Below the pieces are notes generated by a model. It had not been told where the DNA came from and did not search any database. It saw only the letters and a program-made list of their open reading frames with translations. Made by a program: the position numbers and the translations under genes. A stretch of DNA of 64,000 nt, from NCBI RefSeq assembly GCF_964204645.1, contig NC_134025.1, positions 24,582,001-24,646,000 on the forward strand, in the 5' to 3' direction. Source of the stretch: Tubulanus polymorphus. Lineage: Eukaryota; Nemertea; Palaeonemertea; Tubulaniformes; Tubulanidae. Below are positions 1 through 64,000 of this stretch, in pieces. Within the stretch, counting starts at the first letter, position 1, and every line of letters begins with the position of its first letter.

Positions 1-558
1 TATTTTCAAATCAAACACCGCCAACCCCGCATCAAAATTCAGCTCAAAACACTTAAACGATCTGTGGCGCCCTTTTCCCACATCATTCAAGCAAACAAAA
101 TTTAAATCGTAAACTCAGATATCTCACATCCGCCTACAATGATTTCCATCAATGTAATAACCCTAATTGTTATAATTGCTCACTCTCCTGAACCCTAGCT
201 TACTCAAAACTCTCCTGAAATTATCAAAAATCATCAAGCTCTCATTTCCTTTCCCTTTGCTTCTTCATTTTCCCTTTTGTTTTTTTCCCTGGGTGCTAGC
301 GACAGCGGCCTAAAGGCTTTGCTTGGCCCACACTTAAAGATTCTGTTCTCTCTTACTCTTTTTATAATTGTGCTTTTTTAAAAATTGTAAATTGTATTGT
401 TTGTTTTTCTCTCAACCTGTGTACATAGCCTGTCATGCTTTGTGTGAAATAAATTTGAACTTGAACTTGAAACGCGGGAACGGCGATCGGGTCGTCGGAT
501 CCAGCCCCGGCAATTACATTTCTCGTATCAGAATAAATATTTCAAAGGTGATTCAGCG
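1..558. other. 3' flank of MTARC; possible LINE 3' tail
   Basis: No supported gene. The stretch around 290-475 ends in an AATAAA-containing segment followed by repeated TTGAA units (about 440-470, plus strand). This looks like the tail of a CR1/Jockey-type non-LTR retrotransposon. There is no coding sequence left to confirm it, so this is inference from the tail pattern only. Confidence 0.3.
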
Positions 559-2276
559 TTAAGTCTTCCTCATTACATATACTGCATCTCCAACGCAAAT
601 CTTCCCAGGATGTGAAATCAATTGAAGTAAACTCCCAAATACTGCATATTTTTCCACTGGGTCCAAACGATATCTGAAACAGTCAGAAATCATCTTAGCG
701 GTTAATTCAATCTCTACAATAATCAACCAATGCATGGACTTACTCTAGTAAAGTTTTCAGTGGTTGGTTGCTGCGATTTTTTAACCCGGTCTCTGGATCT
801 ACGTTAATCATAATACACCTACAATTCAAGAAATTACTCAAATGTGATGTGACCACTCGTCCTCTTAAAGCCATTTTTGGATCACTTAACCCTCTGCACG
901 CCGCTTGACGCCCCCACCGTTAGCCCTCCCTAGTGTGAGGCACTGGATTAGTCCTCTAATCGATTCTGTAACGAAGGTACCTTAAACAGGAATCTATCCG
1001 TTGAAAATGGACCTTGCCAATGATGACCTCGTCCCAGTTGTCCTTGAATTAAAGGAAAATGCTTCAAATGGGGGTGGAATAAAGCAACACCACGTACGTG
1101 ATGACCCGAGGTACATGTGGCAAAAGGTGGAATGAACAATGGCATATTTTACATGATTTAAGAGACGCTCACCTCGTCATATGCTGAAGCCCCTGAAACA
1201 ACGATATTCGGTCGAAAATTTCTTACCGCTACTGGTTCGGCAAGTCTCTCATTAAGATCGGCTAGTGATGCCGTATTGAAAAGAGAGCATGGCGCATCCG
1301 TGAAGCTACGCTAAAAACGGAAAGTTATTTCTACATGTTATGGAAAAGCGTTGAAATAAAAGGAACTTATGAAAAACAAACAAACTTGATTATGGCATTC
1401 AGGTGTATTTCCTCTGTATAATAATCGTAGCCCATCTTTCTTTAGATATTTCGAGAACCATGAACCAGCTTGGTCACCGCAATCAGTACCTTTGAATAGT
1501 TCGCCATAAATCCTATAAAAAATTCCGAATAAGTTAATGCATCGGTATTGTTAAGATTACTCTCTCTCGTACTCGATATGCTTAAAACGTAAAACTACCT
1601 ACATGCAGTCAATTAGTGTTCTAGGTGAAGAATTGACTTCAAGAGGTAAGACTAATGTAGGCATCTCTGGAGCGTCTAGATGCATACATTGCCCGTGCAA
1701 ACTCGGAACTATCAGACCCATGAGAGGCACTGTCCTCATATCAATATGACGATACTTATTGTTGCTTCGTACCACCAAAAACAGCCTAAAAATTGCAGCG
1801 TCGTTTAATTTAAAAAAAATATTTGGAAAGAAGACGTTGAAGTATATGCAAAGTAAAACTTATATGTTTTCAAATGTCCCCAAAACAGCATGAACTTTTT
1901 AATAATTTGGTGAAAAATCATGGATTTTACCATGTTTTCGGCACGAAACAAATCTTTTGTCATTTCAATTGGTACCATAATGAATAGATTTGAAAAAAAT
2001 ATATTGTGATAAGATATTGATGATTATTAAGTAGGATGCAGCGCACCTGTCCCTGATATTGCTAGATTCTAGTCCAAGATCGGTTACAATTGCACTTGTG
2101 ACTGAAACTCCCCTGCAAGATTTAACCGGGTACACAAATAGCGCCAACACCTCCCCGACCTTCTCCAGCCGTTTCCAGGCAAGTTGTCGAATCCAGTTCA
2201 ATACACCAACTTTGACAGCCGAAGCGACCAACAGAGAAACGAAAACACAACCAGTACCTTCCTTAACAACCTCCAT
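559..2276 (-). CDS. MTARC: mitochondrial amidoxime reducing component (MOSC-domain molybdoenzyme)
   Basis: Molybdenum-cofactor enzyme of the outer mitochondrial membrane that reduces N-hydroxylated compounds with cytochrome b5 and its reductase. Seven coding exons: 2047-2276, 1603-1785, 1386-1512, 1173-1310, 981-1042, 744-818, 559-673 (930 nt, 309 aa; human MTARC1 is 337). The N-terminus has a hydrophobic anchor (about residues 9-30) followed by a basic segment, as in the family. Then come the beta-barrel motif FVYPVKSCRGV, the stretch LGLESSNIRDR, the MOSC motif NFRPNIVVSG, DNWDEVIIG, and the Cys-containing SCLRCIMINVDPETG, where the family has its molybdenum-binding cysteine. The C-terminus GDAVYVM matches the family end. 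The start is the Met before the hydrophobic anchor; a good splice acceptor lies 49 nt upstream (exon start 2325). Vertebrates have two paralogues; only one copy is visible here, so I do not assign 1 or 2. Confidence 0.93.
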
Positions 2277-2466
2277 CCTCGCGATTGAAACAAATACGTA
2301 TTTGCAAATACGTGTATGTACCAACCTGAAAATTAGAATTTCTGAACCATTCCATTATAATCATAATACCGATGAAATCTGTGACATTCCGAGCAAACAG
2401 CTGTCCATAAAACGGATTCAAACGCGGTAATTTTTAAATGAAAATATTTTATTAATTTTCCTTTTG
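2277..2466 (-). promoter_or_regulatory. short ADAT3-MTARC intergenic region with palindrome and splice acceptor
   Basis: Only 190 bp separate the ADAT3 stop from the MTARC start. It contains an AATAAA poly(A) signal for ADAT3 (2448-2453, minus), a strong acceptor (TAATTTTCAG followed by G at 2325), and a perfect 18-bp palindrome ACGTATTTGCAAATACGT (2296-2313) that falls inside the MTARC 5' leader. The promoter of MTARC must fit here, lie within ADAT3, or be absent (operon). Confidence 0.55.
2448..2453 (-). terminator. ADAT3: poly(A) signal of ADAT3
   Basis: AATAAA on the minus strand, 13 nt past the ADAT3 stop codon. It is the only canonical signal before the MTARC transcript begins. Confidence 0.6.
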
Positions 2467-4492
2467 TCATGATCTTTCACATTCTTTATTTGAAAATGTC
2501 TGAAAAACTTTGTAGTGATGGTTTAATCCTTTTTGGCAGTGAATCTTGTATCTAGAACCCAACGCACCGTGAGCAACAGAACTGTGGTAGAACACTCGGT
2601 TTATACGAGAATGTGTCAGCGCCATTGAACACCTGTTCAATTAAAGAGGATTAGGGAACGTCAAATACACTGACACAGTGAAATAAAATCTACCAAATTA
2701 TGGAAAGGATAATTTCATCCAAGCAATATCGTCATACAGTTTTCAAAATGCATATGGAATTATTGAGGATTTAGACTAAATGATAGCCCTCATTTCAATC
2801 ATTATCAATAACAACAATGAATAAAACTTAAATTTATGATCTAAATCTTCAGATCTTAACAATCACAAATTTTGACACAACAGAATACAACAGAGCCCAA
2901 AAACTTCAAATTTCGAGTACTATGGCTATAAAGAACTTACATAGCGCATGGTTCCCTAGTTATATAGAGATCATAGCTAGTACAGAGATAAGGTAAACTA
3001 TCATCTTTACTTGAGACATCATAATCAGCACTCAAAGGAGGTCTGTAATGAAGTGGTTTATCTGAAAGCACAAGATAACACATAAAATGCCAATATTTCT
3101 GAACACACACAACAAAAACATTCTTTATTTCAGGTATGTATTTACCTATTGTAATATCATTATAAGCCCCTCCACCTTGAGAACGAGCCACAAGATCAAT
3201 AGCTACCATTGTGCAGTGGTGTAAAATGTTCTCATGTCGTAAGTCAGTAGCAACTGCTATCACTTCATCACACGATGGATCAACCACCACGGCTCCAATT
3301 CCCTGAACCAGTGAAAATGATAAAATGTTTTGACAAGTTTTGAAGGTTTATAACCTTTGAAGGTTTTTTCAAAGATCAAAAATCAATGTCCATGGGTTGG
3401 ATATATCAGGATTGATAATACTAAGTTCAAACAGTCAAAAGAAATTCCAGCAATCAAAAAACATACCAATTGTTTACCTTCAGCATGTTGAGAAACATCG
3501 ATAGCAAGTTGCATATGATTCCCAATTCGTTTCAGCTCCAATTCAGTAAATGATTCACATCGAATGATTTTTTCTAGCCTACGTATAAAATCAATCCGCA
3601 CAACAAATCACCACTTTCAATAATTCATAGAAATCTGCAGGACTAAAATTAGCGAATGCTTAATTTCTCAAGGAGACATTTTCGCTTTTCAAATGTTCTC
3701 ATACTCACACCTTGTCTTCATGAAAACTAGTCGGCCAATATTTTGAACAGTTTTCAAATTGTGTCCTAGTTATAGGCGGCTTCATTGGGACGTGGACAAT
3801 TTTCAATAAACCCAGTTCAGCAATTATGTCCTTAGCTTTAATCAAGTCATGAATATTCTTAATTTCTCTTGACATCAGTTCAGTTAAACATAACAATACA
3901 TATATTTCTGCAAGACGAAATAAAAATACATACAAAAATATAATTTTATTTCATCATCAACAAATGATGTAACGTCATATAATCGTTTCGAGCCTTACCT
4001 CCATTTTTACCTTTCTTCACACGTTTCAGATGACCAATTTTCCCCAATGGAAATTCACAACTTAAATACCTACAATTCAGAAAGCAGCATATATGACACA
4101 TGGAATATAGGAGAAGGAACAATCATTCTGTTAACACTTACTTGACAAGTTTTGATAGTGATTTTGCATCATTTACAGTACACGTGTAAGCCTTGGCTGA
4201 AACATAAATTAAGCAAATTCAAGGGTAATTAAATTTAACGATCTTATAGTACATTAATGGTTGAACCAGATACCCAAAATTTTACGAAGACTATGCTGAT
4301 ACCTAATTCCACATCTTCCGAAATCTCATCAGCTAGAATGGGCTTAGGTGGCAGCATTAAGGTTACATTATTCTCTGTCGAGGAGGGCAAGTCACTATCA
4401 TCATCGGTACTTCCAATTACTACAGTATGATTACTAGTAGCTGTCAGTGCTGGCATATCGCCCTTCAATTTTTTCAAAGGCGGCCCTGCCAT
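2467..4492 (-). CDS. ADAT3: tRNA adenosine deaminase subunit 3 (non-catalytic)
   Basis: Partner of ADAT2 in the heterodimer that converts A34 to inosine in the anticodon of several tRNAs. Eight exons: 4303-4492, 4142-4196, 3999-4069, 3709-3907, 3467-3578, 3146-3302, 2941-3061, 2467-2632 (1071 nt, 356 aa; human is about 351). The N-terminal tRNA-binding part carries [11 protein letters not shown] and [10 protein letters not shown]. The deaminase fold carries [14 protein letters not shown], then LHHCTM where an active enzyme has HAE, then [20 protein letters not shown]. The zinc-binding His and the PCxxC pair are kept, but the catalytic Glu is a Thr, as expected for the structural subunit (human has Val). 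The start is the Met of [10 protein letters not shown]; a splice acceptor lies 7 nt upstream. The exon 5 donor that keeps the frame is GTATGT at 3466, not the nearer GTAAAC. It is followed closely by MTARC on the same strand. Confidence 0.95.
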
Positions 4493-4850
4493 GGCATTTC
4501 TGAAAAGAAAAGTGATATAAGCCAGATGGGTAATTCGACCAACAAACAGTAAATAGCGCTTCCAACAGATATAAAACGGAGGGACTTAATTATGAATAAA
4601 TTGAACGCAGCTTTAAATATGTTATCTTGTCTCTTTTAAATTGTATGTGTAACTCTTGTAAATTCTATTCGGCTATTCTGTGAAATCTTTTGACGTCTTT
4701 TTCTCTTCCTTTATTGTTTTTAATACTACTTGTAAGTTTTATTGCTAGTTGTTGAATTGAATTAATTGTGGTCCCGGTCGCATCACCTTTTTCTTTTACA
4801 CATTATTGAGTTAAAGGAGGTTTAATTTCAGTTCCCAGGTTAACGCAAGC

Positions 4851-5067
4851 ATTAAACCGGTAAAAGTGCAGATCCGCACCTCTCGTGATTGACGCAATCT
4901 ACTGAATGACAGTATCCAGGCTAAATCTTTCTAGTGAAGATATATTAAAATTAACCAACGGCAAAGTATGAATTGCTGATGACATTTTCAATCTGAAACG
5001 ATATTTAATGTAATTGATTGAACCGTTTACGCGGAGAGGTGCAGATCTGCACTTTTACCATTAAACC
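4851..5067. mobile_element. 201-bp MITE with 8-bp target duplication (hAT-like)
   Basis: The element spans 4859-5059. Its ends are 26-bp terminal inverted repeats starting GGTAAAAGTGCAGATC with one mismatch. It is flanked by the identical 8-mer ATTAAACC at 4851-4858 and 5060-5067. An 8-bp duplication is typical of hAT elements. There is no coding capacity, so it is non-autonomous. A TTAA-target reading is possible because the duplicated 8-mer contains TTAA, but it would leave asymmetric ends. Confidence 0.8.
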
Positions 5068-5218
5068 ATTTCTAAAAATATATCAATTACCGTAGCTCTC
5101 GATAACGATCCACTGAAACGGGGAATTGATACAAACACGGATAAAAATGAATAAAATTTGGTTGATTTGAACTAGTGTTGGGTCGTACTATTTAGAGACA
5201 GATACGGTACAAAGGCAA

Positions 5219-5250
5219 TATTTTTTGGAAAATTGGTTTTCCAAAAAATA
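5219..5250. repeat. perfect 14-bp hairpin
   Basis: TATTTTTTGGAAAA and its exact reverse complement are separated by a TTGG loop. It is AT-rich and alone, with no target duplication around it. No function can be assigned. Confidence 0.6.
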
Positions 5251-7940
5251 CTATGCTGGAGATATTCCATAGGATTGAAATTGTCGTTTCTATCCGAACG
5301 CTATTCTTAGTTCTGACAATTCGATAGTAGAGAATGGGGGGCATAGAATTTTGTCGATCAACGTTTCAGCAATAAAGTTGATGTGCTCGCTCCAGTTCAG
5401 GTGCCCGCGACGTAACTCCTCCATGTTTCTACAGAACGTTTGGAAATATTAATTACTGGGTGATGAATTTTTGACAACTAAATCTGAAGCTTGTTAGATT
5501 ATGGTGAGTATTTAGAATATCGTAAAGTATAGTTCATTTGTTCAAGTTCGACAAGTTTTTAAGAATAAATCAAAAGGCTTTACTGCTACTTGAATGAGCG
5601 AGAATGGGAAGGAATGAGAGTGACAAGTCACCAACAACAAGAAAGAAGTGTCAGTCAGCAGTGAGTCAGTTGGACATGGCACAGAATCAGAAGAGAGTCA
5701 GTAGTTAGTGACTGAGTGACAATCTACCTGACTTCAAACCTAACCCCAACATGGCCATATGTTTCTGCCGCCACTGCCTTTTTCACACATTTGATTCCTC
5801 TAGCCTATAATGAATATCTATTTCTACATTTAAACGAACGTTGTTGGGCACCCTTAAATGTAGCTCATTCGAGTTCGAATTTTCTTCCTTTGTGATTGAT
5901 GTAAAGCCGAGCTGTAGGTCTCAAAATGAACAGAACCACAATGCCAAAAGAAAGTGAAACAAGAATTTACATTGACAGATTATCTACTAAATAGTTCTTG
6001 TGGAAATGATATATGTCTTTATAGAAGAGAAGTGGTTGGCTTGACATCTACATAAACATCCATCAAGGAATCTACAATAAGAACACAGTCAAGGAATCGC
6101 AGTGCAAGTTATGGTGCTTGCAGTCGCCAGCTTTTCATCATATATGCTGACACCTGTTATTTGTTAGTAAATAATCTATTGAAAACAATTACACGACATT
6201 CTGTATGAAATTACGCGCCAGGAAGATGACGATGCCGGCTCTATTATGGTTTTAGAGGGGCGGCCAACCCATCCATTTTAACATCCACCCCTCAGCCACC
6301 CCTTATAAAATATCTGCTGCCCATACCGGAGTGGATGTCAATATTCTATCAATGCTGATAATTGCTTTGAAATACATTGGGCTATTATGAAAAATACGAG
6401 ATTACACCAAAATTGAGCTCAATTTTCTGTATTTTTGGGGGGATTGAAAGCCTTGCCACTTCAGTAATCACAATGCCACTCGCTGAATGCAGCCCCTTTA
6501 AAATACTACTGTATGAAGAACGCTATTACGTCATTTTGTCAAAATACCGACAATAGTTGTGAGATTCCTTAAGATTATCTTTTAATCTTTCAGTATTGTG
6601 AAAAATGAATTTATAATCAATGTTTTCAGTTCAACTGCCAATCCATTCTGATCATTTTAAGACCTATTTCAGGTAGGCCTTATGTCTCTGAAACTGACTG
6701 AGCTCGGGCACCCGGCATCAGTTCAAACGTTGAAACAGACATAAGCATCAGTTTCTTTTGAATATTCAGTTTATTGGTAAAACTAGCTCATTTAAGTAAG
6801 ACACATTTCTTCTAATTAATGCAATCCTGCTAAAATTTATTAGAAAGTAGATATTTTGCCTATACAGCATTATTCTAGTAAATAATGCTATTTTACTGCG
6901 TATGATCACATAGGCTGTAGTTTAGATTTGTAGTTTACACTAGAAGTTTCAATATGCTTTCACATAAAACCAATTATTTAAATCATTTGAAGGTTTTCAT
7001 CGAATGAACTTCTAATGTTATGAACGTCCAGTTCTTGTTATTTTTTTGTTTGTCAGTAATGTTTGAAGAGTTAGTGAAAACGCCCTTGTCTTTCTCAGAT
7101 TCGCGTAGTCAATCGACGACCGTGATGTAGGCGTTTATTCATTATGCATGAAATCAATTGAATAGTTAATTGCTCTGGTCTTAGTCGTCGGTTGATGATT
7201 TTTGATTGCTTCTCTGTATCATAGCAGACTGAGTGTCTCCGTTCTCCGCTGCTTAAGCGCTTTCACTAAATTGGGATCAATAAGCATTTTACTTCGAATC
7301 ATCAGAGTTACTCGACTTCTGCGAGTTGTATTCGCTCTACTGAAATCTCTCCGACATCGTTACATCTGAGTACGATGCGTGCATTGCTGGAAAATAATTG
7401 AATTTGCGTTAAGCGTGTTTTTTTCCGCATAGTAGATGTTATTACTAGGCTGTTGCGCAGAGGGATTATTTGTAGGTACAGTTCTCCAGCTAGTTTATTG
7501 ATTGCGGATTAATTGCACGGTAACAGTAACATCATCTGATGGGTTGTTGGTACTTGGTGTAATGTATTTATGTTTTCACCGTGTTTGCATTAGTCTTATA
7601 CTATGACTCTTTTAGCATACAGATCCCTGGATGAATCGATGGAAATTGTAGGTCAGAAAATCCTGTTCATTAGGATTCATTGATGTTTTTATGTTATTAA
7701 TGTACCGATTTGATTTTTATACAAAAGTTATCAGCTAGTTATCAATAAATGGATGCCATATTCGATTACATTACACAGTAAATATACGTAAAGTGTAAGG
7801 TGGCGTTATGTACTGAAGCATCAAGAACTTGAAATTGTGCCATCAATAGTCATCTGATATCTTATCTCTGTATATTGTATTTTCCATAGGCCTTTAGTGA
7901 GATAATGCATACTTGTATGTAACGAAGTACAGAAGGAGAG

Positions 7941-10900
7941 ATGGGAGCCAATGTATCATACCCCGACAAACAGGGCTCGTCTGGTTCGAGAGGGTCCGGC
8001 TATTACGGATTTAACGTCCACGCGAAGGACGGCGCCGAAAACGTCGTCGCCCGAGAAAAGAAAAAGAAAACGTCGAAGTTCGCGACGTTGCGCAAAAAAC
8101 TGAACCGAGTGAGACGTCACAGTCGATCGTACGACCACGCCAAGGCTATCCGCGAATTCACGTCGAATTGGAGCATTCGCGAACTGCACGCGTTAGTCGA
8201 AGAGTACGAGGCGAGTATCGCGTTGAAAGAGTTGACGATTCTATCGAATCTAGCCCGTCCGTCTGCCAATTCGCTTAAACAGGACTTATCGAATTTATAC
8301 GACTACAAGTTTTGTACCGATCTCGATTTGATATATCGCGGCGCGTGTTTCCCGGTGCACCGGGCGATTTTATCGGCGCGTTGTCCGTATTTCCGACATT
8401 TGCTGCGGCGTTTTCCAACGTACGGCGCTCAAGTTCCCGTCGACATCAAGACGCATGGCGTCGACGTCAATCTGTTTTCGGCGTTGTTGCGTTATTTGTA
8501 CACAGGCGAATTCAACCAGGAAGAGTCGCACTACGAAAATCTCGACATACTCGTGCAAATCGGCGAGGAGTTCGGAACGCCGAATTTACTCGAACACGAC
8601 CTGCGACGATTGCTCGAAACCGGCGAATATTGTGATACCGTGTTGCTTTTCTCGTCCGACGGCGACCACCACCCGGACCCGGTCCTGTCGGACTGTACGG
8701 ACGCGTGCGGCGACGCGTGTAGCCCGCCGCACGTCGGGCGTTTAGAGCTACACTGTCATAAAGCGTTGTTAGCTGCGCGGTCGCCGTTTTTCCGAAGTCT
8801 TCTGATGCGTCGCGCTCGCGCCGGTGAACATATCGCCGAGCACATTCTACGGACGCCTACTCGTATTATCCTCGACGAGTCAGTCATTCCAAGGAAGTAC
8901 GCGAGGGTTTTGTTGAACGCCATTTATTTAGACACCGTGGATTTATCTTGTATCCTGAAAAGCAGCGTAAGCGCGTGTAGCCTGAGCGAGGTGCAAGCGA
9001 TGGTGTCCGGCAAGGGGAACATGACTCCGGCTGATGAAGCTATGGAAATCTTCCAAATCGGGCAATTTCTCGATTTCCCAGTATTATCACAAGGTGAGTT
9101 CTTCGATATTAAACGCTACTCGTTTAGAATACCAGATAGTGTCCAAAGGAACCACTTGCAGCGCCACTGGTTGTCATTACTTTATTGATAATGCAAGTAG
9201 ACAGGAATACCGGTAGATATGATATATTTTATTGTAGGCCTATACTGGGACCAGTTCTATGGTCATGAGTTCTTCAACCAAAGCTTGCTCAAATTGTCCA
9301 TTTCTGAAGTCTTTCTGAGTCCAGTTCCACAATTGCAATATAGAGTTATCTCCATAATTGAAATTAATTTCAAAAAGTCAAACTTTGGATCCTGTCTGCC
9401 GGTCCAATAATCGTTTATCGTGGATTTATCACTTATGGGATCTTTTCCATTTCCCATTAGTGAGGGCCACAGACATTTACCAGCCATGTACCACTTCATT
9501 CCTCTAGTAAGAAAGTCATTTTAGAAATCTAGGTTGTCAACTATAATATAATATTTATTGAAACATTGATAACATGTATGTAAGAACTGTACAGATTTTT
9601 TCGTTGTAAGCATTATTTTGCCTTGCAAGCAGCATGTCACAGGAGGTTATTTACAATGGCTCGAATTTAATTGATTAATAAAATATTACATAAAAATTGT
9701 ATAATAATCATATTTCTATGTACAGTTTATAGCAAGATATGATAAAACAGTAATATTTGGCACAGTACAGAAACTATCGGTATATTTTTTGGCACATATG
9801 ATATGAGACAGACATTTTTGAGCATATTGTTTAGATGAAATTTTCTCATTATTTTCTTTAAAATGGTTGTTGACAAAAGTTGTCAGTAGCATCTAGTTCA
9901 AAGTTTCTTTCACAATCAAGTGAAGCGATTTTGGAAAATTTTCATCTATCCGATTCAAATGCTGAAAATGATGAGTAATTTTTAGAATCAAAAGAATGAA
10001 TCGTAATTGCGTCAAGAAGTTATTATTTACGATTCGGTTTTAGTGATTTGGCACCGCGGAATGACCTCAGGCAAAGTTTGACAAGCGCGTAAAAACCTAG
10101 AAATAACACGACTATACTCGCCAATATAACGGTGAAAACATCGAGTAAAAGAATTTGATACCAGGACAAGTTTGAAGCGGGCATACTTAAATGATCGGAA
10201 CCGTGTTTCATGACATGTTCGACCCAATAGGCCGCCTCTTCCCTCGGACTGACGCGGCGGTCTTTGAAGATGGCCGAAGCTCGTCGGATGGCTTGTCGAT
10301 TAACGTCGCCATAAACAACCGTTTCAATGTTGCTGTAAAGTTCGTACGAGCTGAATCTTTGTATGTCCATCTTGACGCCGAATTTCTTATGCTCCATTCG
10401 TTCGGCGTTGAACGGCTGTTCAGCTGTCATCGGGAAACCGATCATAGGTACTCCGTGATAGAGGGCTTCGTACTGTCCATTATTACCGCAATGAGTGATG
10501 AACAGTTTAGTGTTTGGATGTCCGAGTAGATCGTTCTGCGGGATCCACGCTCTAACGAATACGTTATCGGGTAGGGTGACGTTTTCCATGCTGCCGAGAT
10601 GTTTCCAGATAACGCGCTGCCGTAGGTTTTTGAAAGCGTCCGCGATCTTCTGAAGCACGTCGACCGGCATGTGAGAAATGGTCGTACCGAAAGATACGAT
10701 GATGAGTCCGTCGGTGGCGCCATCTGCGAATTCGGCGAGATCATTCGGTAATTTGCGCGCGGGATGCGTAAGTAGGCCACCGACGTAGAACACGTTCGGC
10801 ATTTTGATCTTAGGGTAGTCGAGAATGTTATCGAGATCGATGAGCCACATTTTCGACTTGCTCGCCAAATCTTCCAGCGACTCGTACGGTCGTTCAGGCG

Positions 10901-13900
10901 TGTACTTCAAATAGCGTTTGTCGTCGGTGAAGAAGTTGAATATCGTCAGCCCGGTCGCCGTCATCAGCGTGTTTTTGACGCGTTGCAGCAGGTTCATATC
11001 GTCGTGTAGTTGAGAGTGTCGAATCGGCGCGATCGACGGCAACAGCATGATGTTCGACACGTAGGGCATCGGCACGGCCGTGATACCGCTGTACGGTATA
11101 CGCAACCGATGCGGTATCACGAACAGGCAATTCGTGACCACGGACGCGCCGACGATCGCAAAGTCCACGCGACGATTCGCGATCTCCGCGTACAGGCTCT
11201 GCTTGCTGAGAATGTCGTCGCATTGTCGCTCGGAGAACTGTGTGATGAATTTGATCTTGGCGATCAGCGACGACGTCATGTACGCGTCGGTCGAACGTTT
11301 CCGGAACATCGTATCGTGAAACGGATCGACGGCGTTCGACGATTCGTAGTAGATGAAGCTGATTCCCGATGTCGTGACTATCAGCGGTGGTTTCGTGACG
11401 GATTTCAGCACCATGTAGACGGTATGACCGTTCTTCACGAGCTGCTCGCCTACGGTCGCCAACTCTAAAATATGACTTGGCACGTTCGGCGGTAGGAGTA
11501 AAATTTTCTTGGCGTCGATGACCGCGTTGATCAACGTCGCCAACAGCGCTAACGAAACAATCAACATGGTACGTCTCGGAGATCTGAAAAAATACGAATC
11601 GAGAAATTCTCGTTGAATTGATGATGTCAAAGGATGACGGGCAGTTCACGAATTGTGAAGCTTTTCTTCAATTGTCTTTTGTGGAAAAACTGTTTTAATC
11701 GTTTCACTCTTAAGCGGAAAGGTTGTTTAAAGTTTACTATGATGATGGTAGTTCATTAATCGGTTGATACTCCGCGTGTTCGAGTTCATATTTCGGTGAT
11801 TTTCATATTTCGATGTTATAAATGTGAGCGAGTTAATTATGTATCGTCGAGTCGAGGTTACCGGTAGGTCAGGTAGATGTGAAATTCATTTTTAAACCAG
11901 CGCCGAAATTCGAAATATCCAAGTATATACGCTAAATCAAAACATAGATAGCGGTTTTTTAAACGCGCAGGTGACACAGAGTTCAGGTTTATAGGTGTAA
12001 AGTTGACAGAGGCATGTCCGGTTGGTGTTTTTAATTCAGATATCAGTTATTTTGTCCATATTTCCCATGCAACAATGCATGGATATAATAAGTAACAAAA
12101 TAAGCTTTATATTCGGCAGTCGCTTTTAAAGTGAAATTTACGTCATTCGTGCGGGAGCTGTTTTTCAATTAGGCCTATAGTTACTTTTGAAAAGTTATTT
12201 TTGCACCCCAATTTACTTCTATTCACTCGGCAATCATTTCTATTCTTCTGAATTTGATTGAAGAGCTCATCAGAATGAAGTAATTTCTAAACCGCTTTTC
12301 GAAGCCTTCGTCAATCATAAGTTTGAAGAAAAAATGTCCGTCTGTGTTCGATTTACGTTTAAGAAAAAATCACGGAGAAAAAGTTACGGTAAACTTATAA
12401 TGAATATCTTTAGAAGTCGCGTCTACAACGTAGCTCATAGTTGTTGGCGCTGGTGTAATTTGTGAAAAATATTGATTAGTGATGTTGATTTAATTCAATT
12501 AGTAAATGTATTGTAGCTGTTCAGCAATTCGTGAATTTATAAATTGCTGGTGGAAAATTTCTAATTAAAAAAAACCTTTTCGAGAAAAAGATTTTTGAAC
12601 CTCGACACTATATTTCGTTCTTCGGAAGAAAACATTGAAAAGAAAAGACTTTTAGAAGAAGTTATCTTAGAATTAATCGTATGGATTTGAAAATAATAGA
12701 TTTGATTAATTAAATACATGATGAAATTGTTGATTGATAAAATTCTTTGCGCTCACCTTTAGTCTAGTTAATCACAGTGTTGTATCAAGTAAAAAAGTTC
12801 CCGACGTGTGACATGGAATTAGTTCATTCGATCAATGGTTTCCCGGGTGCAGTTGGAGTCGTTTTATGAAAGGTCTGCGCATGGGGGCGGCCGCGTCGAG
12901 ATAGATTCTTGTTTCGTCGTTAAGTTACATTTTTGATCGGGTTCTTGAAAAAGGGAGAAAAAAATTCGCGCTAAATGTGAAAGTTCGCGTTCGTATTCGG
13001 CGAGGTCGGCGGTCGAGAGCTGATTGGGTTAGATTATTTTGCCTTCCATTTTCGTGTCACGCCAAATTAAAAATAGACATTTTCGAGTTGATCGCGTTCT
13101 AGAAATTTTTTTTCAAATCGAACCGCGTTCAAAGATCACGCCCAGGCCTCGCCGTATTGTTTTTATGCGCGCTTAATTTACGGCTTAATTTAATAAATCG
13201 GACGTACTCGAGTAGAAACAATCACGGAAATTTTCCCGTTCGGGTTCAAATTAATGTTATTAAAAAGAAATCACTTCAGACATTGTGTTAAATGACGTAC
13301 GACCAGTCGTAAAGGTTTTTAAAACGACGAGAACATGCGCCGAGTTCACGCAAGGTTCACTTACATAATTATAGTCTCGGTCGTTGAATAGGACATGTAA
13401 TACTTTCATACAATCTAGTTGTTAACGTACAGAAAATATCGGTGTCATAGCGGCCTAATTTCGGCGAAGGAATTCCGCGTATTCACATTTTACTGAGGGT
13501 TTTGTGCAGTTCTCAGGGTTACCGAACCACGCCTGTCGTGCATTAAGGTGACCTCTCTTAAAAAAAAAAACGGCGTTAAAAAGAATCAGCCAGGGTAGTC
13601 GATGTGCTGTAAGCTTTTTAGCTAATTGAAGAGACCGGGATAATGATATCGGATTTTTAATGGTCGTTCATTTGATCGCTGAAGTTCTATAGCCCTAGAG
13701 CCCTAGTTGGCAGTGTTCCAGGGATTAGATGGCCTAATTTTTGTAAAAGAGTGGGCGTACCCTAATATTGATGAAATAATATTATTGAATGATTGTGGAA
13801 TGATTTTAAATAAATGTTGTTGGAGATCTTCTTGTGTTATTGCAAATATTAACCCTTTCCAGGTCTGAGCACCATTTGTGAAGTAATGAAGAGCCTCAAT

Positions 13901-16900
13901 ACCACCTACATTACAAGTCATCAGAGTTCCTAAATAATTTTATAGCTATTTCACATGTTTTGCCTTTTCTTTCAGGATGTGAAGACATCATTGTCGACAA
14001 TTTGTGCGTTGAAAATCTTCCATCGACCTTAGCTTGGAGCCAGGAACCGCACGGTTCCGACTGGGTGCACAGGCAAACTTTTCATTATTTACGCGAAGAA
14101 TTCACGCAGGTAGCTCATTCCCAGATGCTCCAAGAGCTTAGTAAAGAATATCTGATCGCAGCCATCCAGTCGGACTATCTACAAGTAAGTAGTTGGTCGT
14201 ATGCAAAGACATTGAACCTCTTCATTGTTCCATAAGGACTCAAATTTGGGGCAACAGCCCATGTGTTAAGTATCTTGAGAATCCGAACAATATCTAAACA
14301 TCTTCTGAAAGCATTCTGTGTCTCTAGTGATGTCACTGATAACTGTTTGACAATAGCTGCTGTAAAGGTCATAAGAGAGTCATCGTGAAAACAGACATTA
14401 TAAGTGTCACAATTCTCAGTACTGTGTCAAGTATATACACCAGGGCGTTTATAGATACCGGTATAAATTCGCATTCCATTAAAAGTCTTTATCTTCAACG
14501 CGCGCGATATAGCTTCCCAAAAATAGCACGTTCGAGTTAAGGTTCAAATTTTATGAAATTTACATGGAAGTAAATAAAGCTGAAATCGGAGTCGGTTCTT
14601 TTAATGATATCCATGTACTTTCGGTGAATGGGGTTGAAATGGAATTCACGTGTAATTTTTCATAAATTCTAAAGCAACCCAGTTATTTATAATTGAAGAA
14701 CGTTTAAAAATAGCTGGCGGTCATATAGGGGATGTTTGTATAGCTATAGATAGTTCTAAGTTGAATTGAGACAACCTCTTGGTCCCATTTTTAGATGAAT
14801 TGGAAAGGTTTTGAACACTTATTTCCCATATCTATTGAATTATATAGAAAACAGTCGAACAAATGGCAGATTAGAAAATTTAACCTTTAATGATTTCCTG
14901 GAATTGAAATCGAAAGTTAATCTTTTAACGTGACTGACTGACTCAAAAGATAAGTCTTGAAATCGACTGCAGTGTGTACACAATTTGATACTCTACTTAT
15001 CAAGATTATTCTAAACTGTTGAATTCATTGGATAACAACTTTACTCAGCTGCAGCCCCTCACAAGAACATTTTATTTGTAGATCAGAAACCTGGTGTTTG
15101 AAAAAAAACAGTAGGTTGAGTCGAGTGTGTTGAACATTCAAATGTTTTTCCTTCAAGTACAGGTGTACGTCTGCTATGTGCAGAGCAGGTTGATGATAGA
15201 ACATTAGAGTAATTTGAATGCATAAGAAGTAGACATTTTTGTGTAGTTGTTGAATTGGTTAATCTATGAAATACTAGTTTCTTAGCTCAGGGTATTGAAA
15301 CTTAAAATCTAGGTTACAGAGCTCTCAAACTTTTCTTCGCAAGCGAGTTATGGTTTTGAATCTGTCCATTAATTTGGCAACACTCACGGACAAATTCATA
15401 TGATCTTTGATCTTGAGGAATAGGTGTACGGATGAAAGATGATGGTGACTCTCGGTGATAGTTGTTGTAAACTATGAAATACTAGTTTCTTAGCTTAGGG
15501 TATTAAAACTTAAAGCCTAGCGCACATCGGCACTGCGATTGGAGACAACTAGTTGCAAGGCAGTTTTCGGCGCATGAGAGGAACTGGCTGGATACTATCA
15601 GTTGCTTGAATGTGTCGATGTGAGCGAGCTTACGATTGGTAAGCGTCGATCTATCTCCAGTTCCAGCCAGTTGCCCATGTTCTACTTTTGAGCAACTGGT
15701 TGTACTCAGTCGCAGTCATATCCGTCGATGTGCGCGCTCTGGATCTCGACGATCGACACACGCCATGCACTTGCTGCAACTGACCGGTTGTAACTAGATT
15801 CCGATGTGCGCGGGGTAATCGTTCGGTAGCAACTAGTTGTCTCCAATCGCAGTGTCGATGTGCGCTAGGCTTAAGATTTAGGATACAAAGCGCAAACTTT
15901 TCTTCGAAGCGATTTATGGTTTTGAATCTGTCCATTAATTTTGGCAAAACTCACCAATTCATATGATATAAGATATGATCTTTGATCCTGAAGAATAGGT
16001 GTGCGGATGAAAGATGATGGTGACTCTTGGTGATGAGTCATATCTTTCATATTTGCTACCACTTCAACCACTCATTCATTACCACTTACAAAGCACTTTC
16101 GATAAATCATGGCTTTTTCGCGTACATGTATCAATAATGATCTTCTGACGCGAATGTAGTAGAGATCTTTTTCTTTAGCTACTACGAGTACTTTCCGTTA
16201 TGTTTGTTGTTGTGGTTTATCGGATGATATGATGAGCAGTTATCCAGTTTACAGTTCAAACCACTCTATTATCTCTTTCCTCTCATGATCTGACTGTGAG
16301 CGAGCGCTGATGAACGAGCTTTCGGCTCCATGCAGTCTGCGAAGGCAGATTAAGCGCGACAGTAATTTAAAAGCTGCTTAACGTCATGGGGACTGTATAC
16401 AGGGTCTCTCAGCTCACGTTAACCTTGAATTTCGTATGAATGCGAGCAGATCTGATTCTCATTAGAAGTCATCAAGAGACAATTTCATTTGAATAACTCC
16501 TGATTATTTGAATTTGAAGGTCTGTAGTACTCTACAGCGTGATCAAATAGTGAATTACCGGATAGACTTGCTATCTTCTTAAATAAGATGAATATAACCA
16601 GAAGTTCAAGTTCATTTATTTCATAGAAAAGAACATACAACATAATAATATTTACAATTACAGAATTTAAAAAAGTGTGATTTTTTAATAAAATTGATTG
16701 TTCTTCATTCGTATTTTTTAACTGAGTTTATATTTTCTGTTCTGTCATTACAGGCGTCTGAAGCAGAAGTTTTGTGTGCTGTGATAAAATGGGGTGAACA
16801 CCAGCTGATGAAGAGAATGGAGGAGAGAGGTATGTATTTTGACTGTCCCCCATTTAGCGGTTCATTTGTAAATAAGTTCAAATGACACTGTTTACATATT

Positions 16901-19045
16901 ATTTCAGAACCGAACATCTTAAGTCATACTGCGCACAGCGTCAGCAAAAAAGGCATCAAGAAACGCGACCTCAGCGATACGGAGTTACGCGACATCTTGG
17001 AATGTTTGCTGCCGTACGTCAGAACGAACCACATCATTCCGCATAATCACGACGTGTTCACGAGTTCGATCAAACGAGGATTGATCAGCGTGCCGCCGAC
17101 TCACATGCTCGGCGATCACGAGGAGAAATCGAATCGTGTGAACTCCTGGGTGCAAGGCAAAAACAACGGCATGTACGTGAAACCGCGCCTGTTTCAACCG
17201 TACTATGAGGAAGTTAAGGTATGTTTTATCTACTCAGTACTTGAATGGTCCCATTAGCCGCGATCACATGGAGACGATTTGGCCCGGGCCAAATTGGCAC
17301 GGATCAGGCTCTGGTCAAATTTGGCCCGTGCCTAACTAGAGAGCGCGTTCACACGTAAACCATTCACTCGATACTAAACAATGCTCAAACAAAGAGAAGT
17401 GGATCATTTTCGGTGCCAGTTGCAATTCAAACGCAATCATTTGTCTGGTGCTATAATTTGGCTCGGGCCTGGTCCGACGTTTTTGGTCGGGTCAAATTTG
17501 GCACCCGTGTGAACAGTTGTTCCGGGCCAAATTTGGCACGATCACCCGAGCATTTTTGGCCCGGGCCAAATTTGGCATATAAAGCTGTTCAAAAAAGCTG
17601 TATAAAGCTGTTCAAAATCGAGTTGTACTTAAATGCGGTTTTGGACAAAATGATTTGTTTTGGGAATTCCAATATCAAAATCACGTTTAATACATGTAAA
17701 ATTATAGATTATAGATATAGATTAAAGATATTTCGTTTAGACTCACACAACCCCTTTAGATTCCTGTGGGTTGAATTTTATTCAGAACAGCAAATTGTAG
17801 TGTTAGTATACCGGCCCTATGCTGGAGTTGTTAATCAATCTGGTTTCAAGTCTTCATGGATTTCTTTAGTGAATGCCATCAATACAGATATCAAATAACT
17901 AAGGGTTAATGTAATAATAAGTTTGTTCATTTGATTAATTAGAAATCATTTAATTGTTAACAGGCACTTTTGGAAGAACAGTTATCTCAGGTAACTGACA
18001 GCGATGTCATTCGACTGCGTACTGTCCACATGTCCTCTATACCAGATACATTGTACATGGTTGATGATCCACAGACAAATCAGCCATTCATACCGTCCAC
18101 TGCCACCGTAGATATCATTGCTGGAACTATATTAGGTAATTTTCTGGACACTTTGATTGCAAGTTAGTTCTATGTATATTAAATTCATTTCAATCATTAG
18201 CAAACGTTTTTGATTCCAATTTCATTTTATTGTATCTCAGGTTTTAAATTGTGCATCAGTTGCTTCAAAGCAATCAGAATCGATCTTTTAGTTGAGGCTA
18301 GCATTTGAATGTCTGTTTTTTTGTGTCTAGTTCCAGATCAAGAAACAATTCAAGCGATGCTCCGTCGTGAAAGTGAACTTCACCGCACAAAATTAGTCCA
18401 TAGAGCGTACGCGTTGCCCTGTTCAGACAGACGAGGCATCAGTCATCAAGTGCAACTACGTGTTGTGCGCGAATTCGGCCTACCCGACTCAACCATCGAG
18501 CTATTTCAAACTGGACAGCTTTACTCGTCGGATAATGAGCATAATAAAGAGGGTAGACGTAAAAGGATTAGTCCACCATCTGGAGTCCGACCACGCGTCA
18601 ACCAGCAGCGCATGTTCCGTCGTAGTCCGCCAACACCCGTCTCCCCTCCCCGACCGGCTAGACTGTTCCGCGAAGTACCACCCCTTCCGCCAACGTACGG
18701 ACCGTGTCCGCCTTCACCAGCAGACGCCTATAGCCCGGTGGAGGTAAGCTAAAAATCACCTGTACTTTAATGTGTAAAATGCATTACAGGTGGCAGCACT
18801 TCCTATACGTTGTCAGGCCCAGTAAGTCTCTTGAAGGTAAATGTGTGTTTTGTTTATATTTGTAGAAGGAATCTGTGTGCAGTGAGAGCGCATTGAGTGA
18901 TACTATGCCCGACATTGCTATGGCGACCGGTGGCATGAGCGCGTTCAGCTTGCAGGACATGCCTTCGAACAATAGCCCGGATAATTTGGAATTGGATCTC
19001 GGTGACGGTGGTGGGTCACATCAAGGCGGCATGATGTATATATAA
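7941..19045 (+). CDS. BTBD7: BTB/POZ domain-containing protein 7
   Basis: Protein with two BTB domains and a BACK region. Vertebrate BTBD7 promotes Snail2 induction and cleft formation in branching epithelia. Exons: 7941-9093, 13976-14184, 16754-16829, 16908-17218, 17964-18135, 18331-18743, 18866-19045 (2514 nt, 837 aa). The N-terminus MGANVS fits the N-myristoylation consensus and matches the vertebrate MGANAS. A basic stretch follows, then BTB1 (about 125-215, FPVHRAILSARCPYFRHLL), BTB2 (about 230-345, LHCHKALLAARSPFFRSLL), and the conserved blocks QGCEDIIVDN, WVHRQTFHYL and LIAAIQSDYLQ. After those come KWGEHQLMKR, RRGLIS-like KRGLISVPP and YVKPRLFQPY. The proline-rich tail is much shorter than in vertebrates (1132 aa) but still ends with an MPDIA-type motif. 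Intron 1 (4.9 kb) hosts a UGT gene on the opposite strand. The first exon is CpG-rich compared with its surroundings. Confidence 0.95.
10023..11567 (-). CDS. UDP-glycosyltransferase (UGT family 1), intronless, nested in BTBD7
   Basis: ER membrane enzyme that transfers a sugar from a UDP-sugar to small lipophilic acceptors (detoxification). The single exon codes for 514 aa, normal for the family. The chosen start is the Met at 11567, which opens a signal peptide (MLIVSLALLATLINAVIDA). An in-frame upstream Met (11630) lies before a polypyrimidine tract and CAG at 11584, which looks like the acceptor of a 5' UTR intron. Visible features are the catalytic His in VPSHILE, GLIIVSFGTT, and the UGT signature from WIPQNDLLGHP through ITHCGNNGQYEALYHGVP to AEQPFN (Glu-Gln in place of the common Asp-Gln). 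The C-terminal transmembrane helix is about residues 470-492, with a short basic cytosolic tail ending PNRK. The sugar donor and substrate cannot be told. It lies antisense inside BTBD7 intron 1, so retroposition or local insertion is possible. Confidence 0.93.
   Translation of the reverse strand: MLIVSLALLATLINAVIDAKKILLLPPNVPSHILELATVGEQLVKNGHTVYMVLKSVTKPPLIVTTSGISFIYYESSNAVDPFHDTMFRKRSTDAYMTSSLIAKIKFITQFSERQCDDILSKQSLYAEIANRRVDFAIVGASVVTNCLFVIPHRLRIPYSGITAVPMPYVSNIMLLPSIAPIRHSQLHDDMNLLQRVKNTLMTATGLTIFNFFTDDKRYLKYTPERPYESLEDLASKSKMWLIDLDNILDYPKIKMPNVFYVGGLLTHPARKLPNDLAEFADGATDGLIIVSFGTTISHMPVDVLQKIADAFKNLRQRVIWKHLGSMENVTLPDNVFVRAWIPQNDLLGHPNTKLFITHCGNNGQYEALYHGVPMIGFPMTAEQPFNAERMEHKKFGVKMDIQRFSSYELYSNIETVVYGDVNRQAIRRASAIFKDRRVSPREEAAYWVEHVMKHGSDHLSMPASNLSWYQILLLDVFTVILASIVVLFLGFYALVKLCLRSFRGAKSLKPNRK
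11568..13975. other. remainder of BTBD7 intron 1, upstream of the nested UGT
   Basis: This should contain the UGT promoter and its 5' UTR exon, but no site stands out. The part from about 12830 to 13340 is richer in CG dinucleotides than the rest of the intron (for example GCGGCCGCGTCGAG near 12887), which could mark an internal promoter. No coding exon is recognised. Confidence 0.35.
15264..16035. repeat. local tandem duplication (~200 bp unit), second copy split by a MITE
   Basis: Unit A runs from 15264 to about 15460. Unit B is 15472-15513 plus 15875 to about 16035. Both carry CTATGAAATACTAGTTTCTT at the left, GGTTTTGAATCTGTCCATTA in the middle and GATGAAAGATGATGGTGACT at the right, at similar spacing once the inserted element is removed. 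It lies in BTBD7 intron 2. Confidence 0.85.
15511..15874. mobile_element. 358-bp MITE with TAA target duplication
   Basis: The element spans 15514-15871 and is flanked by TAA (15511-15513 and 15872-15874). Its terminal inverted repeats exceed 40 bp, begin AGCCTAGCGCACATCG and read on through GCGATTGGAGACAACTAGTT. The sister unit at 15300-15313 preserves the uninterrupted target, which confirms both ends. A TAA duplication fits PIF/Harbinger; TTAA is possible if one end is trimmed by a base. No ORF. Confidence 0.85.
17256..17590. mobile_element. MITE-like cluster of inverted GGCCCGGGCCAAATTTGGC motifs
   Basis: At least five copies or variants of the motif GGCCCGGGCCAAATTTGGC in both orientations (near 17277, 17303, 17490, 17522 and 17563). 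They are arranged around an inverted pair containing GTTCACACG and CGTGTGAAC. Such subterminal repeats are typical of non-autonomous DNA transposons. Exact ends and target duplication were not resolved. It lies in BTBD7 intron 4. Confidence 0.55.
17590..17898 (+). pseudogene. LINE endonuclease fragment
   Basis: An open stretch contains LWVEFYSEQQIVVLVYRPY, which resembles the strand-loop before the VYRPP motif of the endonuclease/exonuclease/phosphatase domain of CR1-like and RTE-like LINEs. There is no start, no reverse transcriptase and no continuation, so it is a dead fragment inside BTBD7 intron 4. Similarity was judged by eye. Confidence 0.4.
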
Positions 19046-19502
19046 TTAAGCATGTTATTATATATATATATACTGTAGATATCCGAACAGCTGTAAGATT
19101 ATTGCAGACCTGACTACAACTACTATTTGAGAGTAGTGTCTACTCTTTTTAAGACATCAACTATTCCCAAAAATATCAAAATACTCTCAGAATCAGAATA
19201 ACTTCTAGTTAGTTTCTAAATGAAACCACTATCTTTTATTCCAAATTATTCTCATTTTTGGTGAAAACTTCTACAATTAGAGATTTTAAGTCTGGTCTGA
19301 TATTGTAGATCGAACTTTGAATAACGAGGAAGAACTTGATATCGCGTTATTTGAAATTCGACAACTTATCTAAATGTTCATTGTTCCCAGGGCTTTTATG
19401 AGCTTACGAAGACATTGTCGATTAAACTATGTGCCTTACATGTGCCACGTGATGATGTCGCAACGTCCGATGAATGACAATTCATAATTAGTACCAAATA
19501 TA

Positions 19503-19508
19503 AATAAA
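19503..19508 (+). terminator. BTBD7: candidate poly(A) signal of BTBD7
   Basis: AATAAA 458 nt after the stop codon. Later signals exist, so a longer 3' UTR is possible. Confidence 0.4.
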
Positions 19509-19831
19509 ACAACTCGTATCTATTTGTCTGTGATCCTTTTACGTATGATTTTAGCAAAGCTGATCGACTGTAAAGTCTGATGATTTGTGTATATATCGCT
19601 AACGAATCGTGCGCACGAAGATTGTAAATTAATGTTGATCAAATGAAAATGATACATACGTGTACTAATATATAAATATCAATGTAACAATAATGGCATT
19701 GGAATGTCTGGCTCCCTGTATGTACAACTGTCTTGAAAGGGATTTGAAATTATGTAAAAATGTATGATAACTTATTTTCGGTCTTGATCACATTATCTTG
19801 CTTTGACCGATTTGAATGGTAATTCATATAC

Positions 19832-19975
19832 CAGGGGCCAATTGCATAGTCGTGGCTTAGACTTACGACCAGTCTAAGACCAACTCAGTTCTATAGCCAA
19901 TCTAACAACTTAAGACCAATCTTAATATTTAAGACCAATTTTGTACTTAAGTCACGACTGTGCAACTGGCCCCAG
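19832..19975. mobile_element. 138-bp MITE flanked by CAG
   Basis: The ends GGGCCAATTGCATAGTCGTG and (reverse complement) GGGCCAGTTGCACAGTCGTG form terminal inverted repeats of about 28 bp with few mismatches. CAG occurs directly outside both ends (19832-19834, 19973-19975). The interior repeats the motif TAAGACCAAT. No ORF. The superfamily is not certain. Confidence 0.7.
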
Positions 19976-21547
19976 ATGAACAACCGTCTGCCATGCCGTA
20001 TCAGGCATATGTAAACTGTATAGAAAAAATGTTATTGTGGGCCAAATTATATATGATGATATCGTGCTTTATTTGTTATATGTATGTTTTTACACCAGCT
20101 TACGCTTATTGAATTATATTGAGAGAAACTGACCCGTAGTTGTAATAGAATGAAGGGATTATTGAAGTTTAAAACAGGTAGAATATTCTGTAGAATTTTA
20201 ATGTAATACCTATGTTGTATATAATACTGACTATTGCTACACTATAAGGGAGATTGTCTGTCTACTACCTCCTTAAAACAGGCTCATGGTTAACTGGAAA
20301 AATACCTCACGCTTTAGTATTTTAGGATCTTTCCAACTACACGCCTTACAACTTATGTTCCGATAGTTTTTGCTAATACATGTACCCGGTATCTGGTATA
20401 TGTTTTTGGAGAAATAATCATGATTGTAATTCCAGCCACATTGACTGTGCATTGGTAGTACAGAATTTTAGAAAGAAAGTTCGAGATATTTGATATAAAT
20501 GCAGTTCAATATTGTCCATATATTGATGATTTTTTCTGTTTTAGTTGTTTATGACCTTAATTGATGCTTTCAAATTTTCTTGTGAAGTCTAACAATTTGG
20601 CTCATTCTGTTTGAACTTATGACCCATTATTTTGCTTTGCTTTTCGTATTGCGCTGGCCATGCAATGCTGATTGTCTAAGAAAATCTGGTAGAGCTTTAA
20701 TTTTACAAGAAGGAATTGAATTGTAAGCAAATAGGTCCTACAGACCAAAATATCTGGATTAGATACTTGACTTATTACATAATTTTGTGGATTTGTAGCA
20801 AGAAAATACAGATTTTCTTATGTAGGAAAAATTAAATTAGTAGATTTAGATAAAATAATGTGACCAGGGTCTGGTTTCATGGTAAAGTACAGGCTTAATG
20901 ACAGTTAAGTTTTAATTGTTATCCTCATCGAAAACATGAAGAAACCATCAGCAATTAAACTAAAAATTTGAGTTTAACTTTTTTGTGAAACTGGGCCTTA
21001 GGGATAATATACGATGAATTTACATAAAATTATCATAAGATTTATTATATCAGATTTATGTATATCAGGATTAAGTTAATTTCATATTCCACGAATTGAT
21101 ATCTATTGAAATATTAAGATAAATGCTTCATTTTTAGAATCCATAAAAAATGAGTATATGTAAAATGTGTTATTTTTGTATATCAAATGCTTATTTCCGT
21201 GTTTTTTACGTTCAAATTGTTTCCTTTTGTGGAATTAAAAAGTCTATCACACTAAAAATGAACATGTTTGTCGTTAATTCTTTTGATTGATGTACATGAA
21301 CTGAAGTTCTGTGGCTACAAAAAGGTTTCAGTCCAAGGAGGATACACGCTGGCTTAACTTGCATTACTGCTCTTAGATGGCAGTACTGAATCTAGAACTA
21401 ATCTGTCATTATATCAACGAGCAACTTGATCAGTTGGCAGTTGATAACGAGTGTAAATGGATCTACCATAGGCAGGTTGAACATAGAATGACAGGTCTCG
21501 CTAAAGGATACTGGACTATTACAGAGACTTTCACATGGCCAAAAATA

Positions 21548-24500
21548 ATGAAATTTGTAAGTTTGATAAGAATATGATTGGCTTACTAAGAGATGGAAAT
21601 CTTCAAATCATTGGCGTATGGCCAGGCACTGCTTGCTGTGGCATACTTGATAGTATCCTAGAAATGTTTATTGCCATCCTGGGGTTTATTTGTTAATACC
21701 TAAGTTATAGTGTTGAAAAAATGGGTTGCTGGAGAAAAAGGAAGCCATTCTGATTGTTATAATCATTGATTGGGGTTGCTAAGTACAGTTAAATATTGGA
21801 CTTTTAGCTTATATTATTAAATCTTGTCCCTTGCCGTTTAAACTAAATAAGATCAGATCTTTTTTATATTGTTCAACTAAATCTTATAGATGAATGTTAT
21901 GTCCTCATTACATTATCATCATGATTTCTTGTATTTTGACTTTCTTATTTCACAGGTGACTGTATTGCTTACTGCAGCATTTGTTGTGGACTCCACAAAT
22001 GGCATACAGTCTCAAGATTACCAAAATATGCTCAACTACATGAAAGCAAATGAAGAGCTTTTCAGGCAGTTTTTATCCTTGGACGAGCCTTGTGGCCCAA
22101 ATAAGGAATATGTAAAATTGATACCACCTCCTAATATGGAATGTCTGAAACCACCTGAGCCTCCAATGGAATGGTTGGGTATGTCTTGCTAATATCATCA
22201 TTGTCAAAAATTATTGTATATATTTCAGTTACTGTAATGAGGATAATCACGTTCAAAGTTGCCGAGAGTTTAAGTAAACGAAATCATTCATCATTTTAAG
22301 ATGTAAAAACACTATCAAAATAATGATCCCTAGGACTATGGTTTGACGTGGAGTTTTTGGTTTTTTCTAAAGACTATTTTTATCACAGAAACGTATCAAG
22401 TATTTTCACAAGGCACCAATTCTCATTTCCTAAATTCATAGATTTCATAACAAAACAAAAATCCACCGATCAGAACTTTGAAGTATCGCATGAGTATGAA
22501 ATACTTGATCTTAGTATTCAGGGATAAGAGAGCAAAGTGCTGTGCACAGATTCATACATAGATAGATATAAGTAAAAAACTAGACAAAGACAACAAAATG
22601 CATATATCATAGACATTGGTACATATCCAACCTAAGCTCTCTGATATGCCAACTTTTCAGTATATTTATGTATTCATATATACCGTAAGGATACAAATAG
22701 TCGTAATTATCAAAATTGCGGGTAATAAGAGGCCATTTTTCTTCCTGTTTGCTGACATAATTGGGTAGTTGGAAATTATGATGTTAGGGTACATGTATGC
22801 ATTGTGTGTTGTACCCGATCAACTGTGTGTGCAATAAAAAATATGTTGTATATATTTTTTCGTGACCAAGTTAGAAATTACCAAGAGCAGCCTAAAAACG
22901 TTTTAATGAAATCTTTGAATCGACGGCTATTACTGGTTTTGATTTGGTCCTATTAAGTATTTGCGTTGTTCGTTGATACCCCAACATTTTATTACCTCTC
23001 CAAACAAAATTATAAGAGTTTCTTGTTATTACTTCCATCACACGGGCTTACAGTAGCACGTACGTTGAATTTTTAAACCTTTATTTCAAAGTTAGATTGT
23101 TGATAGAATGCATAAGGTAAGCTTCGGCCATCATGAATGTATCATTCTGAATTGAAAATGAATTGCATTTAAAAAGGTTCTGTATAGTATTTCTAGAGTC
23201 TGTGCATTTCCCTTCCTCGAAACAACTTGTAGAGGCAGACCTTGTCTTTACTCCAATGTCAAAAGAAATTACATATATATAGGCCTAACAATCTTTAAAG
23301 ATCACAACATGCCTTGGCATTTATATCTTATCCTATTAGTTACTTATAGGCGGGATATACTTCAACCCGATAACAAAAACTCGGTAAATGATAACAGTAT
23401 TTGACATAAATTTGTAATATTATATTGGATATTACAGTGTGGTCGGGTGTGTACAGATCTAATGCACGATAAGTTGTGGTTTATGTGTTATTTGCACAGT
23501 CACTTGATTATGCTTTAGGAAGTAATTCATGACTAACTCCATTTTTAGTAGGAGTAGAATTCCCAATATATTTTTTAGAGAAATGTATTCCCAATGCAAA
23601 AAGAAACTTTCTAAACAATTTTGCCTACTTGTTAATACAATGTAGGTCACTTTTCGTCCGTCGTCCGTCTATTAAAACGTTTTTTGTTGCAAAGGTTAGT
23701 TTGTGTACTTAGAATTATTGCACATGCACATTCAAAATCAATTTCTGTTCGCTTTTTCACAAAGTCCAGGAAAATTACAAACATCACTGGCTTCATTGTT
23801 GTCTTTGAGTGCGTATGGCTCGTATCCTGCCTTACAACTCGTACGCGCGAGTAAAATTCCGTTAAAAATCTCATGAAAAGCATGTGTTTACAAGAACGTT
23901 GAGCAAAGAGGTTTTTTTTACAAAATTACATCTGTCTCGATTGAGCAATGATGTGCGTGGATTAAAGTGAGATTCCTTACGTACTATAAAGCTAATATGT
24001 ATTTCGTAATAAATTCACAGCGGCTCCAAAAACTCATCTGCGGTTAGGCACTCGGCAAGCAGCCACCTCCATAGTATCTCATAAAAGAGGCCAGTAAGTC
24101 TTGTGGTGATCAAACGAAATTTTAGAGTCCATGCACAGTACACACCGAAATTACAGATGCTTCAATAATATGGGGATAATTGTGAAATCAGAATACTTAA
24201 TACTTCGGTTCATCGGTCTTACTTTTGCATTAAAGTTTTCCCTAAAAAGCAAAGATATGATTTTTCAGTTGTTATATTCTTATTCGAATATCAAAAGCCA
24301 TAGAGAAGCTAATTGAATAATGATGTATAGTGGAAGGCTGTGTTTTGTGAAACCAGTCATATACAGTGGTTACTCATGTGTGAAAGATGAGCGGGAAAAG
24401 ATTGAGATAGTGTTAAAAAAGCACTTGATAGTGGCTCAGGGGCTGATCTGGTACATCTATAACTTCAGTATTTGACTCATATGATGATTATCTGTTGGTA

Positions 24501-27500
24501 CTTGGAGTAGGAATTTACTACTGAAATAAATCCCCGGGCAAATGAATGTGAGCGAATTGATATCAAAATATTCTTGTCCCATTACTACAATTTTTGAAAT
24601 TTAATTTTCATTGAAGAATAAGTTAAAATAGTTTCTTTTCTATTTAACTCATTTCATCGAAATACCGGTGATTTATAGAATTAACTCACTTATTGGGGAA
24701 AAAACTAGCTGATTTCATGGTTAAACCCATGAATGATTAATGTTTTGCTGATAGAAATACTGGTACCGAATTCCCATAAATTTCCAGGAAATTCCATGAC
24801 GAATTGTCGTTAACAAAAAAGCCAAACCTTTGGGTAGATATTTCGATCGTCTGCATTTTAGTGTACGCCTAGAAACAATAACAACATGTACTGATGATAT
24901 TCTCTAGTTGAAGAGAATACCTCCGGGGGAACAATATTACTCATCAATTATTAAAGCCCGGTTTGAAAAGAGACTCCTTTATTTTCATTGATTTTGCAGG
25001 ACTGAGTACATCCACGATCGCGGTAACAGGTAAAAAGAATGAATCATTTTAGTAATAACGTTCGTTTGAAATTCTTGCATGAACTTGTCACATATGTATT
25101 GCTCATGATACACAAAGATATGCACAAAGTTTGCTTGGTATGCTCTCGTTTTCAGTTAATGCGACAAACAGTAGCATGGCAACTTCTAGTCCAATATCAC
25201 ACATCACAACTACCCCTAGCATGTCAACAAATGCAAATACTACCACTGAAAGTAAGAATATTTATGGGCTTATTTTCAATATAACCATAAATTCTTTCAC
25301 TACGAGGAATTAGTACTGATTTTGTGTGGAGATGTACTTATAACAATATCAACTGTAAAAAAATACATTTTTTTACGTCTAATCTTCCTATTTTTGAACA
25401 GAACTATCACCGAAATTCTGATCTAGTTAATTATTTGGACGTCTGTATGTGCTACCATTGAATATTGAATGAAAGGGTATATTGCGTGTTGTTCTTTAAA
25501 TGATCTCCCTATTTCAGTTACGAAAACTTCAACAACTGATATTACAGTTACTGAAGCAGCATCAACTATTTTCACGACCAATACTACTGCGAATGTTACT
25601 ACTAAAGATTTTGCATCTAGTGCCAATACACGTATGATACTACCTAACATGTCCAAGACCAACAATTTCATTAATCATCTACCGCATATATATATCTATC
25701 TTCATATCAAAGACCTTGCTTGTCCAGTCACTCGTTTCGTGAATGAGCTAAATCAACTTGCTGTTTTGAGTCCCATTCACATTTTGAACTGGTCATGAAA
25801 ACCTAATTCATAATGGGCAATTCTTGCTGAAAATAGTGTTTATTAATTCATTTTGACATGATAAAAAAACCAAAGGTTCCGATCACAACTGGTATGTTGA
25901 TCGATTCATGTGGAAGCTTTCATTGGTATTAATAGATTCCGCAATGCGTCATATTTACCTATAAATGATATGAAATGTTCGACGTTAACATCTTTAATAC
26001 GCTAATTAATTTGCTTAACAACATGATCGTGCATTCTCCCCCATTTATTACGGGCATATTTCCGAGATATTTATACACTTGAAAATCCATGATTAATCAT
26101 CATTCTATCGTACCTGCCTGCGTCATATTTCTGTTGCAGATGATGATAATCTTATCCCTCATATGAATCCTATAGTATTGAATGATCGTTTATTGTATGA
26201 TTACTTAAAGTTGCGAGATAGGAACGTTTTTTCGCGATGGAGGAATATTTTCTTTTCATGAGAGATCAGAGGAGCCAATTGGGTAAAGAAAAGAAATAAT
26301 TCTTCTTTAAACCCCTCAAGGATAATCTCATCATCGGTTACGCAGCTGGCCTAGAATTTCTAAATCTAAAAGTCGATGGTCATTATTTCACCATGCGTTG
26401 CACATCTGGGCCAGATTATATCGTAGACTTGATAAAATCCTGTTATGGAGTCCATTTATATCAACAGTAATCATGTGAAGACTAGCTTTTCCACCTATGG
26501 TTTTCCACCTCAACGAATGACAAGTATTTGTTGATGAATATTGTCATTATTACCACAAACGTTCAACAGCACGCGTTTGATAAAAATATTTCCCGCCACA
26601 CTAATGTACACATCTGTCAAAAACATCCAACGTATTGCGTTGTGTGGCTGTTGCTTCTTAGCTAAAAAGATCCTGCGTAGAAGAAAAGGTTTTCTTTCGA
26701 TAAAAGGAAAATAATAGCTAAGCGTTGCTTGCAGTCGTGTTATATACAATTGAAACAAACAGTTTTTACATTTATGATAAATGCTGTGGTCTTTAAATGT
26801 ACATTTTCCATCATATTGCTTTCACATACTCCATTAGTTAAAATCCGTTACTCTAGATGTTACAATAAAATATATTTCAAACTATATACCCAATGTGATT
26901 TCATAGTGCATATTTTTTTTAAATGGGTGCTTGGGAAACCTAATCATATTGCTTTTGGTTGGAGCCTAAATGTACAAGGTAGCATGATATAAATGCATAT
27001 CCTTTTTCCTTTAATTTCAGCGGAAAACCAAAAACAAGCTGGACTTACAATTGGTTTAATCATCGGTGTTAGTGTCATTGCTGTATGCATTATATTATTG
27101 ATAGTTGGATACAAGAAACATTATCAAAAGTAAGTTTTCGGTATAAAACACGTATTTCTGGAATTTCTACTATCACCACCGGGCCTGCACCCGGTCGCAT
27201 GTTTAAATCACTTATTTTCAACCCTTAAAGGCCGCGGGAGCTCGTGTACTGCTTCCAGAAAATCCCCAGAATACGATTTAGCAACTCGTCAATTTACTTC
27301 ACCTTAAAAATTCGGTGTAGAAATTCTATTATATTCGGCTTAGAAAAACGTATTTCGTCAATTCGTCAATTGTCAATTGAACTTCTATAACCTCTTTAAT
27401 CGGCACGCGATGAATGCTGCTTCTGTGCATTGTTCCTGTATGAAACCCATTGATTTAAAAAGAATTTTCGATGCACAAAATTAATTAAGCTTACGAGCTG

Positions 27501-28997
27501 ATACATAATGAAACTCCAAGAGAAACTCAACTAGGTTTGAGTGATTTGATAAGTTTGAGGAATGGTGAGCTATTCATATTATACATGTACTTGGATTTTA
27601 AGAAGGCTGTTGATTACTTCCGAAATAGAAACAATCGTAATAATAATTGGTTCTTTTTGCACTCATTTATTCATGCTTCATCTGATATTAAAAAACATAT
27701 ACAGCTCTTTAAATTGTTTCGCACTGCAATTTAAGGTGTTACCCGGAGATTCCTTATGAACGGTTTTCTATGGTTTATAAAAGGTAGTCGTCAGTCGTAA
27801 GTTTATCCGATCAGAAAATGCACCAGTAAACGTTATTCGCACCTCCGATCCTCCAAAATTGCAGTAGTAATAAAATCAGATTAATAAGAAAATTGAAATC
27901 AATTCAGTACTAAAAAACTTGATCAATTATTGTTTTGATTGAGATTGCATCATGATTATGAAAAATGGGAATCAATTTTAGTTAAAATAACTTGATCACT
28001 TAACAAGGGTTCTGTTTGTAATAACGTTTATATTATGTGATATTCGGAAAAATCACTTATCACCCTCAATCATTATCAATCATGGTCATTGATTTCCGTG
28101 TTCCATCAAACGTACATGGTGCATGTTTGTTCAAAACTTCTTATGAAATTGATTTTGGCACCAGAATTGGATTCACGTCATTACAATAATCACCATCATC
28201 ATTTCAACCGTTCTCACCAAGCACCTGATCTATTTCAATCTGGGAAATAGACGAGAAGACTATAACTACCTTACATTTGGAATAATGATTTCAAAACCAA
28301 TTCACACAAGGCAGTGTACATAAGGCTATAAACAATTTAAGGAAATTCAAAATCTATTTACAGAAAAAAAGTTGGCCAAGGACCCAAAACGGATGCTGAA
28401 AATAATCCGCCAAAAATAGGTAACGTCGGTAATTTCTGCACAACCCCGGTGAATCGTACATCTTCAATGGAACAACCTCTGTCACCTGGAGATGAGCCTG
28501 CGACCCCATCCCCGAAGGCAAACGGGTCAGCATTTGGCAGTAATTTTGACTGGATACCTCCCGCAGAAGTCGATACTACTGTTGGATACATCAACGAGGG
28601 CTTGGAAACCTCTCCACCAGTTTCGCCACTACATGGACCAAGCACATTTTCAGCATTCCAAGAAAATCAAGCGCCTGACAAAGACAGCCGCGTGGACCCA
28701 GAAAATGGTGAGGTTCGCCAGGATACAAATGCTCAACATTCCAAAAATCTTTCTGGCGAAACAGAATGCCCAGTTCTAACTAAAAATAATCCAGATACAC
28801 TGGGCGATCATCCGAAAAAGCGGAAGAAAATAAAGAAAAAGAAACTTAAGAAACTGAAAAAAGTATTCAAATCGCTTAATAATAATAGTCATGGTGATGA
28901 ATCTTCGCCTGCTCCGAGTGATCTTGTGAAACAGCTTCCTAATCCGTTGCCTCCTATTTACTCTTCTATCCCGCACAATCGGGATTCAATAGCGTAG
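21548..28997 (+). CDS. single-pass membrane protein with mucin-like ectodomain, unrecognised family
   Basis: I do not recognise this family. Exons: 21548-21556, 21956-22178, 25000-25029, 25156-25251, 25518-25631, 27021-27129, 28364-28997 (1215 nt, 404 aa). Exon 1 codes only for MKF; joined to exon 2 it makes a clear signal peptide (MKFVTVLLTAAFVVDSTNG). The ectodomain of about 140 residues has two cysteines, a proline-rich patch (KPPEPPMEW), and then a Thr/Ser-rich stretch with several N-glycosylation sequons (NAT, NTT, NVT). A transmembrane helix follows (GLTIGLIIGVSVIAVCIILL) and then a tail of about 210 residues, acidic to neutral and Ser/Pro-rich, with a dense lysine block (coded near 28815-28870) and a proline-rich end. 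The introns on both sides of exons 3, 4 and 5 are phase 1. It could be a mucin-type adhesion molecule or receptor; this is inference from architecture. Confidence 0.72.
22179..24999. other. large intron 2 of the mucin-like gene
   Basis: AT-rich DNA of 2.8 kb. No exon in frame, no clear transposon ends and no RNA gene recognised. Further introns of this gene (25632-27020, 27130-28363) are equally featureless. Confidence 0.5.
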
Positions 28998-29548
28998 GAT
29001 GATAGAGCAACAGAATTTAGAGTAAATGACTCTGTGTTTGAATTTGCAATTAAATCCAAGAAGCCCGTGAACAGATTCGAATAGAATGGTGGCATTTCGT
29101 GTGAACAGTCCCAGGTCTGTGATTTGTAATTACGCACAAAAGCAATTTTAAGAAAAAATTTGTATGTACATATTTGATAATGATTGGCTGTTGTATTCCA
29201 TTCAAAGGTATGCATTATGAACATTTTTTTACCTATAACTGTGATGACGATAATGATATGATGATCCACTTATGAGACTATTATCGGAGCACGTGTCTCA
29301 TTACTGATACTGATTTCTTTTATCAGCTTTTCAAGGGAAATTAATGAAAATTGTGCCCGAAAAAAATAACACTCTTTGTATCTCGTTTATTGCAAAATTG
29401 GGGCCCGAGAACTTACATCGAAAATGGTTTTAAACTGTGTTTAAATAGTACATGTTAAAATCTAAACGGTTGCGGGTTTTTTAACGGTTTAGAACCGATC
29501 TTTAAAAAGGAAAGCAATTTTCAAAACCCTGGGAGTATTGCCTCATTG

Positions 29549-29716
29549 TACCATAAGGTGCTGCCGCTATGCTAGTCGTTAGTGGATTTTTCAAACACTA
29601 ACATGAACCAGCTCTGGCATCTGATTATTACCATTACCCATTGATTGCCAGAGTCGGTTTCTGTTAGTGTCTGGAAATTCCGCTATCCATGACAACAGCG
29701 GCAGCACCTAATGGTA
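29549..29716. mobile_element. foldback MITE (164 bp) with TA flanks
   Basis: The element spans 29551-29714. The two arms of about 70 nt start CCATAAGGTGCTGCCGCT and CCATTAGGTGCTGCCGCT, both read inward to CTCTGGCA, and surround a loop of about 25 nt. TA lies directly outside each end, as in Tc1/mariner-type MITEs. A degraded extra arm follows at about 29755-29821. Confidence 0.7.
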
Positions 29717-29728
29717 TAGTGAATGTAA

Positions 29729-29734
29729 AATAAA
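29729..29734 (+). terminator. candidate poly(A) signal of the mucin-like gene
   Basis: AATAAA, overlapping a second copy 4 nt further on, 732 nt after the stop codon. If it is used, the foldback MITE is part of the 3' UTR. Confidence 0.35.
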
Positions 29735-30745
29735 TAAAAAATTAGATAACCGTGATTGCCAGAGTAGTGTACAAAAGATCCGCTAATGATGAGCTAGCAG
29801 CAGCAGCAGCACCTTATTGCATAAATCAGTCGGCTCGAAACCCGCCTTTTAATTCTTGGAGCATTTAATATTTTTTTCTACTCGTTATTTATGATTAAAA
29901 AATGCTTTGTATGATAAGACTATAATAAATTCCTTTCTATAGTCTATGGTATTGAATAAGATGTATGCACCTTGTCTTTCTTAATAAATTGTTATACGTG
30001 TATTTCCTCGCGTGTAATTCATTTTGAAAACAGGGCCTTCATTGCTGATCATAATGAAAAGGGAAATTTTTATAATGAGAAGGGAAAGATTTTGATGCTG
30101 CTGTTCTCATAAATTCATGCCGCGAGTCTCCTTGGTGGAACCTAATTGTTCCTGGTTTCACTGAAAATACCACTCAAAAATGCACTGGAAAAATTGTTTT
30201 CTTGAGAAAAAATATCTTTATTCCTTCCTTCGATGATGGAAAACATTTAATACATATCCAATAAATCACAGATACGTCGTAAACTTAAAACAAATTTACT
30301 CTGAATTAAATAGGTAAACCAATAGTCACTTCATCAATATTCATTAATTTACATTGCCAATCCTGTTTGAATTACTGGCAGTTATTAAATACATTTTTTA
30401 GTAACTTCTGTTTATTAACTAAATATCATCACCCACCTCTTGAATGTCTATAGTGAAATGAAAACTGAGAAAATTCATCGTGCAAAATTTGCACAAAAAA
30501 TTTGACCGAATAATGTACATCATTATTACCGACTTGGAAAAACTACACAAGCATTTCTAGACATTGTAACATAACAATACTTGTATTGAGTTTAATTTCG
30601 TCTAATAAACTAAAATGTGTATTAGATTACAAACTACATGAAGTTCCTAACAACATAACTTACAGTACATAGATAATACAGGTACCAAACAAACAAAATG
30701 CAATAGCTCTTGATGATACGATAAACTGTGCGTACATATCAATAG

Positions 30746-33700
30746 TTACGACTGATGCATGTGCTCATCTCGGTAAGTGCGTCTTAAAATCAACCAATCT
30801 CGCATCAACCGAAATAACATGTAAAAGTCACAAAACAGCAAAAACGATATACACAAAATGTGATTCCATTCGGTCGACTGAATCAATGTAACCATCTGAT
30901 AGACGACCAGAGTCCAGATTAATGTCAACATACAAGTCGTCATAAACAGTGGTTTGTGGAACATGCCCTGAAACAAAACACAGACGCAAAATAGAACTAT
31001 GATGAACGCCACGTAGATTCTTCAATATTCATTAAATAAGGGGCGAATAGTTCGACATGTTCAGGTGATGTGATACCTCTTTCAATAAACTAATTTTGAT
31101 TTGATAGATATTGAATTATATGAAGAACTTTTTGATTCAAAGTATCAAACATGACTGACCGAGGAAAAAAGTTTGTACCAATATCTTATTTTCAAACTTC
31201 CATACTCTTTATCATGACAGATGAATAAACCAAATGCAAGTACTTACATAGAATCGGGAGTGCATGCCATTCCCTGGTTCAGCCGTATTATTGATACCTT
31301 CAGCTTTAAATAGTCCACGTACGTGTTTTACTGTAGCTCCGTGCTGCCACACTTGAAGCTCAGACCACCTATGATCAACACGAAAAATAAAAAATCTAAA
31401 ATATTTTCCATTTACAGATGACTGGTTGAATGATTGAAAGGATTTTGCTTGAAGCTCAGAACTGAAACTTCGAGTGGTATACTCACGCATTATATGGTAC
31501 ATGTGCATGACGACCTTCTACTTTTTGCCATCGACCCAAATGAAGCGCACATTGGTGCAGTGTGTCGACATATTTCGGTGGTAAATATTGCAAGAATGTG
31601 AGAAGAAATGCGCTGACCCAAACAATGCAAATATGTTGGAATATCCACCATGGATCATAATATAATGTATTCTGCAAAAAATGACAAAAATATTAGTGGA
31701 AACAAACATTGCATAAATTCAAGATAACAAGTTGCCAGTATCATGCTGAAAAAGAGAAATTGTTCAATCACTATCTGAAATGATGATCTAATATATTCAG
31801 AGGTAGTTACACCTCAGAAAGAAAATGCATACATTGCGAAACATAAAATGGGTACAAAGGCTAAGACAAAACTATATCAAAAAATTCTAAAATTTTGTGA
31901 ATGTCTACAGTTGGCTATTTTGACCTGACTGATTACTGTGAGATCAAGCAACATATACGAAACTTAGGGTGGAATAAATGGAAACACTTTCAGTCGGATA
32001 TATACAGAAATCTAAGTGTTAATGGGGATGAATAATGAGCAATTCCGTACAATAATGCAACCGAGTTCTATTATAAAACAATGTGAAGTCTACTGGTAAA
32101 TGTGCCATAGTACTGGTATTACAAAATAGGATTACTTCACACAACACGGTCTTAACAAGAAATGTTTCTTCTTGTATAAAAGGGCAGTAGAAGTTGCCAT
32201 ATTTCCCACAACTTAAATAATTGTTCTTAAGATGATTTGAAAAAATCCAATCAAACGAAAGGAGGGCGAAATTCAGTAGTGTAGAAACCGAGAAAGTGAT
32301 ACTGGAAGCACCAGATACTTGAACACTTGTTCGAAAACATAATGTAGAGGCTCATCATCATCAGTTAGTTGATGTGAAATTGATAGTTGACCAATAAAAA
32401 AAACAAATGTCAAAATGTGTCACCACAGAAATGAAGACAATTTAGATATTACAGAGACTTTTTGAGATGTCTATATTTACGAAGTAAACAACGCAACATG
32501 AATAAATTCACAGATAACCAATAAGGTGATAATTGAAAGGCAACATGTCGTGTGACAAAGAAAAGACTTACCCAACAGGTATCACAATTGTTTTGTACAT
32601 GCTATGTATGGAAGAACAAAAATCATTGACTCGGAATACATAACAAAAATGCAAAACCAAGGATCAGATTTTCACAATACCGAAAATATCATGCAGCAAT
32701 TTGGTTAAACATAGGGGTTAATGATAGTGGCTGCATGCAATCAAAATGAATATAAGGTTATCTACGAGATTTAGCAGTTAACCTAATAGAAAAAGCTTGC
32801 GCAAAATTAAGCCACAAAGTGCTTTCGGTTATAAGCTTTGTTAGAAATTTATTCATTATACAGTTTTAATTATTACGAAGTACATGGGGGGTTTCAGACA
32901 ATCTAAAAATTCATCACTCAAATTCATCACTCAAAAACTAAACAACATCAATTATGTCCAACTCTGCTCGAGCAGCCCCAATTGAAGATAAACCATCACC
33001 GATTCAAAAAATAATATACTTGCAATAGCAAATTCTATGCAAAATCTTCAAATTACCGTAAATCAAATGTGCAACAAACTGGAATCTTATAAAACTATAT
33101 GCTCTCTTACCTGTGCGAAACAGACCGGCATAAAAGCCATGTAATATGTGCAGGAGATTGACTTGAATAGAATATGTTTGACTCGATCGTTGAAATCCGT
33201 TTTTAAGTATTCAACTTCATCGCGCACCATCTCTGGCGACATCGAACAATTGTGTACGGGAATCCTACTCGTCAGTGTATGTTTCATTTTGTTCGAAGAC
33301 GACCTCTCCGAACTGGTGGTTGGCTTTTGTTTGGTGTATTTTTCGAGGAGGTTTTTCAGATTTTGCCAAAATAAAATGATGTGTATGATGATACTAAAAA
33401 GAACGTGAAGAAAACTATTCAGAGAAGAATGTTACGATAGAGCATCAACAAAACAAAGGCTAACTAACTATCTATTACCAGGTATACGTGATTATTTAAC
33501 CTAGCTGAAAAAACTTCCTAATCAAGGATACTTACGGATATATGAGATACAACAAATTCATAAATGCATGTTCCATCATGACGCGATAACCACTATACAG
33601 GAACAGCCCAATACAACCGATTGTCATTCCAATCTTGATTACTTGTACGGTATAGTACAAGCATGTTTTGGGCATTTTAACCGCGTAAATCTGAATCGAA

Positions 33701-34620
33701 TAGAAGTTATAATTCAAAGAAGATACCGACAACATTTACATCATATACTGGGAGAACATAATACGTTTACCTCAGTCAGAAAACAGACTAGGAATCCATG
33801 TGACATTATAACAGCGAGTAACACAGCCAAATATGGATCAATCAGATAGAAATTCTACAAATAAGCATTGATGGTAAAGGTGAGCTAATATTCAAACATC
33901 AGAATTTAATTAAGTGACCTGATATTCAATACTAATTTATAAATATAAATTCCAGTGGTTCTACTTACTAGACCAAAAGATGCATGTGATAATGGTAACC
34001 ACCAGACAGTTCTGTACAGATTGACGTATTGGAGAGCCATGGCGATAAGGCCGTATAAAAACAGTAGCGATTCGAAGTACAGATTACATTCGATGGGTAT
34101 ATCCGGAAAGTGGGCATGCTTAGGTTGGATGACGACTGATGCGAATGGAAAACCCATTCCCTTATCATCTACACCTTGACTGGAATAATACATATGAAGA
34201 CAACTTATATATTATTGATCTTAAGCAAAGAATGAATCCATTAATACACTGAAACTTGCTAAAAAATGACCACATCACCTATTCACCGTCCATGGACAGT
34301 AATGCGGCCAGTGTATCGTATGACTCCTAATTTTGTATTTCTAATTCAATTTACTAGGCCTAAAGTGTAAGTCATCATCAGGTAAGTCATCCAACAGTGG
34401 TTAGTCCCAGCTACGAGGACGTTGAGCTAGTTTGACAGTAGATGATGTCTACATACTGTATATCTATGAATAAAATTTAATTTCGTTGAAATTGATTTGA
34501 ATACGATCGAAGAAAAGTAACCTACCCGGGACTGAGACAGGCTGGCTCAATTTTAGTCGGTTTCGTGCTAGTTCCAGACGCGGCTTGTAGGCGTGCTGTA
34601 ATTCTTCGGGTACAAGGCAT
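30746..34620 (-). CDS. TMEM39: transmembrane protein 39 (TMEM39A/B family)
   Basis: Multi-pass ER membrane protein. Family members act in ER-to-Golgi trafficking: TMEM39A affects SAC1 export and autophagy, and the nematode homologue affects collagen secretion. Exons: 34526-34620, 33969-34179, 33771-33854, 33536-33690, 33111-33393, 31487-31671, 31248-31368, 30746-30967 (1356 nt, 451 aa; human about 488). The start Met opens MPCTRR, comparable to the human MPGGRR. Family blocks seen are HFPDIPIECNLYFESLLFLY, LYRTVWWLPLSH, MSPEMVRDEVEYLKTDFNDR, LPPKYVDTLHQCALHLGRWQ, EWNHILCISFLLFCDFYMLF and RLMRDWLILRRTY. About eight hydrophobic segments are visible. Every junction keeps frame. It is divergent from the RIIa-domain gene. 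One copy is seen here, so A versus B is not assigned. Confidence 0.95.
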
Positions 34621-35096
34621 GCTTGTAGCTGTGTAAATGGGTACATTAATTTGTTTTGAAGGATTAATCGCGATTAATCGATTAATCCCCGAACCAGGAA
34701 GTAAAATCAATGATACAGCTAAAACACGGAATCGGACTCAACACTAAAATGCGGAAGTATTTCATTTCCGACGATTATTCAAAACCAGGAAGTAAATCTA
34801 CCTAGTGATGTGTAAACAATCGTCAATTAATCATATTTATTTATTTAAGTGATACGAGCTCAGGTAAGAAATTTAAAAGAATGTAAAACAATAGATTTTG
34901 TTCGAGACATATCGCTTTTCCAAAAAATGTCATCGATCTCGCTTGACATTTTTTCATTCGGCTTATTCTTGTAATTTGTTGTGACTTCTGTAACCAACTT
35001 TTATTCCTCTCTCTAGTCTCTATAGTAGGTAGGCTCCACTCAACTGTCAAAGTCAAAGTTTGAATTATTCATCATTCATTGCAGAGTTTGAATCTA
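34621..35096. promoter_or_regulatory. divergent promoter region of TMEM39 and the RIIa-domain gene
   Basis: A 476-bp interval between two start codons. At 34661-34688 two overlapping palindromes, ATTAATCGCGATTAAT and ATTAATCGATTAAT, form a block that reads GGATTA inward from both ends, which is homeodomain-type core sequence. ETS-like sites follow: ACCAGGAAGTAAA twice (34693-34705, 34784-34796), GCGGAAGTA (34751-34759) and ATTTCCG on the other side (34764-34770). A splice acceptor at 35083-35084 lies just before the plus-strand start. Function of these sites is inference. Confidence 0.5.
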
Positions 35097-35504
35097 ATGG
35101 AATCAGAACTAGTCACTGCTGAGATGATCGCCGGCGATGCGAAATCATACCTCAATAAACACCGTCTTCCAGATGTTATCGGAAGTATCATCAGCGGGCT
35201 GATGGTCGAGAGACCCGACGATCATTTCGCATATATTCAAAATAAACTGAACGCCATCCAAGGCCAAGGAGCCGATAAAGTGGACTGGGAAACGTTCGTT
35301 TACGATCTGCATCCGTACAGAGATCCGGTGCGGTTACATCTAATTCGTGACTATTCTAGATTCTATATCGAATTCCTTCGCAAGATGAACGTCGATGAAG
35401 ATGTTATCAAACGCGAGAGCCAATCAAGATCGGGCTTCGAGTACGAATCTTATAAACCAGAAGTATTCCGACTTACTGAACCAATCGGTGACGAGTTAGA
35501 TTAG
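35097..35504 (+). CDS. small RIIa/DPY30-like dimerization-docking protein
   Basis: A single coding exon, 135 aa. The Met at 35097 follows a splice acceptor by 12 nt. Residues about 8-55 (AKSYLNKHRLPDVIGSIISG, then LMVERPDD, then YIQNKL) have the helix-turn-helix pattern of the RIIa/DPY30 dimerization-docking fold. The closest pattern I know is the N-terminus of adenylate kinase 5 (EYL, then GLM, then KPEDPVEYL, DKVKWDTF), here DKVDWETF. No kinase domain follows; the rest is charged and ends in an acidic tail (GDELD). Such modules dock to A-kinase-anchor-type helices in axonemal and chromatin complexes, so a ciliary role is plausible but unproven. Exact family not assigned. Confidence 0.75.
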   Translation: MESELVTAEMIAGDAKSYLNKHRLPDVIGSIISGLMVERPDDHFAYIQNKLNAIQGQGADKVDWETFVYDLHPYRDPVRLHLIRDYSRFYIEFLRKMNVDEDVIKRESQSRSGFEYESYKPEVFRLTEPIGDELD

Positions 35505-36218
35505 ATTTTTCAAGCACTTGTTTCTCGGAAGCTGCTCACGTCGACTATGCATTTTATGTGTATTTTCTGATGACTCATTTTGTTCAATATACTGCAAGTG
35601 TATGTCACGTATTTTCTTCTAAGCAGTGAAAAAATGGCTCTCGAGTTTCCAGACTCATTTTAGGAGTAGTTTTGGTACCACCATGCACAGAACCTTTTGC
35701 CGAGATTAGATTACATGTATGCAAGTTTTAAGTCTCAATTATTAAGGCCTGTGTGATTAAGGCATTGCATTAATAGTTGTACTCAAACTGGAACAAAAGA
35801 AAAAGGTAAAAAGTGCACCTCATTGCCTTATCTCTGTACATGGAACAAAAATGAAAAAGTTACATATGTCAAAAGATGATTTAATTTTGCTGTGGTGTGA
35901 TCTTATCAGTATGAATGTTTGATGAAAAAAGCGCACATAAAGGTAAAAAATGTATGAAATATAGTTGAAGATGCACAGTTTATATTCGTTGAACTAATAA
36001 ATGTATTTTAGTACATTCATCACTATTATCTAATTTCCTTCACTAAGTCATTGAACTGACTGAAAGACTGGACATCAGACTCCAAAATTGATTCCAACAG
36101 CACCAGATTTAACCTTGCGCCCAAGACAGATTTCAAACAGCTCCTAAACTTAAAGATATAAGTTTTCATTTATTATCTTGAAATTTAATTTACAAATTTT
36201 TAGTTCATAGCAGTTGTT
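35505..36218. other. convergent 3' UTRs of the RIIa gene and SETD4
   Basis: A plus-strand AATAAA at 35996-36001 and a minus-strand AATAAA at 36169-36174 end the two genes. Transcript ends are probably separated by only about 100 bp or less. No other feature. Confidence 0.6.
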
Positions 36219-38205
36219 TCACGCTGGTTGCATATTTGCTTCTAAAGTTTTGAGATTTTGTTTGAGGATAGTAATGTATTGGTCGTACAATTGAAGGATC
36301 ATCTTTTCATTATCGGTAAGTGACTCCCGTGACAACTGCGAATGTATGTCCTGGAAAATAGAAAAGATTATCCCTATTAATAGATGCACTTTGAACAAAA
36401 CCGATAAACTAAACAATAGCCTGTGATATCATTCAGTTACTTTTTCATAATAATAAAACTTACAAAGCTAATTTCAAAGTTTCAAGTTGTAAGAGTTTCA
36501 AATTGAAGAGCTTTTCACAAAGCTATGTTTTTGGCAAAAAAGTTCATTGTAACTTACCAGAAATGATGTTAACCTATTTTCCATTAAAAATTGCAAAATC
36601 TGATCAGCTTTGTGTTTGAAACTAATCATCTCTACATGTGGTTTCCAGATGAGGCTATATGAATATGAGAAAAAATAGAACATCAGATCATTAAAGACAT
36701 ATGCTGACGTTGTATGAAATCTTGATATGGATGTCTACTTACAGATTATCATAATCCAATGAAAGGATTTCACATGCTTTTAATAGATCCCAACTACATC
36801 CTTCTAAACTGCAGTGAAAATCCCTACAATGCAATGTATTAGAAATTCTATCAGATTTTGTGTTTCATATTCGACTGTGCTGTACATTTATAAAATCCAG
36901 TTCTTACTTTAGCCCCTTTTCATGCAATATTCGGAGTTTCTTATCCATTACTTCTATCTTAAATTTCTGTTTGACACTGGTGATATCATCTGAAAATGCA
37001 TCACAACAAAAATCCAGTATCATCAACCCAATATTTCAGAGTATTTGATATACCAGATTTATAAATCTACTCACCAAATTGGAAAATTACAGCATTGTGA
37101 GGATTGAGTGGTAATATGAAGCCATATTCCAGTAGAAGTTTTCCATTGTCATGAGGACCATAGCAGATAAACACTTGTGAATATCGTGGAAAATTCACCA
37201 GACTTCTTATTTCATAGCACCTTGTTACAACATTAAAATTCGCTTCAACCTGCACAATTTAAAAATCTAAAGAATCATTTATCACAGAATTTTTCAAATG
37301 TTAGTTTACCAGCATATATTCTAAAACAAACCTTCACAGCAGCTGAATGATTCAGTAAATCCAGAAATGGAGCCAATGCGTAGTGATCAACATCATTTGT
37401 TAAATACGGGGACTTTTCCTGCAGCATATATACACAACGAGTATTCACAACATGCCATGCCCATAAATAATCATCATATGTAAAAGTAAAGGTTTTGTAC
37501 AGTTGATCAAGCTTGGCAATTTCCAATATCACAGATGCCAATGAATTAAAAGAGCTTAAAATAGAGAATTTCAATTCCTCGGATTTCCATCGTATGTCCA
37601 TTGGGAGGAAAGCGATTTCAGAGTCCGTGAAATAGGCTGGAGTTGAATACTGTAACAGTAACATGTCGATGTACGGAAACCAACGAGATCGTTCCTCGAG
37701 TTGTTTTTCTCTGATTAGAAATATACACAGAACTTGCACTGGGGTTAGGGGACCACATCTAAAAAATATTGATTTCAAAACTTGCAATAGGATGGCATTC
37801 ATATTTTTGTGTTTACTGAGATCTTAATGAATTCCTACCTTTCAATGAGACCCTTGATAAATGGTGATTGCAAAGCAGTTTTTGTCGTTATAAGCAAGGC
37901 TTCTGGAATGGCCACCACCAAATCACCTTCCTGAATAACTCCAAGAGTCATTAGACCACGTCCAGTGTCTAAAAAAAACAAAATGAAAATCTATAATACA
38001 TCGATAAAATGATAGGAATTAATGAGAAATGAAAGCGGTATTTACCTCTAAACTCTGCTGGTCTAAGATGACTAGTCCTTTGGAAGCCAAAATGTTTTGT
38101 GAATTTAAGAAGTTGAACATAGCAAGGTTCATGGCTTTTAGATATTGCATATCCTCTTGTTAGCTTTCGTTTACGGATTCTTTTTGTTCTTCCACAGCTA
38201 CTCAT
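36219..38205 (-). CDS. SETD4: SET domain-containing protein 4 (lysine methyltransferase)
   Basis: Protein-lysine methyltransferase of the SETD3/SETD4/RuBisCO-methyltransferase type, linked to histone methylation and stem-cell quiescence in animals. Exons: 38046-38205, 37839-37968, 37332-37758, 37075-37249, 36908-36989, 36743-36823, 36558-36654, 36219-36350 (1284 nt, 427 aa; human 440). The start is the Met of MSSCGRTKRIRKRKL. Family blocks seen are DTGRGLMTL (SAM-binding N-terminal SET motif), LLWAW-like YLWAWHVVNTR, the catalytic LAPFLDLLNHS, and FICYGPHDNGKLLLEYGF. The C-terminal substrate-binding helical domain follows. The key NHS and YGP motifs are intact, so it is probably active. It converges on the RIIa-domain gene. 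Confidence in the family is high. Confidence 0.95.
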
Positions 38206-41200
38206 AATATTCAAGTCATATTCCTATTCATTCGAAAAACAAACATGGTCAATCTAACAAGAATCATAATGAATTTCGTGATTCAATAAATACAGGAATG
38301 ATGAATGAATGAAAATATACTCCACTTGGCCCAGCAGAATATTGTTTTGCGTAGGTATTATACCAATATATCCCTCATGTTCTATCATAGAATAGACTCA
38401 GATTGAAATAGCAAGCCTGTCATCCTCAAGAACATATATCATCGAGATGACCATGGCTTTGTAAATAATCCTATATACATGTATATCAATACTTACTATC
38501 CTGGTCTAAGGATAAATATAGCTGCTACCTTTGTTTATCTAATGAAATGATTGCCAAGTTTGAAACACCATACTGATATTGGATTATTGAAAAACATGAT
38601 GATAATTGTTTCTCTTCTGCAACTGACTTTCCACCAAGATATCTGTAAGTCCCAAATCACCAGACACCAACATTCACCATTCGGGATCATTCATTTATTA
38701 CGTACGCATTAGGGGAGGGGGAGGGGTCAGTGCAATTGCGTACCGTAATGCTTAAAGTATATGAAAAAGTCCAATTTCATGCGTACGTAATAAATGAATG
38801 ATCCCGTCAAACAAACAGCATAACAACAAGAAAATGTTGGGCTTTACAAATTTATTCAGCCTCAAATTATATACATGTATACACATAAATACACATATTA
38901 TGATTTGTTCTATTTGTCATTCATTTACCTTAATTCTTCACTTAGTAAACCGTAAAGCACCGCAGATTCTGTGTGTATGTGTCTGTGTGTGGTGCATGTG
39001 CGCAGCTCCTATTTACAATATTTACTGATGCAATTTCATGGTATTTTACAAATTAAATACATCATTTCTTCAAAATTTACAAGTCAAATAATGGTCGAGG
39101 TAGTCCCATTTTAAAAACAAAATCAGCCCAACATTGTTTTATTATTTTTCACACTTTCAGTTGAACTCATTAAAAAAACTTATACAGGAACTATCAATAC
39201 AACCACTTTGCTTGAGCACGAGACCAAAATAACACACATATTAACCATCATGCAGCATTCAACGGGGTAGGGGCATTTCAAAGTCTACTTATTTACATTT
39301 TTACAAACTACAAGACACAATCATATACAAGTCACTAAAACAAATTCAGCCCTGCAGCCTTTTAAAGTAGTGTCTACCAATATACTACCGCAATATTTTT
39401 TCATGGTGTTCTATAAAAATAATAATACACGTAGCTCATAATGTGTTCTGCGGTGTGTATTCAAATAAAATATCACAAAATCCCTTCCCAACCTTCATCA
39501 ACACGTTTCACTGCTACGGTAGTTATTTGTGCATATTTTACGAAAACTGTTTTTTTTTTCAACATCAGTCGATACGGTACAATTTTTAAAAGATTTGCAT
39601 CATTGCAGACAACTTTTATGTTTATATACATAGTAATGATGATATTATTCATATAATTTATTATACATAACTGCATAAAACATTTCTATTGGTATTTTTC
39701 AACGCATTCAACCAAGTAAAATCTGCCTGTGCTGCCAATGACACGAGATGAGATAGAGGTTCCCAAAACTTTTCACATCAAAATATTTTGTCATCAGATG
39801 ACTGTTTAACAGCTTTCAAACCATTTTTTGAGGAACTCGAACTCTATCGCCATTTACAGTATACCATTGCATTCAAGCAATTCAAATGAGCTTAATTAAT
39901 CAATAATTTGATGTCCCAAGACATATTTTCATGAGAACAAACATTACATAATATAGCCTTCAATGTATATGTATCATATTTCTTAATATATATCTATTTT
40001 GGCACACACTATAAACATCTATAGTTACTCAATCTAATAAGCAAACGATTTATTGTGTTTGACAATTGAAGATAAAAGTTTTACCTCTATAGAGTCAACC
40101 AATAACTGTAGTCTTCTAATCAGAGACTTGATGATTAACAGCTGTGAAAATGTTTTATTCAAATTTTCAATTTTCAAATGGTTTTCATCCGCAGTAATAT
40201 CAAGCACGTATGTGACGCTGTATATTATTGTTGCAAATTCAGATTCTGATCCTTTTGATATAAAATATACAACTATAAATTCTTCTATGTTTAATCAAAG
40301 CACCCAACAATTCTGGTCGAGACATATGGCCTCAAAAATGTATAAAATACACACATTTCTAGTTTGTTTATGCAAAGAATATGCCAGTTATGAATTCTAA
40401 TACATATTACTTCATATATAAAGAAAAAACATTTGTAGAGGGGCAATGCTTTAGGCAGGTAGTTAAATGATTTCTACTTTAATTACACGCGCTGACTTCA
40501 ACTTGGTTAATAAGAAAGCTCATGAGATTGCTGAGGCGACAGTCATCATTTCACGTGACAATATTGTGGAAATAGCTTGCAATAACGATGGATGGACGGA
40601 CAGTGCAATTACTGCAGTTTAAGCAGCAGCCATTAAATTCAAAATATGAATTAGTACCGTGCACTTAGGTGGGATTAATCAAAGTACCAAACTCTCATGT
40701 TTAACGGTCAGTTCCGCATGCACGTACATTACACAGATAAGAATTTAATCCAATTTCTTTCCACTGAACGAATTTCAGTTGAAATCTGCCAGCTAAAATG
40801 TAATTTTTCCTTAAAATACTGCATTTTCCTGTATTCTCCCGGGTTTCTGACATCCCGCATCAATTAGTTTAAAAAAAAAAAATAGTTAACACATTTAAGG
40901 AGCCTTATTTTCAACACCAGTAGGAACTACAGAACCTATGGTTTCAAAAACAGGCCAGGCGCAAAGAATCATCCCATGAGGATTGAATTTCAGTCAGTGT
41001 TTATGAATCAAACATTCATTAATAAGTGGAGCAGGGAAAAAATATGCTACCTCAAGAATTCTACGTAGATAGAAACTTTTCGCATACGTATATACAGTCT
41101 GTACAAAAGTTTACTTCACTCCGTCTCACATCTTCTGAAGTCTTCTCGAGATGGCATCATCTGAAGCGTTGAAGCAACGACGCGCTGTTGTTGCCTGCCT

Positions 41201-42402
41201 AGTAGTGTCATTATTATAAATAATTATCACAACGTCCGGAATGAGCTACCATAAACATATAAATAATCCTAAAATTGTCATATGTCCTCAAACTGGACCA
41301 TTCTGTGATGTACTCGATTCAGCGCTTTCTACTTCATTGACTAACACTTGTGGTTCGGTAATACCATGACTGAAGTATATATTTAGAACATTTTTTTCTA
41401 CAATTTAAAGAATTTTTACACCATTTTGTTGGTAGCCAATATTGCTTTTTAAAGTTACCTTTTTTCATCGAATTCTTGTAATTCAGTTGGTCCATTTGTG
41501 TCTGGAAGGCTACTAGGTGCTTTCATCAAACCGCTTGAGCTTAGAAATCTACAAAGACACAAACGTATATTTCCTAAATATTTGATCGATAATCATCAAT
41601 CACTTCTCCTTTTGAGAAAAGAATTTGAAGGGGAACTTATAGATGAGTCTAGAAGGTACCGCTCCTAAATGTTTGCAAGACATGAGATATGCAATGATGG
41701 AATTCAGGTTTATTTCACAGATCAACATTCCGGTACCACTTGAATGCAATTCAGATATGATTTTGATATCATTTGACACAAGGATTTTATAGATTTGTTT
41801 AACTAATATAAGCCAGTTACTAAAGAATTATCTGCTTTCACCAGTTGAGTGCATAAAAATAATTCCTAACAATCATTTATGACTGTGCAGGGTTACTTCT
41901 TGACACACTGATCTGTATTTCCATGCAATTAAGGTACCAGGCATGCAATCAGTGGAACACTTACGTGACAAAAATTCTCATGCAGGTTTACATAATTATA
42001 GTGCCGCTTAAATTCCTCGAACTAACTACATGGAGTCTTTTTGTATGCAATTAGTACATAGGTTTTCTAAGCTCGGGAAAAGCACATTTCGTCAAACTCT
42101 TGGCCACTGTTGAGTCTGACCAACGCCAAGAAAATGTTTCGCTACACGATTGCAATCCAGAAAGACTAGCAGTAACCATATAACTTCTAACTTATAAATA
42201 AACCAATTAGGCATGCACTTATTCTACACCACCCTGTACTGAAAGCAAAACGAAAATAACGCCCCATGATGTTAATCCCTGCCCGTCAACCGAACTTAAT
42301 ATATGAACATGAACGCATAAAAACTAGAACAAAACTAACATAAAACAGCACAAAATGATACAAAACAATAAGGCTGCCCGATCATTAAAATTCAAACACA
42401 AC
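38206..42402. other. intergenic, SETD4 5' side to PPP6R 3' end
   Basis: 4.2 kb of AT-rich DNA with the perfect-TIR MITE at 38682-38806 and a short TG-rich stretch at about 38972-38997. A possible alternative PPP6R exon at 41459-41539 and terminal exon ending at 41157 lie inside. No independent gene could be supported. Confidence 0.45.
38682..38806. mobile_element. 125-bp MITE with perfect 28-bp terminal inverted repeats
   Basis: CGGGATCATTCATTTATTAC (continuing CGTACGCAT) at 38682-38709 is the exact reverse complement of 38779-38806. The interior has a G-rich run. No target duplication is obvious, so the superfamily is not named. The perfect arms suggest a recent insertion. Confidence 0.7.
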
Positions 42403-45400
42403 TCACTGAAAATTACTAGTGAGCTCATCCTCATCCCATTCGTCATCTAAGTTAGATGATGGACTAAAAATAAAGCACACATCAAACGAATTAGAAAAGA
42501 ACTCTTGTGTGTAAGATACAGTGATTTCATAACCTAATAGAACACTAGATTTCATAACCTAATAGAACAGTTTATATGACGATTCTGATTTCAATGGTAA
42601 AACAATATACATCCAGGTCTATAGCAACCAGTGTCGTGTTGATCTGAAGAAGCAATCTCACAAATTCATAATGTGATAGCTTCACTATGAAAGCATATCA
42701 TTGCTACATCCACGAGTACAGCTTACCGGTAAGAGTGCTAGTACATTGGTTTGGTGTAGATGATGAGCGCATAGATCAGTGACTGAGAAATCGTTTTTTG
42801 ATTAGAATATTGATTGTAGATGTGTGAAAAAGCTAGTGAGAAGACAACCAACACAAACCATTTTGTATCACATTTAATGATCAAACGCATTTACCCAGAA
42901 CAAACATACAAATAATTATCATATGCACATGAAGAATAAAATGTGAAATGATCTCCCATTTTTGAGCTGAATACAAATAGACGTTTTTAAAGTTTTGTAA
43001 ATACATGTAGAAAAGGGATTTATAATGTGAAGTGATTGCAGGGTTCAATTCAAATCCACTTTTCCAGTTTTTTCCTTCAATCTAACCCAAAGAGAGTGAG
43101 AAATGATTCATTAAGAGTATATAAGAAATAGAATCAGTTGATGTTATGCTGGAATATTTTTAAGATGCTCTTACTTTGTATTATTCTCATCATTTTGTGA
43201 GTGTAACGCGTCATTTTCTGTCGATTGAGCCGTGCTAGCCGCCTTTTCTGATGAGGATGCATCCGCCGACGATTGTGATGGTTTCGATGGTGATTCCACA
43301 GCAGGCTTATCATCAGAGTTGATGGCACTGGAGGCTACGGAAGCTTCGGGATCGGAAGGAAGGCTGAAAAGATCGATATTCGTCGATAGTAGATTATGAG
43401 TATTTCTCCGAGGATATGAATGATATTAATTGGCAGAGAAATAAGAAATTACTGACGTACTACAAATATGAATACAAACCTTGCATTATCGTTTTCAAGC
43501 ATACTACTATTTGGGCCCTTTTCATCTGATTTACAGCTCGAAATTTCATTATCCACAGCTGAAAACAAATTGGATTCATCGTCTCTTTATTCAGTATAGA
43601 TATGGATTTGGTCATCCTCCCCCAACAGGGATTCGAACCTGACGAAACCCTGCCATAATCGACCGTGTGCGCAGATACATGCGCAGTTCAGATGATGTGA
43701 TTTTTAGCCAATCAGAAATCCCGTTTTATTTTAGCCCAGGTTTTCCCATTTATAGTTCTTCCTTGAAATTTGCCTCAACGATTATACAACGAGCAATCTG
43801 ATTGGTGCCGCCAGTTTTCGTTCGGAAAGCTGCGCATGTACCTGCGCACCCGGTCTACTGATGCAGGGGTTTCGTGCCGTGGCTGAGTGTAGCGATGCCA
43901 TCAGGTTCGAGTCCCTGCAGAGGGAGGATGGGATTTGGTATCATGACAAAAATCTTAAATGACTGACCGTATGCAGCAGTACGACTATTTACAGCAGTAG
44001 AAATAGACATATCACTCGAAGTACTAGGATTCGTATCCATTGTTGTAAATACTGTGTTGTCACTGCTGAAATAGAGAGTTTAAACGCTTACAATAATACA
44101 TTTTACTACAATACACTACCAGGGTCCCCTACAAAACATTCATTACAGGATATAAGGAGTTTTCAAGGAGTTTCAAAGGAGAAAATTTTAAGGAAGCGCC
44201 TGCATCAAGTCTGAATTACAGTACACTCCTCCTCAGTACTGTTCATCACGGTAAACCGTTAATTCAATGGTTTTATAGGGAAATTTCCATCCTTTACAAG
44301 TAAACTTGCTTTCTTATTCGCTAACCACCTAATTGGGTAAAAACATATCCTGGTCCCAACTGTACGAATTTAGGTTTAGTCTAATGAAAAATTTCTAATT
44401 GCCTATTTCTCTAAATTGAAGGAGTTTTAAAGGAATCTTGTGCATTTTGCTCAAATCAAAGGAGTTTCTTACACCTTTAAAAGCATTTTCTGTTTAGAAT
44501 GAGTTTTTAAGGAGTCAAGGATGTGTAGGGACCCTGATTACTAAAATATATGACATCGTCCAGTGTAATAAATATGTAATTAAAATCCCTGATTACCTAT
44601 TGTCGAAAACATTTGAGGTAAAATCCGCCCAGCGTTCTTCCGATGCTTGCTGTTGACCAGCATTTGGATTATTATTATCTGAAAATGCTGCCCAGCCTCC
44701 ATCAGTAGACGCTGGTGCTGTCGAAGATGCTCCCGATTCCCAAGCAAGCGGCGCTGTATCCATAGCCACAGGAACACTCTCCATGGCCACGTCATCTAAT
44801 TCATCTGGCCACGCTGAAATTGAATGCAATCATCATGATGACTGATTGGTTAGCAAATAGATGGTGAAATTAATTTTCTATTTATGCAGCCAACGCACCA
44901 TCTCCCTGGTCCACTTCCATTTTCTGTTCTCGTGAAGGGGTCTGCCGAATAATAGCAGGTGAATCTAAATCCTCTTCATCTGAACTACTTTCTTCCTCTT
45001 CGCTGTCTTTGTCACCAGTTGAAGCACTGAAAAAAAAGTTGGACCATCGTAGATCGATCGTAGACATCTTTGTTCTAAATATAGGAATTTGTTCTTAACA
45101 GACACTACTACTTTTGTTTAATTCTGGAAAAAACTCACAATGGTTTAGGATGAGCAATGCCCTGAGAAAATTTGAAGTCTTTTTCCTTATCTTCCCAAAT
45201 ATCTTCATCACTGTCAGCATCATCGAACTGTTGTATACGCTGATTACACACTTGGTCAAACATTGCCGCACTAGCCTACAATAGAGGAAATATTCATTTC
45301 CACCAGGATTCAATGAAGGAAAACACAACAATTTCAGGAAAATGCTAGATTCATCAATACAGGATATCCAGACTACATCCAATACTTACAGACTCTTCAT

Positions 45401-48400
45401 TCGTTATTATCGAGAAATCAATACTGGATATACGGTCCGTAAAAGGTGCTCTGAAATTTATTCACGTAAAAATACATTAATTACACACAAAAATTCGACG
45501 AGAAAAACGTTTCAATGCTGAACTGTGCTACTAACTCGATGTGTTCTTCTTGGTCGGCGAATTCGTGTTCGTTAAAACCGATCTGTTCAGAAAAACTGCT
45601 TGTCATTTGTTGAAGCACATAATCAGAGAATGCCTGTGCGACGAATTTCAAAAATAAAAACATACGTTTGTGGTTACACCACCGCACGTATTCTCGGTAT
45701 ATTTGATCACTTAGTGCATCGTTAATACGATATGTACATATCTTATTCAAATCCGAGAGGCAAGAGGAGTTATCTGCTTAAATATCTAATCAGTGAGAAG
45801 ATAGGATTTTGAACATTTTTATCTAGAAGTTTTTTTTTTCTATTTTACCTGTTGCAATGCATTGTCTTGTGGGAATGGTATATCCCGGTATCCGATGTCA
45901 TCATCTTCATTACTGGACGGCAAGTTATGGCCACCAACCTGCAAAATTTATTAAGAAATTCAATATGGCATTACGGAATTTGATGATTGAACCACAAAAC
46001 ACGTCTCCAATTTGCGATTAAACTATTCCCAACAAAGACAACAGAAAAACAGGGGCGATAAAATAATATAGCACATATAGTATGAACATTTCACGCTTTG
46101 GATAACAAATATATTGTAGTATTGGTGCCGGCGCAAAATAATCTAAACTAAATAGTTTTAATGAAAAACATCTTAATCAGCAGATAAAAAAACTTTCATC
46201 AACACCTGTTATAGTCCATATAGGCAAACAGGCTTACACGGGAAGAAATCTTTCTTTCGTTTAACTTTTGTTATAACGGAAAGTAAAATGAAAATCGATC
46301 GAACAAACATTCATCAACAATAGGTACACAGATCGCTACTAGGCTAAGAAATTTAGAACAATGATACATAAGAAGAAATAATGAGAAGACAGATATATGC
46401 GATTGAAATTAGCTCCAAATCGTACAAAAAACATAGTATCAAATAAAGAAGCAGATGACCTATCCCATCAGCCAAATCCATGCTACTTACTGATGCCAAA
46501 TATACCGGTCCATAATGTAGTTCCTTCAGGAATGTAAAGTGAATATGACAGGTGTTTTGAATGACTTTTTACACTGAATTATACGTTGGTATTGAAAGTT
46601 ATTGCATTACAATTATTGCTTCAGTGAGAATAATTGGGTATCCAAAAGTAATGCATCCTTGGATATATTTGAGGAGACGGCTCTACTATTCAGTGATTTT
46701 TCATCAAATGATATTTTACTATCTGTCCATTTTGTGCGGATTTCTAAGGAGTGCAAACACAAACTAAACGATAGCACAATTTTCGAACGACACTTCGAAT
46801 TAATGACGATAGACATTCAATCAACAGCTCATCGAGTGAAGATAGTTCATACAGAGTGCAGCGGATTCACGAGGGATTAATAATTCAGAGCATTGAGACA
46901 ATTTGAACATTACTAAAAAGCTGATTGTGCATCCAGACCATCATACAGAGGAGTATTAGGAGTTGTTACTCAAGCTTCAAGAATATCTTTCAAGAGGACT
47001 TAGAAGACATTCATACATTCATTCAATTACCAGTACACACTTACTGGGTCGGCCGTATTGGTTTTATTAACTTCCGTTAAAGTGGTTGCAGTGAATGATT
47101 CCCATCGACTCTTATAATCACCAGGTAATGCTGCAATACAGATTTCACTTCATGCAATTATTCAAGCATTTCAAAACAAACGTTTACAATTGAGAATACA
47201 TTTTCAAAGTTTCCCCATAATAAACATAGGCCTACATACATACATTGTATAAAGCTTCTACCAATATTCAAACATTCAAATATTTGATAAGAATGCTTAC
47301 CCTCGATGTACCCCACTATTCTGTTACTATTGGGACCTTTCTCCATAGCTTCAACTATTTCATTACAGATTTTCGTCACATGGCCCATATAACCTCGTCT
47401 ATGGCCTCCAGGACGCGCCCTGATGGTAAGTAAACAAAATGAAAATTGTTGAGTCGATTTAGACATATAGTTCTCAGCATACAAAATCACTCACTGGATT
47501 ATGGTTTATCTCAAATTTAAGCATGATGGAGTGATAGAATTTCTACTCACTGTATTTCATCATTGTCATCCCAACTATCGAGTAACTTTTGAATTAGGCT
47601 GCAATCCACGAACAACTGAAAATACAAGGAACAGCGCGCCGTTGAAATACATTATCTATCACCTTAAATTACCTAGCATTGTTTTAACGATTTTTTAAAT
47701 TCATTATATTTTTTACCTGTTGCAGTAATACAGGTTTATCCTGGCCTTCCGGTTCACATGAGAATATAGACGTGATCAAATGCACTACCTGAGTGTGTAG
47801 AAAGTTATTCCAGCTATATTTGAAATACAGATCCTGAAAAATGAATCACGACATCAAGTTATCCACTATCTATGAAAAAAAGAAATCAGCCAGCCTGGGT
47901 TACGTCCACTTACTAGTATAACGGATAGAGTTCCATGTTTGGCAAGTTCTTCATGCACAGGATGACTATTTGTATGAACTATAGAATCGATTACACGCAC
48001 TATTTGTAAACGTGTATTACCGAGTGGAGGTTCTAAAATTCCTAGCGTCGTCGGCATAGAATTGAAAAATTGCTGAAAGGAAAGTTCAAGATACTCAGGT
48101 TTTTCCCAGTCCTCAGGAGAGTCATGTCAACATGTCAAGTAACAACAGGTCTAGATTACTGAATAGCACTAAGACATTATCGGTACTCGACAAAATGAAT
48201 CTAATTTTCAGTCATAATTTCAATGTATAAATCTTTGCCGAAATAGATCTTAAGATTTTTCCTACACGTTTACCATTTGTTTGTTTACTTTCAATGTATT
48301 TTGCAAGCCTTATAATACACTGGCTTGTTCATATACAAGATGAAATTCAAACAAAAACATAAACATGTAGTTTAAAATTAAAAAATAACCAAGGTCATTA

Positions 48401-50790
48401 AGATTTTTAAGTACCTTAGGAGGATCAACCAGGACCTGATGCAGGTCACATAATCTAGGACATAAAGACGCTAGTGTTTTATTGATGCTGGCCTGAAGAC
48501 GTTCTTGATCAAGTTCGGACAGCTGTTCGCTACCTTCTGGCCTGAAGCATGGGAACTCCCTGTGATAGAGAGATTAGAGTGTAGATATGGATGTAAGGAC
48601 ATGTCGAAACCTCAATCGAAGTAAAAATGCTAGTTCTCACTTACATTGGTTTCTTGAATTCTAATAACGTTTGAAGAACTGATAAACCACTGACTAGTAC
48701 TGATTCAACTTTTTCATTACTGAACATATGACCTAACAACTCTGCAATAACTTCAGATCTGAAATGAAAAATATTGTTTTAGCATGAAATCTTAAAAAGT
48801 CTGTACTTAGCTGCAATGTTCACATACAGTTTAAGCAAAATGATACGTACGATTCAATAGTTTCTAAAAGAGGTTCTGGATCTGCCACTTCTTGTAGTTG
48901 TGACATCAGATCTCTACTGAGCCTGATGACATCACATAAAGCTTGCGACGCATTCACATGTTTCTGAAAATAAAAGGTTCAAACATGAACCAAACACCAC
49001 ACTGGCTCACTCCAGTTCATTGTGACATGCTCTCTCAATTTCTTTTAGACGAAATGAAAGTGATACTTACATCTTCAGGATGAATAGGGTTTATTAATGC
49101 AACTAGTTTTTGAATGAGTTTCTCATTGTTTAACCACTGAAAATATGAATAAACATCATAAACTAGGTTTTCCACAGTACCACAGTACAAGTTGTGAAAA
49201 AATCAAATAAACAAACCATTAATATATTATTTCTGCAAGAATCCTCATCCTCTGGTTGGGTATCAATACATGTAATAAGCCTTAGTAGTAAATCCATAAT
49301 TGCTGATGTGCCTATATGCTTCAGGAGATTTTCTATGAAGTTTTTCTTTGACTTTAGAAATTCAACCATCTAAAATAGAAACATATACCATCATCTATAC
49401 ACGAGAACAGCAATTCATCAGTGACAGTGTATATGATTCAATAATAATTAATACAGTCTGTTTAATTAGAAGAATTAGATGATTACCCAAAGGAGCTACA
49501 GTTATTACAGGCAATACTAATAAATACTAATTACGAGGGCCCAGTTTCACTAAGCTACTGAACATACTGGTTTCCATAGACTGTAAACAAGTGACTCAAT
49601 TAGATTTTGAAAATGGCTCATACATTTAAGTTGAAACATCAGACTATCTACTAGTATTTCTTGTTAATGTGGGTGTTTCAACTTATGAACATACTGAATT
49701 GACGAAAAGCAACCAAATAAAATCGAAATTATGATCAGTGAAATCTGCACTATGCTTTTCATAAGCAGAGATACTAAAATGAGTTTCGCTTTAAATGAAC
49801 GAAATGTATTCCCCATTCAAAATGAAGGTATCATATTAAAACCATCTAGATAGATTGAATGTACTCACCCTTTCACTTTTTCTGGTAAGTAATAAGCCAA
49901 ACACTTTGCTGACAAAACTAGCCAGCAGTGGATTCAGTGTATGATCTTGTTCCAGAAAACTGTACATCTTATTCAGGAGGTCAGGATTGGTGGATAAGGC
50001 CTCATTCATCTGTTCAATATCAGAGGTCAGCAGTTCGCATGCTGTATTCGGATACCTGAGACAATGAATATACAAATCTTATCAAACTATCGGACAAAAT
50101 GTATCATAAATTTCAATGATTGGTATAGCAGAAATATACAAATATGTAAATTCATGTAATACTAAATAGTATTTCAGAAATGATTTGAAATAAAATTCTT
50201 AAGATAGTTGGTTAATGTTGTGAACTGTAATACCATTTAAAAAGCCATCAAGCTGTAAATGTTTTCATAACTGAATGAGAAATGTTCAGTAGAACTCACT
50301 TGAATCTGGTTTGCTCATCACAATCAGCTGGTGGTTCATCGATGATCATTGAAACTAGTTCATTCAGAGTTTCTGTTGTCAGAAGACTGCAAAATTAACA
50401 ACAAAATTTTTCGAATCATTGTCAAATATATGCTCGATGTATTAGTTGAATATATCAAAGTCACTTTTGAGTGAACCATACTGATCAAAAAGACTTACAC
50501 ATCAAGAAGTTTTTGATTTTGTGCTTTGGTTTCTTGAAGTATATCGTCTTCATTCATTAACTCTTGAAGAGTGAAGTCCTGCAAATAAGACCGTCAATAA
50601 AAATATTACTAAACGATATAAAGTCAAACTTTTCAAAGTATATGGAACGAGTTATGAAATGTTTATTCATTCATTATTCATCATAAACCACTCAAGAAAT
50701 AAAGCAACAATAAAACTTAAAAAAACGTACCTCCTTGTCAAGAACTGTGTCAATATGTGTTGACACCAACGTCGTAAACTTCCAAAACAT
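42403..50790 (-). CDS. PPP6R: protein phosphatase 6 regulatory subunit (SAPS domain)
   Basis: Regulatory subunit that targets the PP6 catalytic subunit. The 24 coding exons run from 50731-50790 to 42403-42463 (2709 nt, 902 aa). The first are 50731-50790, 50499-50578, 50300-50386, 49869-50055, 49217-49369, 49071-49136, 48851-48963, 48645-48758. The middle ones are 48415-48559, 47914-48072, 47717-47833, 47551-47615, 47301-47419, 47045-47130, 45849-45938, 45536-45633. The last are 45390-45450, 45139-45275, 44899-45026, 44597-44813, 43968-44065, 43480-43558, 43175-43363, 42403-42463. The SAPS region shows MFWKF, LNPLLASFVSKV, HIGTSAIMDLLLRLITCID, LGILEPPLGNTRLQ, GHRRGYMGHVTKICNEIV and GFNEHEFADQEEH. 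The tail is acidic and Ser-rich with a MEVD motif, ending DDEWDEDELTSNFQ. The last exon has an internal donor at 42406, so a longer C-terminus through 41459-41539 is possible. The start follows an acceptor by 3 nt. PPP6R1/2/3 cannot be told apart. Confidence 0.92.
43614..43930. repeat. foldback repeat with tRNA-like T-arm in each arm
   Basis: Two inverted arms run inward from the flanks: CATCCTCC, a tRNA-like GGTTCGAATCC/GGTTCGAGTCC box, GAAACCCTGC, then TGCGCAG...CATGCGCAG and a CCAAT motif. The right arm (about 43862-43930) has an extra 25 nt with an A-box-like TGGCTGAGTGTAG. This looks like an element built from a tRNA-derived SINE head or its inverted pair. It lies in a PPP6R intron and is not a functional tRNA: A and B boxes are too close and there is no acceptor stem. 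Confidence 0.55.
44120..44536 (-). mobile_element. 417-bp repeat family, copy 1 (CAGGGTCCC ends)
   Basis: Starts CAGGGTCCCCTACA and ends TGTAGGGACCCTG, short terminal inverted repeats of hAT-like form. It contains many AAGGAGTTT motifs. The reverse complement aligns along its length with 55556-55983 in a SAXO4 intron, so it is an interspersed family. It lies in a PPP6R intron. Confidence 0.65.
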
Positions 50791-52558
50791 TGTCTGAAAT
50801 TTATGATATGACAGTCAGAGTGTAAATGCTTAACATACCACTTACTCGTGGACCGGGGACTGCCTAAAAATAGGATTTGGACTGCTATCTGTCATTTGTC
50901 CCTCTCTAATGAGAACTATGATTTGTCTATATAAGCATCAATTTGTACACCGAGACATTACTTAGCATTCCGAAATAAACATTGATTTTACATAAACATT
51001 CTTTTTGTTATTTTTGTACCCATACTCGCTATATCTAAACCACTGTAAAAGAACTACATTTAGATATACGACAATATATTGATATTATCATTTCAATTGG
51101 ACGAATAAAGATAAGGGTTCGGTCCTTAAGGTTGAGACAACGCGTAGGGTAAGGGTTCCTCTTAGGGCCAGGGTAAGGTTTAGTGCTATGTAGTTAAAAC
51201 ATTCAGGGGTTTGCAACAAGCATCAGTGGTCTAGTGCAAGATGCTGCCCTAGCGATATGCTGGCCCGGTTCCGAGTGCTGTTGTTCTATCTATTCCCCCT
51301 ATTTTCGTAAATCTAGCCAGTACAGTTCATTTATAGCAGCCTGCATTTTTTTATCTGCGATTGTTTACTTATTTGCAAAATAAAAGCCTGTAGTGTGGGT
51401 GACGCCACATGTGACGTTGTCATTATGGTCCACGGCACAGAAGCCAGTTTTCTAAGTAGGCTATTTAATAGTAATAAAACATGCTGATGAGTGATGGACG
51501 AAAACAAAAAACTCAAAAATGAATATGCAAATCCATGTTTATTTTTTTAATATGCAAAATTTATCTTTACTGAGCTAACTGAAGCATGACATTGCAGGCA
51601 GATGAAGTGATTCATAACGAAATTTGACAAATTCGTATCAAAATCATGAAGGGAAGGGGAATTAGATTGGTAGGTGGTTGGTAGTGATTGGATTACAAAA
51701 CTTCCTCTATGAATATCAATTTAAAGCGCCAGGAAATGGGTGCATGATTAATGAAAACTAAACTGCAATAGGGCCTAGGCCTACTAAGATTAGTTGAGGA
51801 ATGCGCACTGAAATTGAAAGATAGGGCTGTGATGATTACGAGGACAAGCGAGTTCCTTCAAAAAACGGAACCGATTCCGGGATCGGGAATGAGAAGAGAA
51901 GGACACGGTCACGGAAGCGAATTGTAATCGTTTGTTTAAAGCTTTTATCAGCAATGACTGGCCTTAATTTCTGGTTCATTTGGTGAAGAACATCACCGAG
52001 AATAAACACTAATTTCATTGCGATACTCACCTTTTAAACCAGAGGCGGTCAACGGTTATAAATTCGATGAAATTCGACAAAATTAATCGTATAACATGTA
52101 AAATGGCGGATCTGTAATGACGTTTCCCACAATTCAGTTCGCAAAAAGCGGGTTCGAATCCCGATTTAATTTACAGTCCGATTCTTAGTCCGTATTTGTC
52201 CGGTCAGATGTCCGTCGTAACTAGGGAAGCTACATAAACTGGTATTCGATCAAAAAGAGATACGCTTGATGATCGATCCTTTTATTGCCTAAAGAAGACA
52301 ACACATCCAGAAGTAAGGATACCGTCTTAAAAAAGAATCATCTGTCGAGAAGGTCATCATTTAAAGTAACATTACATTGTCGAATCTAAAAATACAGTAA
52401 GATTCCCAACTTTTTTGATTTTAGAAATTTTTTGTGTGATGTGGTATTGGTAATGATCAGATAGGTTGGGTGGTGTCATCCAGTCAATATCAGTTTGTTT
52501 TGATGTGGTTGTATATTTATTGGATAGATATTTAACTGGAAAAATATTTTTTCTTCAG
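50791..52558. promoter_or_regulatory. divergent promoter region of PPP6R and SAXO4
   Basis: A PPP6R 5' UTR exon probably ends with the minus-strand donor AAAAG|GTGAGT at about 52030. Upstream of it lies AAAATGGCGGAT (about 52100), matching the YY1-type ATGGCGG motif, then TGACGT nearby (about 52118). A perfect tRNA-like T-arm, CGGGTTCGAATCCCG, sits at 52149-52163. A strong acceptor ends immediately before the SAXO4 start (52558). The 5' exon of SAXO4 was not located. The part 50791-52030 would be a PPP6R 5' UTR intron holding a SINE scrap. Confidence 0.5.
51222..51285 (+). repeat. degraded tRNA-derived SINE head or tRNA pseudogene
   Basis: TGGTCTAGTGCAAGATGCTG resembles an A box with D-arm, and 45 nt on CCCGGTTCCGAGT resembles a B box with an extra base. 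The spacing is tRNA-like, but the T-arm and acceptor stem do not pair well, so a functional tRNA is unlikely. It lies in the presumed PPP6R 5' UTR intron. Confidence 0.45.
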
Positions 52559-55500
52559 ATGGGGCGACTTCCTTATGGAACCAGAAATGCTCATGTCAAT
52601 GCCAGCTATGGAGCTGATTCGAATATCATGAAATTCTATTGTACACAAAATGGTACAACTTATGGACGAAGCTGGCAAAAGTTCCAGCCTAGAAAAGGCA
52701 AACACACCGGCACTGGATACCTGTCAAATTTCCGGCCTGGTGTTTACTATAGCCAGAGATTAGATGAATTGGACAACCCAGCAATGGGGTATGTAGAATT
52801 AACTTTATTCCAAACTTCGTACCTGAAATCCGTACCTGGGGGTTGACATTTTTCTTATGATTATAGGCGTATTGTGGCCAAAAATTATCTCTCCATTACC
52901 AAAAAACATTTTCTGCCTTATGCTGGCGCGGATGGTAAAGAACCATTACCCAATTCTGTGCACCAAGTGGAAAGTGGATTCATTCGTGAGAAACCTATCA
53001 CAAATCCTACCAGCAAAGAGGTAAAAATCTTATTCTTATCTTTCAACTAATGAATGAAATGTATCAAGAAAATAAGTTCAATGATTGATTGTAATTCTTT
53101 TGTACTGCTTAGTGAATCTCATTGTGTTTACATTATTTTCTGTTTGATAATCTACTCTAGAGTCAAGAGTCAATAAAGTTTTACAATCAAGAGCAGTAAA
53201 TTGCAAATACAGACAGATCTTTAACGAAAGTATTATGATAATATTTACATACTATACTAGGAAATTACTCTTGAATATAACAACACTGTCTACTATTTAC
53301 TTATACTACAGTTGGCTAGACAGTGTCCTACACTCAGTTCTGGCTCACCTGTTCTGTAGTTAGCTATTTCATGGTATAAAATAAGTTTGTATCGAAAAAG
53401 ATACGAAATGGCTGAAATGACTGGCATTAGGTCAGGTCGTCTAGAAATTTTCCTTCTAATAAGATCATATATTTATATCCCCTTTATCTAACAAAATCAT
53501 ATATTTACGTCGAAATCATATGTTACATATACTGATAATCATATAAAGTTATAACTTATTGGTCTTGCAATTATCCATAGTGCACTTATATTCCTAACTA
53601 ACCATGCATTGTTTAAACAGGTTAAAAACACATTCATCGACACAAGAATTGCCTCAGCGCCAGCAAATATATTGCCAAGAGCTAAACCGTTATTACACAA
53701 ATTACAGGGAAAAGACCCTGTAGAAGCGGAGCATGGTGGCTTTGTAAGTTATTCAAAATGATGTCACTAAATTTCATGATCTTGTATTTTTATTTTCTTG
53801 GAAGAGTATTCAATTTTTGAGAGGTTTGAAATTTTCATATTCAAAGATCCCTAGAATTATTGTATAAGCTGTATAATTCAACTATAATATATCATAGAAC
53901 TAACAAGGAAATTATATGTATCTAATCCTCCCTCTTAGTGTGCTCTATATCTTATTTTTATACTGCTAATGGGAATATTCCTCACTACATGAAATTCCAT
54001 TCTCAGCTCAGATTTCCTATTTTTAGGGCCCGGGATTTATGACAACTGAGACACATGAAAAATTCCAAGGAAAACCAAGTGTACGAAGTAAGCATTAGTT
54101 TACCATTCAGTAGTATATAGGCCTAGTTTAAAGAACTTGAACTTGGAATTTTGTATTTTGATGTTTTCTTTAACTCTAGTGGATGTATCTAGAAAAACTG
54201 TCGGTCCGAATGAAGAGACAGGATTTACTCATGCTTCTAATGTAGAACCGATTACGTTCCAACCAAATTCACCTTTTAAAGGAGATTTGCCTGTAAGTTC
54301 TACCGGTATTTTACCTCTCATTTTTGATAGTCTTAGATTTTCATATGAAATATTGATCTATGAATCAACGTACGGTACTTTTGATTTTTTCCAGGGCTGG
54401 TATACTCACCGTCCAACTGGTATCAGCATAATGAAAACTGCCTTTGTACCATTTGAATATGCTCATGTAAGTAGAGTGAAATAGTGGATTTAGAAAAATT
54501 TCAAACATCTAGTTTGTGAACTTCATCATTCTTCATTGAAATCACTTTAATACCATTTCTGTGTAGGTAATATCCAACTGATTTAACACAATATTTTTGT
54601 TATTTCAGGGTGCAGAAGCCTTACCAATGATCGCAAATCGATCTGATCATGACACCGGATTCACAAGGGGAACTAAAGCTCTGCCAGTATATGTGAATAG
54701 AGTTATGTCAGATGTAAGTTGATGAATATGCAGTCTTAGCTGTGTGACACTTTTTGAGGAATTCTTTCCATTTTAACCATTGTTACAATGATTAACTATA
54801 TTGTAGGCTTATGATAAAGCATCAGATATGCCGTCCCAAAGAGTAAATGCATTGAAAAAGAAAGACCCTGCGGAATATATGAATGCGGTCCATCCTGATA
54901 ACTATTCTAGGTATGCTGTTCATTCAGTTCTTTCTGTTTGACTGATGTTTAATCTCTCAGTGAAATTGTAATGCATGTACATGTGAAATTTTGCAGCATT
55001 CACATGAACAGCTTCAAAGGTCAGCAGCGTCCGGGCTTATCCGAGTCCGATCAACTCGACAGAACAAATGTTGGAACGAAAGAACCCTCTGGTTATTGTG
55101 AAAATAATGATCGATATATTCCAGTACCAGACAGCTCTAAACGATTTATTACTCACTACTCAACTAGGTAAGTTAATATTACTTTCAATTTCTTTTTTTG
55201 TTTAGATCCATCAAGCCTGATATATTTTCAGTTGCATGTTTTCTATTTATCAGGTATTGGGATAAAAACCCTCATGGTAAGGAAAGGGAGGGACATTGTC
55301 GCGGAGGTGTACAAAAACTGTTGCCGGATGGATTCACAAAGAGCACGAAAGTTCATTCACTTGGAGATGAAGTAAACAGCACTGAAACTTTGCGAAATCT
55401 GGAACCATATGTGGCCAGGTAAGCTGTTGATCCTAAAAGACTTTGTATATAGATATAGGATATACTGGTACAACATTGGACAACAATATTGGAGAAATAG

Positions 55501-56160
55501 GGTTGTTGTACTGAATTATGATATTTCATGAGAAATGGTAAAGAATATCTCGAAAACTACCCTTCGACTCCTTGCTTCCTTCTAAATGAAAAATGCTTTT
55601 CAAGGTGTTTACAACTGGTTTGATTTGAGCAAATTTCCTGAAACTTCTTCAAAACTCCTTCAATTTTGGTAAAAAGGCAATTATAATTTTTTGTCCAGTT
55701 AGTAGTTGTACAGAAGACTACGCCTTAATCGTACTCTTGTGACCTGGATCTCTTATACCCAATTAGGCGGTTACTGAATTAGAAACCAAGTTTAGGTAGT
55801 GTATGGGATAAACATTTCCTTACAAAACCACAGAAATAATTGTTTTACCAGAGAAACAGTACTGATTTTGGAGGAGTCTACTGTAATTGGGATATAAAAG
55901 TGATGCAGACACTTCCTCGAAATTTGAAATTTGTTCCTCTAAAACACCTTATATCCAGGAATGGCTGATCTGTAGGGACCCTGATACTTGTCATCATTTA
56001 TCTTTTTAGTTAATATATCAACATAATTGAATTTTTTTCTTCATGTAGGAGTATTAAAGCACGCGATCCATTCTTTGACGATCACTTGTATGACAGTAAG
56101 TACCACAGCGGTGCACAAATCCCCATTCCAAATATAACCAGGCAGATGACGGTTGCATAA
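52559..56160 (+). CDS. SAXO4: stabilizer of axonemal microtubules 4 (PPP1R32)
   Basis: Ciliary protein, also named protein phosphatase 1 regulatory subunit 32. Exons: 52559-52788, 52867-53020, 53621-53743, 54027-54087, 54180-54292, 54395-54466, 54609-54713, 54807-54910, 54997-55167, 55254-55418, 56049-56160 (1410 nt, 469 aa; human 425). The N-terminus MGRLPYG then IMKFYCTQNGTTYGRSWQKF and GTGYLSNFRPG match human MGKLPLG, KFYATSYCTAYGRE and GTGYKSNFQP. Further shared blocks are LDNPA, GFIREKPITNPTSKEV, PLLHKLQGKDPVE, GPGFMTTE, TGFTHAS and DQLDRTNVGTKEPSGY. The C-terminal part carries KSTKVHSLG and LEPYVARSIKARDPFF. Repeated GPxF/GxTGF-type short motifs are typical of microtubule inner or associated proteins. 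The start codon directly follows a splice acceptor. Intron 10 carries a 428-bp repeat shared with PPP6R. Confidence 0.93.
55556..55983 (+). mobile_element. repeat family, copy 2 (in SAXO4 intron 10)
   Basis: Aligns with the reverse complement of 44120-44536 over nearly the full length, with shared blocks such as GGTTTGATTTGAGCAAA, AAACTCCTTCAATTT and ACCCAATTAGG, and the same terminal TGTAGGGACCCTG at 55971-55983. The left terminus is degraded. Confidence 0.65.
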
Positions 56161-58068
56161 AGGATTGTTATCATCACATTCAACAAAGTGTTAAGAGTAA
56201 TATAAAGATCAATGCATTTGCTAGGTCTATAAGTGTTTTATATGTGTACTCATGTACTTTTGTCGTACGCTGCATTATTAGAATTGTTAATCATCTCTTC
56301 TTCATTTTCGGACATTTGCCCAGTATGCAATTGTCATTTTCGAAATGATATTACCAGTATGTGAATATATTGAAAAATGATCATGTCATCTTTTGCGTAT
56401 GAAGAAGAACAAAATGAGGTACAGTAACCGATTCATGATTTGCAACGTGTGTGTTGCGTTGTTAGAAACTGAAACAAACTGTGATAACTAATAAAAACAC
56501 TGCTGTAATGTGTGCATAAATTGTTATTAGTTGAGTAATATGGATCATTATTCCATATTGACAAATGAAATATCTGATGCAAAATTTCATAAATCAGTGA
56601 TAGTCAACTTTTAAAGTGAGAAAATACTCAAAATTAAGTACATTGTACGATTGTTGTATAAACAAACAGGGTTTGTCCATTGTATACAGTATTTGAAAAT
56701 ATAGTTTTGTTCTACACAGGTTGTTTATAGCGTCCTTTGGGACATTTTCTCATTTAAATTCTTTACACAAATTATGAGTTTTTTTATACATATTTTTAAA
56801 TCATGAATTTGTTGATCATAATTCAATGATTTATAGATTTTCTGATGATTTTAATCTGTAGTTTATCGTAAATTGTTTGCTTCATTTTAATTTGTATTAA
56901 GAAATATCTATTTCACTGTTGGTTGGTCGGTTGAATGTATTTTCAGCGAATTGTGATAAAGAAATTATTCATATTTCTGATATATTTATGTTTATATGTA
57001 AATAGTTGATCTACTGTTGATGTATATTTCTACGCATGCTGGTTGTACTCTGTGATTTTGATTTTTGATAATTGTTGTTATATTATGATTTGTAAAAGAG
57101 TATGCATTGCGGTTGGACCCCAGTTCATGATTAAGTACCGGCATTGAAAACATGAACTATCCTGAAATTTGATTTTATCTTATTCATCAAACTGGGCTCC
57201 ACATTTTCATTTTAAATGAAAAGTCCATTTTGAATGTTATATATAATAATCCCATTCACGTAATCAAGTGTTTGCTGTGTATTGCTTATCTGTTTGTCTT
57301 TTATACTAATCACACAATTGCAAGAAAATCATTTGGATTAAATTTCAACAGATCATTTCTTTTTTATTATATTTTTCATACCACCAAATACTCTAATGAG
57401 GCTAAAAATATTGATACCTTGTTTCTCATTTCTGCTGAGCTTATAAATTGACCTGGCCGGCCGCCTATCTACTCTAAAAAATAACTGGATTACAAATTTC
57501 ATTACTCCTTCAAAATGACCTGGCCGATTAGGAGAAAACAAGGCATCATTCTTTTTTAGCCTAACAAATATTCAATTTACATTCGTGTTGCATGAATTTT
57601 ATTTTAACATTTTGGACATTAAAATGATATACATAAACAAAAATGAATGAATCTAGCTTGAACTGAACTGTGATATATCATAATTGTGATTTATTTTATT
57701 GTTCATACAAATGATTATCTTAATATACAGTTAATGATTATATATAAGTACTGCTGCAACGAATATATTTAAGTGTCTCAATTGAAAGAATAAAAATATC
57801 AAAACAACTACACATGCATGAATCGTTTTTTGTCCGTGAAGGATGAAGTTTTAATTCTACATGTAATTGATTACATCTAATCACTGATCTGACAGACATG
57901 TTACAAGAGACGTCTCAATTGAGGTTGGTCTCTTCCCACATGTCCTATGCCCTGACCAATTCATGATAATTAGACTACTATCAACACCTAAGTAACAATT
58001 ATGATGACTTCTGCAAGGAGTAACTCTCGAGCACGTACAGTAATAAGATTTCGAATCCTAAACCGGAT
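56161..58068. other. SAXO4 3' UTR and intergenic DNA
   Basis: AT-rich. A plus-strand AATAAA at 56490-56495 probably ends SAXO4. No other gene or clear repeat was recognised before the convergent PAN/EGF gene. Confidence 0.5.
56490..56495 (+). terminator. SAXO4: candidate poly(A) signal of SAXO4
   Basis: AATAAA 330 nt after the stop codon, the first canonical signal downstream. Confidence 0.5.
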
Positions 58069-59070
58069 TCATCTCCAGCCGTTGGTTCCATCCCATCCAC
58101 CACTTCCGGAGCCACTTCCAGAGCCAGTTCCAGAGCCACTACCAGATCCTTCAGAGTGTTCGCAAAATTGCCCATAAAATGACAACTGGCAGAAGCAAGT
58201 TACATCATCTGCTGGCATTCCACCATTTTGACAAACTATGAGTTGGCAATGAGATCCAGTCCAATCTGGTGTGCAGTCACATCCAGAGCCATTTGAAACC
58301 AGCTTTCCTCCATTCAAACATTTGCGAATTGTGCAATGCTGGCCAGTCCACGTATGTGTGCAAAAGCAGGTACTATCAGATAAGTGGACCCCGCCATTCA
58401 TGCAATCAGCTTCATCACATTTAATTCCCTTTCGCCCTGTTGGGCATTTACACAATCCATCATCCATCTTAACTTTGCCTTCATCACACCCCTGTGAATG
58501 TGAATTGAAGAGTAAACATATTTCTGCCAGATAAGCTTACAAAATTATTGCCTTGGTCAACAAGAGGGTAATCGGAGAAAAATAAGAAATTCATTTGAGA
58601 TCTTGAACTTTTATAATATCCAATCAAAAAATAAATTACTATTTGGACCATAATTATTAGTTCTAGGTCATACCCATAGAGCTAGAGTGGGAACTTCTTA
58701 AATGGCGTTTCCTCGATCCTTCAAGAAATCCTTTGAAATTGTAGAAAGGTATTTAGAGAATACCAATGTGTACTGTAACACATTGACTTACCCTCGAATA
58801 ATAATTCCAGCCTATAGTGTCATTTAGGTCTGCACAATTCATCATATCCCTATCTAAGAGCCGACAGTTGTAGTTATTAGTTATCAGAGGATTGTAATTA
58901 AATGATTTACACTTATCGATGCATTCCATCATACATTCCAGTACACTTTCAACACGAGTTTCATAATAGAAAACTGTCATTGCCTTGTTTGGGCAAACAC
59001 TAAACCATAAAGCACGCGCAAGTCCAAAAGTGCAACACAGAAGCAGAATAGTTCCCATACGGTTTAACAT
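58069..59070 (-). CDS. secreted PAN/apple-like plus EGF-like repeat protein
   Basis: Exons 58792-59070 and 58069-58491 (702 nt, 233 aa). A signal peptide (MLNRMGTILLLCCTFGLARA) is followed by an N-terminal module with CMMECIDKC and NYNCRLLD, the spacing of a PAN/apple domain (about residues 25-93), encoded by exon 1. Exon 2 codes for EGF-like units: a partial one, then three of the form C-x-NGG-x(7-9)-C-x-C-x(3)-W/Y-x-G-x(2)-C with only four cysteines each (CMNGG, CLNGG, CQNGG). The C-terminus is a Gly-Ser dipeptide run ending GGWDGTNGWR. There is no transmembrane helix, so it is probably secreted or part of extracellular matrix or mucus. PAN and EGF modules often bind carbohydrate or protein, but the partner is unknown. 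The split between domains coincides with a phase-0 intron. Confidence 0.8.
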
Positions 59071-60009
59071 ATTTTCTAATAATTCGGCTCCTCGGGCTCC
59101 TGAGCTGAGAGCTTTTTAGGCTCAGATGAAATATATTATTCCAAACTGAGTTCCAACTATCTTTGCCAGGGATTTACGGACCAGATAATGAGTTCACGAT
59201 TAATGGACTGTTCTAGCTAATGACATTGCTAATATCATAAACTATCAATTTGATTGCATCGTTACAGATCAGCCATTCAGGTGAGACTCCTATCGCATTC
59301 ACACTCAGCTTAATGAGTATCCATAATGCATGTTGACACCAAACGCAATTGTCATCCACAATCGTCTGCACAACGGCCTAATGTAGCAATCCGAATCATA
59401 TTAGAGCCATCAACGTCCAACTTTTAAATGACCCTCAGATATAAACTGAAATTGAAAACTCGCTTTTGGAAAAATAGATTTATTTACGATTCAATTAAAA
59501 ACCAACTCCATGAATATAACAATTTGACATATATTGTATAATACATAGCTAATGAGCACCAGATGCTGCTGGCACTGCAATCTTGATACAAAGATTTTTC
59601 AGTTTAAATCATTGAAAATACTATTACAGCGAAGAATTAAAACGCATTATTCTTTAATTAATTAAAGTAACTACCAAAGGTTCTAAGATTATAGTCAAAT
59701 AATGAAATTATATTATATGAGTGTCTGAGTAAGAAAATAGAACTTCTGTACTAATGGCAGTAAGAGACCTCTAGTTTTAATAGTTGAAACTTAAAAAACT
59801 AGTTTTTATAAGTACATTCATCAAATGGGATTTTCACTTTATCGAAACGTAATCAATTGAACAACATAATGACATTTTTCCTAAGAATGGCAGTCATCAG
59901 AACTTGCATACCGGGTCATTTTCATACCGTAATCAATTATCTACAATGTTTTAGCACATTAATTAATCAAGAGCTAAATACATATTTTTGTAATAGAAAA
60001 CATGTATGC
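59071..60009. other. intergenic, IBTK 3' flank to PAN/EGF gene
   Basis: AT-rich, no gene seen. A minus-strand AATAAA near 59479-59484 could end IBTK. The promoter of the PAN/EGF gene must lie at the left end. Confidence 0.45.
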
Positions 60010-63000
60010 TTAATGTCTATGCTGTTGAGTGGCAGCCCAGGTAGGGGAAGCCATGACTGATGAAACCCGTTCTACTGTTATGCATTCATCTTTTCTATCC
60101 TGAGCTTTATACTGTATTAACAACTCCTGCATAGCTTGCTCTTCAATCTAATTAAACAAAACAAAACAAGTTTTCTTATATAAAATGACTGTAAAAACTA
60201 TTTCTGACCAAGGTTGATAGTTCCAAATCTTAGTCTACTCATGGACTCTTAAAACAAAATCGTTTAAGAGTCTATGGTCTGCTGAACCTGACAGGAAATA
60301 CAACACAAACCCACTACCAGCTAGCAAGATAAGCATTCAGAATGTAGCATTATGTAACCTCACCTGAATAAGTGACAGTGGCTTATTCATGTTTCTGTCC
60401 ATGTTCTCTTTCATGGCCATCTCATCTTTAATTATCTCGGCAAAATTAACCAGAGCACTGTGCGAACTTGGACAAGGTTTCGTCTGGGCTAGATTCCATG
60501 GATTATCCGGTGTAGAAATGATAGCTTGCACATCATTCGATGAAGCAGCAGCAGTCTTTTTTGTAAACTGGCTCATTGGTAAGCCCCAACTGTGGGTAGA
60601 GAAAATGATAGGTACATCATCTATGAACAAAGACGCTTGTAGATCGTCAGAATGATCTAATACTATGTACATATATACAAATGTATGTACATCCACTAAT
60701 AACGATACCTTAATTTAGTATCTCCACCACCTTCCGTAGTACCAGATGAAGTACCGGTAATGGACATTGAAGCTTTTTCCTTCTTGCATTTCTCTTCTGC
60801 GTCCATGACATCTTTCAATGATGGAACAGGAGGTGAAGTCACTGCAGGTATGGCTGGTGCACCCCTATAAGTTCAATACATGTATACTTTTCCTTTCATT
60901 TCAGTTCAACTCTTCATTCTATTCTGAACTGTCAAAACTAAACATACCATGGACAGAATGTTCTCGGTTTTAAAATTTCATTTTCTGCAGTTTGTATTTC
61001 TGTATCAGAATGTTGGAATAGTTGACGTTTTCGTTCTTTGTTTGACCGTTTTGACTTAATTTTAGCAGCAGATCTGCCAAGGATTTTTAAAGGATTAAAA
61101 GAAGCAAGATTGATTTAACATAAATTCGGAATGTCCGGAAGAAACCTATCAGCAATTTTAGTACCTTGGTTGTTTAGCTCTCGAGTCAGGAGATGTATGT
61201 GTTGTTTCAGACTCATTTTCCATGATATCTCGCAACGAAATCAGTCCATTTCCTGAGTCAGGTGACGGTATATTCCAAATACTGTCAGCACTAGGTAATA
61301 TGGCTAAGTCAAACCATAATATAAAATCATTTGAGAGCGAGTTCAATACAGACATTTTTCAAGTACAAGGTAAATGAAAAGTTAAATTATGTTGTACTAG
61401 TACCTAATGGACTGGTTGGAGTATTAAGTGATGATTGCACAGAATCCTGTCTTTCTGGTACATGAAATTCCTGATTTATGGAGAAAAAAATATGATTGAA
61501 AAAAATTCAGAAAAAAACTTTTTCACCGCTTTTCTGTTTCAAAAACAATACAAGTTTCATGTTCTGAGTTACATCATCAACAACAATTGAATTACCTGTA
61601 CTGTTTCTGGTAATTCATCAGATATCTGTGATTGTAGCATATGCACTTGTTTCTCAGCGGAATTTATTGTCGCTGGTTTATCTTCTGTGATACTTTTAGA
61701 CTGACTTCGTCGTCTGCGTCGCTTTTTTGCGGAATCATCCTGTTTCGGAGGAACGGTGAATGAGAAATCGAGATCTGATGAAGAAAATACCTCCTCGCAA
61801 GCTTCGAGCGTCGTCATATCGGGATTTTCGTGCCATGGTGTGATGAATCGACGTGACATTCCTTTAACCTAATTTGGAAATTAGAAAAACACTTATCATA
61901 TATTCATTAATTTAAAGAAATATATTTAGTGATTCAACATTTCATCGACACCATTTTCTTTTTATCACAATAGTCCCAAACGTATGATACTATTAAACAA
62001 ATTGTAGGCAGCACACTATACACGACAACCATGGCAATTAACAATGGTTCACAGCATTGTACAGGGGCCTGCTGTAGTTTAAATAATCTCACCCATTTCT
62101 TATAATAACTGACTAGGGAATCCATTACTTCGTCGGACAGCACATCTAAACAGCTAGAAAGATAACAAAGTATTTTTTGGTTGAAATGAAGAGTATTTCA
62201 TATAGTTTTGTTTGTAAGGGGGATCTGAGGTTCAATGTACATAACATACCGGTTTTCTAATTGAGCAGCTAGATTTATACAGATATATTCTTGACATGAA
62301 TGCTTGAGTTGACTTGCATTGTATAGGGATGCAAATTCCATTAACTCGGCAGCATTTTTCAAAGTCACTGTGAAATAGAACGAAGGTGTAACATGTATAT
62401 GTGTGAAATCTTCCAACAGATGTAATAAATTACAGGTATCATGAATGAAGACTTTCTACATACCGCATATAGAATATATTTAATCAAAGATTTTGTATAA
62501 ATGAAACTATTATAAGCTAAATATACCGAATGGTACTTACAGGCTTGAGTAATGAGAGATTCACAAATCTCCTTCAATCTTGTCAGAAGAAGTTGGTCGG
62601 CTACAACCAAAACATTGCACAACAACTCCACTTCATCATGACCTAAGACAGAAGGAAATTTTCAATTACCGAAGAATGTATGCACAGTATATCTCAGTAT
62701 AACAGAACAGACCTTTGAGCAAATGACTAGAACATTCATCAGTATATAAGTAATCTATCACAATTTCCAGGGTACGTCCTGGGATGGGCAGTTTTAGCGT
62801 TTCGTTATTAGAACTCTGAAAGAATAAACAATTTCCATGATTGTAAAAATTGTCGTAGTATGGCAAAATTGGCTTGTTATCAATTACCTACCTCTCTCCA
62901 GCTGCCATATGCCAGCATACTGTTGAAATACTCAGAACGAGCGCACAAAACACACTTATGGCAATGAAGAATTACATCATCATCACAGACTATTTCCACA

Positions 63001-64000
63001 TCGCATAATCCAGACCTGTTTAAAGCAACGGTCGTTTAATTATCTAATGAATACACGCTTCACAATCTGGTGATTCACTAATCGAAATCAATAATGCTAA
63101 AATGAAAATATCTTCGAGGGATTCATGCACCAACATAAAGGTCTGGGTGTTTTAATAGGTTTAAAATTTACAGTATTTTTACAGTACTTACAGAATTTTT
63201 CGATCAAATTTAATATGTATTTTCGGTAGCAGACACTTGCCGCTTGGTTGAACACAATTATTCTGATATTTTACTGCTTCCAACCTGAAACATTCAATTG
63301 GCAAATTAAATATTCTTTCAAAAAACATTTGAACCAAATCGAAATTCCTTTTAGGAATACGACTCACTTCTTCGTGAGAGACTTAATTCCATAATACTTC
63401 GCCGCTTCTTTAAGTAATACAATCGGGTTTTTCGAAGCGCTCACGCTTGAATTCTTCTCCTTTCTAACTGATGAAGTCTTTTTCAATTTTTCACGAACTG
63501 CGAATGCTGATAGTTTTTCGAAATTCGCATCGATCACGTCATCAGCGAATCCGTTGCTAGAATTCTTGTTTGTCGGTGATTCACACATCGGTTTCGGTAG
63601 CGAAGTTTCGTCTAACATGAATTTTGTTCCGACGGTCAACAGCTCACATGTGTCGGTGTAAAGAAATTTCAACACTTCCGCGAATATTTTTGGCAACGTA
63701 TTTTCCACAGTGACACGAGAAATGTCTTTTCTAATAGCACCGGATTGATCGGTGAATATCTGTTGAAAGTATGTGCTCCGAGATGCGAGTATATATTTAT
63801 GGGCTGGTTTTCGTTGATTTCCAAACTGTGTAAGAAATACGGTAACATGCGAAGTGACGGTATTGATTTAGAAATTAGTTAAAAAATCCATAATAAGTCA
63901 TTTTACAAACCTCTAATATCACATCGTGAATCATATCGAGTTCATCGGACACATCGAAAAGTGAAATGAAATGATGGTTTATTAAAGATTGCGACACCTC
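60010..64000 (-). CDS. IBTK: inhibitor of Bruton tyrosine kinase (IBTK), C-terminal part
   Basis: Partial: the 5' part (ankyrin and RCC1-like repeats in the family) lies beyond position 64000. IBTK is a substrate adaptor of CUL3 ubiquitin ligases and was first described as an inhibitor of BTK. Fifteen exons are in view: 63911-64000, 63368-63825, 63192-63284, 62892-63015, 62713-62815, 62541-62642, 62250-62367, 62093-62153, 61596-61868, 61404-61470, 61165-61303, 60948-61073, 60709-60864, 60364-60589, 60010-60147 (2274 nt, 757 aa; human full length is 1353). BTB1 (PAHKYILASRSTYFQQIF) is interrupted by a basic, Ser-rich insertion before LLKEAAKYYGIKSL. BTB2 has LHCHKCVLCARSEYFNSML. The BACK-like part has LCNVLVVADQLLLTRLKEIC and LTLKNAAELMEFASLY. 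A long disordered tail ends with NFAEIIKDE, KPLSLIQIEEQAMQELLIQY and a basic end, like the human C-terminus. Confidence 0.95.

Follow-up and report, generated by a model that had tools for sequence, protein, structure and literature searches.

Previously, the Ser/Thr-rich, O-glycosylated stretch of CD45 (PTPRC), a type I protein, has been shown to lie on separate exons (RA, RB, and RC), and splicing makes this mucin-like stretch as short as 41 or as long as 202 residues (PMC6170634). In CD43 (leukosialin) and other small membrane sialomucins, the ectodomain is mostly mucin-like (PMC6170634) and is joined by one helix to a cytosolic tail. The schistosome micro-exon genes (MEGs) encode proteins with a signal peptide, some of them membrane-anchored and predicted to be heavily O-glycosylated, and about 80% of their coding region is made of symmetric exons of 6 to 36 bp (PMC5825161). 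Besides, ENaC carries a PPxYxxPhi motif that binds ligases of the Nedd4 family and shares residues with a YxxPhi endocytosis signal (PMC7463639). The present study concerns a locus in a window of 64,000 nucleotides (the whole stretch of DNA analyzed) from the nemertean Tubulanus polymorphus. Judged by its sequence, the locus fairly likely holds a gene, present in one copy, whose product is a mucin-like glycoprotein that spans the membrane once in type I orientation. It is probably an ordinary animal cell-surface glycoprotein gene in kind, like no catalogued family searched.

The probable gene comprises seven exons on the forward strand, and all seven exons given in an earlier note on this DNA could be rebuilt from the window as open, phase-matched blocks. 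Exon 1 as modelled (21548..21556, 9 bp) reads ATG AAA TTT and ends at a phase-0 donor, gtaagt. Exon 2 (21956..22178, 223 bp) carries the core of the signal peptide and a head with two cysteines (C49 and C66), and it ends in phase 1. Exon 3 (25000..25029) is a 30-bp microexon that adds GLSTSTIAVT. It is followed by two Ser/Thr-rich exons, exon 4 (25156..25251, 96 bp, 52% Ser/Thr) with three N-glycosylation sequons and exon 5 (25518..25631, 114 bp, 49% Ser/Thr) with two. Exon 6 (27021..27129, 109 bp, phase 1 to 2) encodes the transmembrane helix GLTIGLIIGVSVIAVCIILLIVGY and then the stop-transfer stretch KKHYQKK, while exon 7 (28364..28997, 634 bp) encodes the cytosolic tail, including a basic helix, a PPxYxxPhi motif, and SP/TP sites, up to a TAG stop. 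The six introns all have GT..AG borders; their phases are 0, 1, 1, 1, 1, and 2, and in silico splicing gives a joined coding sequence of 1215 bp that is open throughout and encodes 404 residues. We infer that these exons are joined into one transcript. Hexamers resembling poly(A) signals, A(A/T)TAAA, start at 29049, 29729, 29894, and 29924 on the same strand (span 29049..29929), 3′ of the stop. Upstream, on the same strand, lies a gene with a Pfam BTB domain, whose exons extend to about 19045 and which we take from its C-terminal sequence to be BTBD7; downstream and convergent, at about 30.8 to 34.6 kb, lies TMEM39 (Pfam Tmp39). Thus, these neighbors give the gene clear borders.

Splice sites were scored with a generic metazoan matrix and ranked among the 358 AGs and 407 GTs of the region. 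The acceptors of exons 2 to 6 ranked 1, 8, 7, 3, and 13 of 358, and the donors of exons 2, 3, 4, and 6 ranked 20, 14, 18, and 8 of 407. The donors of exons 1 and 5 were middling (47 and 48 of 407). The acceptor of exon 7 was weak (74 of 358), and several BTBD7 acceptors score similarly low. Furthermore, synonymous codon use in the chain is nearer to the local noncoding composition than to that of the window's GC-richer training genes (−58 bits). The weak acceptor and this codon use would fit a chain that is partly not a gene, in which the frame of exon 7 is real and some of the upstream exons are chance open blocks. However, the signal peptide, the Ser/Thr-rich exons, the helix, and the tail follow each other in the order of a membrane glycoprotein and in one continuous frame, and phase 1-1 blocks are more numerous than chance would give. 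Between exons 2 and 6, four open phase 1-1 candidates were observed, whereas Markov sequence of matched composition would yield 0.46 on average; three of the four are exons 3 to 5, all Ser/Thr-rich. A Ser/Thr-rich phase 1-1 block of at least 90 bp arose in none of 300 Markov simulations. Since the thresholds were set post hoc near the observed scores, these figures serve as a guide rather than as a strict test. We regard a partly spurious chain as improbable. The length of the open frame in exon 7 is beyond chance: from stop to stop, it spans 218 aa, whereas no run in 11 kb of noncoding DNA nearby exceeds 114 aa. The fourth phase 1-1 block (23552-23641), which has neither Ser nor Thr, was left out of the model, 0.46 such blocks being expected by chance.

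The translation start calls for more caution. The earlier note had proposed a 9-bp first coding exon that splits the signal peptide; the exon sequence and its donor stood up, but the choice of start is not secured, because the frame is open upstream of it. From ATG 21548 back to ATG 21377, 57 codons are open, with a TAG directly before 21377, and such a run has a chance probability of about 0.013 to 0.018. Two further ATGs lie between, at 21488 in frame and at 21535 out of frame. The stretch 21377..21547 (+), which is 5′ UTR in the earlier model, could thus be an in-frame N-terminal extension, and its coding score is about that of exon 2, within the top 2 to 6.5% of random open stretches against the local background. 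On this account the coding sequence would begin at ATG 21377 or at ATG 21488, adding 57 or 20 residues, and the 9-bp coding exon, possibly along with the simple signal peptide, would be an artefact. Against a background of the stretch's own composition, however, the same score is unremarkable (31%), and the extension has neither a Pfam match nor a second copy in its own genome. The −3 position is T at ATG 21377 and A at ATG 21548. If translated, the extension would bury the signal peptide, and some 60 residues ahead of a hydrophobic core are unusual for a signal peptide. An upstream start is on balance doubtful, although it keeps an appreciable chance. Preference was given to ATG 21548 on account of its A at −3 and of the recognizable signal-peptide-like stretch that directly follows; the 9-bp first coding exon is accordingly one choice of start among several.

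Given a start at ATG 21548, the predicted protein begins with MKFVTVLLTAAFVVDSTNG, which fits the n, h, and c regions of a signal peptide, with a hydropathy of 2.67 over its 11-residue core, and which would direct the chain into the secretory pathway. The head that follows has 57 residues and its two cysteines at positions 49 and 66. AlphaFold2 run on exon 2 alone gave short helices only, at low confidence, and the mean pLDDT was 54 to 55 for exon 2 and exon 7 modelled separately. The head may be pictured as a small structure with one possible disulphide (C49-C66) atop the Ser/Thr-rich stalk. The stalk comprises 86 residues, 45% of them Ser or Thr, with N-glycosylation sequons at 89, 92, 115, 141, and 145, and its proline content is just 3.5%, unlike classical mucin repeats. 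The stalk would be densely O-glycosylated and, with these five sequons, would form a stiff, hydrated spacer. A single hydrophobic segment exceeds the threshold (Kyte-Doolittle peak 3.28), and the positive flank KKHYQKKK comes right after it. The helix contains a GxxxG spacing (GLIIG) and, with the stop-transfer stretch, would anchor the protein in the membrane in the predicted type I orientation. The sequence supports well the earlier description of a mucin-like, single-pass membrane protein. The largely mucin-like ectodomain, the single helix, and the predicted cytosolic tail recall CD43 and the other sialomucins, from which the protein differs in the two-cysteine head that precedes the stalk, in its low proline, and in matching no Pfam family above the cut-off. 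A role as a surface coat or as an adhesion modulator is what we infer from these features.

The designation "receptor", used in the earlier note, found no support: a ligand-binding domain was not detected, and the head has no confident fold. SEA, EGF, Ig, and lectin domains were not detected in Pfam, either in the full protein at E ≤ 1 or in the head and the tail at E ≤ 10. Profile searches of the head and of the tail alone, which had been suggested as a check, returned nothing real in Pfam at E ≤ 10. With the full protein, no Pfam model reached its cut-off; the weak matches all overlap the helix and score at most 57% of their cut-offs. Among them, TMEM154 (PF15102) covers the stalk, the helix, and the juxtamembrane region with 14.5 bits, far from its gathering cut-off of 30.3 bits. 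This is a composition match, because shuffled stalk and tail controls gave other membrane families (Adeno_E3_CR2, Psg1, Orf78, RIFIN, and Glycophorin_A) at similar scores. Adeno_E3_CR2, TMEM154, Psg1, TAS2R, and Orf78 were accordingly rejected as leads, being below the cut-off and overlapping the helix. PDB sequences and viral contigs gave no match to the protein, and an Rfam scan of the whole window gave none. When the 77 contigs (268 Mb) of the species' own genome were searched, the only matches to the protein were its own exons, as expected for a single copy, and no paralogues of the whole protein, the head, the tail, or the N-terminal extension were found there. Hence, the earlier statement that the protein belongs to no known family holds within Pfam, PDB sequences, and its own genome, and "orphan" is used here only in the sense of no match in these three.

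Exons 3, 4, and 5 are all of phase 1-1, as had been noted before, and in silico dropping any one of them preserves the frame, whereas skipping of exon 6 breaks it. The earlier note took this symmetry as a sign of alternative stalk lengths. That the frame permits skipping was borne out; phase symmetry alone is no evidence of it. In extracellular proteins of metazoans, nearly all shuffled modules are of class 1-1 (PMC8001218), and phase 1 introns are over-represented near signal-peptide cleavage sites (PMC1626468). A signal peptide followed by a run of phase 1-1 exons is thus the metazoan norm and proves neither skipping nor duplication; symmetry is the default in extracellular exons and is not to be read as evidence of alternative splicing. 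Duplication was considered and rejected, as exons 4 and 5 share no repeat and nothing marks exons 3 to 5 as copies.

A splice-tunable receptor, in which cassette exons 3, 4, and 5 would vary the length and the glycosylation of the stalk between tissues or states, much as CD45 does, draws on these three droppable exons, on the donor of exon 5, which is among the gene's weaker ones, and on the precedent of CD45 (PMC6170634). The idea of a variable stalk is in itself reasonable, since CD45 uses such exons to vary its mucin-like stretch. The two systems share a type I protein with its Ser/Thr-rich stretch on separate exons, O-glycosylation being predicted in the present case. However, the fibronectin type III repeats and the tyrosine phosphatase domains of CD45 found no counterpart here in Pfam at E ≤ 1, and exon skipping is proven for CD45, whereas here the frame would permit it. 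The general phase pattern of metazoan extracellular exons and the lack of any receptor domain in Pfam also weigh against such a receptor, and the strength of the splice sites around exons 3 and 4 favors constitutive use. We consider it unlikely. A fuller version would be a lineage-specific receptor that sets its spacer length by independent skipping of the three phase 1-1 exons and its surface lifetime by an ENaC-like PY/endocytosis motif, an invertebrate parallel to CD45 without shared ancestry; this we hold to be quite improbable. If exons 3 to 5 were skipped in a regulated way, the locus would show, independently, how an animal tunes a glycosylated spacer by splicing; otherwise, it adds to the mucin-like membrane protein genes that belong to no named family. 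The short symmetric exon, the putative signal peptide, the predicted membrane anchor, and the predicted heavy O-glycosylation also recall some of the schistosome MEGs (PMC5825161). In contrast to those genes, exons of such short length are here limited to the 9-bp and the 30-bp exon, 39 of 1215 bp or about 3% of the coding sequence.

A second product is conceivable through an alternative last exon at 26140..26259 (+), in phase with exon 5 and encoding HDDNLIPHMNPIVLNDRLLYDYLKLRDRNVFSRWRNIFFS* without helix and tail, which would give a soluble stalk protein. Its unmodelled acceptor is strong (8.3), and 40 codons are open to the stop. However, five other unmodelled intronic acceptors score 6.9 to 8.3, so that chance alone would supply one such site, and the closest poly(A)-like hexamer lies 0.7 kb further on (26864). 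The exon may well be a chance block, and we deem a soluble form very improbable.

In the membrane-anchored product that we favor, the tail has 216 residues, is largely disordered, and carries proline-directed Ser/Thr sites. The basic stretch KKRKKIKKKKLKKLKKVFKSL holds 14 K/R in 21 residues, a density not reached in 5000 shuffles, and is the only part of the tail that AlphaFold2, run on exon 7 alone, rendered confidently helical (block pLDDT 93 to 95). This helix could lie on an acidic membrane. Near the C terminus, LPPIYSSI (389-396; PPxYxxPhi at 390-396) has a shuffle P of 0.008; the P values of the motifs were computed after the motifs were picked. As in the C-terminal PY motif of ENaC, PPxY and YxxPhi overlap in LPPIYSSI (PMC7463639), and Nedd4 binding is predicted here; the short linear motif alone is held in common, with no channel homology. 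The features by which a PY motif would mark a Nedd4 substrate, namely PPxY, its extended form PPxYxxPhi, and a predicted cytosolic segment, are all present in the sequence. By recruiting AP-2 and/or a ubiquitin ligase of the Nedd4 type, the motif would set how much of the protein stays at the surface, and the turnover of the protein is perhaps governed by LPPIYSSI, a PPxYxxPhi motif as in ENaC. A C-terminal PDZ ligand (DSIA) was considered but is not claimed, and neither is a Grb2-type YxN (shuffle P 0.25).

Some further features of the window were observed. Inside the span of BTBD7 but on the opposite strand, 10023-11645 (−) is an uninterrupted frame of 540 aa for a UDP-glycosyltransferase (Pfam UDPGT, 2.3e-89); it coincides with a local GC peak (0.476) and is a nested, apparently intronless gene. 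In a BTBD7 intron, two similar stretches at 15380-16040, spotted by eye around aataggtgt(a/g)cggatgaaagatgatggtgactct, look like a local duplication. Just beyond the glycoprotein gene, 29543-29722 forms an inverted repeat with arms of 77 nt (77% complementary, 26 nt apart) and resembles a small palindromic mobile element. Further downstream, 58069-59115 (−) encodes PAN-like and EGF/teneurin-type repeats, and then a Gly/Ser-rich stretch that arises from a 12-bp tandem repeat (58100-58146).
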